Positions 1-64,000 of a stretch of DNA of 64,000 bases are shown here, piece by piece. Position numbers and translations under genes: made by a program. The stretch is from Candidatus Cloacimonadota bacterium. Its GTDB lineage: Bacteria > Cloacimonadota > Cloacimonadia > Cloacimonadales > Cloacimonadaceae. The stretch spans positions 1 to 64,000 of the forward strand of contig JAJBAY010000002.1 of the NCBI GenBank assembly GCA_020532515.1, in the 5' to 3' direction. How positions within the stretch are numbered: position 1 is the stretch's first letter; every line of letters begins with the position of its first letter. The notes under the pieces were generated by a model. It ran no database searches. It saw nothing but the letters and a program-made list of their open reading frames with translations, and was not told the DNA's origin.

Positions 1-275
1 AAGGTGTAAGAGAAGAAGATATCAAGCATATCCCAAATCTGAAGATCATCGAATACCTCACCAAAGAGCTGCCCGAAAGTGAGCTGACCTATCAAAGCAT
101 CCTGATCAAAGCCATGAAGCGGGAAGAAAACTCCGTGAAACTCTATACGGAAATGAGCCAAAAATTCCCCGATTCTGAGATCTCCACACTATTCAGGCGT
201 CTGGCCTCAGACGAAGCCAAACACAAGCTGCATTTTGAACAGCTTTACGACGATTTTATCAGCCAGGGCAATTGA
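1..275 (+). CDS. Rubrerythrin/ferritin-like protein, C-terminal part
   Basis: The reading frame starting at base 3 is open from the left window edge to TGA at 273-275, so about 90 residues of the C-terminus are visible. They read as a helical ferritin-like bundle: a helix with MKREENS followed about 30 residues later by a helix with SDEAKHKLHFE. This matches the last Glu...EAxxH helix pair that binds the di-iron site in rubrerythrin-type proteins. Such proteins handle peroxide in anaerobes. The N-terminus lies outside the window, so a rubredoxin domain cannot be judged. The stop overlaps the TTG start of the next gene by four bases, implying one operon. Confidence 0.7.
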   Translation, partial: GVREEDIKHIPNLKIIEYLTKELPESELTYQSILIKAMKREENSVKLYTEMSQKFPDSEISTLFRRLASDEAKHKLHFEQLYDDFISQGN

Positions 276-955
276 AGCTCGCACTTGATACATCCCAAAG
301 CTCCGGCTCCATCGCCCTTAGTGAAGCCGGAAAGCTGCTGTATAGCGCCTATTTTGACATCAGAGTAACGCATAGCGAGACCCTGATGCCTGCCATCGAC
401 AGCGCTCTCAAAGTCTGCGGCAAAAATCCCGGGGATATTACGCAGCTTTTCGTCTGCATCGGACCAGGCTCCTTTACCGGGCTCAGGATAGGTCTGGCCA
501 CGGTGAAAGGCATTGCCTACGGCCTGGGCATCCCGGTCAAAGCCTATAACTCTCTGCAGCTTTCAGCCCTACCCTGCACCATCAGCGGCAAAAATATCCT
601 CAGCGTGATCGATGCCAGGATGAAAGAGGTCTATGCCGCCCTTTACCATCCTGATCTTAGCATCATTCAGGCGCCCAAGGTGCTCGCGCCCATAGACATA
701 CTGCAGTGGGATCTGAGAGACGCCATCATCACCGGTAGCGGAACCGGGATTATCCGTAAAGTCCTGGAAGCAGAAGCTATTGTGGCAGAATATGCCCCCG
801 ATTATTTCTGCATTCCCAGAGCAGAAGGGCTCTTCAGTCTGGCAGCCCTGCTGCCCTCCCCTGGCTATGAGGGAGACACGCTTTCAGATTTGGAGCCGCT
901 ATACCTCAGAGAGAGTACGGCTCAGGTGAAGAGACAGCAAAAACTGTCCTCTTAG
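272..955 (+). CDS. tsaB: tRNA threonylcarbamoyladenosine biosynthesis protein TsaB
   Basis: This 227-residue protein is the TsaB partner of TsaD in N6-threonylcarbamoyladenosine (t6A37) formation on ANN-decoding tRNAs. The N-terminus (LALDTSQSSGSIAL) is the actin-like ATPase phosphate-1 region, and GPGSFTGLRIGLATVKG at about residues 65-80 is the family signature. The length is normal. Translation is read from a TTG that overlaps the upstream stop (TTGA). The cytosolic complex would also need TsaC, TsaD and TsaE, none of which is in the window. Confidence 0.93.
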   Translation: MKLALDTSQSSGSIALSEAGKLLYSAYFDIRVTHSETLMPAIDSALKVCGKNPGDITQLFVCIGPGSFTGLRIGLATVKGIAYGLGIPVKAYNSLQLSALPCTISGKNILSVIDARMKEVYAALYHPDLSIIQAPKVLAPIDILQWDLRDAIITGSGTGIIRKVLEAEAIVAEYAPDYFCIPRAEGLFSLAALLPSPGYEGDTLSDLEPLYLRESTAQVKRQQKLSS

Positions 956-1028
956 CTATGAATGGGGGCGAGAAACCCTCTAAACCTTAAACTTTAAACC
1001 CCTTCAACCCCCTAAACAAGGAGACAAG

Positions 1029-2648
1029 ATGTTTTTCGACGTACCTGTTCCCAAAAATGAAGCTATCCTGAACTATGCCCCTGGCTCCGAAGAGCGCGAG
1101 CTCTTGCAAAAAGCTTTGGCAGATATGGCCAAAGACTACTACGAAATTCCAGCCATTATCAACGGCAAAGAAGTCTTTAGCGGTAATCTGGGAAATTGCA
1201 TTGAGCCTCATGCCCACCAGCATATTCTGGCAAAGTATCATAAAGCGGGAGAAAAGGACATCAATGACGCTATTGGCGCAGCTAAGTGCGCCTCTTATGA
1301 TTGGTGTAAAATGCCTTTTTACCACCGTTCGGCTATCTTCTTGAAAGCGGCGGATCTGCTTGCCACCAAATACCGTAACGAGATGAATGCCGCCACCATG
1401 CTGGGCCAGAGCAAAAACGCTTTTCAATCCGAAATCGATGCCGTTTGCGAATTGGTGGATTTCTGGAGATTCAATGCCTATTTTGCCCAGAAGATCTATG
1501 AAACACAGCCGCTGATCTCCCCCCGGGGAGAATGGAATTTCTCGGAATACAGAGCTTTGGAAGGCTTCATCTTCGCCATTACTCCCTTCAATTTCACCTC
1601 GATCGCCGGGAACCTGCCCTCCGCACCAGCGCTGATGGGGAATACAGTGGTCTGGAAACCTGCCGGCACCGCGGTCTATAGCGGATATCTCATCATGAAA
1701 ATCCTGCGCGAGGCCGGTCTGCCTGATGGCGTGATCAATTTCATCCCTGGCAAAGGCTCCGAGATGGGCAATCTCGTGATGGATTCCCCGCATCTGGCTG
1801 GCGTCCACTTCACTGGCAGCACCAAAGTCTTCAACCAAATCTGGAAACGCACTGCCAATAATATCGGTCTCTACAAATCCTACCCCCGCATTGTCGGCGA
1901 AACCGGTGGCAAGGACTTCATCTTTGCGCATCCTTCTGCCGATATCGATGCCCTGGCTGTGGCCAGCGTGCGTGGAGCCTTCGAATATCAAGGCCAAAAA
2001 TGCAGCGCAGCCTCCCGCATGTACATCCCTGAATCGCTTTATGACGCTTGGTATGAAAGAACTATGGCCATGATGGAGACTGTGAAAATGGGCGGCGTGC
2101 AGGATTTCTCAAACTTCGTGAACGCCGTGATCGATCAGACCAGTTTTGACAATATCAAAGGCTACATAGACTATGCCCGCGCCTCCAACGAAGCTGAAAT
2201 CCTCTGGGGCGGAAACTGCGACGACTCTGAAGGTTACTTCGTGCAACCCACCCTCATCAAAACCACAAATCCTAAGTTCAAAACCATGCAGGAAGAGATC
2301 TTCGGGCCCGTGCTCACGGTCTATGTCTATAAGGATAAAGAGTATGAGCAGACCCTGCATCTCTGCGATGAGACCTCGCCCTATGCCTTGACCGGCGCCA
2401 TCTTCGCTCAGGATAGATGCGCGATCGTGCTGGCAAACGACATCCTGTATCACTCTGCCGGCAATTTCTATATCAACGATAAACCCACCGGAGCGGTAGT
2501 GGGTCAGCAACCCTTTGGCGGCGGAAGAGCTTCTGGGACAAACGACAAAGCCGGCTCCTCCATGAATCTGCATAGATGGATCTCGGCGCGCTCGATCAAA
2601 GAGAACTTCGTGCCAGCCACTAAATATGAATATCCCTTTATGAGGTAA
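1029..2648 (+). CDS. pruA: L-glutamate gamma-semialdehyde (1-pyrroline-5-carboxylate) dehydrogenase
   Basis: This 539-residue NAD(P)-dependent aldehyde dehydrogenase oxidises glutamate-5-semialdehyde/P5C to glutamate, the second step of proline catabolism. The catalytic Cys is in GQKCSA (C325) and the general-base Glu in GETGGKD (E291). The long N-terminus before the Rossmann domain and ITPFNFTSIAGNL are typical of the stand-alone PruA subfamily. AAGGAGA lies just ahead of the ATG. No proline dehydrogenase is visible here. The gene is followed after 3 bp by an alcohol dehydrogenase. In an amino-acid fermenter it could run in either direction, for example reducing glutamate; that is inference. 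Confidence 0.93.
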   Translation: MFFDVPVPKNEAILNYAPGSEERELLQKALADMAKDYYEIPAIINGKEVFSGNLGNCIEPHAHQHILAKYHKAGEKDINDAIGAAKCASYDWCKMPFYHRSAIFLKAADLLATKYRNEMNAATMLGQSKNAFQSEIDAVCELVDFWRFNAYFAQKIYETQPLISPRGEWNFSEYRALEGFIFAITPFNFTSIAGNLPSAPALMGNTVVWKPAGTAVYSGYLIMKILREAGLPDGVINFIPGKGSEMGNLVMDSPHLAGVHFTGSTKVFNQIWKRTANNIGLYKSYPRIVGETGGKDFIFAHPSADIDALAVASVRGAFEYQGQKCSAASRMYIPESLYDAWYERTMAMMETVKMGGVQDFSNFVNAVIDQTSFDNIKGYIDYARASNEAEILWGGNCDDSEGYFVQPTLIKTTNPKFKTMQEEIFGPVLTVYVYKDKEYEQTLHLCDETSPYALTGAIFAQDRCAIVLANDILYHSAGNFYINDKPTGAVVGQQPFGGGRASGTNDKAGSSMNLHRWISARSIKENFVPATKYEYPFMR

Positions 2649-2651
2649 ATC

Positions 2652-3746
2652 ATGCTATACTTACCTACCCGCATCTTCATGGGCAGCGGCGCTTTAAGCC
2701 AAGCCCGTTCATACATCTCTAAGCAGGGGAAGAAAGCCTTAATCGTTACTGGCAAAAGCAGCGCCCACAAAAGTGGGGTGCTGGCAGAGCTCTTACCGCT
2801 CCTCAAAGCAGAGGGAATCGCGCATAGCGTGTTCAACAAGGTTCGTGAAAACCCCGATCTGGGCTGTGTGATGGCAGGCAAAGATCAATTCCTCTGCACA
2901 GGCTGTGATTTTATCATCGCTATTGGAGGCGGATCACCGCTGGATGCAGCGAAGGCGATCTCTCTGGCTGCGGCCAATATGCTCTCTGAAGACCAGCTCT
3001 ATGACGAGACTTTGAGGAAGAAAAGCTTCCGCATCGTGGCTATCCCCACCACGCATGGCACGGGCTCTGAAGTCACGCAGTACAGTGTTTTGACCAATAC
3101 AAAGACCAAGATCAAGGCTGGGTTTGGTAGTGATCTGATCTTCCCCAGGCTCGCCATCGTGGACGGAAGATATATGACCAGCCTGAGCATTACAGTGAGT
3201 CTAAATACCTCTATGGATGCCTTGTCCCACCTTCTAGAAGGGATTTACAGTACGAATCGTCAGCCGCTGCTCTTTCCGATGATCGCTCGTGGAATCGGGC
3301 TGATCATCAAGAACCTCCCCCTGTGCTTGAAAGAGCCCGACAATCTCCCGGCCCGGGAAGCTTTGGCACAGGCCTCGCTCTGGGGAGGAGTAGCCATCGC
3401 CCATACCAGCACCACTTTGCAACACGCCATCGGCTACCCCTTTACCACAGAATTTGGCGCTCCGCACGGTTTGGCTAATGCGATGTTTTTAAAGCAGATC
3501 ATGCGGCTTTACGCTCCTAAGATTAAGCCTGAACTGAGCCAGCTCTTTGACAAGATAGGCATGGATCAGGAAGAGTTCCTGGCCTGGCTGGACAGCTTTC
3601 CCATTCAGCTCAAGGTAGATTTGAGCGGCATCAAGCTCGATGAGTGGATAGCCCAGATTCTGAGTAGCAGAAACATCCAGATCTCGCCTGTGATCCCTAC
3701 AGCGGATGAACTGCGGGAGATCATCAAAAGCGTACAAAAAGGCTAA
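2652..3746 (+). CDS. Iron-containing alcohol dehydrogenase
   Basis: This 364-residue group III (Fe-dependent) alcohol dehydrogenase has the NAD-binding GGGSPLDAAKA motif near residue 97. Metal ligands can be read as D189 and H193 (MDALSH), H258 (HAIGYP) and H272 (APHG), with the standard spacing. The start lies 3 bp after pruA, so the two are co-translated. A dehydrogenase reducing an aldehyde next to a semialdehyde dehydrogenase suggests that they share a substrate or balance redox. The substrate cannot be read from sequence, so the symbol is left empty. Confidence 0.88.
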   Translation: MLYLPTRIFMGSGALSQARSYISKQGKKALIVTGKSSAHKSGVLAELLPLLKAEGIAHSVFNKVRENPDLGCVMAGKDQFLCTGCDFIIAIGGGSPLDAAKAISLAAANMLSEDQLYDETLRKKSFRIVAIPTTHGTGSEVTQYSVLTNTKTKIKAGFGSDLIFPRLAIVDGRYMTSLSITVSLNTSMDALSHLLEGIYSTNRQPLLFPMIARGIGLIIKNLPLCLKEPDNLPAREALAQASLWGGVAIAHTSTTLQHAIGYPFTTEFGAPHGLANAMFLKQIMRLYAPKIKPELSQLFDKIGMDQEEFLAWLDSFPIQLKVDLSGIKLDEWIAQILSSRNIQISPVIPTADELREIIKSVQKG

Positions 3747-3757
3747 AGGAATATGCA

Positions 3758-4102
3758 ATGAAAGTAAAAGAATTTCGCAGTGAACGCACCCGACTCACCA
3801 AGCTCACCCTGGACAAGGCTAATCTGAATATCAAGCGCTTTTTTGCCCTGGATCACGCCGCTTATGAAGATGGCGAAATCCCACCTAAATACAAGGAAAT
3901 GATGGGGTTGGTGGCCTCAATGGTCTTGCGTTGTGACGATTGCATTTGCTACCACCTGGATCAATGCCAGGCGGCCGGTGTGAATGAGACTGAGCTAAAT
4001 GAGGCGATGAATATAGCGTTGGTGGTGGGTGGTTCGATCGTGATTCCGCATCTCAGACGGGCTCTGGAATATTGGGAGGAACTGGCCAGTTTTACGGAGT
4101 AG
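3758..4102 (+). CDS. AhpD/carboxymuconolactone decarboxylase-like protein
   Basis: A 114-residue all-helical protein with the AhpD redox signature: C59-x2-C62-x3-H66 in RCDDCICYH, preceded by the typical PPKYKEMMGLV helix. Members are peroxidase-linked disulfide reductases or decarboxylase-fold proteins of unknown substrate. Two further Cys (C64 and the one in DQC) flank the motif. The gene lies 11 bp after the alcohol dehydrogenase, with AAGGAATATGCA just upstream of the ATG, and is the last gene of the pruA operon. The family is clear; the role is not. Confidence 0.8.
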   Translation: MKVKEFRSERTRLTKLTLDKANLNIKRFFALDHAAYEDGEIPPKYKEMMGLVASMVLRCDDCICYHLDQCQAAGVNETELNEAMNIALVVGGSIVIPHLRRALEYWEELASFTE

Positions 4103-4104
4103 TC

Positions 4105-4965
4105 CTACAGCTCCAACCACTTCCAGACAGCTTCGGCAAAGCCATCTGCATCACAGGTAGCCACTGTTTGATAGTCGCGGCGCAATTCCTGAGGGGCGTT
4201 GCCTGTCACATAGGCATTGGGGCTGGCTTTCAACATCTCCAGATCGTTATAGTCGTTTCCTATCACCATGATATCCTTCTCTGAAACGCCCAGTTTCTGC
4301 ATCATAAAGCGCAGGGCCCCGCCCTTGTTTACCCCGGGGGCAAAGATCTCGATCCACATCGTGCGATAGTCTATCGGAGAAGTGGTTCTCACCGCGGACA
4401 GGGGATAAAGCCTCTTGTAGATCTCTTGATAAAGGTCTTCACGGCCCTGCGCTACCATCGCCAAAAACTGAGTGGCAGCCATGATCTGATCGATACCGGC
4501 AGGATCCAGTTCTTCCGCAAAGTCTTTGTAATGCTTTACCCGGCGCCAGAAATCCGCTAATCCGGCTTTGGCCCGATAGTGCAGGTGATGGGTATCCGGG
4601 ACCTTGTGGTGCAGCATATAATCTATCTCAAACTCTTCCAGGATAGCGCAGACTTTCCTCACCTCTTCGTTGTCCAGATCATGGGAAAAGATCAGCTCTT
4701 TGGTCTGCCAATTCAGGATTCCGGCTCCGGTAGCAAAGATGGCATAATCAAAGGGAGCGTCATCCGGAACCACGCTCTGGAGACTGTAAAGGGATCTGCC
4801 GGTAGCCAGCACCCGGTAAATACCACGTTTGTGAAGCTCGTCCAGAGCCTCGTGATTGGAGTTTGAGATGATCCCCGCAGAGTGCATCAGGGTTCCGTCC
4901 AGATCTGTGACGCAAATCCTGGTCTGTTTTAGTTCTGGCTTTTCTGGCATAAGATCTGTTCCCAT
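4105..4965 (-). CDS. Cof-type HAD-superfamily phosphatase
   Basis: A 286-residue HAD hydrolase. Motif I is DLDGTLMHS near residue 20 (nucleophile Asp and acid Asp), motif IV is GNDYNDLEML near residue 240, and the C2-type cap lies between them, as in Cof/YbiV sugar-phosphate or PLP phosphatases. GGGAG sits 4 bp ahead of the chosen ATG. The start overlaps the end of the pyridoxal kinase gene by 37 bp. Because some Cof-type phosphatases dephosphorylate PLP, an antagonistic pair with the kinase is possible; this is inferred from context only. It is the last gene of the minus-strand operon and ends tail to tail with the AhpD-like gene. Confidence 0.85.
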   Translation of the reverse strand: MGTDLMPEKPELKQTRICVTDLDGTLMHSAGIISNSNHEALDELHKRGIYRVLATGRSLYSLQSVVPDDAPFDYAIFATGAGILNWQTKELIFSHDLDNEEVRKVCAILEEFEIDYMLHHKVPDTHHLHYRAKAGLADFWRRVKHYKDFAEELDPAGIDQIMAATQFLAMVAQGREDLYQEIYKRLYPLSAVRTTSPIDYRTMWIEIFAPGVNKGGALRFMMQKLGVSEKDIMVIGNDYNDLEMLKASPNAYVTGNAPQELRRDYQTVATCDADGFAEAVWKWLEL

Positions 4966-5750
4966 AAGACTCCCTCAGCTCCGGATTGACCGGCGGCCTG
5001 GCTGAGTTCAATTGCCTTATATATAGTTTTGGTGGCCCGTGATATCGCCTCACGGATATCCATAGCTTGCAGGCGGTAAGCCACCATCAACGTGCTGAAG
5101 ATATCTCCGGTTCCAGTGTAAAAACAGGGGAGGTATGCGGTTTTGAAGAGTTCAAAATCCTGGCCACTGGAGTAGAGTACGTCATTGCTCTCTTTTTCAT
5201 ACGGCACACTGGTGATCACCAGCTCTTTAGCGCCCAGTTTATGCAGCTTGGCACACAGCTCTTGCAAGCTCGCATCTGTGCACTTTTGCCGGCAAGGGAC
5301 ATCTGCCAGGAAACAGGCTTCCGTGTAGTTGGGACTGATGATATCGGCCCTGGCCACCAGCCTGCGCATGGCCTGGATCATGGATTCATCATAGCAGCTA
5401 TAGAGCTCGCCACCATCCGCCATCACGGGATCGATCAAAACCAGGCAATCTTCATCAGCAAAAGCATCGATAGCATGCAGAACGATATCCACTTGCTCTG
5501 TATTTGCCAAAAACCCGCTGTAGATGGCCGAAAACTCCATCTTAAGAGCCTGCCAATGGGCAATGCTTTGGCGCATGAAATCATCGGTCCCCTGCATGTG
5601 ATAGTCTGCAAAACAGGTGTTCGCCGTAAGCAAGGAAGTGGGTAAGACACAGAGCGCCAGCCCAAAGCTGTACAGGGTGGGAATGATGGCCATCAGCGAG
5701 GTATTGCCGAATCCGGAGAGGTCGTTGATGACCATGACTCTTTTATCCAT
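4929..5750 (-). CDS. pdxY: Pyridoxal kinase
   Basis: A 273-residue ribokinase-fold enzyme phosphorylating pyridoxal/pyridoxine with ATP in the PLP salvage pathway. The N-terminus (INDLSGFGNTSLMA) matches the pyridoxal kinase substrate loop. DPVMADGGELY carries the Mg/phosphate region, and GTGDIFSTLM near residue 220 is the anion hole with the catalytic Asp. It starts 7 bp after the phosphoesterase stop in the same operon. PLP is needed by tryptophanase and lysine aminomutase, also in this window. PdxK and PdxY cannot be told apart with certainty. Confidence 0.85.
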   Translation of the reverse strand: MDKRVMVINDLSGFGNTSLMAIIPTLYSFGLALCVLPTSLLTANTCFADYHMQGTDDFMRQSIAHWQALKMEFSAIYSGFLANTEQVDIVLHAIDAFADEDCLVLIDPVMADGGELYSCYDESMIQAMRRLVARADIISPNYTEACFLADVPCRQKCTDASLQELCAKLHKLGAKELVITSVPYEKESNDVLYSSGQDFELFKTAYLPCFYTGTGDIFSTLMVAYRLQAMDIREAISRATKTIYKAIELSQAAGQSGAEGVLWEQILCQKSQN

Positions 5751-5757
5751 GCAGCTT

Positions 5758-6537
5758 TTACTCCAGATCTATCTGACACTGGTAGATAGATTTACCCTCT
5801 AGGTCAAAGGTCTGCAGCAGCAGCTTTTTGTCTGTCTTCTGCATGATGATGTAATGATGGATCTTCTCAAAATAGAGGCTGTAAGGGCTGAGTGTTCCCA
5901 TCTCTCTGAGGGGAGCGCCACCTCCGCCGGTGACGAAGTAGTGGATGCCATCCAGATACAGATGTTCAAAATCGTGATCGTGCGCACAGAAGACCGCCAG
6001 CACCTTGTGTTTCTTCAAGAGGGCAGGCAGATAGAGCTCCAAACCCAATTCCTGACCGTGATGGCCAGAGCTGAGCACAGGATGGTGCAGCAGCAGGATT
6101 TTGGGCAGTTCGTCCGCAGCCAATTGCACTTTTAGCCAGTTATGCTGCACAGAACCAGGTAAAAGCTCCAGGTTGCTATCCAACACGATATACTTCAGAG
6201 CATCATGCTGCACAGTGTAATAGCTCTTCTCTGAGACTACCGGGAAATTGCTTTGAAAAAGCTGTAGGTCCTTTTCATGATTGCCCCGTACCGGATAGAA
6301 AAAGTCTTTTAGCGGACTGACAATATCTTTGAAATCATCATATTCGGCCTGAGTTTGCCCTTTGGCGTTTTGATCCCCGGTGTGAAAGGCCAGCTCAAGT
6401 GGCAGACCTTTTACCTGCTCGATCAGCACGCGATGAACTTCAGGATGATTGCGGGTGTCGCCATAGATCAGGACATCCGCAGTAGCCAGCCAGACGCCAG
6501 CGATCAAGAGCAGACAGAGGCTAAGCTTTTTGATCAC
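5758..6537 (-). CDS. Secreted calcineurin-like metallophosphoesterase
   Basis: About 259 residues with an N-terminal signal peptide (KKLSLCLLLIAGVWLATA). The five metallophosphoesterase blocks are in order: YGDTR, HTGDQ, RGNHE, LHHPVLSSGHHG and CAHDHDFEH, giving a full di-metal site. I place the start at a GTG whose last two bases begin the TGA stop of the upstream UDG gene (GTGA). This start makes the signal peptide begin correctly; a longer form to 6597 would put a charged extension in front of it. The substrate is unknown. Export to the periplasm is inferred. Confidence 0.82.
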   Translation of the reverse strand: MIKKLSLCLLLIAGVWLATADVLIYGDTRNHPEVHRVLIEQVKGLPLELAFHTGDQNAKGQTQAEYDDFKDIVSPLKDFFYPVRGNHEKDLQLFQSNFPVVSEKSYYTVQHDALKYIVLDSNLELLPGSVQHNWLKVQLAADELPKILLLHHPVLSSGHHGQELGLELYLPALLKKHKVLAVFCAHDHDFEHLYLDGIHYFVTGGGGAPLREMGTLSPYSLYFEKIHHYIIMQKTDKKLLLQTFDLEGKSIYQCQIDLE

Positions 6538-7190
6538 AGCAGTTTTTCGTATTCTTTTTGAAAGGCTTGCAGGTCTTCCCAGGCCGGACGCTTCCAATTG
6601 CTATTGCGCAAAAGGGCGGCGGGATGGTAGGTTACAAAAGCCGGAATGCCCATGAATTCATGACAGCTCTGCCGGTGCCAGCTGAGGGTATTGGTATTGC
6701 CCAAAAGGCTTTGCGCTGCCACTAGTCCCATGATCAAAAGGATTTTGGGCTGGATGATCTGGATTTGTTCTACCAGATAGGGCAGGCAGGCCAGACGCTC
6801 TTCAGTGTTGGGATTGCGGTTTTCGGGAGGACGGCATTTCACGATGTTGGTGATGTAAATGTCTTCCCGCTTGATCTTTATGGCTTCCAGCATTTTATCC
6901 AAAAGCTGGCCGCCAGCGCCCACAAAGGGTTTGCCGATCTTGTTCTCACTATCCCCGGGGGCTTCGCCAATGAGCATGGCATGGCTGTTTTCATTGCCCT
7001 CTCCATAGACCAGATTGAGGCGCCCTGCGGCCAAGGGGCACTTATCGCAATCTGAGTACTTTTGGGCCAGTGATTCCAGCAGCGCTTTTTTATCCAGAGG
7101 AGTCAGAACTTTGACTGGCTCGCGGTAAAGCTGCTGGATGCCGCTTTGTTTTAAAAGTTCAAGGTATTGGGTTAGGGCACGGCGTGACAT
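6534..7190 (-). CDS. Family 4 (4Fe-4S) uracil-DNA glycosylase
   Basis: 218 residues. The catalytic block GEAPGDSENKIGKPFVG and the C-terminal YHPAALLRN loop are those of family 4 uracil-DNA glycosylases, which excise uracil from DNA. Four Cys suitable for the Fe-S cluster are present: CDKC, the Cys in VKCRPPENRNP, and the Cys in RLACLPYL. An N-terminal extension of about 45 residues precedes the first Cys pair, as in related phage-type SPO1 polymerase-domain proteins. The ATG overlaps the upstream stop (TAATG) and the stop overlaps the next start (GTGA). Confidence 0.92.
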   Translation of the reverse strand: MSRRALTQYLELLKQSGIQQLYREPVKVLTPLDKKALLESLAQKYSDCDKCPLAAGRLNLVYGEGNENSHAMLIGEAPGDSENKIGKPFVGAGGQLLDKMLEAIKIKREDIYITNIVKCRPPENRNPNTEERLACLPYLVEQIQIIQPKILLIMGLVAAQSLLGNTNTLSWHRQSCHEFMGIPAFVTYHPAALLRNSNWKRPAWEDLQAFQKEYEKLL

Positions 7191-7627
7191 TAGCTTTCGT
7201 CATCGTCGTCGTCAAGATCATCGTTTTCGATATCAATATCGTCGTCGTCTTCTTCCAAATCGGCAAAGGGATCCGCCACCACTTCCAGATTGTCATAGTC
7301 TGTAATGTCAGTGGCTTCCAGCTCTTTGACGAACTTGGCGGAGTCATCAATGGTCTCTTCACCAAATTCCAGTACATCGTTATCATCTTCATAGAGCGCG
7401 CGTTCGGCGGCCAGGATGCGTTCGGCTTCTTCCAATTCGGTAAGGTAATCCGGCACGTCGTTATCGGAAACGTGTTCCATCGCCAATACGGTTAGCTTCT
7501 TGTTAAACTTCTGTTTTACGAAGGTCGGAAATTGGTTGATCCGATGCGCTTCCAGCTTGGAAAGCAAGCAATACAAATAGTCGATATTGCCTTTTTCAAG
7601 GAAGTTTTCAATCTTTTCATTAATCAT
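7190..7627 (-). CDS. Probable divergent RNA polymerase omega subunit with acidic tail
   Basis: 145 residues and not confidently recognised by sequence alone. Residues 14-55 (YLYCLLSKLEAHRINQ, then KKLTVLAMEHVSD) follow the omega pattern of a YxLvxxxAKRAxQI helix and then a KPVTIALEEI strand/helix. The gene sits immediately downstream of gmk, overlapping it by 8 bp, which is the conserved gmk-rpoZ order in bacteria. The second half is strongly acidic and ends in a long Asp/Glu run (residues about 122-145), unlike typical short omega subunits. If the assignment is wrong, it is an acidic hypothetical protein. Confidence 0.55.
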   Translation of the reverse strand: MINEKIENFLEKGNIDYLYCLLSKLEAHRINQFPTFVKQKFNKKLTVLAMEHVSDNDVPDYLTELEEAERILAAERALYEDDNDVLEFGEETIDDSAKFVKELEATDITDYDNLEVVADPFADLEEDDDDIDIENDDLDDDDDES

Positions 7628-8252
7628 GTTTTTTCTCCTGTTGCAGGAATCCCTGCATGGGACTTTGGTATCTGCATACCCGGTTTTCTTCGGCCTTGAT
7701 AATGGCCATCACATCACTTACGGCATGGTCCAGATCATCGTTTATCACCAGATAATCATAATCCGGAATACAGTCCAGCTCTTTTTTTGCGGTATTCAAC
7801 CTGCGCTGAATAGCCTCTTCACTATCAGTTCCTCGCTTGATCAGGCGATCCCTGAGCACATCCATCGAAGGCGGGATGATGAATATCTTCACCAGCGGCA
7901 CCTTTGTGGCGCTGATCTGAGCAGCTCCCTGCACATCGATATCCATGATCACATGGTGCCCCTTCTGTAGCCGGGACTGGGTAAAGCTGATCGAGGTACC
8001 ATACCAGCTATGTCCAAAGACTTTCGCGTATTCCAGAAAGTCTCCACGGGCAATGCGGGCTTCAAATTCAGCTTCGTTCACGAAGTGATAATGAACCCCG
8101 TTCTCTTCTGTTCCTCGCGGGGCACGCGTGGTATAGCTCACTGAATAATCGATATTATCTGCCAGAGCCAGGATTTTATTCAAAATCGTGGTCTTACCTC
8201 CTCCCGAAGGAGCAGATAGGATGATTAGAAAGCTGGAGCTTCTCTTTATCAA
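7620..8252 (-). CDS. gmk: Guanylate kinase
   Basis: 210 residues. The P-loop SAPSGGGKTT at residues 13-22 is followed by the GMP-binding region (SYTTRAPRGTEENGVHYHF) and DIDVQGAAQI, all diagnostic of GMP kinase (GMP + ATP to GDP + ADP). The length is normal. It lies 22 bp after gcvH and overlaps the omega-like gene by 8 bp, so it belongs to the gcvH-led operon. Confidence 0.97.
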   Translation of the reverse strand: MIKRSSSFLIILSAPSGGGKTTILNKILALADNIDYSVSYTTRAPRGTEENGVHYHFVNEAEFEARIARGDFLEYAKVFGHSWYGTSISFTQSRLQKGHHVIMDIDVQGAAQISATKVPLVKIFIIPPSMDVLRDRLIKRGTDSEEAIQRRLNTAKKELDCIPDYDYLVINDDLDHAVSDVMAIIKAEENRVCRYQSPMQGFLQQEKKHD

Positions 8253-8274
8253 GGTCCGGATCGCTATCCCTAAT

Positions 8275-8655
8275 TTATTCGGGTATGGCTTTCTTGTATT
8301 CTACTGCGCTTAAAAGATTGTCCAGCTCATCTTTGTCGCTCATCCGAATCTTGATCAACCACCCATCTTCATAGGGGGATTTATTCATCAAATCCGGGCT
8401 ATCTTCCAAATCTGTATTGCGCTCAACGATCTTGCCGGAAAGCGGGGAAATCATATCTTCCACTGCTTTGACGGCTTCGATGGAGCCACAAGGCTCGCCA
8501 GCATCTACTTTCATGCCTACTTCAGGCAGCTCTACAAACACAATATCGCCCAGTTCGTGCTGTGCAAAATCAGTGATTCCGACGGTGGCAGTATCGCCTT
8601 CGACTCTCACCCATTCATGGCTTTCGGTGTAGTATAAATCTTCGATAATGTTCAT
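8275..8655 (-). CDS. gcvH: Glycine cleavage system H protein
   Basis: 126 residues, the lipoyl carrier of the glycine cleavage complex. The lipoyl-lysine is K63 in SIEAVKAVEDM, and the N-terminus (YTESHEWVRVEGD) and SPYEDGWLIKI are canonical. The RBS AGGAGAAAACC lies directly ahead of the ATG. It is the first gene of a seven-gene minus-strand operon, and no P, T or L protein is nearby. A TTGACA lies about 60 bp upstream on the same strand (around 8715), but no good -10 is found 17 bp away. Confidence 0.96.
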   Translation of the reverse strand: MNIIEDLYYTESHEWVRVEGDTATVGITDFAQHELGDIVFVELPEVGMKVDAGEPCGSIEAVKAVEDMISPLSGKIVERNTDLEDSPDLMNKSPYEDGWLIKIRMSDKDELDNLLSAVEYKKAIPE

Positions 8656-8751
8656 GGTTTTCTCCTAAGCATAGTTTTATCATCTTAAGCCAAAACTGCA
8701 AGCTGCCACATTGTGTCAAGTTCAAAAGTGACAACCGCATGTCTTTCCGGC

Positions 8752-10128
8752 TTAAAGCGTTTCAAAAGTAGCGGTGAAGTGGCGCATAATAGGCGCTTCA
8801 TACTTTATCTTCAGTCCGCGATAAGCTTCACGTTTGGCCCAGATTTGCTGTAGTCCCCAGACCACTATGTCCATGTGATTATTGGTATATACACGACGGG
8901 GGATGGCCAGCCGGAGCAGTTCCATCTTGGGAATGCGTTCCACGCGGGTCTCGGGATCCCGGTCTGCCAGTACTGTACCGATTTCCACTCCGCGCACTCC
9001 GGCTTCCACATACAGCGCCACGCCCAAAACCTGGGCTGGATACTGGGTCTGCGGAATCTGTGGGAAGAAGCTTTTGGCGTCCACATAGATAGCGTGTCCA
9101 CCAGCGGGTTTCACGATTGGGATGCCGAGCTTGGTGATTTCATCGCCCAGATACTTCACCTGCGAGATGCGAGCCTGCAGATAGTCAAATTCCGTGCTTT
9201 CCATGAGGCCGGTGGCCAGGGTTTCCATATCCCGTCCGCTCATGCCACCATAGGTGATGTAGCCTTCAAACATGATGCTGAAGGTGCAGCACTGGCGGTA
9301 AATCTCTTCGCTTCTGAGGCCGATGAATCCACCCATATTGATGATGCCGTCTTTTTTCGCACTCATGGTCATGCCATCAGCATAGCTAAACATCTCTTTC
9401 ACAATCTCTTTGATGGTCTTTTTTTGATAGCCGTCTTCACGAATCTTGATGAAATAGGCGTTTTCAGCGAAGCGCGCAGAATCGAAGATCAAGGGGATCT
9501 TATGCTGTTTGCAGACTTTGGCCACGGCTTTGATATTAGCCATGGAAACCGGCTGTCCGCCTCCGGTATTACAGGTGACGGTGAGAACCATAAAGGGAAT
9601 CTTCTCTACGCCGTGTGCTTTGATACAGGCTTCCAGCTTGGCAATATCCACATTGCCCTTGAAAGGCAGCTCCGAATCCATGTCCGAAGCCTCATCCACA
9701 GTGCAATCCACCGCGATGGCATGACGAAACTCAATATGCCCCTTGGTGGTATCAAAATGAGCGTTTCCGGGAACGAGGTCATGGGCTTTCAGCATCACCG
9801 AAAACAGGACATTTTCTGCAGCTCTACCCTGATGAGTAGGCATGATGTATTCGAAGCCAAGAAGCTCCTGAATAGTCTTTTTCATGCGCAAAAAGCTGCG
9901 GCTTCCGGCGTAACTTTCGTCACCCAGCATGAGGGCAGACCACTGTCTATCGCTCATGGCATTGGTTCCGGAATCTGTGATCAGATCGATATAGACGTCT
10001 TCTGCGTCCAGACTGAAGAGGTTGTATTCGGCCGCTTTGATCTTGGCTTCACGTTGCTCTTTACTCAGGATTTTGAGGGGCTCCACCATCTTGATGCGCC
10101 AGGGTTCTGCGTAAGGCTGCTTGTTCAT
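8752..10128 (-). CDS. tnaA: Tryptophanase (tryptophan indole-lyase)
   Basis: A PLP-dependent beta-eliminating lyase of the tryptophanase/tyrosine phenol-lyase family, about 458 residues, cleaving tryptophan to indole, pyruvate and ammonia. The PLP Lys is in MSAKKDG. Two discriminating sites favour tryptophanase: FDTTKGH has Asp where phenol-lyases have Thr, and GVEIGT has Ile where phenol-lyases carry the Arg of SMERG. I start at the ATG with GGAGA 4-5 bp upstream (MNKQPYAEP), not at an ATG 30 bp earlier. No TnaC-like leader or permease is visible. It is transcribed alone, toward gcvH. Confidence 0.88.
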   Translation of the reverse strand: MNKQPYAEPWRIKMVEPLKILSKEQREAKIKAAEYNLFSLDAEDVYIDLITDSGTNAMSDRQWSALMLGDESYAGSRSFLRMKKTIQELLGFEYIMPTHQGRAAENVLFSVMLKAHDLVPGNAHFDTTKGHIEFRHAIAVDCTVDEASDMDSELPFKGNVDIAKLEACIKAHGVEKIPFMVLTVTCNTGGGQPVSMANIKAVAKVCKQHKIPLIFDSARFAENAYFIKIREDGYQKKTIKEIVKEMFSYADGMTMSAKKDGIINMGGFIGLRSEEIYRQCCTFSIMFEGYITYGGMSGRDMETLATGLMESTEFDYLQARISQVKYLGDEITKLGIPIVKPAGGHAIYVDAKSFFPQIPQTQYPAQVLGVALYVEAGVRGVEIGTVLADRDPETRVERIPKMELLRLAIPRRVYTNNHMDIVVWGLQQIWAKREAYRGLKIKYEAPIMRHFTATFETL

Positions 10129-10346
10129 GTTTTCTCCATATATCTTATTATTTATCATTAATAAAGTAGTTTGAGCTTAAAAGCAAAGTCCAGTACAGGC
10201 TATTTGTGTCAAATCTTTTTTGCTCTGGGAGCAAGTGCCGGGCTCTGGACTGCGGGTATCTGATAGTGATTTCAAGCTTTCTTATCAAAGATCCAAGGTG
10301 CTTTGTCGTTCATTTCACCCCCTTGCCTTTGTCACGCTTTCCACAC

Positions 10347-10368
10347 GTCTTCGACTCGAGTCGAAGAC
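10347..10368. repeat. Perfect 22-bp palindrome
   Basis: GTCTTCGACTC is followed immediately by its exact complement GAGTCGAAGAC. Pairing continues outward for three bases (ACA/TGT) after one mismatch. A related interrupted version lies at 22613-22662, with arms GTCTTCGTCTCGAG and CTCGAGTCGAAGAC. Confidence 0.9.
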
Positions 10369-10534
10369 ATGTTAAAAGCAAATTGAAGGCTAAAGTGGCT
10401 TTTCGGTGTGGCTCATATTAGGTCTCATCGAACCCATAATCAGAATATTAGATAGAAAGCCCAAAAGTCGCCATAACCCTAAAACGCTGTAACGTTAATA
10501 CTTTAAAACGGATCTAAATACAATTATAGCGGTA

Positions 10535-10610
10535 TAGGCAGAACGGGAGTCCGCCACCACGGTAAAACGTTAAATCCATAAAACGCTAAAACTTTAAACC
10601 CTAAGGCCAC
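10535..10610 (+). repeat. Intergenic repeat A, copy 1 (GC hairpin plus AT-rich tail)
   Basis: A short hairpin-forming stretch (AGGCAGAACGGGAGTCCGCC) followed by ACGGTAAAACG and AAAACGCTAAAACTTTAAA. Copy 2 at 58175-58238 has the same order of blocks. Both are followed by TTGACA ahead of a gene on the plus strand. Confidence 0.8.
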
Positions 10611-10617
10611 AAATCGA

Positions 10618-10646
10618 TTGACAATAAATCCCCCTTATTTTAACTT
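10618..10646 (+). promoter_or_regulatory. Sigma-70-like promoter for the 10664 operon
   Basis: TTGACA at 10618-10623, a 17-bp spacer and TAACTT at 10641-10646, about 18 bp before the ATG. GAGGA is the ribosome site. The leader would be very short. Confidence 0.5.
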
Positions 10647-10663
10647 TACTCTATGAGGATTAA

Positions 10664-13126
10664 ATGAAGCTTTATCACCCTTTTAGCCACGGGTTTATCG
10701 TGCTGATCACGCTTGCTATCATGCTGAGCGCTGGCCTGTTGAATGCCGGTGAGATCCTGTCTGATCAGGAGATAAAGGCATTGTCAAGTCTTTTGGCGGA
10801 GCAGGATCTGAACCTTATGCATACTGAGTTTTATCGGGATTGGGACCCTTATACCAAGGCTAAGACTAAGTGGCACATGAATATTCTGCAAAAAGGTTTG
10901 GGAGCAAATGGCCAGATCGACGACTTGCGCACCCTGATGGCGACAAAAGATTGGAACGCTATGCTCCGGCACTTTGCTGGTGTAGCTTGGGAGATCGATC
11001 TTGTCCACAGGCCTGCCACAGCCATGAACTTCAAGAATCCTAAAGCGCTATTTCGCTATGTGGAAGCGGCTTATGACCAAATCTCTAAAGATCTTGAGGC
11101 AAGCTTTGCCCAACTTTCAGCTTCCGAGGCCGATAGCCTCTCGGCTTTCTTGTTCTTGGTGATGACCGAGAGCGAAAACGAAGAATCCTCCCGCAATTAT
11201 CTTGAGCAGAATAAGCTGCCCTATCTGGAAGAAATTGATATCGAGGACTATAGCCCTCTTCTGGAAAAGCTGGATTTTGCCCGTCTGGGTGAGGCCATGA
11301 TGTCCATGCGCGCTCTATATACCCAGATCTCGAGCTACCGTCCTTTACATAAAAAAGCTACGCTATACCGGAGCAAATACGGCCTCATGATCATCGGCAG
11401 CAAGGGGGCAGATCACTATAGTCCAGCCACGCTCAAAGCCTTGAAAGATATGCCTGTATGCCTGCTCATCGAGCCCGCTGGCAATGATATCTACGAACTG
11501 CCTCTATCTACCGGACGGGATCATCCCTTTCTGCTGCATATAGATCACGAGGGTGATGATGTTTATCGCAGCCAGGAGCCTTGTTTCTTCGCTTTTCGGG
11601 GGATCGCACTTTCCAGCGATCTGGAAGGAGACGATATTTATCAATTGGGCGACTTTTCTTTCGCCTCAGTCCTCGGCGTACAGATGCACATAGATGCCTA
11701 TGGTGATGATACTTACCGCGGGGGACTATTCTCTTTAGGAGCAGGAATAGCCGGACTGAGTTTGCTCATCGATGAAGCCGGAAACGATGCTTACAGTGCT
11801 CATGTTTGTGCTCAGGCCTTTGGCTCCACCTATGGCGCCGGGGTTTTGGCGGACTATGCTGGCGCTGATACTTACTATCTGGGTGGCAAATACTTACATG
11901 CTCCACTGATGCCATACGACTATCGCACCATGGGCCAGGGCATGGGCTATGGAATGCGCCCCTATCTGGCTGGTGGACTGGGCTTTCTCTATGATGGAGC
12001 TGGCAACGACAAATATCTGGGCGGAGTGTATGCACAGGGTGTGGGCTATTGGTACAGCACCGGAGTGCTGATCGATGAAGACGGAAATGACGTCTATAAT
12101 GCCATTTACTATCCCCAGGGCTCCGGCATCCACATGGCCGCTGGCGTCCTCTATGACCACGCGGGTGATGACGCTTATTACAGCCGCCATGGACCCGGTC
12201 AAGGAGCTGGTCACGACTGGAGTTTTGGCATGCTGATAGATAGCGCCGGCAATGATGCCTACTCCGTCGAAGGCGGAGGTGGGGTTGGCCTGACCAACTC
12301 CCTGGGTGTCTTCGTGGATAAATCCGGAAACGACCGCTATGAACGCAAGAATGCCCAAAACTACGGCAGCGCCAATTTCTCCCGCAATACCGGAGGCATT
12401 GGGCTCTTTTTGGATGCCGGCGGTGAGGATAGCTATCCTGCTGAAGATATAGAGAATAACAGCTCCTGGACCAAGGGTAAATATGGCCTGGGTCAAGACC
12501 TGGAGCTAAACGCCTTGCCCGAGCAAAAAGAAGAGGTCAAATACGAGCAAGATCCTGCTCCTGCATCCGATGCACCCATCAAGGAGATCTTTGCAGCAGC
12601 TTCCGAATGGGAAGTGGGCTCCAGTGTGGATAGAGTTCGCGCTGCCCGCCAGATCTTAAATGAGCGTCCCCAGGAAGCTGCGCCCTATATTCTGGAACAT
12701 AAACTGGCCAACAATTCCGGCCTCGAATACCGGACTTTGGAAGCTTTTACCAAGGCCAATACAGACTTCAGAGACCTGCTCTTAAGCTATGCAGACAATC
12801 CCGATTCACTGAAAGCCAAGACCGTAATCTCGCTTTTGGCAGGTGAAAAAGACCTGCGTTTGCTGCCCTATATTGAGCAGCATCTGGCCGCTGAGAGATA
12901 TCTCGCCACCTGCATTTCCGTCTTGGGCAGTCTGGACGATCCCCGCAGTCTCGAGCTTCTCAAAGCTCATCAAAATCAAGATAATGAACGCCTCCGCTTT
13001 CTCGTGGTTCGCGCCCTGAGTATGCACAGTAGTGAGGCCGCAAAAATAGCGCTTGAATCCTTTCGCACTGACGAATCCTTCCTGATTCAGGCCTTAATCC
13101 GTAATCTGCCAAAGGATAAATTATGA
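10664..13126 (+). CDS. Secreted G-N-D-x-Y repeat protein with C-terminal HEAT-like repeats
   Basis: 820 residues and not a family I can name. A signal peptide (residues 1-28, ending LNA) is followed by a helical region to about 260. About ten repeats of 25-35 residues then carry a core such as DEAGNDAY, DEDGNDVY, DHAGDDAY or DSAGNDAY, each preceded by a small Gly/Ala-rich hydrophobic strand. The Asp/Asn/Gly-rich turns look like calcium-binding beta-roll or beta-solenoid turns. Residues from about 650 to the end are alpha-helical pairs typical of HEAT repeats. The stop overlaps the rsmG start (ATGA), so an exported protein is translationally coupled to an rRNA methyltransferase. It probably acts in the periplasm or on the cell surface. 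Confidence 0.75.
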   Translation: MKLYHPFSHGFIVLITLAIMLSAGLLNAGEILSDQEIKALSSLLAEQDLNLMHTEFYRDWDPYTKAKTKWHMNILQKGLGANGQIDDLRTLMATKDWNAMLRHFAGVAWEIDLVHRPATAMNFKNPKALFRYVEAAYDQISKDLEASFAQLSASEADSLSAFLFLVMTESENEESSRNYLEQNKLPYLEEIDIEDYSPLLEKLDFARLGEAMMSMRALYTQISSYRPLHKKATLYRSKYGLMIIGSKGADHYSPATLKALKDMPVCLLIEPAGNDIYELPLSTGRDHPFLLHIDHEGDDVYRSQEPCFFAFRGIALSSDLEGDDIYQLGDFSFASVLGVQMHIDAYGDDTYRGGLFSLGAGIAGLSLLIDEAGNDAYSAHVCAQAFGSTYGAGVLADYAGADTYYLGGKYLHAPLMPYDYRTMGQGMGYGMRPYLAGGLGFLYDGAGNDKYLGGVYAQGVGYWYSTGVLIDEDGNDVYNAIYYPQGSGIHMAAGVLYDHAGDDAYYSRHGPGQGAGHDWSFGMLIDSAGNDAYSVEGGGGVGLTNSLGVFVDKSGNDRYERKNAQNYGSANFSRNTGGIGLFLDAGGEDSYPAEDIENNSSWTKGKYGLGQDLELNALPEQKEEVKYEQDPAPASDAPIKEIFAAASEWEVGSSVDRVRAARQILNERPQEAAPYILEHKLANNSGLEYRTLEAFTKANTDFRDLLLSYADNPDSLKAKTVISLLAGEKDLRLLPYIEQHLAAERYLATCISVLGSLDDPRSLELLKAHQNQDNERLRFLVVRALSMHSSEAAKIALESFRTDESFLIQALIRNLPKDKL

Positions 13127-13764
13127 TCGAAGAAAAACAAGTATTTGAAGACTATCTTACCCAACTAAATTTGCCTGATATCCCACGTTTGATGGGACAA
13201 TTTGAACACTATCACAAGCTTTTGGTAAGCCAAAATCGCGATGTGAATCTGGTCTCCCGCAAAATGCACCCGGATAGCTATTGGGTGCAGCATTTCCTTG
13301 ACAGCTTACTCGTGATAGAATGTGTGGACTTTATAGATAAAACTGTGCTGGACTTCGGTTCGGGCGGCGGTCTGCCTGGTATTCCCATCAAATTGGTGGT
13401 TCCAGACTGCGAAATGGTGCTGCTGGATAGTATTAATAAAAAGACCAAGGCACTGACAGAGATGATTCAAGCGATGTCTTTGCCCAGGATCAGTGTGGAA
13501 TGCTCCCGCTTGGAGGATTATGCCTTCACGCCCCGGCGTCCCAGCTTTGATCTCATCCTCTGCCGGGCGGTGCCTTTGCAGGAGCGGTACTATTCACCCA
13601 TCCGCAGGCTGCTGAAGCCTTCTGGACATTTGGTGATGTACAAATCCCGCACGCTGGACGATCTGAAGGATATCCGCTATGAGGAGATTCTGCTGCGTAC
13701 AGACGATATTCTGGGGCAAAGGCGGCTGGTCAAAATAGCACAGCGCGATCTGATGAAACGTTAA
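13123..13764 (+). CDS. rsmG: 16S rRNA (guanine527-N7)-methyltransferase RsmG
   Basis: 213 residues. The SAM-binding motif LDFGSGGGLPGIPI near residue 85 and the N-terminal NLVSRK block identify RsmG (GidB), which makes m7G527 in 16S rRNA. The length is normal. It overlaps the upstream secreted-protein gene by four bases and is followed after 26 bp by parA, the conserved rsmG-parA-parB order often found near replication origins. Confidence 0.95.
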   Translation: MIEEKQVFEDYLTQLNLPDIPRLMGQFEHYHKLLVSQNRDVNLVSRKMHPDSYWVQHFLDSLLVIECVDFIDKTVLDFGSGGGLPGIPIKLVVPDCEMVLLDSINKKTKALTEMIQAMSLPRISVECSRLEDYAFTPRRPSFDLILCRAVPLQERYYSPIRRLLKPSGHLVMYKSRTLDDLKDIRYEEILLRTDDILGQRRLVKIAQRDLMKR

Positions 13765-13790
13765 AAAGAAGGACGAACGAAAGATATAAG

Positions 13791-14555
13791 ATGGCAAAAA
13801 TAATAACGATTGTAAACCAAAAAGGTGGAGTGGGTAAGACCACTACCACGGTGAATCTGGCGGCGGCTTTGGCGATCCTGGAAAAGCGCACTCTGCTCAT
13901 AGATTTTGACCCTCAGGGCAATGCTACCACTGGAGTGGGGATCGATAAAGCGACGTTAAAATTGCAGATTTACGATGCCCTGATCGGCAGGGTTCCGCTC
14001 ACGGATTGCATCCTGCCCACAGATACTCAGAACCTGTTTTGTGTACCGGGAAACATCGATCTCACCGGCGCGGAAATCGAGCTCGTGCATGAATTTGCGC
14101 GGGAACATAAGCTCAAGGAAGCCTTGCAGAGTATCCAAAACGACTGGGATTATATCTTGATAGATTGCCCGCCGTCCCTGGGGCTTCTGACCGTGAATGC
14201 AATGACCGCCTCCACCGATGTGATCGTGCCTATCCAGTGCGAATACTATGCCCTGGAAGGAGTAAGCCAGCTTCTCACCACCATCCGCCTGATCCAAAAG
14301 AACCTGAACCCGGGCCTCAATATCCTGGGCATACTGCTCACGATGTTTGACAAACGCGTCAATCTCTCCATGCAGGTGGCCAAAGAGGTGCACCGCTATT
14401 TCAAAGAAAAGGTCTTTCGCAGCGTGATCCCCCGCAATATCAAGCTCACCGAAGCGCCCAGCTTTGGCAAACCTATCTTTTTGTACGACATCCGCTCCCC
14501 CGGCGCGATGAGCTATTTGAATCTGGCCAATGAAGTGATTGAGCGTTATAAATAA
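13791..14555 (+). CDS. parA: Chromosome-partitioning ATPase ParA (Soj)
   Basis: 254 residues with a deviant Walker A NQKGGVGKTTTTVNL at residues 8-22, DFDPQGNATTG as the A' motif and DCPPSLGLL as Walker B. This is the chromosomal Soj type: no N-terminal HTH and standard length. It forms the DNA-bound ATP dimer that ParB stimulates during origin segregation. parB follows after 12 bp. Confidence 0.95.
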   Translation: MAKIITIVNQKGGVGKTTTTVNLAAALAILEKRTLLIDFDPQGNATTGVGIDKATLKLQIYDALIGRVPLTDCILPTDTQNLFCVPGNIDLTGAEIELVHEFAREHKLKEALQSIQNDWDYILIDCPPSLGLLTVNAMTASTDVIVPIQCEYYALEGVSQLLTTIRLIQKNLNPGLNILGILLTMFDKRVNLSMQVAKEVHRYFKEKVFRSVIPRNIKLTEAPSFGKPIFLYDIRSPGAMSYLNLANEVIERYK

Positions 14556-14567
14556 AGAGGATATGAG

Positions 14568-15416
14568 ATGAACGAACATCTTGGCCGTGGACTTTCTGCC
14601 CTGATTCCGGACAGGGAAAAAGACGATAATATCAAAGCCGGAATCGGCACTCTGCCCATCGACAGGATCAAGCCAAACCGCTATCAACCGCGCCAGAAAT
14701 TCGATCCGGACCGCCTGAGAGAGCTTGCGGAGTCCATCCTGGAAAATGGCATCATTCAGCCCCTCATCGTTACCAAAAGCGAGGGCAGCGACTATGAACT
14801 CATCGCTGGAGAACGCAGGCTGGAAGCGGCTAAACTCGCTGGACTAACCGCGGTGCCGGTGGTAATTCGCTCTGTCTCCAAAAAGGAACAATTGCAGCTC
14901 GCGATCGTGGAAAACATCCAGCGCGAAGATCTCGGGCCCATCGAAGAAGCTATGGCCTATCAGGCTTTGGCACAGGATTTCGGTCTCACCCATGCTCAGA
15001 TCGCCACCACCATGGCCAAAGACCGCGTGACCATCACAAACAGCCTGCGCCTGCTCAAGCTGCCAGACGATGTGATCGAACTGGTGGCCTCGGAAGAACT
15101 TACCGCCGGACACGCCAGAGCCGTGCTCATGGTGCAGCCGGAATACCAGATCCTCTTTGCGCGCCACATCATCAAGTATAAGCTCAGCGTACGCCAGGCC
15201 GAAGAAAAGGCCAAGACCTACGTGAGCAGCCTGCAACAAGGCGAAGCAGAGCCCAAAAAGAATCCCCTTACCCGCAGTTTTGAGCGGGAACTGGGCTCCA
15301 TCTTCCCAGGCAAAGTAAGCGTGCGCGAATACAAGGGCAAGGGCAAGATCACCCTGGAATACAAAAGCCCTGAGGAATTCGAACAAATCAAAAATATAAT
15401 AGATAAACTGAGGTAA
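14568..15416 (+). CDS. parB: Chromosome-partitioning protein ParB (Spo0J)
   Basis: 282 residues. An N-terminal ParA-activating stretch (HLGRGLSALIPD) is followed by the CTPase/nuclease-fold domain with AGERRLEAAK and ENIQREDLGPIEEA, a central HTH (about 140-210: THAQIATTMAKDRVTITNSL) and a C-terminal dimerisation domain. It loads at parS sites and slides as a CTP clamp. I did not find a parS consensus by eye in the neighbourhood. The stop is 3 bp before rfbB. Confidence 0.95.
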   Translation: MNEHLGRGLSALIPDREKDDNIKAGIGTLPIDRIKPNRYQPRQKFDPDRLRELAESILENGIIQPLIVTKSEGSDYELIAGERRLEAAKLAGLTAVPVVIRSVSKKEQLQLAIVENIQREDLGPIEEAMAYQALAQDFGLTHAQIATTMAKDRVTITNSLRLLKLPDDVIELVASEELTAGHARAVLMVQPEYQILFARHIIKYKLSVRQAEEKAKTYVSSLQQGEAEPKKNPLTRSFERELGSIFPGKVSVREYKGKGKITLEYKSPEEFEQIKNIIDKLR

Positions 15417-15419
15417 ATC

Positions 15420-16493
15420 ATGAACAAAGTATTAGTTACTGGAGGAGCCGGTTTTATCGGCGCAAACTACATCAATAAGCTTTTTGCTGATCCCGCCTTC
15501 AAGGGCAAAGTGCTCAATCTGGATGCCTTAACCTATGCCGGAAACCTGGAATCTCTTGAAGCGATCGATGCCAAATATGGCCGTGACCGCTACTTCTTTG
15601 AACACGCCGATATCTGCGATGTGAGCAAAGTAAACCGCATATTCAAGGACTTTCAGCCCGATACTGTCGTGAATTTCGCTGCCGAATCACACGTGGATCG
15701 CTCCATTGATGGGCCTCTGCAATTTGTGCAGACGAACGTGATGGGCACAGCCACCCTGCTCGCAGCAGCTATGGATATGTACCGCACGCTGTCTGAGCAA
15801 GAAAAGCAGGCCTTCCGCTTTCATCACGTCTCTACCGATGAAGTCTATGGCTCCTTGGGCGATACAGGCCTGTTTACAGAAGAAACCCCCTATGACCCCT
15901 CCTCTCCCTATTCCGCATCCAAAGCGGCGAGTGACCATCTCCTCAGAGCCTGGCAGCGCACCTTTGGCCTGCCTGTGACCATCTCAAATTGCTCCAATAA
16001 CTACGGGGGCTATCAATTCCCCGAAAAGCTAATCCCTCTGATGATTCTCAACTGCCTGGAGCACAAGCCTCTCCCCGTATATGGCAAAGGCCTGAACGTG
16101 CGGGATTGGCTCTATGTGGATGATCACTGCGAAGCCATCAATACCATCATCAAACGTGGTAGAACCGGCGAAACCTATAACATCGGCGGGCATAACGAGA
16201 TCAAGAACATCGATATCGTAGGCATTATCTGCGAGATTCTCGATGAAATGGAGCCCTCCACAAAGCTGAAGAGCTATAAAGAGCTCATCACCTATGTTAC
16301 AGATCGCCCCGGCCACGACCTGCGCTACGCCATCGATGCCAGCAAGATCGAGCACGAACTGGGCTGGAAGCCCAAAGAAACCTTTGATACCGGCATCCGC
16401 AAGACCGTAGCCTGGTATCTGGACAACCGCCAGTGGTGGAAAAACATCCAGGATAAGAGCTATCAACAGCAAAGACTGGGAACCATAAAGTAA
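15420..16493 (+). CDS. rfbB: dTDP-glucose 4,6-dehydratase
   Basis: 357 residues, an extended short-chain dehydrogenase with [10 protein letters not shown] for NAD binding, [11 protein letters not shown] with the catalytic Asp/Glu pair and [10 protein letters not shown] (YxxxK). It converts dTDP-glucose to dTDP-4-keto-6-deoxyglucose for O-antigen or other deoxysugars. The other rml genes are absent. It follows parB by 3 bp, so it is expressed with the partition genes. Confidence 0.93.
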
Positions 16494-16554
16494 CCAGGCA
16501 CAGATTATTACCACACTTGTCTTAAAATGCCCGAGGGACGAGAAGGAGATAGAT

Positions 16555-18993
16555 ATGTATTTGACCGACGCCCAACTGATGAGCGAAATCAGGCGCTGCG
16601 AGTATTGCGCCACGAAACCCTGCAAGACTGCCTGCCCCTGTGATTGCTCGCCGGCAGACTTTATGATGGCTGCCTCAGGTGGCCAGCCTTCAGACTTCAA
16701 ACGCGCAGCCGGCATCATCCTGGCCTCCAATCCCCTGGGCGGCATCTGTGGAGATGTCTGTCCGGATCACCATTGTGTGGCAGCCTGTCTGAAAGAGAAG
16801 TTTGATGCTCCGATTCAGATTCCCGCCGTGCAGGCCACCATCATCAAGAAGGCCCGCGAGCTGGGAATGTCACCGGAGTTTGATCTGCCTGATGCTTCTT
16901 TGGATAGAATCGCCATTGTAGGTGGTGGACCCGCTGCCATCGGTGCGGCGGTGACTCTGCGGCAATTGTCTTACAATCCGGAGATCTTCGATCCTGAGAG
17001 CCTGGGCGGCCAGGCTGCCTTGATTCCGGAAGCCCGGCTAGACCGTGGCATGCTGATGTCCGATCTCATCTGGGCCAGCGAAAGCTTTCATATCGTGCAT
17101 CACCAGCAGCAGGTGCTGGACCCCAAAGCTTTGCTCAAAGATGGTTACAAAGCCGTGATCGTGGCTGGCGGACTCAATCAGCCCATTCATCTCAATATCC
17201 CCGGAGATGACAAAGCCATTTATGGCCTGGATATCCTCAAAACCTCCAGCTGCTTTCTCTTTAAAGGCAAGCGAGTAGCCCTGGTGGGCGGAGCGATCGC
17301 CGCTGATCAGGCTTTGACGATTGCCATATCTGGAGCTGCCCACGTGGAAATGTTTACCCTGGAAACCTTTAGCGAGATGCCTCTTACCCTGCGCGAAAAG
17401 GAAATCCTGATCGAAAACAAGGTGCTGTTCAGCCATCGCACCCGCATTACCCAGATCGTAAATGAAGGCGAGAAGACCGTAGGCATCAAGACCCGCCCCG
17501 TTTATCTCCCTGCAAATACAGAGTTTCACCCCTCCCAGATCAAGGACGAAGAAGGCTCCACCGAGCAATACCGTCCTTTCGATCTGGTCATCATCGCCGT
17601 AGGTTTTAGACCTGCTTTCAAGATCCTGGGCGACGGCATCTATAGCTGTGGCGACATGGTAAATGGTCCCAGCACTGTGGTAGAAGCAGTGGCGGCAGGC
17701 AAAAACATCGCCTTCAAAGTAGATGCTGCATTGAGGTCAAAGGACTTTGCCGAGCCCTCCAAGCCTACCAAAAGCATCTGCACGATTCCCGGCTGGAAGC
17801 GTATGCCGGTTCCGATTGATTGTGACTTCTTTGGGCGCAAAATGCGCTCTCCCTTCATCCTTTCCGCAGCTCCCCCTTCCGATGGCTATGAGCAGATGAA
17901 GCTGGCCTACGAAGCCGGCTGGGCAGGCGGAATCATGAAGACCTCATTTGATGATCTGCCCATCCACATCCCCAGCGAATACATGTTTGTCTGGGGCGAG
18001 GGCAAGAGGACTTTCGCAAATTGTGACAACGTCTCCGAGCACCCCATTGACCGCGTCTGCGAGGAAGTAGCCCGGCTCATCAAGGAATTCCCGGATCGCC
18101 TGACCATGGCCTCCACCGGTGGCCCCGTGAGCGGTAATGACGCTGAGGACAAAGCCGGCTGGCAATCCAACACCCGAAAGCTGGAGAAAGCCGGAGCCAT
18201 GGGCATAGAGTACTCACTTTCCTGCCCTCAAGGTGGAGATGGCACCCATGGCGACATCGTGGCCCAAGACCCCGTCCTCACTGCCAAGATCATCGATTGG
18301 GTGATGCAGATTTCCGATCCCGAGATCCCCAAACTCTTCAAACTCACCGGAGCCGTGACCGCGATCTATCCCATTATCTCTGCGGTGAAAGAGGTCTTTG
18401 ACCGCTATCCAGACAAGAAAGCCGGAGTCACCCTTGCCAATACCTTCCCCGCTTTGGGTTTCAGGGCCTCAGATGGCGCTTGGGACAAAGGCATTATTGC
18501 CGGTATGAGTGGAGAAGGCGTATTGCCCATCAGCTATCTCAGCCTATCGCGAGCCGGCAGCATGGGCGTGTTTATCTCCGGAAATGGCGGAGCGATGAAT
18601 CACCATGACGCCGCCAATTTCCTGGCTCTGGGAGCTGGTAATGTACAGTTTTGCACCGCGGTGGAGCGCTATGGCTACGGCATTATCGAGCATTTGGAAA
18701 GCGGCCTCAGCCACCTTTTAGAGGCGCGCAAAATCGGCAGCGTGAGTGATCTGATTGGCATTGCCCAGCCCCATCCCGTCACCGATTTCATGGACATCCC
18801 CCCCAAACACAAGCACTCTTCACTAATCAAGGACCTCTGTGTAAACTGCGGCAATTGCACCCGTTGCCCCTATCTGGCCATCGAGCTGGACGAGGAAAGC
18901 TTTCCCACTATTGATGAAGAAAAATGCATGGGCTGTAGTCTTTGTGTGCAACTCTGCTGGACCAATGCCCTGGAAATGATTGAAAACAAATAG
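16555..18993 (+). CDS. Dihydropyrimidine dehydrogenase-like PreT-PreA fusion flavoprotein
   Basis: 812 residues with, in order, an N-terminal Cys-rich Fe-S domain (residues 10-85: CEYCATKPCKTACPCDC, CGDVCPDHHC), an FAD/NAD(P)H-binding pyridine-nucleotide oxidoreductase domain (about 115-390: IAIVGGGPAAIGAAV), a dihydroorotate-dehydrogenase-like FMN barrel (about 405-745) and a C-terminal pair of 4Fe-4S motifs (CVNCGNCTRC, CMGCSLCVQLC). This is the architecture of DPD, which reduces uracil and thymine. The catalytic Cys of the DPD SCPxG loop is present (C557 in LSCPQGGDG). Bacteria usually encode it as two genes, preT and preA. AAGGAGATAGAT precedes the ATG. Substrate uncertain. Confidence 0.82.
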   Translation: MYLTDAQLMSEIRRCEYCATKPCKTACPCDCSPADFMMAASGGQPSDFKRAAGIILASNPLGGICGDVCPDHHCVAACLKEKFDAPIQIPAVQATIIKKARELGMSPEFDLPDASLDRIAIVGGGPAAIGAAVTLRQLSYNPEIFDPESLGGQAALIPEARLDRGMLMSDLIWASESFHIVHHQQQVLDPKALLKDGYKAVIVAGGLNQPIHLNIPGDDKAIYGLDILKTSSCFLFKGKRVALVGGAIAADQALTIAISGAAHVEMFTLETFSEMPLTLREKEILIENKVLFSHRTRITQIVNEGEKTVGIKTRPVYLPANTEFHPSQIKDEEGSTEQYRPFDLVIIAVGFRPAFKILGDGIYSCGDMVNGPSTVVEAVAAGKNIAFKVDAALRSKDFAEPSKPTKSICTIPGWKRMPVPIDCDFFGRKMRSPFILSAAPPSDGYEQMKLAYEAGWAGGIMKTSFDDLPIHIPSEYMFVWGEGKRTFANCDNVSEHPIDRVCEEVARLIKEFPDRLTMASTGGPVSGNDAEDKAGWQSNTRKLEKAGAMGIEYSLSCPQGGDGTHGDIVAQDPVLTAKIIDWVMQISDPEIPKLFKLTGAVTAIYPIISAVKEVFDRYPDKKAGVTLANTFPALGFRASDGAWDKGIIAGMSGEGVLPISYLSLSRAGSMGVFISGNGGAMNHHDAANFLALGAGNVQFCTAVERYGYGIIEHLESGLSHLLEARKIGSVSDLIGIAQPHPVTDFMDIPPKHKHSSLIKDLCVNCGNCTRCPYLAIELDEESFPTIDEEKCMGCSLCVQLCWTNALEMIENK

Positions 18994-19001
18994 GTAATAG
19001 A

Positions 19002-20615
19002 ATGAAAAGATTCAGACTGCTTTTACTGGTCAGCCTTTTGCTCGTCCTCTGCAGCTCTTTGGCAGCCGGGGACATCTTCGAGCATGTGGAACAAGACAGC
19101 CTCATACAGAAAGCCCCTGTGGTTTATAAAGATAAGGTTATATTTTATTTATACAGCGGTTTTGGAAGCTTTTCCGCTTTTGAACGCTCGGGCATCATCA
19201 GCAAAAGGCTTGAGGAGCTTTCTGAACGCAAGTATTTGTATCGGGACAGCTTACACGTCTATGCCCATGATGGAATATATGATATTCGCTATGGAGACAA
19301 GACCATTCACACTGTGGGCATCGGGGATTCGCTGGCACTTCAAAAGCCTCTGCCCGAAATAGCCCAAGGTTATTATGATATTGTCGCAGATGAGTTTATC
19401 CCGCTTTTTACCAAACTGAGTACGCGGCAGAGCATCATCCTGATCGCAAAAACCGTCCTCTTCGTATTGCTGATTCTGGCTATCAGCATCTTTATCTTCA
19501 GGATGCTCAGCAAGATGATCAGATACCTGCAAAGCCTGATCAGAGCGGTGAAAACGGCAAATCCCGAAGGTTTTTCCTTCAAAGGCATCAAGCTACTTTC
19601 TACCGATCAGTTCTGCCGGGCGGCCCGAACCATTATCGCCTTAGTGCGCTTTATCTTGCTGGCTTTATTATTCTATTTTACGCTGTATTTCGTACTTTTG
19701 GTGATTCCCGCCACTCACGAAATCGGCCAGCGCTTGCAGGCTTATATCATGACTCCGGTGATGGGAGTGGGTCAAGCGGTATTAAACTATCTGCCCAGCC
19801 TCTTTTTCATCATCGTAGTGGTGATCGTAACCCGCTACTTACTCAAGTTCTTACGCTATATCTTTGATGAGATCGAAAAAGGCAATCTGCGCTTTTCGAA
19901 TTTCTATCCGGAATGGGCTGATTCCACCTATCAAATCGTGAAATTCCTGATCATGTTCTTCACGGTGGTGGTGATCTTCCCATATCTGCCCGGCTCCAGT
20001 TCACCGGCTTTTCAGGGTATCTCGATATTTGTGGGTGTGATCGTATCCCTGGGTTCCTCTTCTGCCATCGCCAATATCATTGCCGGCATCATCCTGACCT
20101 ATATGAGAGCCTATAAGATCGGGGATTTTGTTCGTATCGGCGACAAAAAGGGCACTTTGATGGAGACCTCACTGCTGGTAGTGCGCATCAAAACTGTAAA
20201 GAACGAAGAGGTTACCATCCCCAATGCTATCGTGCTTGCGGGGCATATCACGGATTACTCTTCCTATGCCCGCGAAGGACATCTGGTGCTGCATACCGAG
20301 CTCACCGTCCGTTATGACGTGCCCTGGAAAAAGGTCTCGGAACTCCTGATCTCAGCAGCGCTCAAAAGCCACGGCATCAACACACAGAAGTCCCCTTACA
20401 TCAATATCTTGAAGCTCAATGAACACTCTGTGGAATACCAGCTTTGTGCCTATACAGACAGCCCGAATACCCAGCTGGCGATCTACACTGAATTGCATAA
20501 AAACATCCTCGATAATTTCGCCGAAGCCGGGGTGGAGATCATGAGCCCCACCTACAATGCGATCAGAGATGGCAATGCCAGCACTGTGCCGGAGAAATCA
20601 GGAGAACTTCTTTAA
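19002..20615 (+). CDS. MscS-family mechanosensitive channel
   Basis: 537 residues: signal peptide (1-22), a periplasmic region to about 145, transmembrane segments near 150-170, 210-235, 255-290 and 310-345, and then the pore-lining helix region rich in Gly/Ala (GVIVSLGSSSAIANIIAGII). The MscS beta domain follows (IGDFVRIGDKKGTLMET, EEVTIPNAIVL). It releases solutes on hypo-osmotic shock from the inner membrane. The start lies 8 bp after the flavoprotein, and the stop overlaps the convergent alcohol dehydrogenase stop. Confidence 0.9.
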   Translation: MKRFRLLLLVSLLLVLCSSLAAGDIFEHVEQDSLIQKAPVVYKDKVIFYLYSGFGSFSAFERSGIISKRLEELSERKYLYRDSLHVYAHDGIYDIRYGDKTIHTVGIGDSLALQKPLPEIAQGYYDIVADEFIPLFTKLSTRQSIILIAKTVLFVLLILAISIFIFRMLSKMIRYLQSLIRAVKTANPEGFSFKGIKLLSTDQFCRAARTIIALVRFILLALLFYFTLYFVLLVIPATHEIGQRLQAYIMTPVMGVGQAVLNYLPSLFFIIVVVIVTRYLLKFLRYIFDEIEKGNLRFSNFYPEWADSTYQIVKFLIMFFTVVVIFPYLPGSSSPAFQGISIFVGVIVSLGSSSAIANIIAGIILTYMRAYKIGDFVRIGDKKGTLMETSLLVVRIKTVKNEEVTIPNAIVLAGHITDYSSYAREGHLVLHTELTVRYDVPWKKVSELLISAALKSHGINTQKSPYINILKLNEHSVEYQLCAYTDSPNTQLAIYTELHKNILDNFAEAGVEIMSPTYNAIRDGNASTVPEKSGELL

Positions 20616-21754
20616 TACGCGAGCATCAGCAGCGCACGCACTTCATCTTCGTTTAGCTTAAACACCCCACCGATGGTGGGTGTAACCATGATCATGTCCA
20701 AAATCTGGTCTAATTCATCTGGTTTGATGCTGAGATCCCGCAGTGAAGTCGCCAGTCCCCAGCCTTCCAATTTGTTTCTCAGCCGCCGCACAGCGCGGAT
20801 CACATTTTCTTCATCCCAAACGCATTTTGCCCAACGGAAAAAGCGGGCCGGTTCTTTTTCACTGAGATACTCGATCCAAGCCGGTAAAATCGCCGCCAGC
20901 CCTTCTCCATGCGAGATTCCTGGATGCAAAGCAGAAAGTGCGTGATCAATGCCATGACAGCTCCAATCCCCGCCTCTCATACCTACTCCGGACAGTCCGT
21001 TTAAAGCCAGAGTCGTGCTCCAGGCAAAGTTCGCCCGGGCATCATAATCGTGTGGTTCTTTTTGCAAAAGATCAGTCGTATCAATGATCGTGCGCAAGAG
21101 GGCTTCGTTGATAGTCAAGGTGCTGAGTGCCTTTTCATTGCCAAAATAGAACTCCAGAATGTGGGAGATCGCATCCATCGCGCCATTGGCGGTTTGATTG
21201 AAGGGCAGAGTTTTTTGCAAGGTGGGATCGATGATGCTGAGCCGCGGATAGAGATGCTGTGAAGTAACAGACCATTTCTGACGGGTATCTATGTTTGTAA
21301 TCACCGCACCGCCATTCATTTCGCTGCCCGATCCGGAAATGGTGAGCACTGTGTACACCGGCAGAGCTTGCTTGATGATCTCCTTGTGGACAAAGGCGTT
21401 CCAGACGTCTTTCAGATACACGCCTGCAGCTACAGCCTTGGCAGTGTCGATCACAGAGCCACCACCCACAGCGAGCACGGCTTCCGCGCCATACTCCTTG
21501 GTCTGCTCAATAATTTCGCGGACTTTGGCCAATCTGGGATTCACCTCTACGTCCCAGACTTCAGTGTGTTTTATGCCAGCCTTTTCCAGGCTGTCTATCA
21601 CCTGATCATAGGCACCATTTTCGCGGATCGACCCCTGACCTGCGATCAGGATGCACTTCTTAATGCCGCCATTGCGCATCTGTCTGCCCAGATGGGTAAT
21701 CTGATTTTTGCCAAACATGATTTTGGTGGGATTGTAAAAAGTAAAAGCTTCCAT
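20612..21754 (-). CDS. Iron-dependent alcohol dehydrogenase (butanol dehydrogenase/YqhD type)
   Basis: 380 residues of the BDH/YqhD branch. The N-terminus FTFYNPTKIMFGKNQI and GGGSVIDTAKAV are typical. Metal ligands are recognisable in GAMDAISHILE and CHGIDHALSALHPGISHGEG (Asp plus three His). It reduces medium-chain aldehydes with NAD(P)H as family knowledge; the substrate is not readable. It is a distinct paralogue of the enzyme at 2652-3746, with low similarity outside the motifs. AAGGAG lies upstream of the ATG. A 15-bp gap separates it from the upstream barrel gene on the same strand. Confidence 0.9.
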   Translation of the reverse strand: MEAFTFYNPTKIMFGKNQITHLGRQMRNGGIKKCILIAGQGSIRENGAYDQVIDSLEKAGIKHTEVWDVEVNPRLAKVREIIEQTKEYGAEAVLAVGGGSVIDTAKAVAAGVYLKDVWNAFVHKEIIKQALPVYTVLTISGSGSEMNGGAVITNIDTRQKWSVTSQHLYPRLSIIDPTLQKTLPFNQTANGAMDAISHILEFYFGNEKALSTLTINEALLRTIIDTTDLLQKEPHDYDARANFAWSTTLALNGLSGVGMRGGDWSCHGIDHALSALHPGISHGEGLAAILPAWIEYLSEKEPARFFRWAKCVWDEENVIRAVRRLRNKLEGWGLATSLRDLSIKPDELDQILDMIMVTPTIGGVFKLNEDEVRALLMLAY

Positions 21755-21769
21755 TAAAATCTCCTTGCT

Positions 21770-22513
21770 TTATAGCTTGATGCTAAACCCCAGGCTTGCA
21801 TAGTGAAACGCCGAGAAAGTATATACCTGATCGATATCGCTGCCACCTTCCAAAAGACGGTATCCAGCTCTAACATTCAGCTTGTCGTTAATCATAAAAT
21901 CCAGCCCCAAATAGATATCTTCCGCTCTGCCATAGGGAGAGGCCAGGCCTTCTGCTTCCAAGACCAGCTCCAGTTCTTCCATCAAGGGATATCCGGCATT
22001 CAGGCTAAGCAGCGGCACAAATCCGGTATTAGTCTTGCTGGATATTTTGCCCGGTGATTTCAGAGTGACCTCCGCATCGCGGATCTTCCCGGAAATGCCT
22101 ACTGACTTGAGTACAAACAGCGGCTTGGGAAAGAAATATCTGTATTGCAAACGGTATGAATCAAAACGGAAAAGAGCTTCAACCTGCTCGCCCTCAAGGA
22201 AATCTACGCCTTCATAGGTGATGTCATTTGGCAAAGTGCCGGAAGGCTTTACGCTCAGTGGAGCCGCCAATACTGAGATCTGATGGCGGGGATGAGGGCG
22301 ATAATGCACCTGCAATCTGCTGCTAAAAACGGGATCGCTCTTGAGCTCGTCTGTAAAAGAAAGCAGAGGACTAAGATTGTCTTTATTGGGACTCCGGACG
22401 TCGTTGTAGCCGGAAAATGCCGCTCCCAGTTCGGTCTCGATCCTCAAATTCATCTGTCCCCATAAGCTACTGGCTAAGATGATGATAGTTAGCAGTAAAA
22501 GACTGCGTTTCAT
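21770..22513 (-). CDS. Outer-membrane beta-barrel protein, unassigned
   Basis: 247 residues with a signal peptide (KRSLLLLTIIILASSLWGQ). Alternating hydrophobic/polar strands such as YRLQYRYFFPKPLF and DKLNVRAGYRLLEGG end in HYASLGFSIKL, with the terminal hydrophobic residue pattern of barrel proteins. No named family is recognised. It sits upstream of an alcohol dehydrogenase on the same strand with no obvious functional link. Confidence 0.65.
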   Translation of the reverse strand: MKRSLLLLTIIILASSLWGQMNLRIETELGAAFSGYNDVRSPNKDNLSPLLSFTDELKSDPVFSSRLQVHYRPHPRHQISVLAAPLSVKPSGTLPNDITYEGVDFLEGEQVEALFRFDSYRLQYRYFFPKPLFVLKSVGISGKIRDAEVTLKSPGKISSKTNTGFVPLLSLNAGYPLMEELELVLEAEGLASPYGRAEDIYLGLDFMINDKLNVRAGYRLLEGGSDIDQVYTFSAFHYASLGFSIKL

Positions 22514-22944
22514 ATTTACCTCATGTGTTATTTGGATTTATTAATATAATAAGCCAAAGTATCTTTTAGGCAAGCTCAAGCCTTCCTGTTTCGCTGAACG
22601 CACTTTCAACTGGTCTTCGTCTCGAGATCACTCAAGGGCTCGAGTCTTCTCGAGTCGAAGACAAGTCAATGACAAGTTCATGGCTCAGGCTTCGCGCCAG
22701 CAAGCCCCTTGAAACATATAAAGAGTGGTGAATTTACCAGACCGTATAGATAAAACGGACTGTCAACTTGGTGCACAGCAGAGTAACTAATGACAATGCA
22801 AGAAATTACGGATCCCCAAGGATCCTTCTGATCCGAACAATCCCTGAAATCATTCAGTTTAAGCAGAGAAAAGCAAAACTTAACTTGACATCAAGGCCAG
22901 CCATAACAGGATAGTTTTAGTTTTAGAGAGTCAAGGAGCGGTAT
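22514..22944. other. Intergenic region with interrupted palindrome
   Basis: 431 bp between divergent genes and no convincing reading frame. It holds the long inverted repeat at 22613-22662, a small cluster of GGATCC/GATCC words (22808-22838) and TTGACA near 22884 ahead of the ROK gene, without a good -10 at standard spacing. Confidence 0.6.
22613..22662. repeat. Inverted repeat related to the 10347 palindrome
   Basis: The left arm GTCTTCGTCTCGAG (22613-22626) pairs with the right arm CTCGAGTCGAAGAC (22649-22662) with one mismatch around a 22-nt loop that itself contains GGGCTCGAG. The arms are nearly the halves of the 10347-10368 palindrome. Confidence 0.8.
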
Positions 22945-23838
22945 ATGAAAAGATACCTCGGCATCGATATCGGTGCTTCCAGTTTCAAGTATGGTGTGGG
23001 AGACAGTAAACATGGTTTACAGTGTTTTGACACCATCTGGTTCAAGGAAAAAAGCCTATCGGCTTTTCAGGAAGTTACGACTGAGATCCTGGACCGCGTA
23101 CAAGACCAAGGGATCCTAAGCATCGGCATTGGCAGTCCGGGCACCATCAGCAGGCCTGAAGGCAAGATCGTGGGGCTAAATCCCAATCTGCCTTTTTTCT
23201 CCGGTCTTTCGCCACGGGAATTGCTTCCCCAGGGCTTTGAACTACCGGTATTTGTAGATAACGACGCCAATCTCATGGCCTTGGCGGAAGCAGATCTGCA
23301 TAAGAGCTCTTTTACGATAGGCATCACGGTGGGCAGTGGCATCGGCTGCGGCATTGTGCTGGGCGGTGAAGTGTATCACGGAGCGCATGGCTTTGCCTCG
23401 GAAGCGGGACATTGCATCATGATCTCGGACGGAGAAAAATGCAGTTGCGGTCAAAATGGCTGCCTCGAAGCCTACAGCTCTGTAGATGGCCTCAGACGGC
23501 GTTTGGAGAGGCAGGGCTTGCCCTATCACGCGCTGAGCCTGCCGAAATTGATCGCTCTGAGGACCAAAGAAGAAGAGCTGGACAGGATCATCAGCGAAGG
23601 TGAAGATATCCTGATCAGGGCTGTGGCAAATCTGGTCACGCTGCTGGATCCGCAAATTGTGGTTTTGGGAGGCGGAGCCATGGAGCTGGGTTTGTATGAC
23701 ATCAACAAGATCAAAAAGGCAGTCCCGCAATATCTTCCAGAGGCGCATAGGCAGAAGTTTCACTGCGCTATAGCCGGCTATAAGAACCGGGCTGGAGTGA
23801 TGGGCGCTATCATCTTGTGTGAGAGAAATACATTATAG
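22945..23838 (+). CDS. ROK-family sugar kinase (glucokinase-like)
   Basis: 297 residues. The ATP-binding DIGASSFKYGVGD N-terminus, VDNDANLMALAEA with the catalytic Asp, and the ROK zinc site (H in EAGHCI plus C-x-C-x4-C in KCSCGQNGCLEA) are present. It would phosphorylate glucose or a related hexose/N-acetylhexosamine. There is no HTH, so it is an enzyme rather than a ROK repressor. AAGGAG is upstream of the ATG. The gene stands apart from other sugar genes, so the sugar is undetermined. Confidence 0.88.
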   Translation: MKRYLGIDIGASSFKYGVGDSKHGLQCFDTIWFKEKSLSAFQEVTTEILDRVQDQGILSIGIGSPGTISRPEGKIVGLNPNLPFFSGLSPRELLPQGFELPVFVDNDANLMALAEADLHKSSFTIGITVGSGIGCGIVLGGEVYHGAHGFASEAGHCIMISDGEKCSCGQNGCLEAYSSVDGLRRRLERQGLPYHALSLPKLIALRTKEEELDRIISEGEDILIRAVANLVTLLDPQIVVLGGGAMELGLYDINKIKKAVPQYLPEAHRQKFHCAIAGYKNRAGVMGAIILCERNTL

Positions 23839-23887
23839 GAACGGAACTTGCATGTACTAAAGTCAAAGAACAATATGAGAGGTTAAG

Positions 23888-24238
23888 ATGAAGAAGAGAA
23901 CAATGATTATCGCTGCTCTGATGCTACTTTTTGCTATGGGCTTGCTGGCCCAAAAAACAGAGGATATTTTCACTTTTGATATAAGTCCCAATCCCATGGT
24001 AAAATACTGTGAGATCACGGTGGGATTCGAAAATGAGACTTCTATCAACCTGGTAATAATGGACAGTAAGGAAGAAGTGGTAAAAACTATCTATACTGGC
24101 CCCATTTACAAAAGCATGACTTTCACTTGGGAACGCGATGACGCCAGAGGAGCTTATGTTCCTAACGGCACCTATTTTGTGGTGGTGAATTATCAAAGCC
24201 GCTACACATCCACAAAGAAGACCTTGATTCTGAAATAA
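23888..24238 (+). CDS. Small exported protein made only of a FlgD-like (sorting-type) domain
   Basis: 116 residues: a signal peptide (KKRTMIIAALMLLFAMGLLAQ) and then one Ig-like domain. SPNPMVKYCEITVGF, SINLVIMDSKEEVVKTIY, a Trp-containing FTWERDDARGAYVPNGTYF turn and a terminal KKTLILK follow the same block order as the C-terminal sorting domain of the 47851 protein (YPNPFNP, GLNIYNLRGQKVKTL, WDGTDEAGNPVASGVYYL, KLTMIK). Normally this domain is an appendage on large secreted proteins. Here it is the whole mature protein. It lies 49 bp after the ROK gene and is closed by a terminator. Confidence 0.75.
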   Translation: MKKRTMIIAALMLLFAMGLLAQKTEDIFTFDISPNPMVKYCEITVGFENETSINLVIMDSKEEVVKTIYTGPIYKSMTFTWERDDARGAYVPNGTYFVVVNYQSRYTSTKKTLILK

Positions 24239-24273
24239 GAGCATCTTTCCACTAACTATGACAAGCAAACGCG

Positions 24274-24300
24274 AAAAAAAGTCCGCTATGGGCTTTTTTT
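24274..24300 (+). terminator. Rho-independent terminator after the FlgD-like gene
   Basis: A run of seven A and GTCC, a GCTAT loop, then GGGC and seven T form an A/T-extended hairpin that reads as a terminator in either direction. Confidence 0.7.
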
Positions 24301-24453
24301 CTCTTTTTAGAGCGATTCTGGGTGATGAATCTAGCGCCGAATCTGCCGATTAGGTGATAAATCTGAGTTCTTTTCAAGAAAACCTCCAACTTTCGTGAAT
24401 CTTCTTGACAAAATTGTGCCCTCCTGAAAGACTAAATTCATCTGGATAGATAT

Positions 24454-24807
24454 ATGAATAATAACTTAGAGCACACTCGGCAAATGAACAGTGGCTGCGC
24501 AGCAGATTCCTCGCTGCTGGCTTCAGCATTATATGCCAAGGGCTATCACCAAGACCTCAAAGCTGAATACTATGGCGCCCCAAGCTACCCTGACGATGTG
24601 GTAAAGCTGGATGCTCTATATGAGAACTATTCCGGTATAGGCTATGCACTTTGGCTGCGTGCCAGAGCTCACAAAGGGAACAAAGATTCCCGGCAGGCTG
24701 TGGCAGATTGCAGCTGTACCAGTGGCAGCTTTTCACACTTTGAAAACGCAGAGATGATTGCCAGGACAGACTCTGCACTAAAGCGTCTGGAAGGAGAACG
24801 ACTATGA
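24454..24807 (+). CDS. Unknown small protein coupled to fabI
   Basis: 117 residues, not recognised. It is soluble, with no signal peptide, and has three Cys (GCAADSS near residue 15 and DCSCTSG near residue 85) and a Tyr-rich middle. Its TGA overlaps the fabI ATG (ATGA), the pattern used by real genes throughout the window, which is the main support for it being translated. The ribosome site is weak (GGATAG). A TTGACA occurs at about 24405 without a good -10 at 17 bp. It could be a spurious frame. Confidence 0.45.
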   Translation: MNNNLEHTRQMNSGCAADSSLLASALYAKGYHQDLKAEYYGAPSYPDDVVKLDALYENYSGIGYALWLRARAHKGNKDSRQAVADCSCTSGSFSHFENAEMIARTDSALKRLEGERL

Positions 24808-25568
24808 ATATGACAGGAAAGAAAGCCCTGATTTTGGGCATTGCAAATAAACACAGTATCGCCTATGGCATTGCCAGGGCACTCAAAGCGCAAGGCGTGG
24901 AACTGGCGATTAGTTATGCCGGAGCCGCTCTGGCCAAAAGGGTGCATCCCATCGCAGAAGAGCTGGGCGTAGATCAGGTCTTTGAATGCGATCTGAGCAA
25001 AGATAACGATATTAAGAATATGATCAGCATTCTGGCGGAGGAATGGGACTCTATAGATTACATCGTACACAGCGTGGCCTATGCGCCCATCAGCGATCTG
25101 AATCTGCCCTTTCAACACATTAGCAGGCATGGCTTTCTCACGGCAATGGACATCTCGGTGTATTCGTTGATAGCCGTGGTGCGGGAAGCGGAAATGCTGC
25201 TAAAACCTGGCTCTTCCGTGATTACCATGACCTATTATGGAGCCCAAAAAGTGGTGCCAAACTATGGTGTAATGGGTATCGCCAAAGCTGCTTTGGAAGC
25301 TTCAGTGCGCTATCTGGCACACAGCATGGGCGAAAAAGGCGTGAGGGTGAATGCCATCTCGGCAGGCCCGATCCGCACGCTTTCTTCTGCCGCAATCGGT
25401 GGAGTAGCTCAGCTCCAGCGCCGCATCGAGAAATCGGCCCCCTTAGCCCGCAATATTGAACAGGAGGATATAGCCAAAACCGCTTTGTACCTGCTTTCGG
25501 ATCTCGCCTCCGGTGTCACCGGAGACGTCTTATTCGTGGATTCAGGTATCTCGATAATGGCCTACTGA
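24804..25568 (+). CDS. fabI: Enoyl-[acyl-carrier-protein] reductase (NADH)
   Basis: 254 residues, an SDR-fold FabI catalysing the last step of fatty-acid elongation. GIANKHSIAYGIARAL is the FabI version of the nucleotide loop. The Tyr-x6-Lys catalytic pair is in NYGVMGIAKAALE, and SAGPIRTLSSAAIGG is the substrate-binding loop region. The length is normal. A complete FabI would be the usual triclosan-sensitive form by family knowledge. The next gene starts 2 bp after the stop. Confidence 0.95.
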   Translation: MNMTGKKALILGIANKHSIAYGIARALKAQGVELAISYAGAALAKRVHPIAEELGVDQVFECDLSKDNDIKNMISILAEEWDSIDYIVHSVAYAPISDLNLPFQHISRHGFLTAMDISVYSLIAVVREAEMLLKPGSSVITMTYYGAQKVVPNYGVMGIAKAALEASVRYLAHSMGEKGVRVNAISAGPIRTLSSAAIGGVAQLQRRIEKSAPLARNIEQEDIAKTALYLLSDLASGVTGDVLFVDSGISIMAY

Positions 25569-25570
25569 AT

Positions 25571-26830
25571 ATGAAACTCTTTATAAACGCCTCCCTCCCC
25601 ACCAGTTCCACCGCTTTGAAGCGGGTGAACATGCTCTTTGACCAGCAGATCAAAAAGATTTCTGTCGATGAGATCGAAACCGAAGAAGAACCTGAAATCA
25701 TCGACCTCAAAGGCAGAATCCTGCTCCCGGGAGCCATTGATATTCACAGTCATATCTTGGGTAAGAAAAAGAACCTGGCGCATAATCTCACCAAAGCCAC
25801 AAAATCCGCCCTCAAAGGAGGATGGACCACTTTGGCAGAGATGAGCTACCATAGCGATATGCCCATCTTTGACACCAGTGATCTCAAAAAGAGCATTGCC
25901 GCCATCAAGGGTAATGCCTATACCGATATGGCTCTTTGGGCCAATGTGGATGTCACAGACTATCCCTACTATGCCGAAAGCGCCCAGGAACTCTGGACCA
26001 AAGGCGTGGTGGGAATTGCCCTGATGACCCCTACCCCGAACGAGAATATTGCCCAGATGAACTTCACCGAGATCATGGACCTCTTTATGGATATCTATGA
26101 AAGCGACACGGAATTTTCCTTCCAGGGCTATGATGTGGATAACCATGATTTCTACACCTTCGATTCTCAAAGAGACGGGATCAAGAAGATCTTAAGGCGC
26201 ATGCAGGAAAACCCCATCCACATCCCCCGGGTGTCTTCCTACCTCACGATAGAATTTATCAACACCATCTCCAAACGCAGCGACATCTCCTTTGCCATCA
26301 ATATGATGGATATAATGGGCTGGCTGCAGCCTGAAGCTTTTACCTCGCCCTGGGCCTGCGATTTTCATGAGCATCATGACCTGCTCTATGAGCTGCTGCG
26401 CACCAAGAAATTGTATCTGCTTTCCAATAGCTGTTCTGAGCTTGCGTCAGAGTGTGAGCTTTTTGGTGGCAATCCCCCTGAGCTGATGGAATACAGCTAT
26501 CTTTGGGTGCTTTCGGAGCTCTGGAAAGCCCGCAAAATCCCGCTGGCAACCTGCATCAAAATGACCAGCGAAAACCCCGCCAAACGCCTGGGGATATATC
26601 CTCAAAAAGGACGCATCGACACCGGTTCGGATGCGGATTTCGTGGTCTATAACCCCGAAGCAACCACCACTATTACCACCCCCAATGGCGTTCAAATGGA
26701 ACTGAGCGGGGCCATTGAATCCGTGTGGCTCAGAGGCACAAAGCAAGAGCCGGACACCAAGCCCCAGGGAGAATTTGTAAACCGCACAAATAGCCCCAAA
26801 CGCAGGCACAACAAGAGCTCCTGGGTCTAA
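25571..26830 (+). CDS. Dihydroorotase/dihydropyrimidinase-like amidohydrolase, probably metal-deficient
   Basis: 419 residues with the TIM-barrel amidohydrolase layout: LLPGAIDIHSH (first HxH pair) near residue 58, GGWTTLAEM, NPAKRLGIYPQKGRIDTGSDADFVVY and a C-terminal beta-sandwich. The later metal sites are altered: the carboxylated Lys position reads GIALMTP, the HxS region reads INMMDIMG, and the final DH reads LLSNSCSE. It therefore resembles non-catalytic dihydroorotase homologues. True pyrC activity is doubtful. It sits between fabI and tldE in one operon. A link to the PreTA-like reductase at 16555 is possible but weak. Confidence 0.75.
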   Translation: MKLFINASLPTSSTALKRVNMLFDQQIKKISVDEIETEEEPEIIDLKGRILLPGAIDIHSHILGKKKNLAHNLTKATKSALKGGWTTLAEMSYHSDMPIFDTSDLKKSIAAIKGNAYTDMALWANVDVTDYPYYAESAQELWTKGVVGIALMTPTPNENIAQMNFTEIMDLFMDIYESDTEFSFQGYDVDNHDFYTFDSQRDGIKKILRRMQENPIHIPRVSSYLTIEFINTISKRSDISFAINMMDIMGWLQPEAFTSPWACDFHEHHDLLYELLRTKKLYLLSNSCSELASECELFGGNPPELMEYSYLWVLSELWKARKIPLATCIKMTSENPAKRLGIYPQKGRIDTGSDADFVVYNPEATTTITTPNGVQMELSGAIESVWLRGTKQEPDTKPQGEFVNRTNSPKRRHNKSSWV

Positions 26831-26866
26831 AGACTGAAACACCAAGATCAAACAAAGGACAAATAT

Positions 26867-28195
26867 ATGAATGAGCAACTTCACTACCTGAAATCCGCCC
26901 TGCAGAAGCACTCCGAGCTGAAATACGTCCTGACTTCCAGAGAGTGGCAAACCGACTTTCTGCGCTTTTACCAAAGTCAGACCAATTACAACATTTCCAA
27001 GGACAGCAGCAGCCTGGACGCCATCCTCTACAAGGGGAAGAAGTCCTGCAGCTTCACTATCGACCATCCCGACAAAGGGAAGATCGATGAAGCTCTGCAG
27101 ACCGCTTTGGATATGATCGATATCATGCCCGAAGACCCCGATTTTGTGGATGTGGAGGATGATCTCACCCTGGCAGCACCACGCAAGATCGTAAACAACA
27201 TCGAGGCCCTGGGCCTGGACGAAAAGACCCGCATCCTGGGTGAGCTCGCAAAGCGCGCAGCCAAGTATGATTTCGAGCTTTACGGCACCTTTATCTGCAA
27301 TTACCAGAGCTGGCAACTGCTGAATAGCAACGGTCTGGACAAAACCAGCACCCAGTCTCCGATCTATCTGGAGGTGAAAGCGGTGCACAAGGACAGCCAG
27401 GTCACAGTGCTGGAGACCTTTGGCGGAGATGATTTCAAGTATTTCGACGAAGCCGCCTTTGGCAAGAGCTTGCTCACCAAGGTCGCTTTAGCGCAAAACC
27501 CCGTGGTGGACGTAGCCCCCGGCGAGTATGAGGTAATCCTCGCTCCTCGCTGCGTAGCCGAATTTGCCCAATATCTCTCCTACGGAATGCGAGCCGGCTC
27601 TGTGGACAGCCACAATAGCTTCTTTGAAGGCAAGCTAAACGAGCAGCTTTTTCCCGCTTCTTTCAGCCTCACGGACGACCCCACAGATCCTCAGATGATC
27701 CGCATGGATTATGGAGATCAGGGGCATATCTACAGACCTTTGAAGCTCATTGAGGACGGCTATTTCCGCGCCTTTATGTGCGGACAGTATTATCATCACA
27801 AGCTGGGCCTGCCCAAAAATGGCAATACCGGTGAATGCCTGAAGGTCAACGCCGGAAACGCAAAGCTGGAAGACATGATAAAATCTGTAAAGAAAGGTCT
27901 TTACATCTCCAGCCTGCACTATATGAACTTCATTAATGCCCGCGAAACTTCGCTTACCGGGCTCACCAGAGATGGCACCTTCCTGATCGAAGACGGGAAG
28001 ATCAGCAAAGTGGTAAATAACCTGCGTTTTACAGAGCGGATCTCCAGAATCTTTGAAAACGTGATAGAGTTCGAAGACAGCGCCCATACCATCCCCTTTT
28101 CCGATAACTATGGCGAATTCAGCGTGAACTCTTCCAGAGCGCCCCATGCCCGGATCAAGGACTTCAATATCAGCTCTTCCACCAGGACAATATAG
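26867..28195 (+). CDS. tldE: TldE/PmbA-type metalloprotease partner
   Basis: 442 residues of the TldD/PmbA family. The TldE barrel and the C-terminal antiparallel core (ARETSLTGLTRDGTFLIEDGKI) are clear, and the protein lacks the HExxxH zinc motif, as expected for the TldE half of the TldD-TldE heterodimer. The pair digests unfolded peptides and matures some RiPP peptides in other bacteria. tldD follows after 10 bp. No RiPP precursor gene is obvious next to it. Confidence 0.85.
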   Translation: MNEQLHYLKSALQKHSELKYVLTSREWQTDFLRFYQSQTNYNISKDSSSLDAILYKGKKSCSFTIDHPDKGKIDEALQTALDMIDIMPEDPDFVDVEDDLTLAAPRKIVNNIEALGLDEKTRILGELAKRAAKYDFELYGTFICNYQSWQLLNSNGLDKTSTQSPIYLEVKAVHKDSQVTVLETFGGDDFKYFDEAAFGKSLLTKVALAQNPVVDVAPGEYEVILAPRCVAEFAQYLSYGMRAGSVDSHNSFFEGKLNEQLFPASFSLTDDPTDPQMIRMDYGDQGHIYRPLKLIEDGYFRAFMCGQYYHHKLGLPKNGNTGECLKVNAGNAKLEDMIKSVKKGLYISSLHYMNFINARETSLTGLTRDGTFLIEDGKISKVVNNLRFTERISRIFENVIEFEDSAHTIPFSDNYGEFSVNSSRAPHARIKDFNISSSTRTI

Positions 28196-28205
28196 GAATA
28201 TCATT

Positions 28206-29645
28206 ATGAAGCAAAAGATAAATAAGATCATCAACGACTTAGCCGCCCCGGACGTCAGCTTTGCCGATGTCCGCATTACTATTACAGATTATGAAAGCAT
28301 CTTTTTCATGAACGCCAATCTCAGAGATTACAGCAGCAGCAAAGGCTCTGTAGCCATCGGCATCAGGGTCCTGATCGATGGCTGTTTTGGCTTTGCGGGT
28401 TCCAAGGACCTCAGTGAGGCCAGCATCAAAAGGCTGATCGCCAAGGCTCGTGCCAATGCCATTCATGGCGCCAAGTTCCAAAAGGAAAAGCTCACTTTCC
28501 CAGCCCTGCCTGCCATCACCGGCGAGTACGAACACAAGCCTGAAATCGACCCCTTTGCCATGCCCAAAGCCGAAAAGCTGGAGTTTCTGCATAAATTGGC
28601 TACCAGCATCAAGCCCACCGGCAAGATCGTGTATTCTTATATTGCAACGGAGTTTGAGCGTCAGGAAAAGTATTATGCCAATAGCGAAGGTAGCTACAAC
28701 CACATGATCGTCACCAATACCCTGCCCATGATGATGGTAGTCGCCTCCGATGGCAAACAGACCCAATCCCGCACCTGGCCTGGACACATGAGTGCCGGCC
28801 GCGCTGGATTTGAGCTCTTTTATCAGCAGAAGTTTGAAGAGAATGCCGAACTCATCATCAAGGAAGCCACAGACTTGCTCACTGCCGATGTCATCACCGA
28901 AGAAAAGGCCGATATCATCATCGGAGCCGGTCATCTGGCTCTGCAATTGCACGAATCCGTAGGCCATGCCACTGAGGCAGACCGCATCTTTGGCCAGGAA
29001 ATATCCTACGCCGGCAAGACCTTTGTGAAGCCTTCCATGCTGGGAACCTTCAAATACGGCTCTGATATCCTGAATATCTATAGCGACAGCACCGATCCCA
29101 AAGGTATGGGCTACAGCCCTATGGACGATGAAGGTGTGCCCGGACGCAGGGTGGATATCATCAAAAACGGCATCCTCATGGATCAGCAGACCTCACGCCA
29201 TATCGCCCACAAACTTGGCTTGGAACCTTCCTCAAATATGAAGGCCTCCTTTGCCGATGATTTCCCCCTGGTAAGGATGACCAATCTTTGCATCGCCCCC
29301 GGAAAAGGCAGTTTAGCAGATCTAATCGCCAGCACAGAAAGCGGTTACTTCCTGGACTTCACCAAGACCTGGAGCATCGATGACAACCGTAATAACTTCC
29401 AATTCACCACCGAGATCGGCTACAAGATCCGGGATGGCAGAATCGTGGGAATAGTAAAAGAACCCACTTACTTTGGCATCACGCCGGAATTCTGGAATGC
29501 CTGCGACGCCATTTGCGGTGAAGAGGAATGGGCCTACCACTCCACTTTCCATTGCGGAAAAGGCGAACCCGGACAGGTCATGCGTTTGTCTCACGGCGTA
29601 GCCCCGGCCCGCTTCAAAGACATCAATGTCAGCGTAAAAATGTAG
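28206..29645 (+). CDS. tldD: TldD metalloprotease
   Basis: About 479 residues, starting at MKQKINK with AGGAA upstream; an in-frame start 60 bp earlier inside tldE is less likely. The zinc-binding H-E-x3-H motif is LHESVGHATEADR (H249, E250, H254), and the C-terminal CGKGEPGQ completes the active site. It is the catalytic half of the TldD/TldE complex. The gene ends the operon and is followed directly by a strong terminator. Confidence 0.93.
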   Translation: MKQKINKIINDLAAPDVSFADVRITITDYESIFFMNANLRDYSSSKGSVAIGIRVLIDGCFGFAGSKDLSEASIKRLIAKARANAIHGAKFQKEKLTFPALPAITGEYEHKPEIDPFAMPKAEKLEFLHKLATSIKPTGKIVYSYIATEFERQEKYYANSEGSYNHMIVTNTLPMMMVVASDGKQTQSRTWPGHMSAGRAGFELFYQQKFEENAELIIKEATDLLTADVITEEKADIIIGAGHLALQLHESVGHATEADRIFGQEISYAGKTFVKPSMLGTFKYGSDILNIYSDSTDPKGMGYSPMDDEGVPGRRVDIIKNGILMDQQTSRHIAHKLGLEPSSNMKASFADDFPLVRMTNLCIAPGKGSLADLIASTESGYFLDFTKTWSIDDNRNNFQFTTEIGYKIRDGRIVGIVKEPTYFGITPEFWNACDAICGEEEWAYHSTFHCGKGEPGQVMRLSHGVAPARFKDINVSVKM

Positions 29646-29663
29646 CTTTCAAAGCCAAACAAT

Positions 29664-29708
29664 GGCCCTGAGGCAGCAGGATCAATATTGCTGCCTCAGG
29701 GCCTTTTT
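29664..29708 (+). terminator. Strong rho-independent terminator after tldD
   Basis: A perfect 15-bp stem, GGCCCTGAGGCAGCA paired with TGCTGCCTCAGGGCC (29664-29678 and 29689-29703), a 10-nt loop, then TTTTT. It lies between convergent units and may also serve the minus-strand kinase. Confidence 0.95.
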
Positions 29709-29727
29709 ATATCATAGCAAATTACGC

Positions 29728-31939
29728 TCAATCCACGGTATAAGGCAGGCTAAAATAGAAAGTGCTACCCTGCCCCAAGCTGCTCTCTGCCCAGAGCGCT
29801 CCATCATGCCGAAGGACGATCTTTTTGGTCAAAGCCAGCCCGATGCCGGTCCCCCTCAAATTCATCTGCGGAATGCAGCCTTTTGAAGGGCTCAAAGACC
29901 TTGTCTTTTTGAGCAGGATCAAAGCCCACCCCCTCGTCTTGCACAGAGTAAACCACCTGGCCATCCCTCAGTTCACAGCCGATGTGAATCTTATGCGTAG
30001 AAGTCGGGATGCTGAATTTCACCGCGTTTTCAATCAGATTTTTCCAGACCAGTTCGATCAGGGTGGCGTCCCCCTGAGTGCTCAGCAGAGCATCCACCGT
30101 CACAGAAAAGTATTCCGGCACATACGCCAGCTGTCTGCGGACAATCTCTCTCATATTTAGCCTCTCCCTATGAAACGCTTGGTTATCCGCCCGGGTGAGC
30201 TTCAAAAGTTCAGTGATCACCTTGTTCAGGTGCGCAGCCTGGCCTTCGATGGCGTGCAGGATATCTTTGCCTTTGTCGCCTAATTGCGCTTCAAAATCCT
30301 CTTCCAAAGCCTTTGTATAAGCGCTGATTCTCTTGAGCGGAACCTGCAGGCCGTCTGCCACAGAGTAAGAGAAGGATTCCAATTCTCGCATGCTGCGTTT
30401 GAGCTGATCGGTGCGAAGATCCACCTGCTTTTCCAAGTCCAGGGTATGCTCTTTGACCTGCTTGATCAGCTCCAATTGATGCAAGACAATCGCCAGTTGA
30501 TTGGCAAATGCCTGAGCCTCTTCGATGTGCTCTGGGCCAAAGGCGTCCTTCTTGGTTGAGCAAAACCACAGAAAGCCCACCAACTCATTTCGCAGCATAA
30601 TTGCATTGAACATAAAGGATTGCATGCCCTCTTTGATCAAGGCTGCCCGAATCGGCATGTTCTTTGCTACGGGAATCTTGAATGCATCTGGAATCACAAA
30701 GTTTCTGGTATCTATCAACTGGGCTCTAAAATCCATATTAAGGGGATAAAGATCTTTGGTATTTAGATAGCGATGCCTGAGTTCCGGCTTGCTGATAGCC
30801 ATCATCTGTAGAAATCCCCCCTGGATTGAACTTACCATCAGGATATTGAAGGGAATCAAAGTTTGCAGCTGTTTCATGGCGATATTGCAGACCTGTTCAA
30901 AAGGCAGGTTTTCCAGCACGATTCTGTCCAGCTCCCGCAGGATCTCAAGGCGGGTGGCATAGCGGTTCTTTTGCTCTTCAATGCTCATGCGCTCTGTGAT
31001 GTCTCTCATCGCAGTGAGCATCTGAATATCCTGCCCTGCGCCGCTGATTATCGTGCTGTTGATTTCCACCGTTTTTACTTGTCTTTGTACATCCCAAACC
31101 TGTGCTTGATACATTCTGGCTCCCTCAAGCCCTTCTATGCGTGCTTTGGCATACTTTTCCAGCACCAGCCGGGATTCGGGCAAAATATACTCCATAATCT
31201 TCGCTCTATCACCGGAAAGAGGTGCTTTGCCAAAAAAATCCTGAGCCATTTTATTGGAATAACTGATATTACCTGCAACATCGTGCAGCACAATCATATC
31301 CTTGGTAGATTCCGCCAAAAGACGGTATTCCTGCTCACTTTTTTCCAGCGCTTGCTTTTCATCATAACGCAGAGTTCTACGCATCAGGATCTGCCCCATC
31401 AGCACTGTGGCCAGAGGGTAGATCACGAGCACCGGAATGGCCACTGCGTGGATCATCGGCCATCTGATTTCACTGGGCAGTAAAAGCATCAGGAATATCA
31501 TCGAGATATGGTTCACCACGCCTAATTGATACAGCCCCATTGAAGTATAAGGAAGATCCCTACGCTGGTGATAAATGCGCCACAAAAGTCCCCAAAATAT
31601 AGAGCTGATCACGGTGCTTACTCCCACATAAACTCCGCCTCCACCCACCAAAATCCGGTAAGTGACGGCTATCAGCCCACCGATGAGGGCCGGGACGGCG
31701 CCAAAAAACAGCGCTGCCACACTGAAGAGAATGGTCCGGGCATCGATTACTGTGCCCGAATTTAGCTTCCAGGGACCGATCATGACTGCCAGACCGATTA
31801 TGCCTATGATGATGCCGGTGATCACTTTGGCAAGTGCCCTGTTGTCAAATTTGTGCGTGATAATCATGTCATACGCGATTGACAGAGTCAGGAGCAGTGC
31901 GGCATTGTAAATCAGTTTTTCAAAAATATCAAGAATCAT
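29728..31939 (-). pseudogene. Sensor histidine kinase, frameshifted and lacking the phospho-acceptor His
   Basis: Restored length is about 736 residues: an N-terminal multi-TM sensor of the 5TM/LytS type (1-170), PAS (about 200-310), GAF (about 335-480), HisKA-like helices (about 510-580) and HATPase (from about 615). Two defects are visible. In the H box, SYSVADGLQVPL has Asp where the conserved His should be (family: SVSHDLRAPL). In the G boxes, a run of five C on the plus strand (29851-29855) shifts the frame after HSADEFEG; with one base fewer the product continues [17 protein letters not shown] to the end at 29728. The homopolymer change may be an assembly error. No response regulator is adjacent. 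Confidence 0.82.
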
Positions 31940-31994
31940 GGCTACCTCGTGGCTTACAATCTTCGGTTTAGATCAGACAAATATTTATAGAATC

Positions 31995-32024
31995 AACATA
32001 TCTTAAACAGGATATTGATGTCAA
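31995..32024 (-). promoter_or_regulatory. Promoter of the sensor kinase gene
   Basis: On the minus strand: TTGACA (32024-32019), an 18-bp spacer and TATGTT (32000-31995), about 55 bp upstream of the ATG. Confidence 0.45.
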
Positions 32025-32157
32025 GACAGATTTTGGGTTCTTTATCCGAAACAGGCAAAGAGACTGTTCAAAATAGGGAAGCAGATTAGGCCTTTTCCTC
32101 TCTATTCTTTGAGAAAAGCAGGACGAGAATACCGGCTGGATGCGATCCTACAGTGCA

Positions 32158-32216
32158 GGATTCGATGCGTCTCGCGTCGAGAAAGGGTTGAGGATTCGAT
32201 CCGTCTCGGATCGAGA
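32158..32216 (-). repeat. Mini-hairpin family, two tandem copies
   Basis: Copy 1 is TCGATGCG-TCT-CGCGTCGA and copy 2 is TCGATCCG-TCT-CGGATCGA (perfect 8-bp stem), each preceded by GGAT. Read on the minus strand both have the form stem-AGA-stem-ATCC, matching the copies at 32286 and 42613. Confidence 0.85.
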
Positions 32217-32285
32217 ATATTGGACTGGCTGCGTTGCCCGCGTCGACTGAGAACTGCTTCCTTTTGTAAAGGCCTGTGGCCTTAC

Positions 32286-32308
32286 TGGACGCGGGACGCA
32301 TCCAATCC
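32286..32308 (+). repeat. Mini-hairpin family, copy 3
   Basis: TGGACGCG-GGA-CGCATCCA followed by ATCC. It is almost identical to 42613-42635. Confidence 0.85.
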
Positions 32309-32348
32309 TGTAGTGCGCTCCTGACTTACAGAGTCCTCCCTGCATAGG

Positions 32349-32416
32349 ATGTCGTGGAGTTGACGTGTAGATCAGAGGATTTTTTCCTACTATCTACACG
32401 TCATCTTCACGATGAC
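32349..32416 (-). repeat. Hairpin repeat B, inverted copy
   Basis: A long imperfect inverted repeat; the central arms GACGTGTAGAT and ATCTACACGTC pair perfectly. Read on the minus strand the apex is AGTAGGAAAAAATCCTC, the same apex as in the copies near 44429 and 53126. The flanking arms have diverged with compensating changes. Confidence 0.8.
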
Positions 32417-32487
32417 AAAAGGGGTTCAGCTCTGGGAGGGCTTAGATAAAAGTCTCTCAGCTTGAGGCCACTTATCCGGCTATAGAA

Positions 32488-33043
32488 TTAGCTTATCTTA
32501 TGGCGGTATTTTATGTAGAGCAAGAGCAGGACACTGATCGTAGATAAGAGGCCTGCCAACAGCAGCGGAGCTGTGTATGTTCCTGTCAGATCATGCACCC
32601 AGCCACCTCCCTGAATGGCAATGGCACCCAGGCCATAGGCCGAAAACATCAGCCCATAATTCACCCCAAGATGCTCTACGCCGAAACACTCTGCGGTAAG
32701 CACCGGATACAGGGATAGCGAGGTTCCGATTCCCAAGCCCAGAATGACCGCTGCAATCAACAAAGTAGAAAAGCCAATTACATAAAAGGGGAAGGCCATA
32801 CCTCTCCTGCCACTTCCCGGCCGGAATCATCACGATGGCGAAAACCACCATAAAAACGGATAAGGGCAGCATGGAAGCAGAGCTTGACCATCCAAAATGA
32901 GCTTCCATAGGCTCCACAAACACACCCCAAGAATAGGATAAACCTCCCATCAGGGCAAGCAGAAAGCCACCCAGCACTACAGTCCATCGGGTTCCAAAAA
33001 CAGGCCGGTCAGTTTGCAATATCACTCCCTTTCCAAAATTCAC
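32488..33043 (-). pseudogene. Major facilitator superfamily transporter remnant
   Basis: Two frames give the two ends of one MFS protein of the oxalate/formate-antiporter-like type: an N-terminal piece with TM1-2 (RWTVVLGGFLLALMGGLSYSWGVF, first 12 residues shown in parts here: RWTVVLGGFLLA) and a C-terminal piece with TM9-12 (LGLGIGTSLSLYPVL, GVNYGLMFSAYGLGA). They join near 32800 in different frames. The region is about 550 bp where about 1200 bp would be needed, so a large internal deletion has removed the middle and shifted the frame. It cannot encode a working transporter. The upstream AAAGGGAG and a TTGACA (minus strand) survive. Confidence 0.8.
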
Positions 33044-33360
33044 GTTTTGCGAAAATATGGGACTTTCTTAATCGTTACAAATATTCTTATCCGCCTTAAA
33101 GCTGTCAAGAAAGAAATCGGCAGACTATTCTGCCTCAGGCAAAATCGTGCCGGCCTCCCGCTGCCAGCTTTAGGGTGGAAGCTCGGAGAGTAAAGGCAGA
33201 TATGTAAGCTGCGCTAAGAGCTTGCTGTTACGTTCGGAAAGTGGGATGATCCCCTATCCAGAGACGTCTGAGAGCGGTTTATTGATTAAACTCCAGACTT
33301 TATCTGCTTGGCTTAAATCTAATGGCACCGGACTTATTTTGCGGAATAACAATATTTATC

Positions 33361-33388
33361 TTGACAGCATAAGCCTCGCTCATACAGT
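33361..33388 (+). promoter_or_regulatory. Promoter of the LexA-like repressor
   Basis: TTGACA at 33361-33366, a 16-bp spacer and TACAGT at 33383-33388. The predicted start of transcription falls within the inverted repeat that follows. Confidence 0.5.
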
Positions 33389-33391
33389 GAC

Positions 33392-33420
33392 TTTGTAGTG
33401 AGTAATTATTAAACTACAAA
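33392..33420. promoter_or_regulatory. Inverted-repeat operator candidate
   Basis: TTTGTAGT (33392-33399) and ACTACAAA (33413-33420) are exact inverted half-sites 13 nt apart, between the -10 and the ribosome site of an HTH repressor gene. This position suits autorepression. Confidence 0.6.
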
Positions 33421-33440
33421 TACAACATAGGAGTAAGGCT

Positions 33441-34166
33441 ATGATTGGCAAAAGACTTCGTATCCTACGTAAAGAATTAGGAAAGCGGCAAAGTGACATG
33501 GCCAAAGATCTTGGCCTCAATGCCTCGGCCATCTCGCAAATGGAATCCGGCAAGATCAGACCGTCAATAGAAAGTCTGCTGGCGATGTGGAAAACCTACA
33601 AGCTGGATCTGCACTGGCTGCTCACCGGTGAAGGCGAAATGTTCTGTGAATCCAGAAATCAACTGGCGATTCACAAGCATAAAAGCTGGGACACTCTGCA
33701 AAAGATGCTCAATAAGAGCCTGGAAGATATCGCGAAGACCAAGATGGACCTGGTGGATAGCTCTGTGATCGACCTCCGCGTGGAAGGTGAAATTGCCGCC
33801 GGAAATCCGGTGGAGAGCCGTCCCTATTTTACCGATACCATCTCCATCCGCAAAGGGCAGCTCAAGGGCGATCCCAATCAATTCATCAGCTTGCGGGTGA
33901 ATGGCCGCAGCATGGAACCCTCTCTGCACCATAACGATGTGGTGATTATTTCCAAGTGCAGCGACTGGCAAAAGCTCTCCGGGAAAATCTGCGCAGTGCG
34001 CATCGATGGCGCCATCACACTGAAAATGATGACGCTAGATCAGAACACCCAGACCGTGGTGCTGCTGCCGATCAATGAGGATTTCGATCCCATCCTGATC
34101 AAGGCGAATGAGCACAACGATCTCACTCTGATCGGCAATCTGGCGTCTTTGTATCGGAAGTTTTAG
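33441..34166 (+). CDS. XRE-family HTH repressor with S24 (LexA-like) self-cleavage domain
   Basis: 241 residues. An N-terminal Cro/CI helix-turn-helix (about 5-60: QSDMAKDLGLNASAISQMESG) and a linker lead to a S24 peptidase domain. The putative scissile bond is A120-G121 in IAAGNP, the nucleophile is S157 in GRSMEPSL and the general base is K195 in AITLKMM, with LexA-like 38-residue spacing. Such proteins switch off on RecA-stimulated or spontaneous cleavage. AGGAG is upstream. It lies upstream of an AbiEii-type module and may control it or a lost prophage; that is inference. Confidence 0.9.
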   Translation: MIGKRLRILRKELGKRQSDMAKDLGLNASAISQMESGKIRPSIESLLAMWKTYKLDLHWLLTGEGEMFCESRNQLAIHKHKSWDTLQKMLNKSLEDIAKTKMDLVDSSVIDLRVEGEIAAGNPVESRPYFTDTISIRKGQLKGDPNQFISLRVNGRSMEPSLHHNDVVIISKCSDWQKLSGKICAVRIDGAITLKMMTLDQNTQTVVLLPINEDFDPILIKANEHNDLTLIGNLASLYRKF

Positions 34167-34178
34167 GGGACTCTGAAG

Positions 34179-34218
34179 CAGACAGTAGCCTGGCACTGAG
34201 CTCTGGGGGTACTGTCTG
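34179..34218. repeat. Inverted repeat after the repressor
   Basis: CAGACAGTA (34179-34187) pairs exactly with TACTGTCTG (34210-34218) around a 22-nt loop. No T-run follows, so it is not a standard terminator. Confidence 0.5.
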
Positions 34219-34306
34219 ATATAAAGAATCACTTAAATTTGCAAGCGAGCTATGCCCACGCGACATAGCACTTGACAGGATTTATGATTGTGATTTTCTA
34301 TGTCTT

Positions 34307-34609
34307 ATGGAAATAAAGGATAAGGATAAGATAAAAACACGAAAACTGACGCAGCTCTTTTGGGAGTACGAGCTTTCTGAGCAAGAATTGCAGGATTGTC
34401 TCAACAAAAACGACCTCTCTGAGCCGCTGACCGTTTCTCTATACAGACGCATATTGCTGTCCACGCCAGACTGGTATGATGTCTTGGGATCGCTTACTCC
34501 AGAGCAGCTTAGAACTGCTTTATCCGAAAAAGTCATTTCCACAATCCACTCTAAAGCCCTGCAAGAACGCTTCCGCTTTGCTGCCAGCAGGCTGTTTCCC
34601 GATCGGTAG
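34307..34609 (+). CDS. Small helical partner of an AbiEii-type toxin (antitoxin candidate)
   Basis: 100 residues, Glu/Leu/Arg-rich and helical, with TQLFWEYELSEQ near the N-terminus and WYDVLGSLTPEQLRTAL in the middle. I believe it belongs to the small LFW(D/E)-type proteins commonly encoded next to AbiEii nucleotidyltransferases (recalled as DUF6922, not verified). It lacks the winged helix of AbiEi. The toxin-like gene starts 4 bp after the stop. A TTGACA occurs 34 bp upstream of the ATG. Confidence 0.6.
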   Translation: MEIKDKDKIKTRKLTQLFWEYELSEQELQDCLNKNDLSEPLTVSLYRRILLSTPDWYDVLGSLTPEQLRTALSEKVISTIHSKALQERFRFAASRLFPDR

Positions 34610-34613
34610 TTTT

Positions 34614-35306
34614 ATGAAACATACAGACTATCAGCAGTCTTTATACCCTCTACAGGATGAAATACTCTCGCTTATCAATGGCTTGAACCTACCCTTCTAT
34701 CTCAGTGGTGGAACTGCCTTGTCCAGATATTACCTGAATCACCGCTATTCAGAAGATCTGGATTTGTTTGTAAACAGCCACGCAGATTTTCGCGCGTTAG
34801 TTGAGGAAATAGAGGCGGAATTTAAAGCCAATCAGGTGACCTACAATGCACTTACCCGCAGTGCAGACTTTGTTCGTCTGGAAGTAATCGGGAAGGATAA
34901 AACACCACTCAAACTTGATCTGGTGAATGATCTGGTCTGCCATATAGGCGGATTTGAATTATCAGCAGTCTTGGGCAGAGTAGATAATGTGTACAACATC
35001 TTGTCCAACAAGATCTCTGCTATTCCCAGGCTCGAAATCAAGGACTTTGCTGACATTGTCTTCATTGCCAGAAAATACCGGTTTAACTGGAAGATAGTGA
35101 TCAACGAGGCAATGCAGAAAGACACTTGGGTAAACCCCCTGGACTTGGCAAAGTACTTCATTGGGCTGGATGCCAAAAGGTTTGAACTCATCCCGTGGAT
35201 CAATCCCATAAACATAGCTAAGCTCATGAAGGACTGTGAAATAATAGTCGATGAGATTGTTCGAGGCTCAGTTAATTCGCTCGCAGAAGAGACCCCTGCT
35301 ATCTAA
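34614..35306 (+). CDS. AbiEii/AbiGii-type nucleotidyltransferase toxin
   Basis: About 230 residues, starting at MKHTDYQQ, 4 bp after the partner gene; an in-frame extension to 34476 would overlap that gene. The nucleotidyltransferase signature GGTALSRYYLNHRYSEDLDLF (its core, GGTALS and SEDLDLF, at about residues 32-52), the third acidic residue in KLDLVND and the KISAIPRLEIKDFADI helix are all present. AbiEii toxins add nucleotides to tRNA or other targets when not held by an antitoxin. It differs clearly from the toxin at 45281. Confidence 0.85.
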   Translation: MKHTDYQQSLYPLQDEILSLINGLNLPFYLSGGTALSRYYLNHRYSEDLDLFVNSHADFRALVEEIEAEFKANQVTYNALTRSADFVRLEVIGKDKTPLKLDLVNDLVCHIGGFELSAVLGRVDNVYNILSNKISAIPRLEIKDFADIVFIARKYRFNWKIVINEAMQKDTWVNPLDLAKYFIGLDAKRFELIPWINPINIAKLMKDCEIIVDEIVRGSVNSLAEETPAI

Positions 35307-35480
35307 TTTCATCACAGATTTGATTTAGATTGCTTCTTTTCTCTTATCCTCATACTCTTTGATCCTTGCAAATCTCTACGAGAGCGCGTCTCTATGCCCA
35401 TTTAGGGGATTTTTCTTGACCAAATGAGCCATAGCAAAAAGCTCGTGACCTAAGAAAATAACATAATATTTGGAGTGTAA

Positions 35481-37037
35481 ATGCTTAAACTCGATTTAGA
35501 TAGCAATCTGGTAAGTCGTGCCAGAGCAGCCGCTACAAAGATCAGTTCAGACTTTGACTGGCTCTTTAATGGCTACAGCTCTGTGACCATTGAACGCACG
35601 GTTTTACGGCTGATGGGCATCGATGGTGCCACCGAAGATGGCAAGCCGCTGCCGAATCTGCTGGTCGATCAATTGCAGACTGCCGGAGCCTTGCACAAAG
35701 GCGCCGCAATCTGGGTGGCAAATGCCATGCATCACCGGTCTTGCAGCGCTCAGGAAGTGGCAGACAGCGTCACCCGTGGAGAGCTTCAGCTCACGGCTTT
35801 GCCCTTGGCAGAACCTGGGGTGCTCTATGACCTGCTTTCCGCTTTAAGTGAAAAGATGTTGGGGCAGATCAAAGCGCAGAAAGCTCAGCGGGAAGGATAT
35901 TTTGAGAAGTACGGCCCACGCAGAAAGCCCGCCATTTACGTGATCGTAGCCACCGGTAATATCTATGAAGACCTTACCCAGGCCAGAGCCGCAGCCCGTG
36001 AAGGTGCGGACATCATCGCCGTAATCCGCTCCACCGCTCAATCGCTGCTGGACTATGTGCCCTATGGCGCTACGCTGGTGGGTTTTGGCGGGACTTATGC
36101 CACTCAGGAGAACTTCCGCATCATGCGCACGGGGCTGGATGAGGTCTCCGAGGAATTGGGACGCTATATCAGTTTAACAAACTACGCCTCAGGTCTTTGC
36201 ATGCCAGAAATCGCGGCGATGGGAGCCCTTGAAAGGCTGGACCTCATGCTCAATGACGCCATGTACGGCATCCTCTTTCGCGATATCAACCCCAAACGCA
36301 CCCTTTTGGACCAATACTTTGCCCGTATGATCAATGCCTTTGCCGGAATCGAGATTCAGACCGGAGAGGACAATTATCTCACCACTTCAGATGCCATCGA
36401 AAAGGCTTACACGGTGACCGCATCGCAATTACTCAACGAAAGCTTTGCCCTCAAAAGCGGGGTAAAACCGGAGAAAATGGGACTGGGACACGCCTATGAG
36501 ATCGATCCTGAAAAGGAAAACAGCTTTACCTACGAACTGGCTCATGCCATGCTCACCAGACAGCTTTTCCCCGATGCTCCGGTCAAATACATGCCGCCCA
36601 CCAAGTTTGCCAGCGGGAATATCTACAAAACTCATCTCATGGATGCGATGTTCAATTTTGTGGGGCAACTCACTGGACAAGGCGTGCAACTTTTGGGCAT
36701 GATGACCGAGGCTATCCACACGCCGCATTTGGTGGATAGATCGCTCGCCATCGAAAACGCAGAATACATCTTCCGCGCCGTCAAAGACCTGGGTGACAGC
36801 CTGCAGCTGAGCCCGGATAGCTTTATCAACCGCCGGGCAAACTCAGTGCTACAGGAAGCTACAGAATTTCTGGAGAAAGTGGCCGCAGAAGGAATGTTCT
36901 CTGCCATGGCTGCCGGAGATTTTGCCGAAATCAAGCGTCCGGAAAATGGCGGCAAGGGTTTGGATGGCGTATTTGAGCGCGATCCTGATTACTTCAATCC
37001 CTTTATGGAACAGATGAAAAAGGAGCTGGGACTATGA
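35481..37037 (+). CDS. kamD: Lysine 5,6-aminomutase alpha subunit
   Basis: 518 residues, full length for KamD. The alpha TIM barrel of the adenosylcobalamin/PLP-dependent 5,6-aminomutase is recognisable by IAVIRSTAQSLLDYVPYG, FRIMRTGLDEVSEELGRY and KYMPPTKFASGNIYKTHLMD. With KamE it moves the terminal amino group of beta-lysine or D-lysine to carbon 5, a step in lysine fermentation to acetate and butyrate. GGAG lies 8 bp before the ATG. The stop overlaps the kamE start. Other lysine-fermentation genes (kamA, kdd, kce, kal) are not in the window. Confidence 0.93.
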   Translation: MLKLDLDSNLVSRARAAATKISSDFDWLFNGYSSVTIERTVLRLMGIDGATEDGKPLPNLLVDQLQTAGALHKGAAIWVANAMHHRSCSAQEVADSVTRGELQLTALPLAEPGVLYDLLSALSEKMLGQIKAQKAQREGYFEKYGPRRKPAIYVIVATGNIYEDLTQARAAAREGADIIAVIRSTAQSLLDYVPYGATLVGFGGTYATQENFRIMRTGLDEVSEELGRYISLTNYASGLCMPEIAAMGALERLDLMLNDAMYGILFRDINPKRTLLDQYFARMINAFAGIEIQTGEDNYLTTSDAIEKAYTVTASQLLNESFALKSGVKPEKMGLGHAYEIDPEKENSFTYELAHAMLTRQLFPDAPVKYMPPTKFASGNIYKTHLMDAMFNFVGQLTGQGVQLLGMMTEAIHTPHLVDRSLAIENAEYIFRAVKDLGDSLQLSPDSFINRRANSVLQEATEFLEKVAAEGMFSAMAAGDFAEIKRPENGGKGLDGVFERDPDYFNPFMEQMKKELGL

Positions 37038-37767
37038 AACACATTGTAAAACCGTATGGCGATACCCTGAACGACGGCAAAGTCCAGCTTTCCTTTGCCC
37101 TGCCCGTGCTGACAGATGCCCACGGCAAAGAAGCGGCCCGCGTGCTGATCCTTTCCATGGGTTTTGATGAAGCCGAAATCACCTGTATGCGCGATCTGGG
37201 CGAAGGCTTTACGCATTTCATCGCCTATGCCAGCACTTCCGCAAGTGTGGATACCTCCAAGATCAAGGTCAAGGTGGTGGAGACTCCGGTGATGGAAATG
37301 GAAGAGACCGATCTGTATATAGCAGAACATCTTGGGCGTGAAATCACGATCGTGGGTGCCTGCATTGAAAGCGATGCCCACACTGTCGGCATCGATGCCA
37401 TCATGAATATGAAGGGCTACAACCACCGTTTTGGACTGGAACGCTATCAAAGCTTTAACGCCGTAAACATGGGCGCACAGGTGGCTTCGGAAGACCTCCT
37501 GGCCAAAGCGCGCGAGCTGAATGCAGACGTGATCCTGGTCTCACAAGTGGTCACGCAAAAGAATATCCATATTCAAAACCTCACCCGCCTCATCGAACTC
37601 GCCGAAGCTGAAGGCCTTAGAGACAAGATGCTCTTCATCTGCGGAGGACCCCGGATTTCACATGAATTGGCCATAGAATTGGGTTATGATGCCGGCTTTG
37701 GCACAGGCACCTACTCCACCGATGTGGCATCTTATATCGCCATCACCTTGAGCAAGAAGCAGGCTAA

Positions 37768-37771
<4 letters not shown>
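37034..37771 (+). CDS. kamE: Lysine 5,6-aminomutase beta subunit
   Basis: 245 residues. The C-terminal Rossmann domain binds adenosylcobalamin: ESDAHTVGID supplies the cobalt-ligand H116, and K127 in MNMKGY, 11 residues on, matches the spacing of the PLP-anchoring Lys in characterised KamE. The N-terminal dimerisation domain is complete. Start and stop overlap kamD and rseP by four bases each (ATGA), so subunit synthesis is coupled. Confidence 0.93.
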
Positions 37772-40186
<2,415 letters not shown>

Positions 40187-40198
40187 GGCTATATTAGT

Positions 40199-41554
40199 AT
40201 GAAAAAAGCGAAGCTGTATTGGCTGTTAGTTTTCACCTTTAGCTTTACCCTCCTAATGGCAGAACAGGCTCCGCTCTATCTGGCGCTCTCGGAAAATCCC
40301 CCCTTGGTCCCCATCGAAATGAGGCGTCCGGGCTATTGGATATCCAGACATGCCAGTCCGGACAGCATCATGATGGATGCCAAGGCCATCCAAGCTTTTA
40401 ATACCCAGGTTATCCGCAAAGGCGGAGTTTCACAGCTGGCTGAGCAGCCGCTTTCCATCAGTGAAAAGGGCTTGCAAAAGTCCATCGACGAGTGCTTTAC
40501 CTTGATCCGTAATACCGGCAAATACGATGCCCAGGGAGCTGAGATCCAGGAGAGCTTTTGGGAGGAACTGGAGACTCTGCTCAATAAAAACGCCATAAAA
40601 GACCGCAATACCTCCCGTTTTGGCTTCCCCATCCGCTTTAGCAATCAACGCCTTGCCCCCTACGCAGGGATCATCACTAACAGCTATCTGGACAATGAAT
40701 TTGACTACCTGCAAAATAGCGGCTTTGACATCTCTGAACCGCTGATCATCAGGCACGAATCCACCGATGGAAAGTGGTATTTTGCCAATGGCCGCGCCTC
40801 CATGGGCTGGTTTTTGAAAGAGGACATCGCTCTGATGGATCGCGAGAGTTGGCTACGCTATCAGCAAGGCAAGGATTTCATCGTCACCACCAGTGATAAG
40901 AGTGATCTTTATCTGGATGCAGCCCGCACAGACTTTTGGGGCCTGATCCGGATGGGAAACCGGCTGCCTTGGGTCTCTGAAACTGCTGACTACTATGAAG
41001 TTCTGCTGCCGGGAGCAGAGGGCAGGACTGTCTTTATTTCAAAGCAGGACGCTCATCGCGGATATCTCCCCTTTACCGCCAGAGCGGTCTATGAACTTGG
41101 CCTTGGCGCTTTAAACGCTCCCTACGGCTGGGGAGACCTCAATGCAGAATACGATTGCTCCGGCCTGATCAAGCAAGTCTATCAATGCTTTGGCATCTAT
41201 CTCCCGCGCAATGGCGCTACGCAATACACAGCCGGTACAGCAATATATGAATTTGACACTGAAGAAACTCCCCAGCAAAGGGAAGAGATCCTCAGCCAAA
41301 CCGCCATCCCAGCGGCTACCATGCTGAGATTCCCGGGGCATATCATGATCTACCTGGGCTCTGTGGATGGCAAAAGCTATATTCTGCATGCACTTTGGGG
41401 AATACGAATCCCCCCTGTTGAAGAACAAGATAAAGATCAGGTGATCGCTGTAAACCGCACTGTAGTAAGCGATCTATCCCTGGGACTGGGCAGCAAAAAA
41501 GGCAGCCTGCTCCAAAGACTCACGGGATTTTCCCGGATTATGCATGAAGAATAA
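40199..41554 (+). CDS. Exported NlpC/P60 peptidoglycan endopeptidase with SH3 domains
   Basis: 451 residues with a signal peptide (1-21). A stabilising N-terminal region with SH3-like folds (about 140-290: WYFANGRASMGWFLKEDI) is followed by the NlpC/P60 domain with catalytic Cys C320 in YDCSGLIKQVY and His H381 in FPGHIMIYLG. Such enzymes cut gamma-D-glutamyl-diamino acid bonds in stem peptides for cell-wall turnover in the periplasm. It starts 12 bp after tgt. The last bases overlap the next possible start. Confidence 0.88.
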   Translation: MKKAKLYWLLVFTFSFTLLMAEQAPLYLALSENPPLVPIEMRRPGYWISRHASPDSIMMDAKAIQAFNTQVIRKGGVSQLAEQPLSISEKGLQKSIDECFTLIRNTGKYDAQGAEIQESFWEELETLLNKNAIKDRNTSRFGFPIRFSNQRLAPYAGIITNSYLDNEFDYLQNSGFDISEPLIIRHESTDGKWYFANGRASMGWFLKEDIALMDRESWLRYQQGKDFIVTTSDKSDLYLDAARTDFWGLIRMGNRLPWVSETADYYEVLLPGAEGRTVFISKQDAHRGYLPFTARAVYELGLGALNAPYGWGDLNAEYDCSGLIKQVYQCFGIYLPRNGATQYTAGTAIYEFDTEETPQQREEILSQTAIPAATMLRFPGHIMIYLGSVDGKSYILHALWGIRIPPVEEQDKDQVIAVNRTVVSDLSLGLGSKKGSLLQRLTGFSRIMHEE

Positions 41555-41564
41555 GGAGTCTATG

Positions 41565-42416
41565 ATGCGTAAACGTATTGTCATTACTGCAGCAGTTTTC
41601 CTGCTCGTAATTGCGGCCCTCTTGGGGATAAAAACACCCCGGACCAATGTCCTCGAAACCGACAGGATCCCCGAAGCTTCAGGCATCGCCCACAGCTTGA
41701 TCAATGAAAACGTGCTCTACACGCACAATGATTCCGGCGGCGAAGCCTCTGTCTTTGCTATCGATACCCAAGGCAAGCTATTAGCCGAAATCGTGATTGA
41801 CGGAGCAAAAAACCGCGATTGGGAAGATATCGCCACCGCCATCGATCCCCAAGATGGCAAAGCCTATATCTACATCGGTGAGATCGGAGACAATGGCGCA
41901 AGATACCCTTCGGTAAAGATTTACAGAGCCCCCGAGCCTGTCATAACCAAAGCGGATTCCATCTATCAGATCAGTGATGTACAGACTTACAGCATCGTCT
42001 ATGAAGATGGGCCACGGGACGCGGAAGCGCTATTTGTAGAGCCTGAAACCGGTGATATTTACATCATCAGCAAGCGCGAGGAGCGCGTTGGCATCTATCA
42101 GGTCTCATACCCCCAATCCACCTCGGAAGTGAATACGGCTAAGAAGCTGGGCACCATGAATATGAGCTGGGTGACTGCCGCAGATATCAGCCCCGATGGC
42201 AAATACATTCTGGTGAAGAATTACCCCGGCATCAGGCGTTATAAGAAAGGCAAACGCCGCAGCGTGACACAGGCGCTTTCAGGCAAAGGTAAAAACATGC
42301 CTTACAATCTTGAGCCACAGGGAGAAGCTGTGTGTTTTGACGCCAGGGGCAAGGGCTATTATACGCTCAGTGAAGCCAGTGGTGATGCACCGCAGATCCT
42401 CTACTATTATAAATAA
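41565..42416 (+). CDS. Membrane-anchored or exported beta-propeller-like protein
   Basis: About 283 residues. One hydrophobic N-terminal segment (IVITAAVFLLVIAALLGI) precedes a repetitive beta domain with blades such as THNDSGGEASVFAIDTQGK, IYIGEIGDNGARYPSVKIY and DAEALFVEPETGDIYIISK. It resembles SdiA-regulated/YncE-like propellers but is not assigned. AAGGAG lies 6 bp before the chosen ATG, and in-frame ATGs at 41544 and 41562 are alternatives. It is last in the kamD-led operon. Confidence 0.72.
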   Translation: MRKRIVITAAVFLLVIAALLGIKTPRTNVLETDRIPEASGIAHSLINENVLYTHNDSGGEASVFAIDTQGKLLAEIVIDGAKNRDWEDIATAIDPQDGKAYIYIGEIGDNGARYPSVKIYRAPEPVITKADSIYQISDVQTYSIVYEDGPRDAEALFVEPETGDIYIISKREERVGIYQVSYPQSTSEVNTAKKLGTMNMSWVTAADISPDGKYILVKNYPGIRRYKKGKRRSVTQALSGKGKNMPYNLEPQGEAVCFDARGKGYYTLSEASGDAPQILYYYK

Positions 42417-42738
42417 GCTGACTGCAAATTGAGTCCCATCAGGACGACATTTCAGATAGCATACTCCGACTGGAAACAAAAAGCCGTTATTATGGAGTTA
42501 AGAGTTTCCTTCTCAATCTTGATAATACTGTACTGCTCACAGAACTTATTGAATTCAGCATCATCAAAACTGCAGGTGGAAGATTGAGACTACAAAAGGC
42601 GAATCCAGCAACTGGACGCGAGACGCATCCAATCCAGCAGTTCTGCTGCTCTGAATCCCTGGTAATTCCCTTGATCTGTTAAATCTGTGTGATCTCTGAG
42701 AGATTCCTTTTAATCTGTGAGAGACTTTTTTACCAGCC
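42417..42738. other. Intergenic region between convergent genes
   Basis: 322 bp without a gene. The mini-hairpin copy at 42613-42635 is followed by a small CAGCAG-TT-CTGCTG inverted repeat. T-rich stretches near 42708 and 42726 could serve as weak transcription ends. Nothing else is visible. Confidence 0.6.
42613..42635 (+). repeat. Mini-hairpin family, copy 4
   Basis: TGGACGCG-AGA-CGCATCCA followed by ATCC. It differs from 32286-32308 by one loop base. Confidence 0.85.
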
Positions 42739-44127
42739 CTAATCCCGCTTACCCACCTTGAAGCGCCAGCCGATGACCCTGCTCATAGTATAGGCCAGAG
42801 CCTCTCTGAGCGGCACAGAGCGGTATTCACGCACCAAGGCCAGAGGGATAAAGGCCGCCCAACGTGCCAAAGCTCCCACTCCAAAGACCACCTGCTCCGG
42901 ATCCAGCACCCGGATTCCTATATTCAGGCTGCCGGGATAGAAGATACCGCTGGCCAAAGTGGAACTCATCATAAAGACCCCTACCACAGCGGCATAGATC
43001 CCACTATAAGCCTGCTCCCTGCGTTTGGGTGCGATCGAGAGCACAAAGTTTGTGGTGATGATCCCAGCTCCGGCCCACATAAATCCGGAGGAAATGCCTT
43101 CCAACCAGAGAATAGAGTGATTTTGCGCAGTCATAAACAGCCAAAACAGCGGATTCAAACCCCCCAGAAACACGCAGATTTTCATGGCAGTTTTATTGCC
43201 AAAACGATCGATGAACTTACCCCAAAAGCTAAAGGATAATAGCGATGCCCCCATGTGCAAAGTGTTATAAAGCTGCACTTCAAAGAGCCCCATCTGCAGA
43301 TTCTTCAGCATAAAGGGACCCCAAAAAGGACTGCCAATTCCGGTCGCGAGCATCCACCAGGCCCCAAAGACCAAAAGCAGCCGGAAGTTCTTATTTTGAA
43401 AAGGTTCAGCAAAGACCTGCCTGAGGCTCTGCCCTGAGAAATGCGCCCGTTTCCGCTCCGGTTGCAGAGCCAAAAAGGACAGACCTATAATCCCCACAAT
43501 AGAGGCAAAAACATAGACAAAAGCCAGGAAAAACGCTTGATTCTGGGGCACAAAAAAGCCTTCTGCGCCCAGGCGGGCAATATAGCTCTGCCCTCTGCCG
43601 CTGGCTTCAAAGAGATCCACATGGTAGCTCACCACATAGCTTACGATGAGGCCGATGACCAAAAGAAACTGATTGCGGCGCGAGAAGAATCTACCCCGGA
43701 TGCGCAGCGGAATCAGATCACTGACCCAGGCGATCCAGATATTGGCTCCGGTGGCCTGAAAACCCGCGCTGAAAAAGAGCAGGGTCAGCATGAACCAAAT
43801 CCCCTTCTGGTGCGAAGGGAAGAGCAGTGCCAGCCCCAAAAACAGAGTCAGAAAACGCCCGATGAAGGTAATCCAGATGCACAGCCACTTCCTCTGCGAA
43901 ATGTGATGCGAAAACGCCACTCCCAAAGGCTGCCAGATCGCCGAAATCTGACCGATTGCAGAGAGTAAACTGTATTGCAGAGGGCTGGCACCCATCAAAA
44001 CCATCAATTTGGTAATGAAGCTGCTACCGATCTGCGCCAGATTGCCATAAACCTGGGCAAAGGCTCCTTCCGTGATGGAACTGCGATAGACCTGTCTGAC
44101 CAGGCTACTGCGCTTTTTCTCTGACAT
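42739..44127 (-). CDS. Major facilitator superfamily transporter
   Basis: About 462 residues and twelve predicted TM segments, in the atypical MFS branch that begins SITEGAFAQVYGNLAQIGSSF. The GRFFSRRN stretch after TM4 and FGNKTAMKICVFLGG in the middle match the family's cytosolic loops. The start is the ATG with AAGGGAG 5 bp upstream; a longer frame to 44286 has no signal of its own. The substrate is unknown, and there are no adjacent metabolic partners. Confidence 0.83.
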   Translation of the reverse strand: MSEKKRSSLVRQVYRSSITEGAFAQVYGNLAQIGSSFITKLMVLMGASPLQYSLLSAIGQISAIWQPLGVAFSHHISQRKWLCIWITFIGRFLTLFLGLALLFPSHQKGIWFMLTLLFFSAGFQATGANIWIAWVSDLIPLRIRGRFFSRRNQFLLVIGLIVSYVVSYHVDLFEASGRGQSYIARLGAEGFFVPQNQAFFLAFVYVFASIVGIIGLSFLALQPERKRAHFSGQSLRQVFAEPFQNKNFRLLLVFGAWWMLATGIGSPFWGPFMLKNLQMGLFEVQLYNTLHMGASLLSFSFWGKFIDRFGNKTAMKICVFLGGLNPLFWLFMTAQNHSILWLEGISSGFMWAGAGIITTNFVLSIAPKRREQAYSGIYAAVVGVFMMSSTLASGIFYPGSLNIGIRVLDPEQVVFGVGALARWAAFIPLALVREYRSVPLREALAYTMSRVIGWRFKVGKRD

Positions 44128-44407
44128 CTGACTCCCTTCTGCGATCGTTTTTGAAATCCTATGCTCAGATTGCCGGATTTCTGTCCATACTTTTCTCAAG
44201 CGAGACCGCGATTGCCAAGGTATCGTATCGCATCTCAAATGTTTGTGCAAATTCTGAATCATAGTTGTGCGGCTGTTTGAGTGCATTTTGGCTGCCCGTT
44301 TCTTGCAATCTATGCAGGCTCAAGCGATGCCAGATTCCAGCCCCCAAGCGTAGGAATACCCTTTTAGCCATAGACACACTTTAGCCCAGGCTACCCTAGC
44401 CCTATTA

Positions 44408-44545
44408 GTTGTCGTAGAGATGTCGTGGATATAGTAGGAAAAATCCCTCTTATCTCCATGTCATTTCTAAGGTAGCCTATAGAGCTAGGCTGCTGCGGCT
44501 AAAGGGATACAAACGAAGCCGTGTAAATCCGTACGAACCGTCCCC
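44408..44545 (+). repeat. Hairpin repeat B with downstream unit, copy 2
   Basis: An imperfect hairpin whose apex ATAGTAGGAAAAATCCCTC and whose downstream words AAAGGGAT and GTGTAAATCCGTACG recur at 53098-53260 in the same order. The arms differ but keep pairing. Confidence 0.75.
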
Positions 44546-44631
44546 TCTGTGTGGCCATTAATATAAGGTATCACCCAGATATCACAAATGCGCATCATCT
44601 GTCACGGAGGCAGAAAAAGCTTGACATGCAA

Positions 44632-44662
44632 CCAGCATGTTGACAAACTGTCCACATGCTGG
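44632..44662 (+). promoter_or_regulatory. Inverted repeat over the abiEi ribosome site
   Basis: CCAGCATG (44632-44639) and CATGCTGG (44655-44662) are exact inverted half-sites around 15 nt. The right half overlaps GGAGG, the ribosome site of abiEi (ATG at 44670). TTGACA lies at 44621 and again in the loop at 44640. AbiEi proteins autorepress by binding inverted repeats, and this is the obvious site. Confidence 0.65.
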
Positions 44663-44669
44663 AGGTAAG

Positions 44670-45284
44670 ATGATAGCAGAATTGATGAAAGTGACTGAGC
44701 AGCCCTTTGATTACCAGTATCTTTGCGGCTTGCTGCAAGACTACAAGTACCCCCGCAATAAAATATCCAGCTTAATAAGCTCTGGAGAGTTAATTGCGCT
44801 CAAACGGGGCTTGTATATATTGAGCGAGCAATACAATAAGCAAGTAATACCGGAAGTGGTGGCAAATGCACTGTATGGCCCCTCCTATATCTCAACTGAT
44901 TATGCCCTGGCATACTACGGTATGATACCAGAACGCGCCTATAACATCGGCTCTGTTACAACCGGTAGAAGGAAGCTATATCATACAAAGCTCGGCACTT
45001 ATACTTATCGATCCCTGAAGCTTTCCTATTACCAAACAGCTTATCATATCCAAAACAAAGGGGGCACGAACTTCCTTATTGCCACACCGGAAAAGGCACT
45101 GTGTGACCAGCTTTATTTCTATCCTGTCCAGGCCGGAACTCTAGAGCTTGAACACGCTCTCAGCACAGACTTACGTATTGATTACGATACGATGCAGAGT
45201 CTATCGGGCAGTCTGATTCTGAAGATTGCGAAAATTGCAAATTCCACCAATCTCAATCTCTTAAGTAAAATGGTAAAACAATGA
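44670..45284 (+). CDS. abiEi: AbiEi-type antitoxin/transcriptional repressor
   Basis: About 204 residues. An N-terminal winged helix (about 10-55: YKYPRNKISSLISSGELIALKRGLY) is followed by the AbiEi C-terminal domain (YGPSYISTDYALAYYGMIPE, IATPEKALCDQLY), as in type IV antitoxins. The start is the ATG behind GGAGGTAAG; a frame from 44637 would start inside the operator. The stop overlaps the toxin start (ATGA). It represses the operon and counters the nucleotidyltransferase. Confidence 0.88.
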   Translation: MIAELMKVTEQPFDYQYLCGLLQDYKYPRNKISSLISSGELIALKRGLYILSEQYNKQVIPEVVANALYGPSYISTDYALAYYGMIPERAYNIGSVTTGRRKLYHTKLGTYTYRSLKLSYYQTAYHIQNKGGTNFLIATPEKALCDQLYFYPVQAGTLELEHALSTDLRIDYDTMQSLSGSLILKIAKIANSTNLNLLSKMVKQ

Positions 45285-46153
45285 TTAAGAATCAAGCCCT
45301 TACAGCACTGATAGAAAGCCATTCGCCAAAGACCAAGGCCGAATATAAGCAGGCTCTGCTGGTCGCTATGCAGGAGATTTGTCTATTAGGCTTGTGGCGC
45401 AGTGGTTTCTTTGAGCATGCTGCCTTTTATGGTGGTACTGCGCTCAGTTTATTTCACGGCCTGGACCGCTTCTCAGAAGACCTGGATTTTTCGTTGCTAA
45501 AGCCCTTGCCGGAATTCTCGCTAAGTGCTTTTCTGGCCGGAGTTCGCCAGGAATTAGGCGCGTGGGGTATAGATGCAGATCTTGCTATGGTGCAGAAGAC
45601 AAGCGGCAGCATACAAACAGCTAATATCAAGGCTAATACGCTGTCTGTGATGGAGTCCATTTCGCTTCCTGTCCATATACTGAAGAGCTTTCACAGGGAT
45701 GAAATCAGCCATGTGAAGTTTGAATTGGACCCGAATCCACCTTGCAATTTCGCCACTGAGATGAAGTTCTTGCTGTCTCCCATACCCTTCAGTGTCAGGA
45801 TTATGAGCCCCCCTGATCTCTATGCGGGGAAAATGCATGCGCTTCTGGTACGTAACTGGCAGAATCGCGTGAAGGGCCGGGATTGGTATGATTTTATCTG
45901 GTTTGTTAAGCATGAGATTGCGCTAAACCTAAGTCATCTCGAAGCACGCTTGAAGCAGAGCGGCCATCTGGATCTTGACGCTACATTGACGATAGCTCAA
46001 TTCTCTAAGCTGATGCAGAAACGTATAAGAACAGTAGATTATGAGCAGGCTAAGCAGGATGTCTTACCCTTTATTATGGATCCGCGTCAGCTGGAAAACT
46101 GGTCAAAGGAGCTCTTTGCGCAGCTTGCCGAGGCAATAACTCTCCAGGAATAA
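45281..46153 (+). CDS. abiEii: AbiEii-type nucleotidyltransferase toxin
   Basis: 290 residues with the nucleotidyltransferase core FYGGTALSLFHGL followed by RFSEDLDFSLL near residues 48-70, the third acidic residue in VKFELDPNP, and the helical KMHALLVRNWQNRVKGRDWYD region with RDxxD. It is the toxin of the abiE pair and may act as phage defence by abortive infection. Translationally coupled to abiEi. Confidence 0.88.
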   Translation: MIKNQALTALIESHSPKTKAEYKQALLVAMQEICLLGLWRSGFFEHAAFYGGTALSLFHGLDRFSEDLDFSLLKPLPEFSLSAFLAGVRQELGAWGIDADLAMVQKTSGSIQTANIKANTLSVMESISLPVHILKSFHRDEISHVKFELDPNPPCNFATEMKFLLSPIPFSVRIMSPPDLYAGKMHALLVRNWQNRVKGRDWYDFIWFVKHEIALNLSHLEARLKQSGHLDLDATLTIAQFSKLMQKRIRTVDYEQAKQDVLPFIMDPRQLENWSKELFAQLAEAITLQE

Positions 46154-46468
46154 CTACAGAATATCAAGTTATTTTCCAAACCTTGGTACCCTGAGTTGCA
46201 AACGCCTGTTTTCAATTCGGCAGAGCTTCACAATATTCGCCAACCACAGCATAAACACATAACGAAATCCGTGCAATTCCGTCCACTCTTGTGACTATTA
46301 ATTCAGGGCTAATCCAGATAATGGTCAAAAAGTTCTTGACAAGCAGATCAGCATTGGTTTAAATGGAACCAGATAGCTTATTAACTCATAGTAAATAACT
46401 TAGTAAGACCATAATGAGCGATAACAGCTCTTCAACCCAGACTCAAAATCGGGAAGAAAGGAAAGAAT
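46154..46468. other. Intergenic region: duplicated promoter-leader segment
   Basis: 315 bp. From about 46250 to the start codon at 46469 it aligns block by block with 53245-53455, including AAATCCGT, GATAATCCAG-like, TCAAAAAGT(T/C)CTTGACAA, ATTAACT and ATGAGC followed by the gene's ribosome site. Confidence 0.75.
46336..46364 (+). promoter_or_regulatory. Promoter of the HTH-M29 gene
   Basis: TTGACA at 46336-46341, a 17-bp spacer and TTAAAT at 46359-46364. The equivalent positions at 53321 and 53344 are conserved. Confidence 0.6.
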
Positions 46469-46527
46469 ATGATAAAAAACGTAAAGATAGTCTCAGAGCA
46501 CGCACAAGTGATGGAACTCGCCAATGA
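46414..46527 (+). other. Possible leader open frame, copy 1
   Basis: ATG at 46414 opens a 37-codon frame, MSDNSSSTQTQNREERKE at its start, whose first 17 codons align without gaps with the frame at 53399. It runs past the ATG of the next gene in another frame and ends at 46527. Whether it is translated is unknown. Confidence 0.4.
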
Positions 46528-47848
46528 ACTCAAGTTTGAAATGCTGAAAGAATTGATCCGCTCCGCCGCCACCTGTCAGCAATTGGCCACAGCTTTTGGG
46601 GAAAGTAAGCAGAAAGTGCATTACCACCTGAACAAACTGCTGGAAGCCGGCTTGATCAAACTGGTGGAAGATATCCACGCCAACGGTAAAGAGGTTTACT
46701 ATCGTGCCACCGCCAAGAATTTCGTGCTGGATTTTGCCTTGGGCGAGCATCTGAGTGAAGGCACCATCAATGGCCGGGGTGTGATTCAGAGCATTTTGGA
46801 AAGCGAATACAGATTGCCTCTTTCCGCGATCGCTGCCCGTCTTTTGAAGGATTCGCTGAAGCTGAAAGCGCGCCAGAAACTGCTCATCGTTACCGGAAAA
46901 TACAATCTGCCTTTGGTGGAAAAGATTCTTTTGGAAGCAGGGCGCATGGGTATCCACACTACGGTGATCTATCAGAATACCGAATTGCTCAAAGCCAAGT
47001 TCGAAGAATATTCTCTCCCTGCTTTCAATGCGGATTATGAGCACTTTAACCGTTTGCTGAAAAGCAGTGACGTCTATCTCAATCTCAATGGCGAAGCCCG
47101 CAATGTCCAGCTGCTTGATAAGGACAAGATAAAACTGAGAATCGGCCATTTTGCCAAAAGCGGGCAGATCATCCAGCAAAAGAAAATCCGGGTAGCGATG
47201 ATGCCGGGGCTGCTGCGAGACACTTTATCGGATAAATCCATCGAGAGTGAGCTGCAATTCTGGAAAGCTTTGGATATAGATTATGAACAGCTCAGCAAAG
47301 ACACCATCGAAGTCTGTGCCAAATACCAGGACAATGAATATCTGGAGCTGACCGGCCAAAATACGCGGCTGCGCTACGGTGTACAGAGCATCTTCGCCGA
47401 GACCGGATCCTTTACGAACCATCCCTGCCAGAGCCCGGTGATTAACTATCCCGGCGGTGAAGTCCTGATGGTTCCCGTACCTTTTAGCATGAATGGAGAA
47501 ATCAAAGGAGATGTGGCTTACGCCCTGGGCGAACAGATTCTGGAGCCGCATCTGCTGATCGAAAACAACGAAATCAAGCGTTTTTCAGCCAAAAGCAATG
47601 AAAAGCTGCTGGCCAAAGCCATTATCGCCGGAGGCCTGGACGGACGCAAGATCGCCCTCATCTGCCTGGGCACAAATCCCAATGTCTCTCTGGGAAATAT
47701 AGATCTGTCTTTCAAACAAAAATCCCGCGGTCTGCTCTCTGTGTATTGGGGAAACAACCGCTCTCTGGGCGGTGATGTAACTGGCAATGTTGAATGGTTT
47801 TTGCAGATCGAAAAGCCTGAACTAATCACTAATCAAAGTACGAGGTAA
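46469..47848 (+). CDS. Winged-helix regulator fused to a metal-deficient M29 aminopeptidase-like domain
   Basis: 459 residues. Residues 1-85 are an ArsR-like winged helix (ATCQQLATAFGESKQKVHYHLNKL, in part ESKQKVHYHLNKL). From about 110 the fold follows the M29 aminopeptidase family (LPLVEKILLEAGRMGIHTTVIY; INYPGGEVLMVPVP with E331 at the first metal-ligand position). The C-terminal ligands look lost: GTVHIAFG-type reads GLLSVYWG and the SxxHWD-type reads GNVEWF. It is probably a transcription factor that senses a peptide or other ligand with a dead enzyme domain. Two large secreted proteins follow in the same direction, 2 bp and 3.3 kb on. Confidence 0.75.
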   Translation: MIKNVKIVSEHAQVMELANELKFEMLKELIRSAATCQQLATAFGESKQKVHYHLNKLLEAGLIKLVEDIHANGKEVYYRATAKNFVLDFALGEHLSEGTINGRGVIQSILESEYRLPLSAIAARLLKDSLKLKARQKLLIVTGKYNLPLVEKILLEAGRMGIHTTVIYQNTELLKAKFEEYSLPAFNADYEHFNRLLKSSDVYLNLNGEARNVQLLDKDKIKLRIGHFAKSGQIIQQKKIRVAMMPGLLRDTLSDKSIESELQFWKALDIDYEQLSKDTIEVCAKYQDNEYLELTGQNTRLRYGVQSIFAETGSFTNHPCQSPVINYPGGEVLMVPVPFSMNGEIKGDVAYALGEQILEPHLLIENNEIKRFSAKSNEKLLAKAIIAGGLDGRKIALICLGTNPNVSLGNIDLSFKQKSRGLLSVYWGNNRSLGGDVTGNVEWFLQIEKPELITNQSTR

Positions 47849-47850
47849 AA

Positions 47851-50800
47851 ATGAAAACGAGAATAATCGCAATACTCCTTTTTCTCATGTGCACAAGCCT
47901 GCTTTTGGCGCAGTGGCACATAGATGAAGGCTTTGAAGACAGCCCCAATCTGCCCGCAGGATGGACTACTCATGACGATGGCGATGGCAGCATCTGGCGC
48001 GTGATCACAAACAATCCCCATAGCGGCATTCGCGCGGCTTTTGTAGATAACTACCTGCCAAATCAAAATCATGACTGGCTGGTGACACCGCAAATCACGG
48101 TGAACGCAGGCGACTATCTGGAATTCTACACCCGCGCCTGGTACGGCACCGAAAATCTGAAAGTGTATGTATCCACCAGCGGAACTCAAATCAACAATTT
48201 CAATACAATGCTGCTGCATATGCAAAACCTGAATACCACATATCAGATGGGAACCGTCTCTCTGGATAGCTATGCCGGGCAGAATATCTACCTGGCTTTC
48301 TATTGGGAATGCGATACTTACGGCATCTTGATCGATGATGTGAAGGTGGGACAGATTCCCACGGTGACTCCGGAGCTCAATCTGCCGGACACCATCAGCT
48401 TTTATCAAAGTGATCTGCTGCAGATGGATTTTAGCCCCTATATCGTGGTGACGGATCCAGCCTCAGCCAGCCTCAGCGTGAGTGGAAATACCAATATCAC
48501 AGTGAACATCTCCGGACTTAACGTAGCCTTCAGCGCTCCGGACTATGTCGGCAGCGAAGAGCTGACCTTCACGCTGCTGGACACAGAAAGCAACCAGACT
48601 GCGACGGATATGATCTCCGTGAGCGTCCTGGCCGATCCCACGGCGGATCTGTATGTCTCGCAGGTCATTTATCCCCGCTATCATGAATTCGTGGGCCTGC
48701 CTTTCATGCCAGAGATCAGAGTTGGCAATGCCGGCACAAATACTTTCAGCGGCAGCATAGAGATCGTACTGAATGTCTCCAATGATCTCGAGGAAAGCCT
48801 GCACATCGATACCGCTATCATAGACGCAGAGATCCTGCCCGATGCCAGCGTTACGGTGAATTTCTCCCAAACCTTTACCCCGCTGGAGATCGGCCACCTG
48901 AATTACAGCTTCCACATCCTCACCCAGGACGATAATCCGGATAACAACAGCTTTACCTATATCGGCGAAGTGGTGATCCGTGAAAGTTCCGGCGGGCCCG
49001 ATGATTTCGGCTATCGTTATATAGATAGCAATGAACCCCTGGGGCCAGAGTATGAGTGGATCGAGATCAGCGAAACCGGAGTCTCCACCATCATGTATGG
49101 CGTGAATGCTTTCCATGGCGATGATAACTTCAGCGAGCCCATCCCCCTGGGTTTTGATTTCCCCTTCTATGGTAGTACTTACTCCAGCGCCTATGTGGAT
49201 ATCAACGGCGAAATTCTGCTGGCGGATAATAGCTGGTACACCAATTTCCCCGGTTCCGGCTGGGGCGGAGATGGTAATATGTTCAACTATATGTACCCCA
49301 TCCCAGGCTACGCGCAAATGCCGGGTTTGATCGCCGTCTATTGGGATGATCTGGAAGCAGACGAGGGCACTGGTGATGTCTATTTCCAGAGCTTTGGCAC
49401 CGCACCGGAGCGTTATACAATCTTTCAGTGGAATGATTTGAGATTCAGAGCTGGGACTGGAGCTGAGGAGCTCTTGAAATTCCAGGTAATCCTGCATGAA
49501 AATGGTGATCTCAAAATGCAATATCACACTGTAGCCACCGGACAGACTGGCGCTACCATCCCTCACGACCACGGGCGTAGCTCCACCATCGCCATCCAAA
49601 ATGCAGCGGCGAATGCCGGGCTATGCTATCTGCGAGAGATCGTGCAAGGCAGTACATATATCGGGGTAGAGCCTGCCGGAAACCTGCTGCACGATGGTCT
49701 GGCCATTCTCTTCTATAGTGGTGAGGATACCCAAGCCCCCATCATCACCCACAAAGCGGCGGGAAATACCTTCTCTCAGGATATCCTGCTCACAGCCCGC
49801 ATCATGGATATGAGCGAAATCGCTCAGGCCACTATGTATTATGATCTTGGCGCGGGATGGCAGTCCATCACTTATACAGAATTAGAGCAAAATGACTACA
49901 GTTTCGCCGTGGCTGATCTGCCTCAAGGTGCCATCTTCAGATACTACTTTGAGGCTATCGATGCCGAAGGTAATCTGAGCCGCTTGCCTATTGACGCTCC
50001 CAACGAATATTATGGCTTCCAGATTTTACCCACTGCGAATGCTCAGGTACTGATCGCCTATAGCGGCATTCAGGATTATCAGCGTATCGAATTGCCCATC
50101 TATGAGGCACTCCTGCAAGAGCTTCAGATCGGCTATGATGTCTATAACTGGGAAGAGTACGATGAGTACGCTATCGATCCCCAATATGCAGGCGTGCTGG
50201 CCTATGCGAATACCGGCTCAGCAAATGACAAGATGAGATATTTTGCTGGTGTTTTGATGAACTATTTGGACCTGGGCACAGCTCAGAGTCCCAAAAACCT
50301 CTGGTTCTCCTCCGATGGCCTGGCCTCCTCTCAACATGGGCATAGCAATTCCAGCCCCATCCGCAGGCTGATGAGTGGCTATTTCCGCACTTCTTATGTT
50401 GCCACCGGATTCGGCGGCGGCACAAACGGTCTGGGTGGCCCCGATAACTTCAGCTATGAACACGGCACCATCAAGGCCTTGCCGGGAACTCCGGTAGGTA
50501 CCGCCGGCCTGGAATATCCCGTCTATGCGAATTCCCCGGATTGCATCTTCCCCGATGACGCTGCCGGAGACCCATATTACGATGATGTGCCTTATCCTGA
50601 GATTGGCGCAAACTACGTCTATGCCTTTGAAGATGGCCCCATCAATGGAGATGCTTATCTTTACCATGGCGTAGCCGCTACCACTGTGGATACCCCTGCC
50701 TACCGCACCATGTATTTCAGCTTTGACTTCTCTCAATTGACGAGTGCTGCCCATAGGCAAGAGTGGATGGATGATCTGATGTCCTGGTGGAATATCACTC

Positions 50801-51111
50801 CCACTGCTACTTCCGATGCATTCGCTCCGACAGTCAGCAGCGGATTGGACAGCATCTATCCGAACCCCTTCAACCCCAGCACCACTATTCGCTACAATAT
50901 CGCAGTAGCCGAAAGAGTAGGCCTGAATATATATAACCTCAGAGGACAAAAAGTAAAAACACTAATCAACGAAAGTAAAACCGCAGGAAGCCATACCACA
51001 AGCTGGGATGGCACAGATGAAGCCGGAAATCCTGTAGCCAGTGGAGTCTATTATCTGCGCCTTGAGACCAGTACAACGCGTGAAACACGCAAATTAACCA
51101 TGATCAAATAA
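47851..51111 (+). CDS. Large secreted multidomain protein with type IX/FlgD-like sorting domain
   Basis: 1086 residues: signal peptide (1-20), a choice-of-anchor-J/cleaved-adhesin-like beta-sandwich (about 22-170: EGFEDSPNLPAGWTTHDDGD), Ig/CARDB-like modules (about 180-375), a nidogen-like beta domain (about 390-640: PIPLGFDFPFYGSTY), a region of unknown fold with many Tyr/Asn (about 640-990), and the C-terminal FlgD-like sorting domain (YPNPFNPSTTIRYN to KLTMIK). It is exported and probably surface-attached via a type IX-like system. It starts 2 bp after the regulator gene. Confidence 0.85.
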   Translation: MKTRIIAILLFLMCTSLLLAQWHIDEGFEDSPNLPAGWTTHDDGDGSIWRVITNNPHSGIRAAFVDNYLPNQNHDWLVTPQITVNAGDYLEFYTRAWYGTENLKVYVSTSGTQINNFNTMLLHMQNLNTTYQMGTVSLDSYAGQNIYLAFYWECDTYGILIDDVKVGQIPTVTPELNLPDTISFYQSDLLQMDFSPYIVVTDPASASLSVSGNTNITVNISGLNVAFSAPDYVGSEELTFTLLDTESNQTATDMISVSVLADPTADLYVSQVIYPRYHEFVGLPFMPEIRVGNAGTNTFSGSIEIVLNVSNDLEESLHIDTAIIDAEILPDASVTVNFSQTFTPLEIGHLNYSFHILTQDDNPDNNSFTYIGEVVIRESSGGPDDFGYRYIDSNEPLGPEYEWIEISETGVSTIMYGVNAFHGDDNFSEPIPLGFDFPFYGSTYSSAYVDINGEILLADNSWYTNFPGSGWGGDGNMFNYMYPIPGYAQMPGLIAVYWDDLEADEGTGDVYFQSFGTAPERYTIFQWNDLRFRAGTGAEELLKFQVILHENGDLKMQYHTVATGQTGATIPHDHGRSSTIAIQNAAANAGLCYLREIVQGSTYIGVEPAGNLLHDGLAILFYSGEDTQAPIITHKAAGNTFSQDILLTARIMDMSEIAQATMYYDLGAGWQSITYTELEQNDYSFAVADLPQGAIFRYYFEAIDAEGNLSRLPIDAPNEYYGFQILPTANAQVLIAYSGIQDYQRIELPIYEALLQELQIGYDVYNWEEYDEYAIDPQYAGVLAYANTGSANDKMRYFAGVLMNYLDLGTAQSPKNLWFSSDGLASSQHGHSNSSPIRRLMSGYFRTSYVATGFGGGTNGLGGPDNFSYEHGTIKALPGTPVGTAGLEYPVYANSPDCIFPDDAAGDPYYDDVPYPEIGANYVYAFEDGPINGDAYLYHGVAATTVDTPAYRTMYFSFDFSQLTSAAHRQEWMDDLMSWWNITPTATSDAFAPTVSSGLDSIYPNPFNPSTTIRYNIAVAERVGLNIYNLRGQKVKTLINESKTAGSHTTSWDGTDEAGNPVASGVYYLRLETSTTRETRKLTMIK

Positions 51112-51122
51112 GGGAGAACACC

Positions 51123-52790
51123 ATGAAAAGAACTATCGTCCTTGTCTTTAGCCTCCTGCTAAGCATCACCTTGCTTAGTGCGGGTGACTTCATCATCAAT
51201 AGTAATGATCTTGCCCAAAATCAGCTGCCAGTCTATGGCTATGCCAATTACGGCTGGAGTAAGTTCTTCTACACCAATGCAGAAATGACGGCCGCGGGCT
51301 TTACCACAGCCCAGAGCATTGAGAGAATATCCTTTTATGTGGACACTGAAACCACTGACTACGTAATGGACAATCAACTGCTGTACATGGGCTATTTCTA
51401 TGATAGCTCATGCACTACGTCTTACCAAAACCCAGCCTATCACACTCTGGTTTACTCCGGCACGGTCACGTGGACAGGTCCCGGCTGGGTGGAGATCGTA
51501 TTGGACACTCCTTATACCTGGGATCCTACCCTGGGCTGGAATCTGGAAATCCTCTGGGAAAACCGTGACGGCAGCAAGATCGCCGGACCTCCCAAATTCC
51601 GCACTACAGATACAGACGCCTACAGTTCCGCCTATAAGACTAATGATCCCTCCTTCCCCACAAGCACAGGTACTCGCAAAAAGTACCACCCCGATATCTG
51701 GTTTGCCTCTGCTGCTACCGAGCCACCCACCCCCGCTGAAGCGCTGAAACCTCTCCATGAAGCTATAGATGTGGAGATCACCACGAACCTGCGCTGGCAA
51801 CACACCGGAGGTTCACCATATCAGTATCTGCTCTGGTTCGGTACAGACAATCCCCCTTCCAATCTCGAAAACGGCCTGGTAACCACCGCTACCAGCTATA
51901 CCCCCGCTGAACGTCTGCAGTATGATACCACTTACTATTGGAAAGTGGTTCCCCAAAATAGCATTGCTCCGGCTATGAATTGCCCCGTCTGGAGTTTCAC
52001 CACCATGGCAGACCCTGCCATCGTCACCTATCCACATCTGGAAAGCTTTGATGGTGCCTTCCCTCCCACAGGATGGGAGCTCTACTCTGGCACGCTTTCG
52101 GACCCCTCAGACATGGGCGTGAGCGGCTCCAGCCGCTGGGGACAGAAGAACTGGCTCAATATATCTGGAGATGATAAAGCAGCAGGCATCAATATCTGGG
52201 GATCCATGAGCGGTTATATCATCTCCCCCTTCTTCAATATCCCTTCCGATGATTATGTCCTGCAGTTCGATGCCGCTCTTTTGAAATACGGCCAAACTCC
52301 AGATGGAACTCCGCCCTTGCAAAACAACACCGATGACCAATTTGCCATCCTCATCGGCGATGGCTTCACCTGGAGCACTGCCAATATCGTACGTGAATAC
52401 AACAACAGCGGCTCTGACTATGTCTTGCACGACATCCCTGTCTATGGTGAAACCATCACCATCCCGCTCACAGGCCATACCGGGCATGTGCGTTTTGCCT
52501 TCTTTGCCGGCTCCCTTGAGAGTAACGATGACAATGACTTCATGCTAAACAACTTCTTCGTTGGCATACCGTCTGCACAGCTTGAGGCCCCCCTGGCCAG
52601 CATCTCCACAGATGTCAGCACGGGACTACCTCTCCTTAGCTGGGATGCGGTGCCCAATGCCACAATATATCATATATATAAAACTAATGATCCTAATCTG
52701 GATTACCTGTTTTTCGAGAGCACGAGCGAGACCACTTACCTCTTGGATCCCGCAGAAGAGAAAGCATTTTTCAAAATCACGGCAGAGTAA
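51123..52790 (+). CDS. Secreted beta-sandwich protein with FN3-like and anchor-J domains
   Basis: 555 residues: signal peptide (1-20), an N-terminal beta domain (25-195) reading like the T9SS-substrate domain IERISFYVDTETTDY, a fibronectin-III-like module (about 200-295: PLHEAIDVEITTNLRWQHTG), a choice-of-anchor-J domain (about 300-475) and a C-terminal FN3-like piece ending EKAFFKITAE. Unlike the preceding protein it has no FlgD-like sorting domain. It starts 11 bp after its neighbour with GGGAGAA upstream, and the transcript ends at the terminator at 52838. Confidence 0.8.
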   Translation: MKRTIVLVFSLLLSITLLSAGDFIINSNDLAQNQLPVYGYANYGWSKFFYTNAEMTAAGFTTAQSIERISFYVDTETTDYVMDNQLLYMGYFYDSSCTTSYQNPAYHTLVYSGTVTWTGPGWVEIVLDTPYTWDPTLGWNLEILWENRDGSKIAGPPKFRTTDTDAYSSAYKTNDPSFPTSTGTRKKYHPDIWFASAATEPPTPAEALKPLHEAIDVEITTNLRWQHTGGSPYQYLLWFGTDNPPSNLENGLVTTATSYTPAERLQYDTTYYWKVVPQNSIAPAMNCPVWSFTTMADPAIVTYPHLESFDGAFPPTGWELYSGTLSDPSDMGVSGSSRWGQKNWLNISGDDKAAGINIWGSMSGYIISPFFNIPSDDYVLQFDAALLKYGQTPDGTPPLQNNTDDQFAILIGDGFTWSTANIVREYNNSGSDYVLHDIPVYGETITIPLTGHTGHVRFAFFAGSLESNDDNDFMLNNFFVGIPSAQLEAPLASISTDVSTGLPLLSWDAVPNATIYHIYKTNDPNLDYLFFESTSETTYLLDPAEEKAFFKITAE

Positions 52791-52837
52791 ACCTTACTCT
52801 GATGCACCTTAACTTATAGTAAATTATCGCACATTAC

Positions 52838-52862
52838 GAGGCGTCTTGATGACGCCTCTTTT
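52838..52862 (+). terminator. Terminator of the secreted-protein operon
   Basis: GAGGCGTC paired with GACGCCTC around TTGAT, followed by TTTT. Confidence 0.9.
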
Positions 52863-52865
52863 ATA

Positions 52866-53063
52866 TGGCGAGAAGAAAAGGCCCATTTTGTATTGCAGGC
52901 CATATCGACAAGGACGTTTTCAGCCAAAGGCAGCAGCATCAGAGTGTGCCTTTACAAACTCAAATGCAAAGGTTCCACCAAGGTTCATTGTGCCTTGGCA
53001 GAATGCGAATGCTACCACGACATAGAGCTGCGAGACCAGAACGAGGATTCCTTTTTTCTTCGA
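52866..53063 (-). pseudogene. Remnant of the 54762-55280 barrel gene
   Basis: Two blocks match the intact minus-strand gene. 52866-52942 corresponds to about 54847-54920 (GCCCATTTTGTATT, ATATCGACAA) and 52945-53063 corresponds to about 55164-55282 (CACCAAGGTT, GAATGCGAATGCT, GCGAGACCAGAA). The roughly 240 bp between them in the intact gene are missing, the 3' end is missing and the start codon is lost. It is a deleted duplicate, not a gene. Confidence 0.8.
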
Positions 53064-53097
53064 ATACAGATCTGCCCAGACTTCTCTTCCCTGTTTG

Positions 53098-53163
53098 ATG
53101 TCGTGGAGATGCCGTGGAGATAGTAGGAATAAATCCTCTTATCTGCACGGCATCTCCACGGCA
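53098..53163 (+). repeat. Hairpin repeat B, copy 3 (longest stem)
   Basis: TGTCGTGGAGATGCC on the left pairs with GGCATCTCCACGGCA on the right. The inner arms GTGGAGATA and TTATCTGCAC continue the stem to the apex GTAGGAATAAATCCTC. Total stem is about 25 bp with few mismatches. Confidence 0.85.
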
Positions 53164-53320
53164 AGCTATGCAGAAGGCGATTGCAAGTAAAGGGATGCAG
53201 AGTCTCACAAGCTTCGCAAACCATCTAACTACATCTAAGAATAAATGTGTAAATCCGTACGTTCCATCCATCCCTATGACCATATATTATGCGATAATCC
53301 AGCTAAAGATCAAAAAGTCC

Positions 53321-53349
53321 TTGACAAACAGCTTGGGCTTGTATTATCT
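53321..53349 (+). promoter_or_regulatory. Promoter of the AT-rich barrel gene
   Basis: TTGACA at 53321-53326, a 17-bp spacer and TTATCT at 53344-53349, conserved in position with 46336-46364. Confidence 0.6.
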
Positions 53350-53398
53350 GCACCAAATACTTGATTAACTTATTTTATATGAATTTAGTTAGGCAACA

Positions 53399-53458
53399 AT
53401 GAGCAGCACAAGCTCATCAAAAAAGACCCAAAAACGGGAAAAAAGGAAAGGAAAATGA
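53399..53458 (+). other. Possible leader open frame, copy 2
   Basis: ATG at 53399 opens a 19-codon frame (MSSTSSSKKTQKREKRKGK). Its TGA overlaps the ATG of the barrel gene (ATGA at 53455), the window's usual coupling geometry. It aligns without gaps with 46414. Confidence 0.45.
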
Positions 53459-54627
53459 AAAGAATCGCGATCTTACTATTGGTGATACTCCCAATAGCTC
53501 TGGCATCTGTTAGTTTTACAGATTACACCAGTCCCACATCATCGGGACAGGAAGCCTTTTTAAATGGCAACTTCAACTTTAAAAGTGGAAATCAAGACCA
53601 GGCAAGCTACAATGGTTTGCTTGGAGGAAATTATTTAAATTATTATAATAGCTTGCCTATTAACTGGAGAATCGGTGCCGATGGTAACCTGGAATTACTT
53701 AGAGGTTCGGCTGATGGCGCTGAGGCTAATACCGGTTATGCTATCAAAGCCTATACCAATGCTGATAAGTATTTGAATAATTCAAATATATTTGGTTATG
53801 GCGCTCTTGATTTAGGCTATCGTAAGAACATCAATTTGGATGATGCCGATGATCCTTATGCCAAAATCGGTATTGGGGCAGGTTATGGTAGAGTCATGGA
53901 TGCTACAGTTTTATCCAAAGCCATGCGTATTGTGGATGAACTTATCAAATATGAAGTCATCAAAAACCCACTTACCACGGAAGGTTACATCGCCTTAGCT
54001 CAAATAATTGACAAAGAAGGCCAATACAAAACCCAATACGGCAGAGATGAATACAAAAAGTACTGGTACGAAGCCATGGAAGATGTCTTTAATCAAGAAA
54101 ATCTTCTCCCAGCAGGTTCACTGCACGCTTTGGGTATAATCAGACTGCAGGAAGTTCTGGATCAAAGATTCAGCAGCCGTAAATATGGCTGGACTGTACG
54201 CGCCGGGGTTGGATATATACTTTCCAGCTATGATGGCACAGATCAGGATCCATCTTTAGATGTTTCTGCTGAATATGCCTTACCGATTTCCAATAAGCTG
54301 CAATTCATAGAGCGTATGGATTATTCCACGATTCTTTCCGACGATATATCCCATACGATTTACAACAAAGCTTCTCTTACCTATGAACTTTCTTCAATGA
54401 TGGATTGGGAAAATAAGCTCATGACTGCTTTGACCATTCCCAGTGCCAGCGGTGCTAAAACAATAATTGATAATACCCTTGAATCCATATTCTACTACTA
54501 CCTGAGCAACAAGGTCAACCTTAATGCTTCCTTACGCTTCCACATGCTTGATGACGGCGTAAAAGACAACGGTAACGATGATTTGGACATGACTTTCTTT
54601 GTAGGAGCTACCTACAGACTGAGATAA
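53455..54627 (+). CDS. Outer-membrane beta-barrel protein, AT-rich
   Basis: 390 residues with a signal peptide (KRIAILLLVILPIALAS). Barrel-like strands (YGWTVRAGVGYILSS, LTYELSSMMDWENKL, VNLNASLRFHML) lead to the C-terminal FFVGATYRLR. A helical insert rich in Lys/Tyr/Glu (about 150-230) interrupts the barrel. Codon use is visibly more A/T-ending than in flanking genes, which suggests recent acquisition. The family is not recognised. A bidirectional terminator follows. Confidence 0.68.
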   Translation: MKRIAILLLVILPIALASVSFTDYTSPTSSGQEAFLNGNFNFKSGNQDQASYNGLLGGNYLNYYNSLPINWRIGADGNLELLRGSADGAEANTGYAIKAYTNADKYLNNSNIFGYGALDLGYRKNINLDDADDPYAKIGIGAGYGRVMDATVLSKAMRIVDELIKYEVIKNPLTTEGYIALAQIIDKEGQYKTQYGRDEYKKYWYEAMEDVFNQENLLPAGSLHALGIIRLQEVLDQRFSSRKYGWTVRAGVGYILSSYDGTDQDPSLDVSAEYALPISNKLQFIERMDYSTILSDDISHTIYNKASLTYELSSMMDWENKLMTALTIPSASGAKTIIDNTLESIFYYYLSNKVNLNASLRFHMLDDGVKDNGNDDLDMTFFVGATYRLR

Positions 54628-54714
54628 GTCCTATCAAACTATAAACCAGGAAGGAGATTAACAGTATCTCCAGTATATGTTCGCTTGAGCTTGCATATTT
54701 CCTCGGCAAAATGA

Positions 54715-54746
54715 AAAAGCCCTTTCCAACCAAGGAAAGGGCTTTT
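54715..54746. terminator. Bidirectional terminator between convergent barrel genes
   Basis: AAAAGCCCTTTCC pairs with GGAAAGGGCTTTT around AACCAA, with A and T runs on both sides. Confidence 0.93.
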
Positions 54747-54761
54747 CTTTCAAGTTAAGAA

Positions 54762-55280
54762 TTAATTAAACAAGTCGGCCAAGAATACCTGGAGACCTAC
54801 ACCAAAATGTACCTGGGAATATTCATTGCTGCCTGAGCCATCTCCGCCGTAGTCGCCAAAGCCCATTTTGTATTTCAGGCCCATATCGACAAAGACGTTT
54901 TCAGCTAAAGGCATCATGTAACCAAGTTTTGGTACAAGATACATTGATGATACGGTATCATCTCCCCAAGTTTCTGATACATAGTCAAACTCAAGACCAC
55001 CGTAGAAGTTATTATAAAAATAACGAGCACCAATGCCGATACCGAAATCTAAATCACCATCATAACTTACGAGGGCAAGATTCAGATCAGCACTGATGTT
55101 GTCCATCACAAAATAACCCACAATCGGGTTGACTGTGAATACAGTAATGGCATCAGCATCTGAATTTGCTTTTACAGATTCATATGCAACGGTGCCACCA
55201 AGGTTAATTGTACCTTGGTCGAATGCGAATGCTGCCACGACAAAGAGCAGCGAGACCAGAATAAGGATTCCTTTCTTCAT
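54762..55280 (-). CDS. Small outer-membrane beta-barrel protein
   Basis: 172 residues: signal peptide (KKGILILVSLLFVVAAFAF), then eight alternating beta strands (TINLGGTVAYESV, FTVNPIVGYFVMDN, DFGIGIGARYFYNN, YLVPKLGYMMPLAEN, FVDMGLKYKMGFGD, QVHFGVGLQVFL). The size and pattern fit the eight-stranded OmpA/OmpW-like porin-family fold. AAAGGAG precedes the ATG. A truncated relative lies at 52866-53063. Confidence 0.8.
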   Translation of the reverse strand: MKKGILILVSLLFVVAAFAFDQGTINLGGTVAYESVKANSDADAITVFTVNPIVGYFVMDNISADLNLALVSYDGDLDFGIGIGARYFYNNFYGGLEFDYVSETWGDDTVSSMYLVPKLGYMMPLAENVFVDMGLKYKMGFGDYGGDGSGSNEYSQVHFGVGLQVFLADLFN

Positions 55281-55311
55281 GGTAATTTCTCCTTTAGATT
55301 ATTTACGCACG

Positions 55312-55340
55312 AACTTAATGGATTCCGATACCGATGTCAA
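55312..55340 (-). promoter_or_regulatory. Promoter of the small barrel gene
   Basis: On the minus strand: TTGACA (55340-55335), a 17-bp spacer and TAAGTT (55317-55312), 32 bp ahead of the ATG. Nearly the same boxes drive hppA. Confidence 0.6.
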
Positions 55341-55634
55341 GACAAATTTGTTTATTTGCTGTACTATCCCAAATATTCAAAGAGACCAAAGTCATTAAGG
55401 TGCTGTAAAATATATAAGATATGGTAATCATGAACCTATGAACATAATACGGATAACAAGGCTAAGATTCTGTTAACCAAAAAGCTTAGCTCGCTTTTAA
55501 ATCGGCGTTGCAGATTCGTCGAAATGGCAAATTGCTCTAAATATTACTTGCAATGACCTGCTGCCTTTCTTAAAGACGATAAACAGACAAGTGGCAAAGT
55601 TTCCACAACAATCGTGGCTCTGCCAAAAAAAGCA

Positions 55635-55663
55635 TTGACAAAAACTTCTCTCTCATTTAAGTA
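55635..55663 (+). promoter_or_regulatory. Promoter of hppA
   Basis: TTGACA at 55635-55640, a 17-bp spacer and TAAGTA at 55658-55663. The leader to the ATG is about 55 nt. Confidence 0.6.
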
Positions 55664-55725
55664 TGAAACATGGGAAATAAAGTGTCCCACCTATACTTAA
55701 TCCAGTAATATACGTGGAGGTATAT

Positions 55726-58068
55726 ATGCCTTTTATGCCACCGATATGGTATTTGGCGCCTTTTGGAGCGATCTTAGCGCTTTGTTTCGCCTATTTCTTT
55801 TATCGTAATGTACGGGCGCATGATCCCGGCAACGATCGTATGCAAGAAATCGCCGGCTTTGTGCGTGAGGGAGCATATGCTTACCTCTGGCAGCAATACA
55901 AAGGCGTGGGCATATTCTTTGCTGTGGCCCTAGTCATCTTTTTGTATTTGGCTTATGGCCTGAAAGTTATGGATCCGATGATTCCCTGGGGCTTTTTCAG
56001 TGGAGGATTCATGAGTGCGCTGGCCGGTTTCATCGGCATGAATACAGCCACCATGGCTTCCAGCCGCACTGCCCAGGCCTGTTCTAAAAGCCTGAACAAG
56101 GGCCTCAAAGTAGCCTTCAGGGCCGGAGCCGTGATGGGACTCACCGTCGTTGGCCTGGCTTTGATCGATATGTCCGCCTGGTTTTATATCCTGAACGCCA
56201 TCGGCTATCCCCTGGAAAAGATTGCCGTGGTGATGCTTTCCTTTGGCATGGGCGCCAGTACTCAAGCGCTGTTTGCCCGTCTGGGTGGAGGTATCTATAC
56301 CAAAGCTGCTGATGTGGGCGCTGATCTGGTGGGCAAAGTGGAGGCAGGTATTCCAGAAGACGACCCGCGCAATCCCGCTACCATCGCCGATAACGTTGGC
56401 GACAACGTCGGTGACGTAGCCGGTATGGGTGCAGACCTCTATGAATCTTATGCCGGTAGCATCCTGGCCACCGCCGCTTTGGGCATGAGTGCAGTCTTGC
56501 AGCTTTCTGTGCTGAACCCCAGCCTGCATGACTATATGTTCAATTTCATCTCGGCCCCTTTGATCCTGGCCGGAATCGGCGCACTACTCTCCATCTTCGG
56601 CATCTTTATCGTCTCCACCAAAGAAAATGCCGGCATGAAAGAGCTGATGCACGCGCTGAACAAAAGCGTTTATCTTAGTTCTGTCTTGATCGCGGTAGCT
56701 TCCTTCTTTGTGTGCAGAGCGCTATTGCCTCCGAATATGTATCTGGGCATCTTTTTGTCCTCAGTGGTGGGACTGTTGGCTGGGATTTTGATCGGTCATA
56801 CCACCGAACTTTGGACTTCGCATTCCTATTCCGCCACGCGCAATATTGTGAAACAAGGTGAATACGGCTCTGCCACCGTGATCCTGGAAGGGATCAGTGT
56901 GGGTATGCTTTCCACAGCCATGCCGGTGCTCATCATTGCCACTTCCATCATCACTGCCTTTGTACTTTCCGGTGGATTTCAACACGTGGAATTGGGACTA
57001 TACGGCATCGGTTTTGGCGCGGTGGGCATGCTGGCCACTTTGGGTGTAACCCTGGCTATGGACGCCTTTGGACCTATTGCCGATAACGCTGGCGGCAATG
57101 CCCAGATGTCCTATCTACCCAAAGAAGTACGCGAACGTACAGACACCCTGGATGCCGTGGGAAATACCACTGCGGCGATCGGAAAAGGCTTTGCCATCGG
57201 CTCTGCCGCACTTACAGCCATGGCGCTTTTGGCGGCCTATCTGGAAAAAGTGCGGGATGGCCTGATCATGCTGGACCACAAATTGGGCATCGTGGCCACC
57301 CTGGATATCAACTATGGTACAGTCAGTGAAACAGTGGAAGTCTCCAAGGCCAGCCTCGGTCAGTTTATATCCTACTACCAGGTTAATCCGCTCAATCCCA
57401 AATTCTTACTGGGCATCTTCATCGGAGCCATGGTGGTCTATGTCTTCTCGGCACTCACCATCAAGGCCGTGGGTAAAGCAGCCGGACTGATGGTAAAAGA
57501 AGTTCGCCGGCAATTTACCACCATGCCGGGCATCCTGCAAGGCATCACAAAACCAGATTACGCCCGCTGCGTAAGGATCTCCACTGTGGGAGCCCAACAG
57601 CAGATGGTCTTGCCCGCCATCATCGGCATCGTGACCCCCGTGGCGATAGGTCTCATCTTTGGCGTAGCCGGAGTATTGGGAGTGCTGATTGGTGGCCTCA
57701 CCACCGGTTTTGTAACTGCCGTGTTTATGAACAACGCTGGCGGCGCCTGGGATAATGCCAAGAAATATGTAGAGACAGGAGAAGCCGGAGGCCCGGGTTC
57801 TGGCGTGCACAAAGCCACCATCGTGGGTGACACGGTGGGCGATCCGTTCAAGGATACCGCCGGTCCCTGCATCAATATTCTGATCAAACTCATGAGCATG
57901 GTCTCCATCGTCTTTGGCGGCTTTATTGTGGCTTATTCACCCAGGATTGAAGCCCTTTACACGCCTAAGGCACCGGTCATTGTAGAAGTGCAAGCGCCGG
58001 AACAAAGCCCTGTAGAAGATGGTGTAGAGATCATCGAAACCGAGGATAGTATTATACTTGTGAAATAG
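55726..58068 (+). CDS. hppA: K+-dependent membrane-bound pyrophosphatase
   Basis: About 780 residues and sixteen expected TM helices. Pyrophosphate/Mg sites are clear: DVGADLVGKVEAGIPEDD, DNVGDNVGDVAGMGADL and, at the C-terminus, GDTVGDPFKDTAGP. GNTTAAIGKGFAIGSAAL has Ala at the position that is Lys in K+-independent enzymes, so it is of the K+-dependent class; whether it moves Na+ or H+ cannot be decided here. It pumps ions at the cost of PPi, useful to an energy-limited anaerobe. The start is the ATG behind GGAGGTATAT. A tail with many Glu (770-780) is unusual. Confidence 0.94.
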   Translation: MPFMPPIWYLAPFGAILALCFAYFFYRNVRAHDPGNDRMQEIAGFVREGAYAYLWQQYKGVGIFFAVALVIFLYLAYGLKVMDPMIPWGFFSGGFMSALAGFIGMNTATMASSRTAQACSKSLNKGLKVAFRAGAVMGLTVVGLALIDMSAWFYILNAIGYPLEKIAVVMLSFGMGASTQALFARLGGGIYTKAADVGADLVGKVEAGIPEDDPRNPATIADNVGDNVGDVAGMGADLYESYAGSILATAALGMSAVLQLSVLNPSLHDYMFNFISAPLILAGIGALLSIFGIFIVSTKENAGMKELMHALNKSVYLSSVLIAVASFFVCRALLPPNMYLGIFLSSVVGLLAGILIGHTTELWTSHSYSATRNIVKQGEYGSATVILEGISVGMLSTAMPVLIIATSIITAFVLSGGFQHVELGLYGIGFGAVGMLATLGVTLAMDAFGPIADNAGGNAQMSYLPKEVRERTDTLDAVGNTTAAIGKGFAIGSAALTAMALLAAYLEKVRDGLIMLDHKLGIVATLDINYGTVSETVEVSKASLGQFISYYQVNPLNPKFLLGIFIGAMVVYVFSALTIKAVGKAAGLMVKEVRRQFTTMPGILQGITKPDYARCVRISTVGAQQQMVLPAIIGIVTPVAIGLIFGVAGVLGVLIGGLTTGFVTAVFMNNAGGAWDNAKKYVETGEAGGPGSGVHKATIVGDTVGDPFKDTAGPCINILIKLMSMVSIVFGGFIVAYSPRIEALYTPKAPVIVEVQAPEQSPVEDGVEIIETEDSIILVK

Positions 58069-58089
58069 TCATTTAGACTGGTATATCAA

Positions 58090-58120
58090 CAAGACCCGGG
58101 TGAAGATCCGGGTCTTGTTT
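58090..58120 (+). terminator. Terminator after hppA
   Basis: CAAGACCCGG pairs with CCGGGTCTTG around GTGAAGAT, followed by TTTT. Confidence 0.92.
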
Positions 58121-58174
58121 TAGGGGGTAACTTATAAGTGGAGATTGGATCCGGAGCTTTGGGGGAACGTTTTG

Positions 58175-58238
58175 TAGGCGGAACGGGAGTCCGCCACTAC
58201 GATAAAACCTTAAAACCTTAAAACGCTAAAACTTTGAA
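58175..58238 (+). repeat. Intergenic repeat A, copy 2
   Basis: The GGCGGA...TCCGCC hairpin with loop ACGGGAG is followed by ACGATAAAACC and AAAACGCTAAAACTTT, in the same order as at 10535-10610, and again lies just upstream of a TTGACA (58245). Confidence 0.8.
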
Positions 58239-58279
58239 TATCCATTGACAAATCTCCCTTGCCCAAAGAGCTTGCTCTT

Positions 58280-59335
58280 ATGAATGAGATTATGCGCAAA
58301 CCAACCCGCCTTATGCATTTGGGCGGAATCCAGATCGGTGGCACTGCCCCCGTATCCATCCAAAGTATGCTTTCTGTGAAGACCAGCGATCTGCCGCGGG
58401 CCATCCAACAGATCCGGCAGCTCGTTTCTGCAGGTTGTGAGATTATCCGCTTTTCCGTGATGGATCTCGAAGATGCGCTGGCAATTAAGCCCTTGAAAGA
58501 TATAGCCACTGTCCCTCTCGTGGCGGATATACATTTTGATCACAAGCTGGCCATCTTGTCCATCGAAAATGGCATTGATGGTCTGAGGATCAACCCCGGC
58601 AATATCGGCTCCAGACAAGGCGTGGAAAGTCTGGTTTCTGCCGCTAAAGAGCGCATGGTCCCCATCCGCATCGGGGTGAATAGCGGCTCACTGCCCAAAG
58701 ACCTTTTGGCCAAATACGGACACGGACAGCAGGCTATGGTGGAAGCGGCGCTTTCCCATGTCAAGATTCTGGAAGACCTGGGCTATTACGAGATCAAGAT
58801 TTCAGCCAAAGCCTCCAACGTCCCCCTCATGCTGGCCTCTTACAGAGAGCTTTCCCGCCGCTGCCAATACCCTTTACATTTGGGCGTAACCGAGGCCGGC
58901 ACCTTGCTTTCTGGCAGCATCAAAAGCGCCATCGGCCTGGGCATACTCCTGGAAGAAGGCATCGGTGATACAGTTCGGGTCTCGCTTTCCGATGATCCTG
59001 TCCAAGAGGTCTATGTCGCCCGCCAGATTCTGGTGGATCTGGGCCTCAGAAAAGGGCTGAATATCGTGTCCTGCCCCACCTGCGGACGCACCCGCATCAA
59101 TCTCATCTCTCTGGCAAAACAGGTGGAAGAGGCACTGCAGGAATTTGCCGAAAAGGAACTGACCGTAGCCGTGATGGGCTGCGCCGTCAATGGTCCTGGC
59201 GAAGCCCGAGAGGCGGATTTTGGCATTGCCGGTGGGAACAAAGAAGGGCTGATCTTCGCCAAAGGCGAGATAGTAGCCAAGCTGCCAGAAGCAGAGCTCC
59301 TCCCCGCCCTCATCAAGCTGATCCGCGAAGCCTAA
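58280..59335 (+). CDS. ispG: 4-hydroxy-3-methylbut-2-enyl diphosphate synthase (flavodoxin/ferredoxin)
   Basis: About 351 residues. The TIM-barrel N-terminus (GGTAPVSIQSM, ADIHFDHKLA, RINPGNIG) is followed by the 4Fe-4S domain with ISCPTCGR-type SCPTCGR, the third Cys in MGCAVNGPGEA and the adjoining Glu. It is the penultimate step of the MEP isoprenoid pathway. The start is uncertain: ATG 58280, ATG 58292 and TTG 58259 are in frame and no strong ribosome site separates them. The next gene begins 4 bp after the stop. Confidence 0.93.
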   Translation: MNEIMRKPTRLMHLGGIQIGGTAPVSIQSMLSVKTSDLPRAIQQIRQLVSAGCEIIRFSVMDLEDALAIKPLKDIATVPLVADIHFDHKLAILSIENGIDGLRINPGNIGSRQGVESLVSAAKERMVPIRIGVNSGSLPKDLLAKYGHGQQAMVEAALSHVKILEDLGYYEIKISAKASNVPLMLASYRELSRRCQYPLHLGVTEAGTLLSGSIKSAIGLGILLEEGIGDTVRVSLSDDPVQEVYVARQILVDLGLRKGLNIVSCPTCGRTRINLISLAKQVEEALQEFAEKELTVAVMGCAVNGPGEAREADFGIAGGNKEGLIFAKGEIVAKLPEAELLPALIKLIREA

Positions 59336-59339
59336 AGCT

Positions 59340-59861
59340 ATGCTGCTCAAGATATTCTTTACCTTCCTGAAGATCGGAGCCTTCACCATCGGCGGCGGTT
59401 ATGCCATGATTCCGATGATCAAGCGCGAAGTCTGTGAACGCCAGGGCTGGATCAGTGAAGAGGAATTCCTGGATGGCATTGCTGCTGCCCAGACCTGTCC
59501 CGGCCCCATCGCTGTGAATATCAGCATCTATGCCGGCTACCATGTGCGCGGCAAGATCGGCATGCTGGTAGCGGTTTTGGGCACGATCCTGCCTTCCACA
59601 ATCTCGATTCTGGTCATCGCCATGCTCTTTCAGCGCTATGCAGAACAAACGCTGGTGCAAAGGGCTTTCACAGCGCTGAAGCCTGCCGTGGTCGCCCTCA
59701 TCGCCGTCCCCTTGATCAATATGGCCCAAAAGAGCGGGCTCACCCTGAAGAACGCCTGGTTCCCTCTGGCCATCGCCATTTTGGTGGGGCTCTTGCATAT
59801 TACGCCCGTATATCTGATCCTCATCACCATCATTTACGCCATCTGGGAAGCGCGCAAATGA
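59340..59861 (+). CDS. Chromate transporter (CHR) half, first
   Basis: 173 residues, a short-chain CHR protein: FKIGAFTIGGGYAMIPMIKREV and AAAQTCPGPIAVNISIYAGY are the two family signatures, with about five TM helices. Two adjacent halves usually form one transporter for chromate or, in anaerobes, an unknown anion. The stop overlaps the second half (ATGA). Confidence 0.87.
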   Translation: MLLKIFFTFLKIGAFTIGGGYAMIPMIKREVCERQGWISEEEFLDGIAAAQTCPGPIAVNISIYAGYHVRGKIGMLVAVLGTILPSTISILVIAMLFQRYAEQTLVQRAFTALKPAVVALIAVPLINMAQKSGLTLKNAWFPLAIAILVGLLHITPVYLILITIIYAIWEARK

Positions 59862-60382
59862 TCTATCTCAATATGATTTACACCTTCTTCAAGATCGGGC
59901 TCTTCAGCTTTGGCGGTGGTTACGCGATTCTGGCGATGATCCAGCAGGAAGTCGTGCTCAAAAACGCCTGGATCACCGAAGCGGAGTTTGTGGAGATAGT
60001 AGCCATTTCACAGATGACGCCCGGGCCGATCGCGATCAACGCTGCTACCTTCATCGGTTATAAAAAAGCCGGCATTGGAGGCTCTCTGCTCTGCACCTTT
60101 GGCGTTATCCTGCCCTCTCTTTTGATCATGTTTGCCATCACGGTGAGCTACCTGAAGCTAAAGAAATTGCCCTGGTTTCAGCAGATCTTCAAGCGGCTGA
60201 GGCTGCTCTCCGTAGGGTTGATCGCTGCGGCCTTGTTCATGATTTTGGGTCATGCAGTCAAGGATTGGTATTCGGTAGGCATCTTCTTCTGCTGCTTTTT
60301 GGCGACCTGGATCTTCAAGCTCAGCCCCTTCATGATGCTGATCATCGCGGCGATCTTTGGCATGGTCTTTGGCATAGTCTAA
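59858..60382 (+). CDS. Chromate transporter (CHR) half, second
   Basis: 174 residues, paralogous to the preceding gene: FKIGLFSFGGGYAILAMIQQEV and ISQMTPGPIAINAATFIGYK. It is expected to insert in the opposite topology to its partner. It ends at a terminator facing the beta-helix gene. Confidence 0.87.
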   Translation: MIYLNMIYTFFKIGLFSFGGGYAILAMIQQEVVLKNAWITEAEFVEIVAISQMTPGPIAINAATFIGYKKAGIGGSLLCTFGVILPSLLIMFAITVSYLKLKKLPWFQQIFKRLRLLSVGLIAAALFMILGHAVKDWYSVGIFFCCFLATWIFKLSPFMMLIIAAIFGMVFGIV

Positions 60383-60386
60383 AAGA

Positions 60387-60408
60387 AGGGCCCGGAAATC
60401 CAGGCCCT
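60387..60408. terminator. Terminator between chr and the beta-helix gene
   Basis: AGGGCC pairs with GGCCCT around a 10-nt loop, with only short A/T flanks, so it is weaker than the others. Confidence 0.5.
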
Positions 60409-60436
60409 CCACTGACAATTGAGCTGAGCTTAGGAT

Positions 60437-63400
60437 TTACGGCGCTTCCACCTTCACCAGATAGAATTTACGGAGATTGATAGAGCTATCTGTCCATTCC
60501 GTATTGGCTGTACTTCCTGCCAGACTAAAGGTTCCGTCCGGCGCGTCACTGGAATAGATCTTGAACTGGGTGTAGGGCTCTGAATAGGTCCACCAGAGGC
60601 GGATGCTACTGAGCCCCTGGCGTTCGATCTTAAGATCTGTGATCGGTGCAACGGTTCCGCCGCCCCAGGATATCCTGTTATAGCTGTCCAATTCATAGGC
60701 AGCACCGCTAAAAGCACCGCTGAAGTTCGTGAGGGTCACCGTGCCCTGATTCACTGTCTTGGCCACATTAGCGGATCCGAAGAGACCAACGAAGGGGAAA
60801 TAGGCGTAATCAATAACGACATTTTGGGCATTGTTTATGGTCAGCAGCTTGCTGGCAGAAGCCATATTGCGGAATGTGCAATGGCTGAAGGAGTTAGCGG
60901 GATCGATAATTGCCCCGTTTTTGACGTTCACCCCATTGCTGCTCATATATTCGAAGTTTGTATAGGCCGCGCTGATCGTGCCTCCGCTTTCCACATTGAA
61001 TCCATAGCTGCCGGAGATCTCTCTACGGGTCACCAGGACTTCCCCGAACTCTGTGCCAAGCGAGGAAAAGAGTCCACCATTGTAGATGGAGATGCTCTTG
61101 CCGCCTGCTATCCTGAGCGCCGAATCCGAGGGCAGGGCGAGCGTGCCATAGACTCCGGTGTCACCACCTACCTTCACACTATGATGGTTCGCTGAGAAGG
61201 TGCCGCTGGTGACTTCGAAATAGCCGGTAATGGCGATATCATCCTGCAGATAGACCATGTCTGAACTCGAGCTTTTCTGAACAGAGTAGTTCGTGAGATA
61301 GTTGCCAGCAGTTACCTGGAGGACGGGGTTACCCGTACCGATTTGGTTCAATCCCCCACCGGTTCCAGTGGGCAGGAAAGAACCTGCGGCAGTGGCCATA
61401 AACCCCATTCCTACGTAGATCTGTGCATTGTGGAATATCCGCGTGGCATGGGCCATGAGGAACAGCGATTTATGTGTGATCTCAAAGTATCCATCTGTGA
61501 TGTCCACCGCTCCGGCAAGATACACCACGTAAGGATCTGCCCAGGGCGCATCGTTTATAAACTCACCTTCATTCACCTGAAGGGATCCGGTGCTATAGCT
61601 GTTAAAGGCGCCATGCACGATGGCGGTTCCGGAGCCGGTGATCAGGCTGCCCTGCAGATCCAGATCGCCATCTATAGTGAAGGTTTCCCCAGGGGCCAAT
61701 TTGATGGTCCCGGTTGCCTTGATGATGCTGGATCCTGATACTGCGCCATCACTTTCGCGCAGATTCAGCGTGTTTTCTCCATAAACCGTCAGATTCCCGT
61801 TCACCCGCAAAGTGTTGGGATCCAAACCAAAGTTATACTGCGTTTCAGGCTCTTCATCAGTGCCATAGATTTCCAGATTGCCAAATTTGGCGGTGGGGGA
61901 GCTATTGCCAATAGAGCCACCATAATAGCTGTCAATGCGAGTGGTACTACCGGTGAGATCCACCTCAGAGCCGTTGGCAAAGAGCCAGCTGCCACCATTG
62001 TAGATGTTCCCAGCGCTCACATTGGAGTTGGATGTGCTTTGCCAAAGAATATCATCATCGATATCCAGCACCCCGGCAGCGATCATCTTCAGGGTCCCCC
62101 AGATCTCCAGATCATTATAGACGGTGATGGTCTTGGAATTCACATCGAAGGTCCCATTCTGGATGATCAGGCTGCCATTGATCTGCAGATTGCTGTTGGC
62201 CGTGATGGAATTGTCCCTCAGATCTCGGGTCCAGGTACGGTCTCGGTAGCTGATGACCTGCGGTTCTGTCATCCCCTTTGCGGCTGGCAGGCCTTCTTTT
62301 TCGATGGAAAGGTTATAGAATCTGGAGCCAGTTCCCAAGCTTACAAAGTCCGCTCCCGGGCCGAAGAGGGCGACTGTCCCGGAACCAAAGACAAGGCCTC
62401 CACGGTAGTCGGAGAAGGAACCCTTGGCGTGGATGGTGCCACCGGTCACAGCGAGGATAAGCTCATAGGGACTATTGCTAAAATACAAGCCTCCGCCGTG
62501 AAACCAAAGATCTCCACCGCTCATGGTGATTCCAGCCACAGAAGAAAAGGCCACATAGGAATCGCCGAAACCGCCATAGACGTTGATCGTTCCGCCATTG
62601 TTCAGATAGAAGTGGCCGTTGAGATCAGTCCATTGAGCGGAATCCTGGGTGAGATTGATGATGCCATTGGGATTCACGTAGAAGTTTCCCCAGATCCCAC
62701 TCTGAGAGAGATCGTGGGCCGTAAAAGTACCGCTCAGCACATCCACCGCTCCGGCTGTCCAGGTATAGCTGTTGCAGGTCACAACTGTATAAGTGCCGCT
62801 TACCCTCAAAGCGCCGCCACTTTTGTTGATAACCAGGGTGTTGAAGGTTTCGGAGTTATCAAAATACTGATGTGCTGCTCCATTCAAGATCACGGTTCCG
62901 GTGCCCTCTATAAATGCGTTATGACCCACGTAGTTTCTCCAGTTTCCACCCACGGTAAAGACCTTTGAGCTTGCATCAAAGATCCCAGACTCGATGGTGA
63001 ATGTGCCCTTGAGCTCGGCATCAGCAGCCAGAGTCACGGTGTAAAGGGTGTTGTTGGCCTTTTTTATCGTGAGATAATTCAGATAATTACCTGTGCCCAG
63101 GAAAGAGATGGAGGAATTGCTATTGCCCTCCATACTGAGGTTTCCGGAGTCGAATTTGACGAAGCCGCCTGCATTGGAGATGAGGCTGCCCTTCAGGATC
63201 GTGGTCCCCGTATAGTAATTATAGCTGGTACTGCCATTGATGGTCTGGTAATTGCCATTTATTGTCAAGGGCTGTGTGCTGACAGCGCTGATGGCAAAGA
63301 AGGAACCGCCGGTTTTTTGGGAGTTGAGATTATTGATCGTTGCAGCTTGATAAGAGCGGATATAAGAGGGACTGGTTCCATAAAACACCAGGGTACCTGT

Positions 63401-64000
63401 GCTCAAGTTCACACTGCTGCCGGCAAGGATGTCCAAGTCACCTTTCAGATAGATCAGCGCGCCTCCGCCTCCGCTGTTATTCATGCTACCGCCTGCTTTG
63501 ATGATGAGGTCGTTTCCCACATTCATTGCTGCTGAGGCGTCATTAAAAATCAGGAGCCCGTAAATCTCGGCATCTGTCGTCACGGTCAGGGTTCCATTAT
63601 TGATAGTTATACCTGCACCACCAGATTCGATAGCCAGGCTGTTACATTTGGCAGTAAGGGTGCTAACAAATGGATATCTGGTCAGCCCGGTCGGGATCAC
63701 CACATGTTGACTGCTGGTAGGCACGGAGTTCAGGCTCCAGTTCGAGGCCGTAGCCCAAGCCGTGCTCACGGCGCCTGTCCACACATTGGGGGCGGCATTG
63801 TGAACCCTGAAAGTGATGGTCGAACCTCCGGATTCTCCAATATCTGTGATTGCCAGATTGCCATCCAGAGAGGTGTGGGTGCTGGAGTAGAGCCAGGGTT
63901 CGGGATTGGTACTGTCGTGAATGGCATCGCGGTTCACGGTGGAAGAATAATTGGCATTATTGATCACCCCATTTGCCGCAATAGTCCCACCAGGACGATA
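60437..64000 (-). CDS. Giant secreted beta-helix protein, N-terminus beyond the window
   Basis: At least 1187 residues remain open to the right edge (the frame has no stop from 64000 to 60437), so the true start lies outside. The visible part is a long right-handed beta-helix of repeated strands such as GTFTIESGIFDASSKVF, NNGTLTVTTDAEIYG and SNLQINGSLIIQNGTFD, rich in Gly, Asn, Ser and Thr. It ends in one FN3-like module (about 60 residues, IRLWWTYSEPYTQFKIY) with no FlgD-like sorting domain. It is probably exported and surface-bound. A GTG at 63967 could act as an internal start but the upstream open frame argues against it. Confidence 0.83.
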   Translation of the reverse strand, partial: YRPGGTIAANGVINNANYSSTVNRDAIHDSTNPEPWLYSSTHTSLDGNLAITDIGESGGSTITFRVHNAAPNVWTGAVSTAWATASNWSLNSVPTSSQHVVIPTGLTRYPFVSTLTAKCNSLAIESGGAGITINNGTLTVTTDAEIYGLLIFNDASAAMNVGNDLIIKAGGSMNNSGGGGALIYLKGDLDILAGSSVNLSTGTLVFYGTSPSYIRSYQAATINNLNSQKTGGSFFAISAVSTQPLTINGNYQTINGSTSYNYYTGTTILKGSLISNAGGFVKFDSGNLSMEGNSNSSISFLGTGNYLNYLTIKKANNTLYTVTLAADAELKGTFTIESGIFDASSKVFTVGGNWRNYVGHNAFIEGTGTVILNGAAHQYFDNSETFNTLVINKSGGALRVSGTYTVVTCNSYTWTAGAVDVLSGTFTAHDLSQSGIWGNFYVNPNGIINLTQDSAQWTDLNGHFYLNNGGTINVYGGFGDSYVAFSSVAGITMSGGDLWFHGGGLYFSNSPYELILAVTGGTIHAKGSFSDYRGGLVFGSGTVALFGPGADFVSLGTGSRFYNLSIEKEGLPAAKGMTEPQVISYRDRTWTRDLRDNSITANSNLQINGSLIIQNGTFDVNSKTITVYNDLEIWGTLKMIAAGVLDIDDDILWQSTSNSNVSAGNIYNGGSWLFANGSEVDLTGSTTRIDSYYGGSIGNSSPTAKFGNLEIYGTDEEPETQYNFGLDPNTLRVNGNLTVYGENTLNLRESDGAVSGSSIIKATGTIKLAPGETFTIDGDLDLQGSLITGSGTAIVHGAFNSYSTGSLQVNEGEFINDAPWADPYVVYLAGAVDITDGYFEITHKSLFLMAHATRIFHNAQIYVGMGFMATAAGSFLPTGTGGGLNQIGTGNPVLQVTAGNYLTNYSVQKSSSSDMVYLQDDIAITGYFEVTSGTFSANHHSVKVGGDTGVYGTLALPSDSALRIAGGKSISIYNGGLFSSLGTEFGEVLVTRREISGSYGFNVESGGTISAAYTNFEYMSSNGVNVKNGAIIDPANSFSHCTFRNMASASKLLTINNAQNVVIDYAYFPFVGLFGSANVAKTVNQGTVTLTNFSGAFSGAAYELDSYNRISWGGGTVAPITDLKIERQGLSSIRLWWTYSEPYTQFKIYSSDAPDGTFSLAGSTANTEWTDSSINLRKFYLVKVEAP

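Follow-up and report, generated by a model that had tools for sequence, protein, structure and literature searches.

The gene at positions 10,664 to 13,126 of the window (the whole 64,000-nucleotide stretch of Candidatus Cloacimonadota DNA analysed here) encodes a member of a widespread, unnamed family of predicted beta-solenoids that is paired with HEAT repeats and appears to bear a near-invariant site, and this family is what is new here. We give roughly an even chance to the reading in which the protein is exported, its solenoid is stabilised by cations and carries one catalytic or ligand-binding site, the HEAT part assists that site, and no function is shared with rsmG, the gene that follows.

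Layout of the solenoid-HEAT protein

The following features were assigned to the gene and its product.

10655..10659, + strand: GAGGA, Shine-Dalgarno-like, of the solenoid gene (read in the sequence)
10664..13126, + strand: solenoid-HEAT gene (P0001), an 820-residue open reading frame with an ATG start
10664..10747, + strand: signal-peptide-like N-terminus, residues 1-28 (simple rule; inferred cleavage site)
10751..11368, + strand: N-terminal helical region, residues 30-235 (low-confidence model; profile matches in other phyla)
11369..12499, + strand: predicted beta-solenoid domain, residues 236-612 (alignment A3; covariation at one-coil spacing)
11471..12436, + strand: twelve [DE]xxGxDxY repeats, residues 270-591 (motif count)
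12569..13108, + strand: C-terminal HEAT array, residues 636-815 (profile against PDB, E 5.1e-57)

The full length of this protein is kept across much of Cloacimonadota, and the closest named record, from Candidatus Cloacimonadota BF1 Bin 88 (L031), is 90% identical. Residues ~30-235 make up a third part that was absent from the preliminary description; its helical character comes solely from a low-confidence model, and a profile of the region also recognises homologues in other phyla.

Regarding the upstream gap, an inverted repeat with 22-nt arms and no loop lies at 10336-10379 and contains the perfect palindrome CTTCGACTCGAGTCGAAG, of which the window holds one copy where none is expected. 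Degenerate TAAAACGyT-like elements, partly in 8-nt steps, occupy 10475-10606. A search of 10100-15500 against Rfam gave no match.

Tandem repeats and probable stacking of coils

The motif [DE]xxGxDx[YF] occurs twelve times in the protein, at residues 270, 294, 319, 344, 370, 397, 444, 471, 498, 526, 552 and 584, whereas 2000 shuffles of the protein gave a mean of 0.074 and a maximum of 2. The spacing is 24-32 residues, with a single interval of 47, so that the preliminary description, which had counted about ten GNDxY-type repeats of 25-35 residues, was right apart from a slight undercount.

Covariation was analysed on 194 sequences (effective number 149). Among the 50 top pairs, 17 were 22-33 residues apart compared to 3.0 expected, and the mean score was highest at separations of 25-28. 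The long coil is bridged by covarying pairs 47 residues apart (393-440 and 395-442), which is its own motif spacing. Within one residue of the motif register were 14 of the 100 top pairs, where about 1.1 would be expected and where five column shuffles, which lose the relatedness of the sequences, gave 0-2; 12 such pairs were found with Cloacimonadota alone and 5 with outside sequences alone. Because the shuffles lose relatedness, and because gene conversion between similar repeats could add covariation, these values are taken as support for stacked coils and not as proof. Together they indirectly suggest that the coil-length repeats stack in register, as expected of a beta-solenoid.

The AlphaFold2 models were of low confidence, with mean pLDDT of 38.7 for the window protein and 42.3 for L031. 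A Foldseek search returned nothing at E<=0.001, and its weak matches happened to be mostly beta-helices. One of them, at a non-significant E of 3.6, was 4peu, the structure of Cthe_2159, a calcium-bound protein resembling polysaccharide lyases. Right-handed parallel beta-helix proteins, such as Cthe_2159 and pectin-acting enzymes, are exported, as the present protein appears to be, and have coil lengths in the range of the present solenoid. They differ from it in motif and in site residues, and the solenoid has no meaningful sequence match in the PDB.

Each coil carries two invariant Asp residues (DxxGxD), an arrangement compatible with a cation ladder. As the Asp residues of neighbouring coils would otherwise repel each other, cations would presumably bind there, and calcium is the likely one; the label calcium-like of the preliminary description thus stands as a presumption.

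Such a ladder is presumed also in the RTX calcium beta-rolls (PF00353), which share with the window protein a G-N-D-x-aromatic/hydrophobic motif along the coil. The RTX motif is GGxGND, which GNDxY resembles, and an RTX coil consists of two 9-residue repeats per 18-residue coil. That the protein is an RTX-type calcium beta-roll leaving the cell by type I export, a reading that draws on this likeness, is nevertheless very improbable and largely refuted: HemolysinCabind (PF00353) matched neither P0001 nor any of 30 solenoids at E<=1, the coil is 24-28 residues long instead of 18, the N-terminus resembles a Sec-type signal peptide, and there are near-invariant residues outside the repeat. RTX membership was rejected on the unmatched PF00353 model, the motif spacing of 24-32 and the covariation peak at 25-28.

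Family searches and distribution

No model of Pfam, NCBIfam or PHROGs covers residues 236-612. When 30 solenoids were searched singly against Pfam, the weak matches were scattered and pointed to no common family; DUF2754, for example, was matched by one member of A3 at E 3.5e-4 and by none of the other 29. The family profile found PDB sequences in its HEAT part only, save matches at E >= 0.085. The claim that the protein belongs to no known family is thus borne out for the solenoid in Pfam, NCBIfam, PHROGs and PDB sequences. In the literature, no description was found in the titles and abstract openings covered for the motif, for a solenoid combined with HEAT repeats or for core or envelope proteins of Cloacimonadota, and the passages of PMC13082233 covered do not concern the solenoid-HEAT protein.

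Homologues of P0001 (E<=1e-5) are present in 106 of 124 Cloacimonadota genomes; among the 70 high-quality genomes the number is 65. A solenoid-only profile (A3), built from 30 sequences chosen from the collected loci and run on 195 genomes, matched 13 of 71 out-of-phylum genomes, with a best E of 7e-126. Further searches in four other phyla, built around four of these 13 genomes, detected the solenoid in 35/39, 16/17, 76/80 and 4/4 genomes, the 80 being drawn from a larger group.

A phage or plasmid origin was also considered and rejected. The full protein had no match at E<=0.01 among PLSDB plasmids and phage records; the solenoid alone gave on plasmids only matches of a weak type (28.8% identity, 20% coverage, E>=1, among the best 20 of 44 records); and 0 of 28 pattern stretches on viral contigs were confirmed.

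Two deviating groups should be mentioned. Four loci of a single genome, G157 (L119, L122, L123 and L127), carry solenoids fused to PQQ-type beta-propellers (three) or to an AhpC/TSA redoxin (one). L111, L154-L161, L226 and similar loci form a more distant paralogue group of ~720-1140 residues, mostly without HEAT outside the phylum.

Pairing with HEAT repeats

In the window protein, Pfam HEAT_2 matches residues 748-814 at E 3.3e-5 and 24.5 bits, below the cut-off of 27.7. A profile of 30 homologues, however, matched alphaRep/HEAT structures over profile positions ~655-815, the best E being 5.1e-57; comparison of the family profile with solved proteins thus upholds the C-terminal HEAT array of the preliminary description. 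The C-terminal part and the separate partners described below are HEAT repeats like those of the HEAT/alphaRep-like proteins (PF13646, HEAT_2), from which they differ in being exported, as it appears, and in being fused to or placed beside an unnamed solenoid.

Outside the phylum, pairing was scored with a profile derived from the HEAT segment of A2 and counted when the match fell in the same protein or lay on the same strand no more than 2.5 kb downstream, with the duplicate loci L144, L191, L200 and L225 excluded. At the 70 strong loci (solenoid at least 300 bits), HEAT was fused in 28, encoded by a downstream gene in 30 and found as neither in 12. These 12 include L153, where the gene is cut by the contig, L119, a propeller fusion, L206, where HEAT lies further along and is contained in the longer locus L242, and L215, whose HEAT gene (E 2e-26) fails the distance rule. 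Only 3 of the 21 weaker outside solenoids had HEAT, and 18 did not. Across the 91 outside loci, separate HEAT genes were downstream in 32 cases and upstream in none; the partner in L233, for instance, reaches 133.5 bits with HEAT_2 against the cut-off of 27.7.

Domains that are fused in some lineages and encoded by adjacent genes in others are a classic sign of joint action. As solenoid and HEAT repeats are fused or adjacent across phyla, and the HEAT gene is never upstream, the two probably work as a pair. The loci lacking HEAT under this rule, 12 of the 70 strong and 18 of the 21 weak ones, suggest that the solenoid can also exist without a HEAT part.

At L115, L200 and L201 a gene of 292-294 residues lies between the solenoid and HEAT genes, and at L115 an Omp85 match on the same contig overlaps the following gene.

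A near-invariant set of residues

Residue counts are given in the order Cloacimonadota, strong outside and weak outside sequences (109, 70 and 21 rows), gapped rows being excluded from each denominator.

11957..11959, + strand: Arg432, a non-repeat residue (106/106, 70/70, 20/20)
12047..12052, + strand: Tyr462-Trp463 (Tyr 106/106, 70/70, 20/21; Trp 105/106, 70/70, 19/21)
12131..12133, + strand: His490 (104/104, 69/70, 20/21)
12212..12217, + strand: His517-Asp518 (His 104/105, 70/70, 14/21; Asp 105/105, 69/70, 20/21)

Asn545 (100/103, 68/70, 9/21) and Arg574 (104/104, 67/69, 9/20) are further single-copy residues of this kind. The triad of Trp463, His490 and Asp518 is complete in 103 of the 109 Cloacimonadota rows, 5 of the remaining 6 being gapped there, and in 69/70 strong and 19/21 weak outside rows. 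Unlike the Asp, Gly and Tyr that recur in every coil, the near-invariant residues are single-copy. Trp463, His490 and Asp518 each stand eight residues ahead of the opening Asp of the following motif, and this common offset, together with the covariation register, would place them one above the other on three consecutive coils. From this we infer one putative catalytic or ligand-binding site, bearing in mind that conservation by itself cannot separate a catalytic from a binding or folding site.

The alternative of a structural or adhesive envelope protein, that is, a cation-stiffened scaffold or surface fibre whose fixed residues would serve folding or docking, is weighed here. Repeat solenoids are often structural, no enzyme family matches the protein, and the weak, non-significant Foldseek matches include adhesins and curli among the beta-helices. 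Surface scaffolds, on the other hand, usually vary fast, whereas Arg432, Tyr462, Trp463, His490 and Asp518 hardly change across several phyla and occur once each and not in every coil. We regard a purely structural role as a real but rather unlikely possibility, and retain a catalytic or ligand-binding site as the working interpretation of these residues.

Predicted export and neighbouring genes

Export was judged with a simple signal-peptide rule; a looser first version, positive in 43 of 80 RsmG/ParA control frames, was replaced by a stricter one. Among 91 full-length homologues from Cloacimonadota, 80 passed the stricter rule, compared to 0 of 59 RsmG/ParA/ParB controls. It was also passed by 26 of the 32 separate HEAT genes, where the failures mostly resemble misplaced starts, and by 64 of the 91 solenoid proteins from outside the phylum, for which the assignment of starts was crude. 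The solenoid-HEAT protein is thus apparently exported. The preliminary description had called it an unfamiliar exported protein, which is supported by the signal-peptide-like start and by a solenoid without a family in the libraries searched.

The genes around the solenoid gene vary and, apart from HEAT, none is consistent between lineages. Several envelope genes, by count only, stand among them in some lineages. In Cloacimonadota outside the window's family (f1), a SurA-like PPIase (cluster c2) was found at 11 of 63 loci (Pfam of two representatives); according to Pfam searches on representatives, a tricorn/S41 peptidase (c1) occurs at 13 loci, a GT9 glycosyltransferase (c8) at 6, Omp85 (c20) at 3, and LpxB (c40) also lies near the solenoid gene. 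At the c20 loci Omp85 comes after a gene that we presume from its sequence to be ispG. Other outside neighbours are TatC, thiamine pyrophosphokinase, an M42 peptidase and an RNase_H_2 protein. In L227, L228 and also L187, the fused solenoid-HEAT gene lies between ExbB/TolQ-like and ExbD/TolR-like genes (Pfam for L227), an arrangement that belongs to two genomes of another phylum.

The SurA-like PPIase at 11/63 loci, Omp85 at 3 and the ExbB/ExbD-like flanks in two genomes would suit an outer-membrane docking or assembly factor, which would hold unfolded or freshly exported proteins in the manner of a periplasmic chaperone or offer a platform to the ExbBD/Tol or Bam machinery. The neighbours differ by lineage, however, and elsewhere include thiamine pyrophosphokinase with the M42 peptidase, RNase_H_2 and TatC, so that we consider this role improbable. 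Co-occurrence with Omp85 tells nothing, since Omp85 was found in 13 of 13 solenoid-bearing out-of-phylum genomes but also in 52 of the 58 solenoid-free ones.

Linkage to rsmG

Downstream, the solenoid gene runs into the following features.

13111..13116, + strand: AAAGGA, Shine-Dalgarno-like, of rsmG, within the solenoid gene (read in the sequence)
13123..13126, + strand: ATGA overlap of the rsmG ATG (13123-13125) and the solenoid-gene TGA (13124-13126)
13123..13764, + strand: rsmG (16S rRNA G527 methyltransferase; TIGR00138 117 bits against a cut-off of 99.5; GidB)
13791..14555, + strand: parA (Pfam AAA_31)
14568..15416, + strand: parB (Pfam ParB_N, HTH_ParB)

The overlap of the solenoid stop with the rsmG start, upstream of parA-parB, had been reported before and is confirmed by the ATGA and by the TIGR00138 and Pfam assignments. 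In f1, where 46 of 49 genomes carry the solenoid gene, each of the 45 informative loci (44 genomes) has rsmG immediately after it. L031, the same match as L002, was not counted in this linkage; two other f1 loci, L032 and L045, stop at a contig edge; and the second piece of G021 runs on into rsmG. The rsmG start and the stop share four bases at 31 of the 45 loci, 13 further loci have a candidate start in the range from -17 to +25, and at L028 no start was found in the range scanned. The f1 genomes without the gene offer no sound counter-example: in G019 the end of the contig starts approximately at rsmG (L181), G032 has a marginal rsmG match only, and G047 has none. It should be noted that in three f1 genomes (L023, L035 and L037) rsmG matches fall in two reading frames, perhaps owing to assembly errors or decay.

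Outside f1, rsmG was found at 0 of 63 solenoid loci (60 genomes), whereas the same profile detected it in 20 of 20 control loci, 19 of them outside f1 and the twentieth being that of G019. In the 19 non-f1 control loci rsmG is followed by parA and parB, with a small open reading frame in between in two cases; at L170 parA was not called by the ORF picker. The RsmG/GidB-ParA-ParB cluster that adjoins the window gene is therefore kept across the phylum, and the solenoid gene stands next to it only in f1. Phylogenetic distribution of the linkage had been proposed as a check, and in relatives outside f1 rsmG precedes parA-parB without a solenoid gene. The coupling with rsmG accordingly stands as a tight linkage in the window's family and falls as evidence on function; being limited to f1, it has little bearing on it.

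A function shared with rsmG or with ribosome assembly, the overlap serving to match dosage, agrees with the 45/45 linkage and the four-base overlap at 31 of these loci. It is hardly credible given that no locus of the 63 in other families is linked, that rsmG stays with parA-parB and that the protein looks exported; with the linkage confined to one family, we rejected it. As judged from gene order, the overlap appears to couple translation in one family only, as a local accident that reflects no shared function.

Discussion

Taken together, these results fit a scheme for the exported, HEAT-assisted solenoid that can be outlined as follows. The protein would leave the cytoplasm by the Sec route, act in the envelope and consist of three parts: a helical region at the N-terminus, a beta-solenoid of twelve coils and a HEAT array. 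The Asp pairs (DxxGxD) of its coils would align along the solenoid and be neutralised by cations, probably calcium, a need that may allow the coils to fold or stay rigid only outside the cytoplasm. On the middle coils, the near-invariant residues would make up a single site for catalysis or ligand binding, directed at a substrate of the cell envelope, for instance a glycan, and the HEAT array may bind a partner or substrate or present it to this site.

A narrower proposal, which we make tentatively and with clearly less than even expectation, is that these proteins are extracytoplasmic beta-solenoid enzymes of a class so far undescribed, which have an active site of Arg, Tyr-Trp, His and His-Asp and a dedicated HEAT partner and serve, as core components of the envelope in several phyla, a housekeeping activity that has gone unrecognised.

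The split form, in which the solenoid and HEAT parts are encoded by two genes, lets the pairing be examined with two separate proteins, and the list of near-invariant residues points to the mutants of interest. A protein that is near-universal among the sampled genomes of several phyla, apparently exported, endowed with almost fixed residues and covered by no family model of the libraries used here is a good candidate for an unknown core function of the cell envelope.

Follow-up and report, generated by a model that had tools for sequence, protein, structure and literature searches.

The window analysed here is a 64,000-nucleotide stretch of DNA from a member of the Cloacimonadota, a little-studied and mostly uncultured phylum that is common in anaerobic digesters. 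On its forward strand, positions 46469–47848 encode a 459-aa protein, hereafter called the regulator, in which a winged helix is followed by an apparently dead M29-type domain. Directly downstream and on the same strand lie the genes of a 1086-aa secreted protein (gene 2, 47851–51111) and, 11 bp further, of a 555-aa exported protein with no family match (gene 3, 51123–52790), as the original prediction had stated. Gene 3 is followed by a terminator-like hairpin (52838–52858, + strand), which matches the consensus, the number of such matches in our scan being at the chance level. Further downstream, still on the + strand, a gene at 53455–54627 encodes a 390-aa exported DUF481-like barrel of the outer-membrane type (Pfam DUF481, E 2e-4).

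The reading frame stands at the expected coordinates, and the union of a winged helix with an M29-like domain, first proposed from the letters of the sequence, is borne out by Pfam, PDB alignment, profile-profile alignment and structural matching. Pfam HTH_20 covers residues 17–66 (46517–46666, + strand) with an E-value of 8.9e-12 and HTH_5 is found at 1.7e-5, both above cut-off; in a PDB search, residues 1–94 align to PH1932 (1uly), a regulator from Pyrococcus. The N-terminal part is, thus, like that of PH1932-type and ArsR-like winged-helix regulators (1uly, 2oqg), whereas PH1932, with its 192 aa, has no M29 domain. The C-terminal part matches PF02073 (Peptidase_M29, E 2.1e-8) beyond the gathering score, and a profile-profile comparison of the regulator with stand-alone M29 relatives (hhalign) gives a probability of 99.7% and an E-value of 2.2e-26 over residues 119–454; together with Foldseek, this places the domain at residues 118–452 or so (46820–47824, + strand). 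AmpS in the PDB is matched weakly by the single regulator sequence and at E 1.6e-10 by a profile of the orthologs. The AlphaFold model is of moderate quality (pLDDT 77.6, pTM 0.69; built on 10 sequences instead of the full set of orthologs), and its Foldseek matches are AmpT (E 1.1e-17), PepS, NicX, AmpS, CgnE, and CgnB.

A chance occurrence of the fusion is excluded, since an ortholog of the same architecture is present in about 49 Cloacimonadota genomes (49 of the 125 compared, which are largely draft assemblies): 33 of the 50 genomes of its own family, 14 of a second family (f10) and 2 of a third (f13). A second, divergent clade of fusions (clade 2, about 25% identity) occurs in the third family, and two genomes, G108 and G115, carry both clades. 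At the clade-2 loci (L049–L055, L058, L059, L115–L119), all five metal ligands discussed below are lost, the recognition helix is another one and the fusion gene lies between genes with T9SS tails. Outside the phylum, only stand-alone relatives were found, with open frames of 319–416 aa and without an HTH: no HTH-M29 fusion turned up in roughly 165 non-Cloacimonadota among the 290 genomes searched, four genomes of one further phylum likewise gave stand-alone relatives and no fusion, and a search of plasmids returned M29 or HTH proteins in stand-alone form only. Among the groups sampled, the fusion is, therefore, seen in Cloacimonadota only. In a maximum-likelihood tree of the M29 part, a split supported at 97/94 unites both fused clades, on long branches, against all the stand-alone proteins, so that the fusion probably arose once.

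M29 enzymes share a catalytic set, EEHYHD, of which we scored the five metal ligands, leaving out the Tyr. Their positions in the regulator (331, 397, 424, 442, and 444) were mapped via the AmpS alignment, MAFFT and hhalign; the AmpS numbers quoted below come partly from the alignment and partly from what we take to be the numbering of the AmpS structure. We then compared these columns between 39 aligned clade-1 orthologs, the clade of our regulator, and 20 stand-alone relatives, almost all of which belong to other phyla. Where M29 enzymes (AmpS 1zjc, AmpT 2ayi, PepS 4icr) have E, E, H, H, and D, the regulator reads E331, L397, S424, E442, and F444; it shares their fold and their first metal-ligand Glu, and differs from them by its added N-terminal winged helix and by the replacement of four of the five ligands in 39/39 orthologs. 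The sole ligand kept is E331 (47459–47461, + strand; equivalent to AmpS E253), a Glu in 38 orthologs, an Asp in one, and a Glu in 19 of the 20 relatives. The second ligand Glu (AmpS E319), which the original prediction did not mention, is replaced by L397 (47657–47659, + strand; L in 36 orthologs, F in two, T in one), the relatives having E in 19/20. S424 (47738–47740, + strand) stands in place of a ligand His, with S in 24 orthologs and T in 15 vs H in 19/20 relatives. Finally, the column counts show that E442-W443-F444 (47792–47800, + strand) takes the place of the ligand H-x-D: position 442 is E in 38 orthologs and N in one (H in 17/20 relatives), W443 is conserved in 38/39, and position 444 is F in 23, Q in seven and other residues in the rest, D being found in 0/39 orthologs vs 18/20 relatives.

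The original prediction had E331 kept and the late ligands replaced, and both points hold. Ligands at shifted positions, all of them present, were one observation it had named as able to overturn it; this is ruled out, as the MAFFT and hhalign profile-profile alignments agree and every column is anchored by invariant residues close by (P328, G330, G401, N403, and G428). A sequencing error or a pseudogene is likewise ruled out by the same pattern in the 39 orthologs with open frames. In LmAmpII, an M29 enzyme from Listeria, an alanine at any of E250, E316, H345, Y352, H378, or D380 abolishes activity (PMC7023490). Given that four ligands are lost throughout the orthologs and that the loss of a single residue is enough to abolish LmAmpII activity (PMC7023490), these alignments make it very unlikely that the domain is an M29 aminopeptidase.

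Two other M29-type proteins came to our attention. In the same genome, a 678-aa M29-family protein (L060 1228–3264, − strand; G000:C148) has a long extra N-terminal region and five metal-ligand motifs that appear intact; it is a possible active counterpart of the dead regulator. In another phylum, a stand-alone M29-type protein (L066 722–1795, − strand), with a T9SS-tailed gene nearby, has C, H, F, and N for E, E, H, and H, and is maybe an independently disarmed M29.

A domain that has lost peptidase ligands could also be a catalyst of another kind with a remodelled site, like the M29-related 2,5-dihydroxypyridine dioxygenase NicX (7cn3); NicX structures indeed rank with the best structural matches, and the regulator has a C-terminal motif, GxN-x-SxGG, that resembles that of a short stand-alone subgroup. 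NicX is an active metal enzyme, however, and enzymes of its type require His/Asp metal ligands, whereas the positions aligned to them read S, E, and F in the regulator, which makes such a catalyst highly improbable. As E331 and E442 are all but invariant in clade 1, the two residues may still bind a cation or the amino group of a peptide. These two invariant carboxylates at former ligand positions, perhaps with S/T424, could hold one metal in the manner of an ArsR/SmtB-style metal sensor, and the HTH does match the HTH_metalloreg model weakly. At 29.8 bits, that match falls well short of the curated cut-off of 55; of the old ligands, neither His remains, nor does the second Glu or the Asp; and the predicted targets described below are surface proteins and not metal efflux genes. 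We regard a metal sensor as quite unlikely.

The old cleft nevertheless seems to be under some constraint. The pocket residues PGGE331, GTN403, W427-G428, and E442-W443 are near-invariant in clade 1, and the old ligand loops have a lower mean entropy than the rest of the domain (1.07 vs 1.45 bits, p 0.008), the counts of invariant residues giving a weaker signal (Fisher p 0.058); this slightly higher conservation hints at a retained pocket. One has to weigh against it a simpler role, in which the M29-type domain would sense no ligand and would only be a dimer scaffold positioning the winged helices of a simple autorepressor that holds the operon at a set level. The part through which M29 enzymes dimerise, the N-terminal one (PMC10070186), is retained in the regulator, and clade 2 has lost even E331 and kept the gene, both in line with a scaffold; the near-invariant pocket residues and the lower entropy of the ligand loops suggest, on the contrary, that in clade 1 the cleft was kept for something, and we find a scaffold devoid of sensing rather unlikely.

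Gene 2 encodes a choice-of-anchor J/Cleaved_Adhesin domain at the N-terminus, a middle domain without family and a T9SS type A sorting domain at the C-terminus (TIGR04183, 40.5 bits vs 23; Por_Secre_tail, 31.9 vs 27). A gene 2 ortholog directly follows the regulator in 34/34 readable clade-1 loci, on the same strand, mostly within about 20 bp and 38–90% identical to window 47851–51111. Clade-2 fusions are likewise found among T9SS-tailed genes, so the association of the fusion with T9SS genes may predate either clade. The genes upstream of the regulator vary between genomes, and the neighbourhood on that side was, thus, dropped as a guide to its function. In our window, a two-gene unit directly upstream (44637–46153) encodes 215 aa that match nothing in Pfam and a nucleotidyltransferase of the AbiEii type (PF08843, E 9.8e-35); the two resemble a type IV toxin-antitoxin or abortive infection pair and, among the loci compared, are shared with the closest relative (G041) only. 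As for the middle domain of gene 2 (window 50011–50850), it has invariant GGGTNGL and PDC motifs; naming it by its fold gave nothing firm (pLDDT 66.7, with weak PurE/flavodoxin-like and ThuA-like matches only).

Upstream of the regulator, we found operator 1, TGGTCAAAAAGTTCTTGACAA (46322–46342, + strand), an inverted repeat TGGTC-N9-TTGAC that is conserved in front of almost every clade-1 ortholog. Common to the upstream regions of the orthologs is TGGTCAAAAAGTTCTTGAC[A/T]A; the repeat in it is imperfect, and its right half is at the same time a TTGACA-like box. In our window, this putative −35 box, read from the sequence, is TTGACA at 46336–46341 (+ strand) and overlaps the right half; a scan for a consensus promoter pair found none. 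Since the right half is also the −35 box, part of the conservation of the operator must be that of the promoter. The second family has the repeat in a nearly perfect form (TTGGTCTA...TTTGACCAA), some 44 bp ahead of the start codon and just downstream of a TTGACA.

The site is tied to the regulator by its distribution. With at most one mismatch, the 50 genomes of the family contain 28 operator sites, 22 of which directly precede the regulator, at no more than 150 bp, vs one match for the reversed-motif control; of the 33 genomes that carry the regulator, 23 have a site, and of the 17 that lack it, two. The second family has nine exact sites, eight at the regulator gene and one at a contig end. 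The 2.33-Mb genome from which our window comes has, with up to three mismatches, two matches only, at 46322–46342 and 53307–53327. Some genomes have a degenerate site with a score of 11 of 16, which is also reached by 400-bp background pieces, and the third-family ortholog L104 has no operator site. The recognition helix of clade 1, S46-K47-Q48-K49-x-H51-Y52, hardly varies; that of clade 2 is another one, and its fusion genes have no operator site upstream, so that operator and recognition helix change together between the clades. From these patterns, we infer that the regulator binds the conserved inverted repeat. The original prediction is, thus, supported in part, namely for a probable transcription factor that is linked to genes of secreted proteins and whose M29 domain has lost its catalytic metal site; the strict linkage to the partner gene in clade-1 loci and the operator upstream are new and go beyond it.

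Operator 2, AGATCAAAAAGTCCTTGACAA (53307–53327, + strand), the only other match in the genome to a pattern of which chance would give 0.02 per window, precedes the barrel gene 53455–54627, a predicted second target, by 148 bp, vs 147 bp between operator 1 and the regulator gene. Its promoter-leader region is a copy of that of operator 1, the two being 72% identical over 151 nt (E 6e-17). Both leaders (46414–46468 and 53399–53454) contain ATGAGC...GCTC followed by a short frame (MS..SS..TQ.RE.RK) overlapping the main start codon, which may be a leader peptide or else a hairpin; this arrangement is not evident in more distant orthologs. As homologs of gene 53455 in G041, G015, and G047 have no operator, this target seems specific to its own genome. 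In three related genomes (G001, G004, and G009), the operator precedes a 914–972-aa paralog of gene 3 that is 46–51% identical to it. Neither these paralogs nor gene 53455 took part in the definition of the motif. Two other operator-like sites were set aside as probably due to chance, one inside a coding region (G046) and one that overlaps the beginning of a gene for a solute-binding protein (G006).

Taken together, we consider it probable that the regulator is a self-regulating one-component repressor of a surface-protein operon with its dead M29-type domain as the sensor. The winged helices of a dimer would bind TGGTC-N9-TTGAC over the −35 region of their own promoter; a dimer on an inverted repeat would come naturally, because the dimerising N-terminal part of the M29 fold is retained. 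The bound regulator would shut off the three-gene operon, made of the regulator itself, the 1086-aa T9SS-type surface protein and the 555-aa exported protein, and, in its own genome, would also repress the adjacent outer-membrane-type gene 53455–54627. Lying over the −35 box or just behind it, the repeat points to a steric block as the means of repression, with autoregulation. Activation of the operon instead of its repression would find a place in our own family, where the left half-site is upstream of the −35 box and could seat an activator; the right half covering that box, and the whole repeat lying downstream of TTGACA in the second family, favour repression, and activation seems to us an unlikely outcome. 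In the repressor we propose, the M29-type domain, whose aminopeptidase function would be gone with four of its five metal ligands, would be both dimer scaffold and ligand pocket, and a ligand entering the old active-site cleft would alter DNA binding.

That the domain senses a ligand is likewise our inference, and a short peptide or an amino acid is, by analogy, our first guess for the most likely class, because CgnE, another dead M29-type fold, binds a peptide; a non-peptide ligand is possible as well, since the fold relative NicX binds a pyridine. The original prediction had also named peptides as the possible ligand, an idea for which CgnE is a precedent (PMC10070186), and such a ligand might, as it proposed, couple peptide supply to export. 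A doubtful extension would be that the dead cleft reads the free N-termini of peptides accumulating in the cytoplasm, which would make an intracellular N-terminus sensor out of a disarmed aminopeptidase; if true, the expression of the surface-protein operon would be linked to peptide traffic, for example to imported peptides or to fragments connected with the export of surface proteins.

Regulators derived from recruited enzymes are already known. MocR/GabR proteins are one-component regulators with a winged helix fused to an aminotransferase fold, the same design of a recruited enzyme fold used as a sensor; the enzyme fold is different here, and the metal site of the regulator is dismantled whereas MocR proteins keep their PLP cofactor site. 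On the M29 fold, no such regulator was found described in the open-licence papers searched. The M29-derived fold is also that of CgnE and CgnB of crocagin biosynthesis (6zsu, Foldseek E 7.4e-9; 6zsv, E 7.2e-8). With two metal-coordinating residues lost, the metal site of CgnE is broken; the protein acts as a peptide binder in RiPP biosynthesis and binds its peptide with a KD of 1.8 uM (PMC10070186); the regulator has lost more ligands, four. Homologues of CgnB and CgnE are reported to show near full-length similarity and to have no further domains (PMC10070186), whereas the regulator has its added DNA-binding winged helix and falls outside that family definition. It is, beside CgnE, a second case of an M29 fold disarmed and kept. 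For a phylum so little studied and mostly uncultured, its anatomy is unusually complete: the partner gene is conserved, the operator is defined, the recognition helix changes along with it, and additional targets are predicted. The regulator offers a first handle on the regulation of surface proteins in Cloacimonadota and a concrete target for ligand screening.
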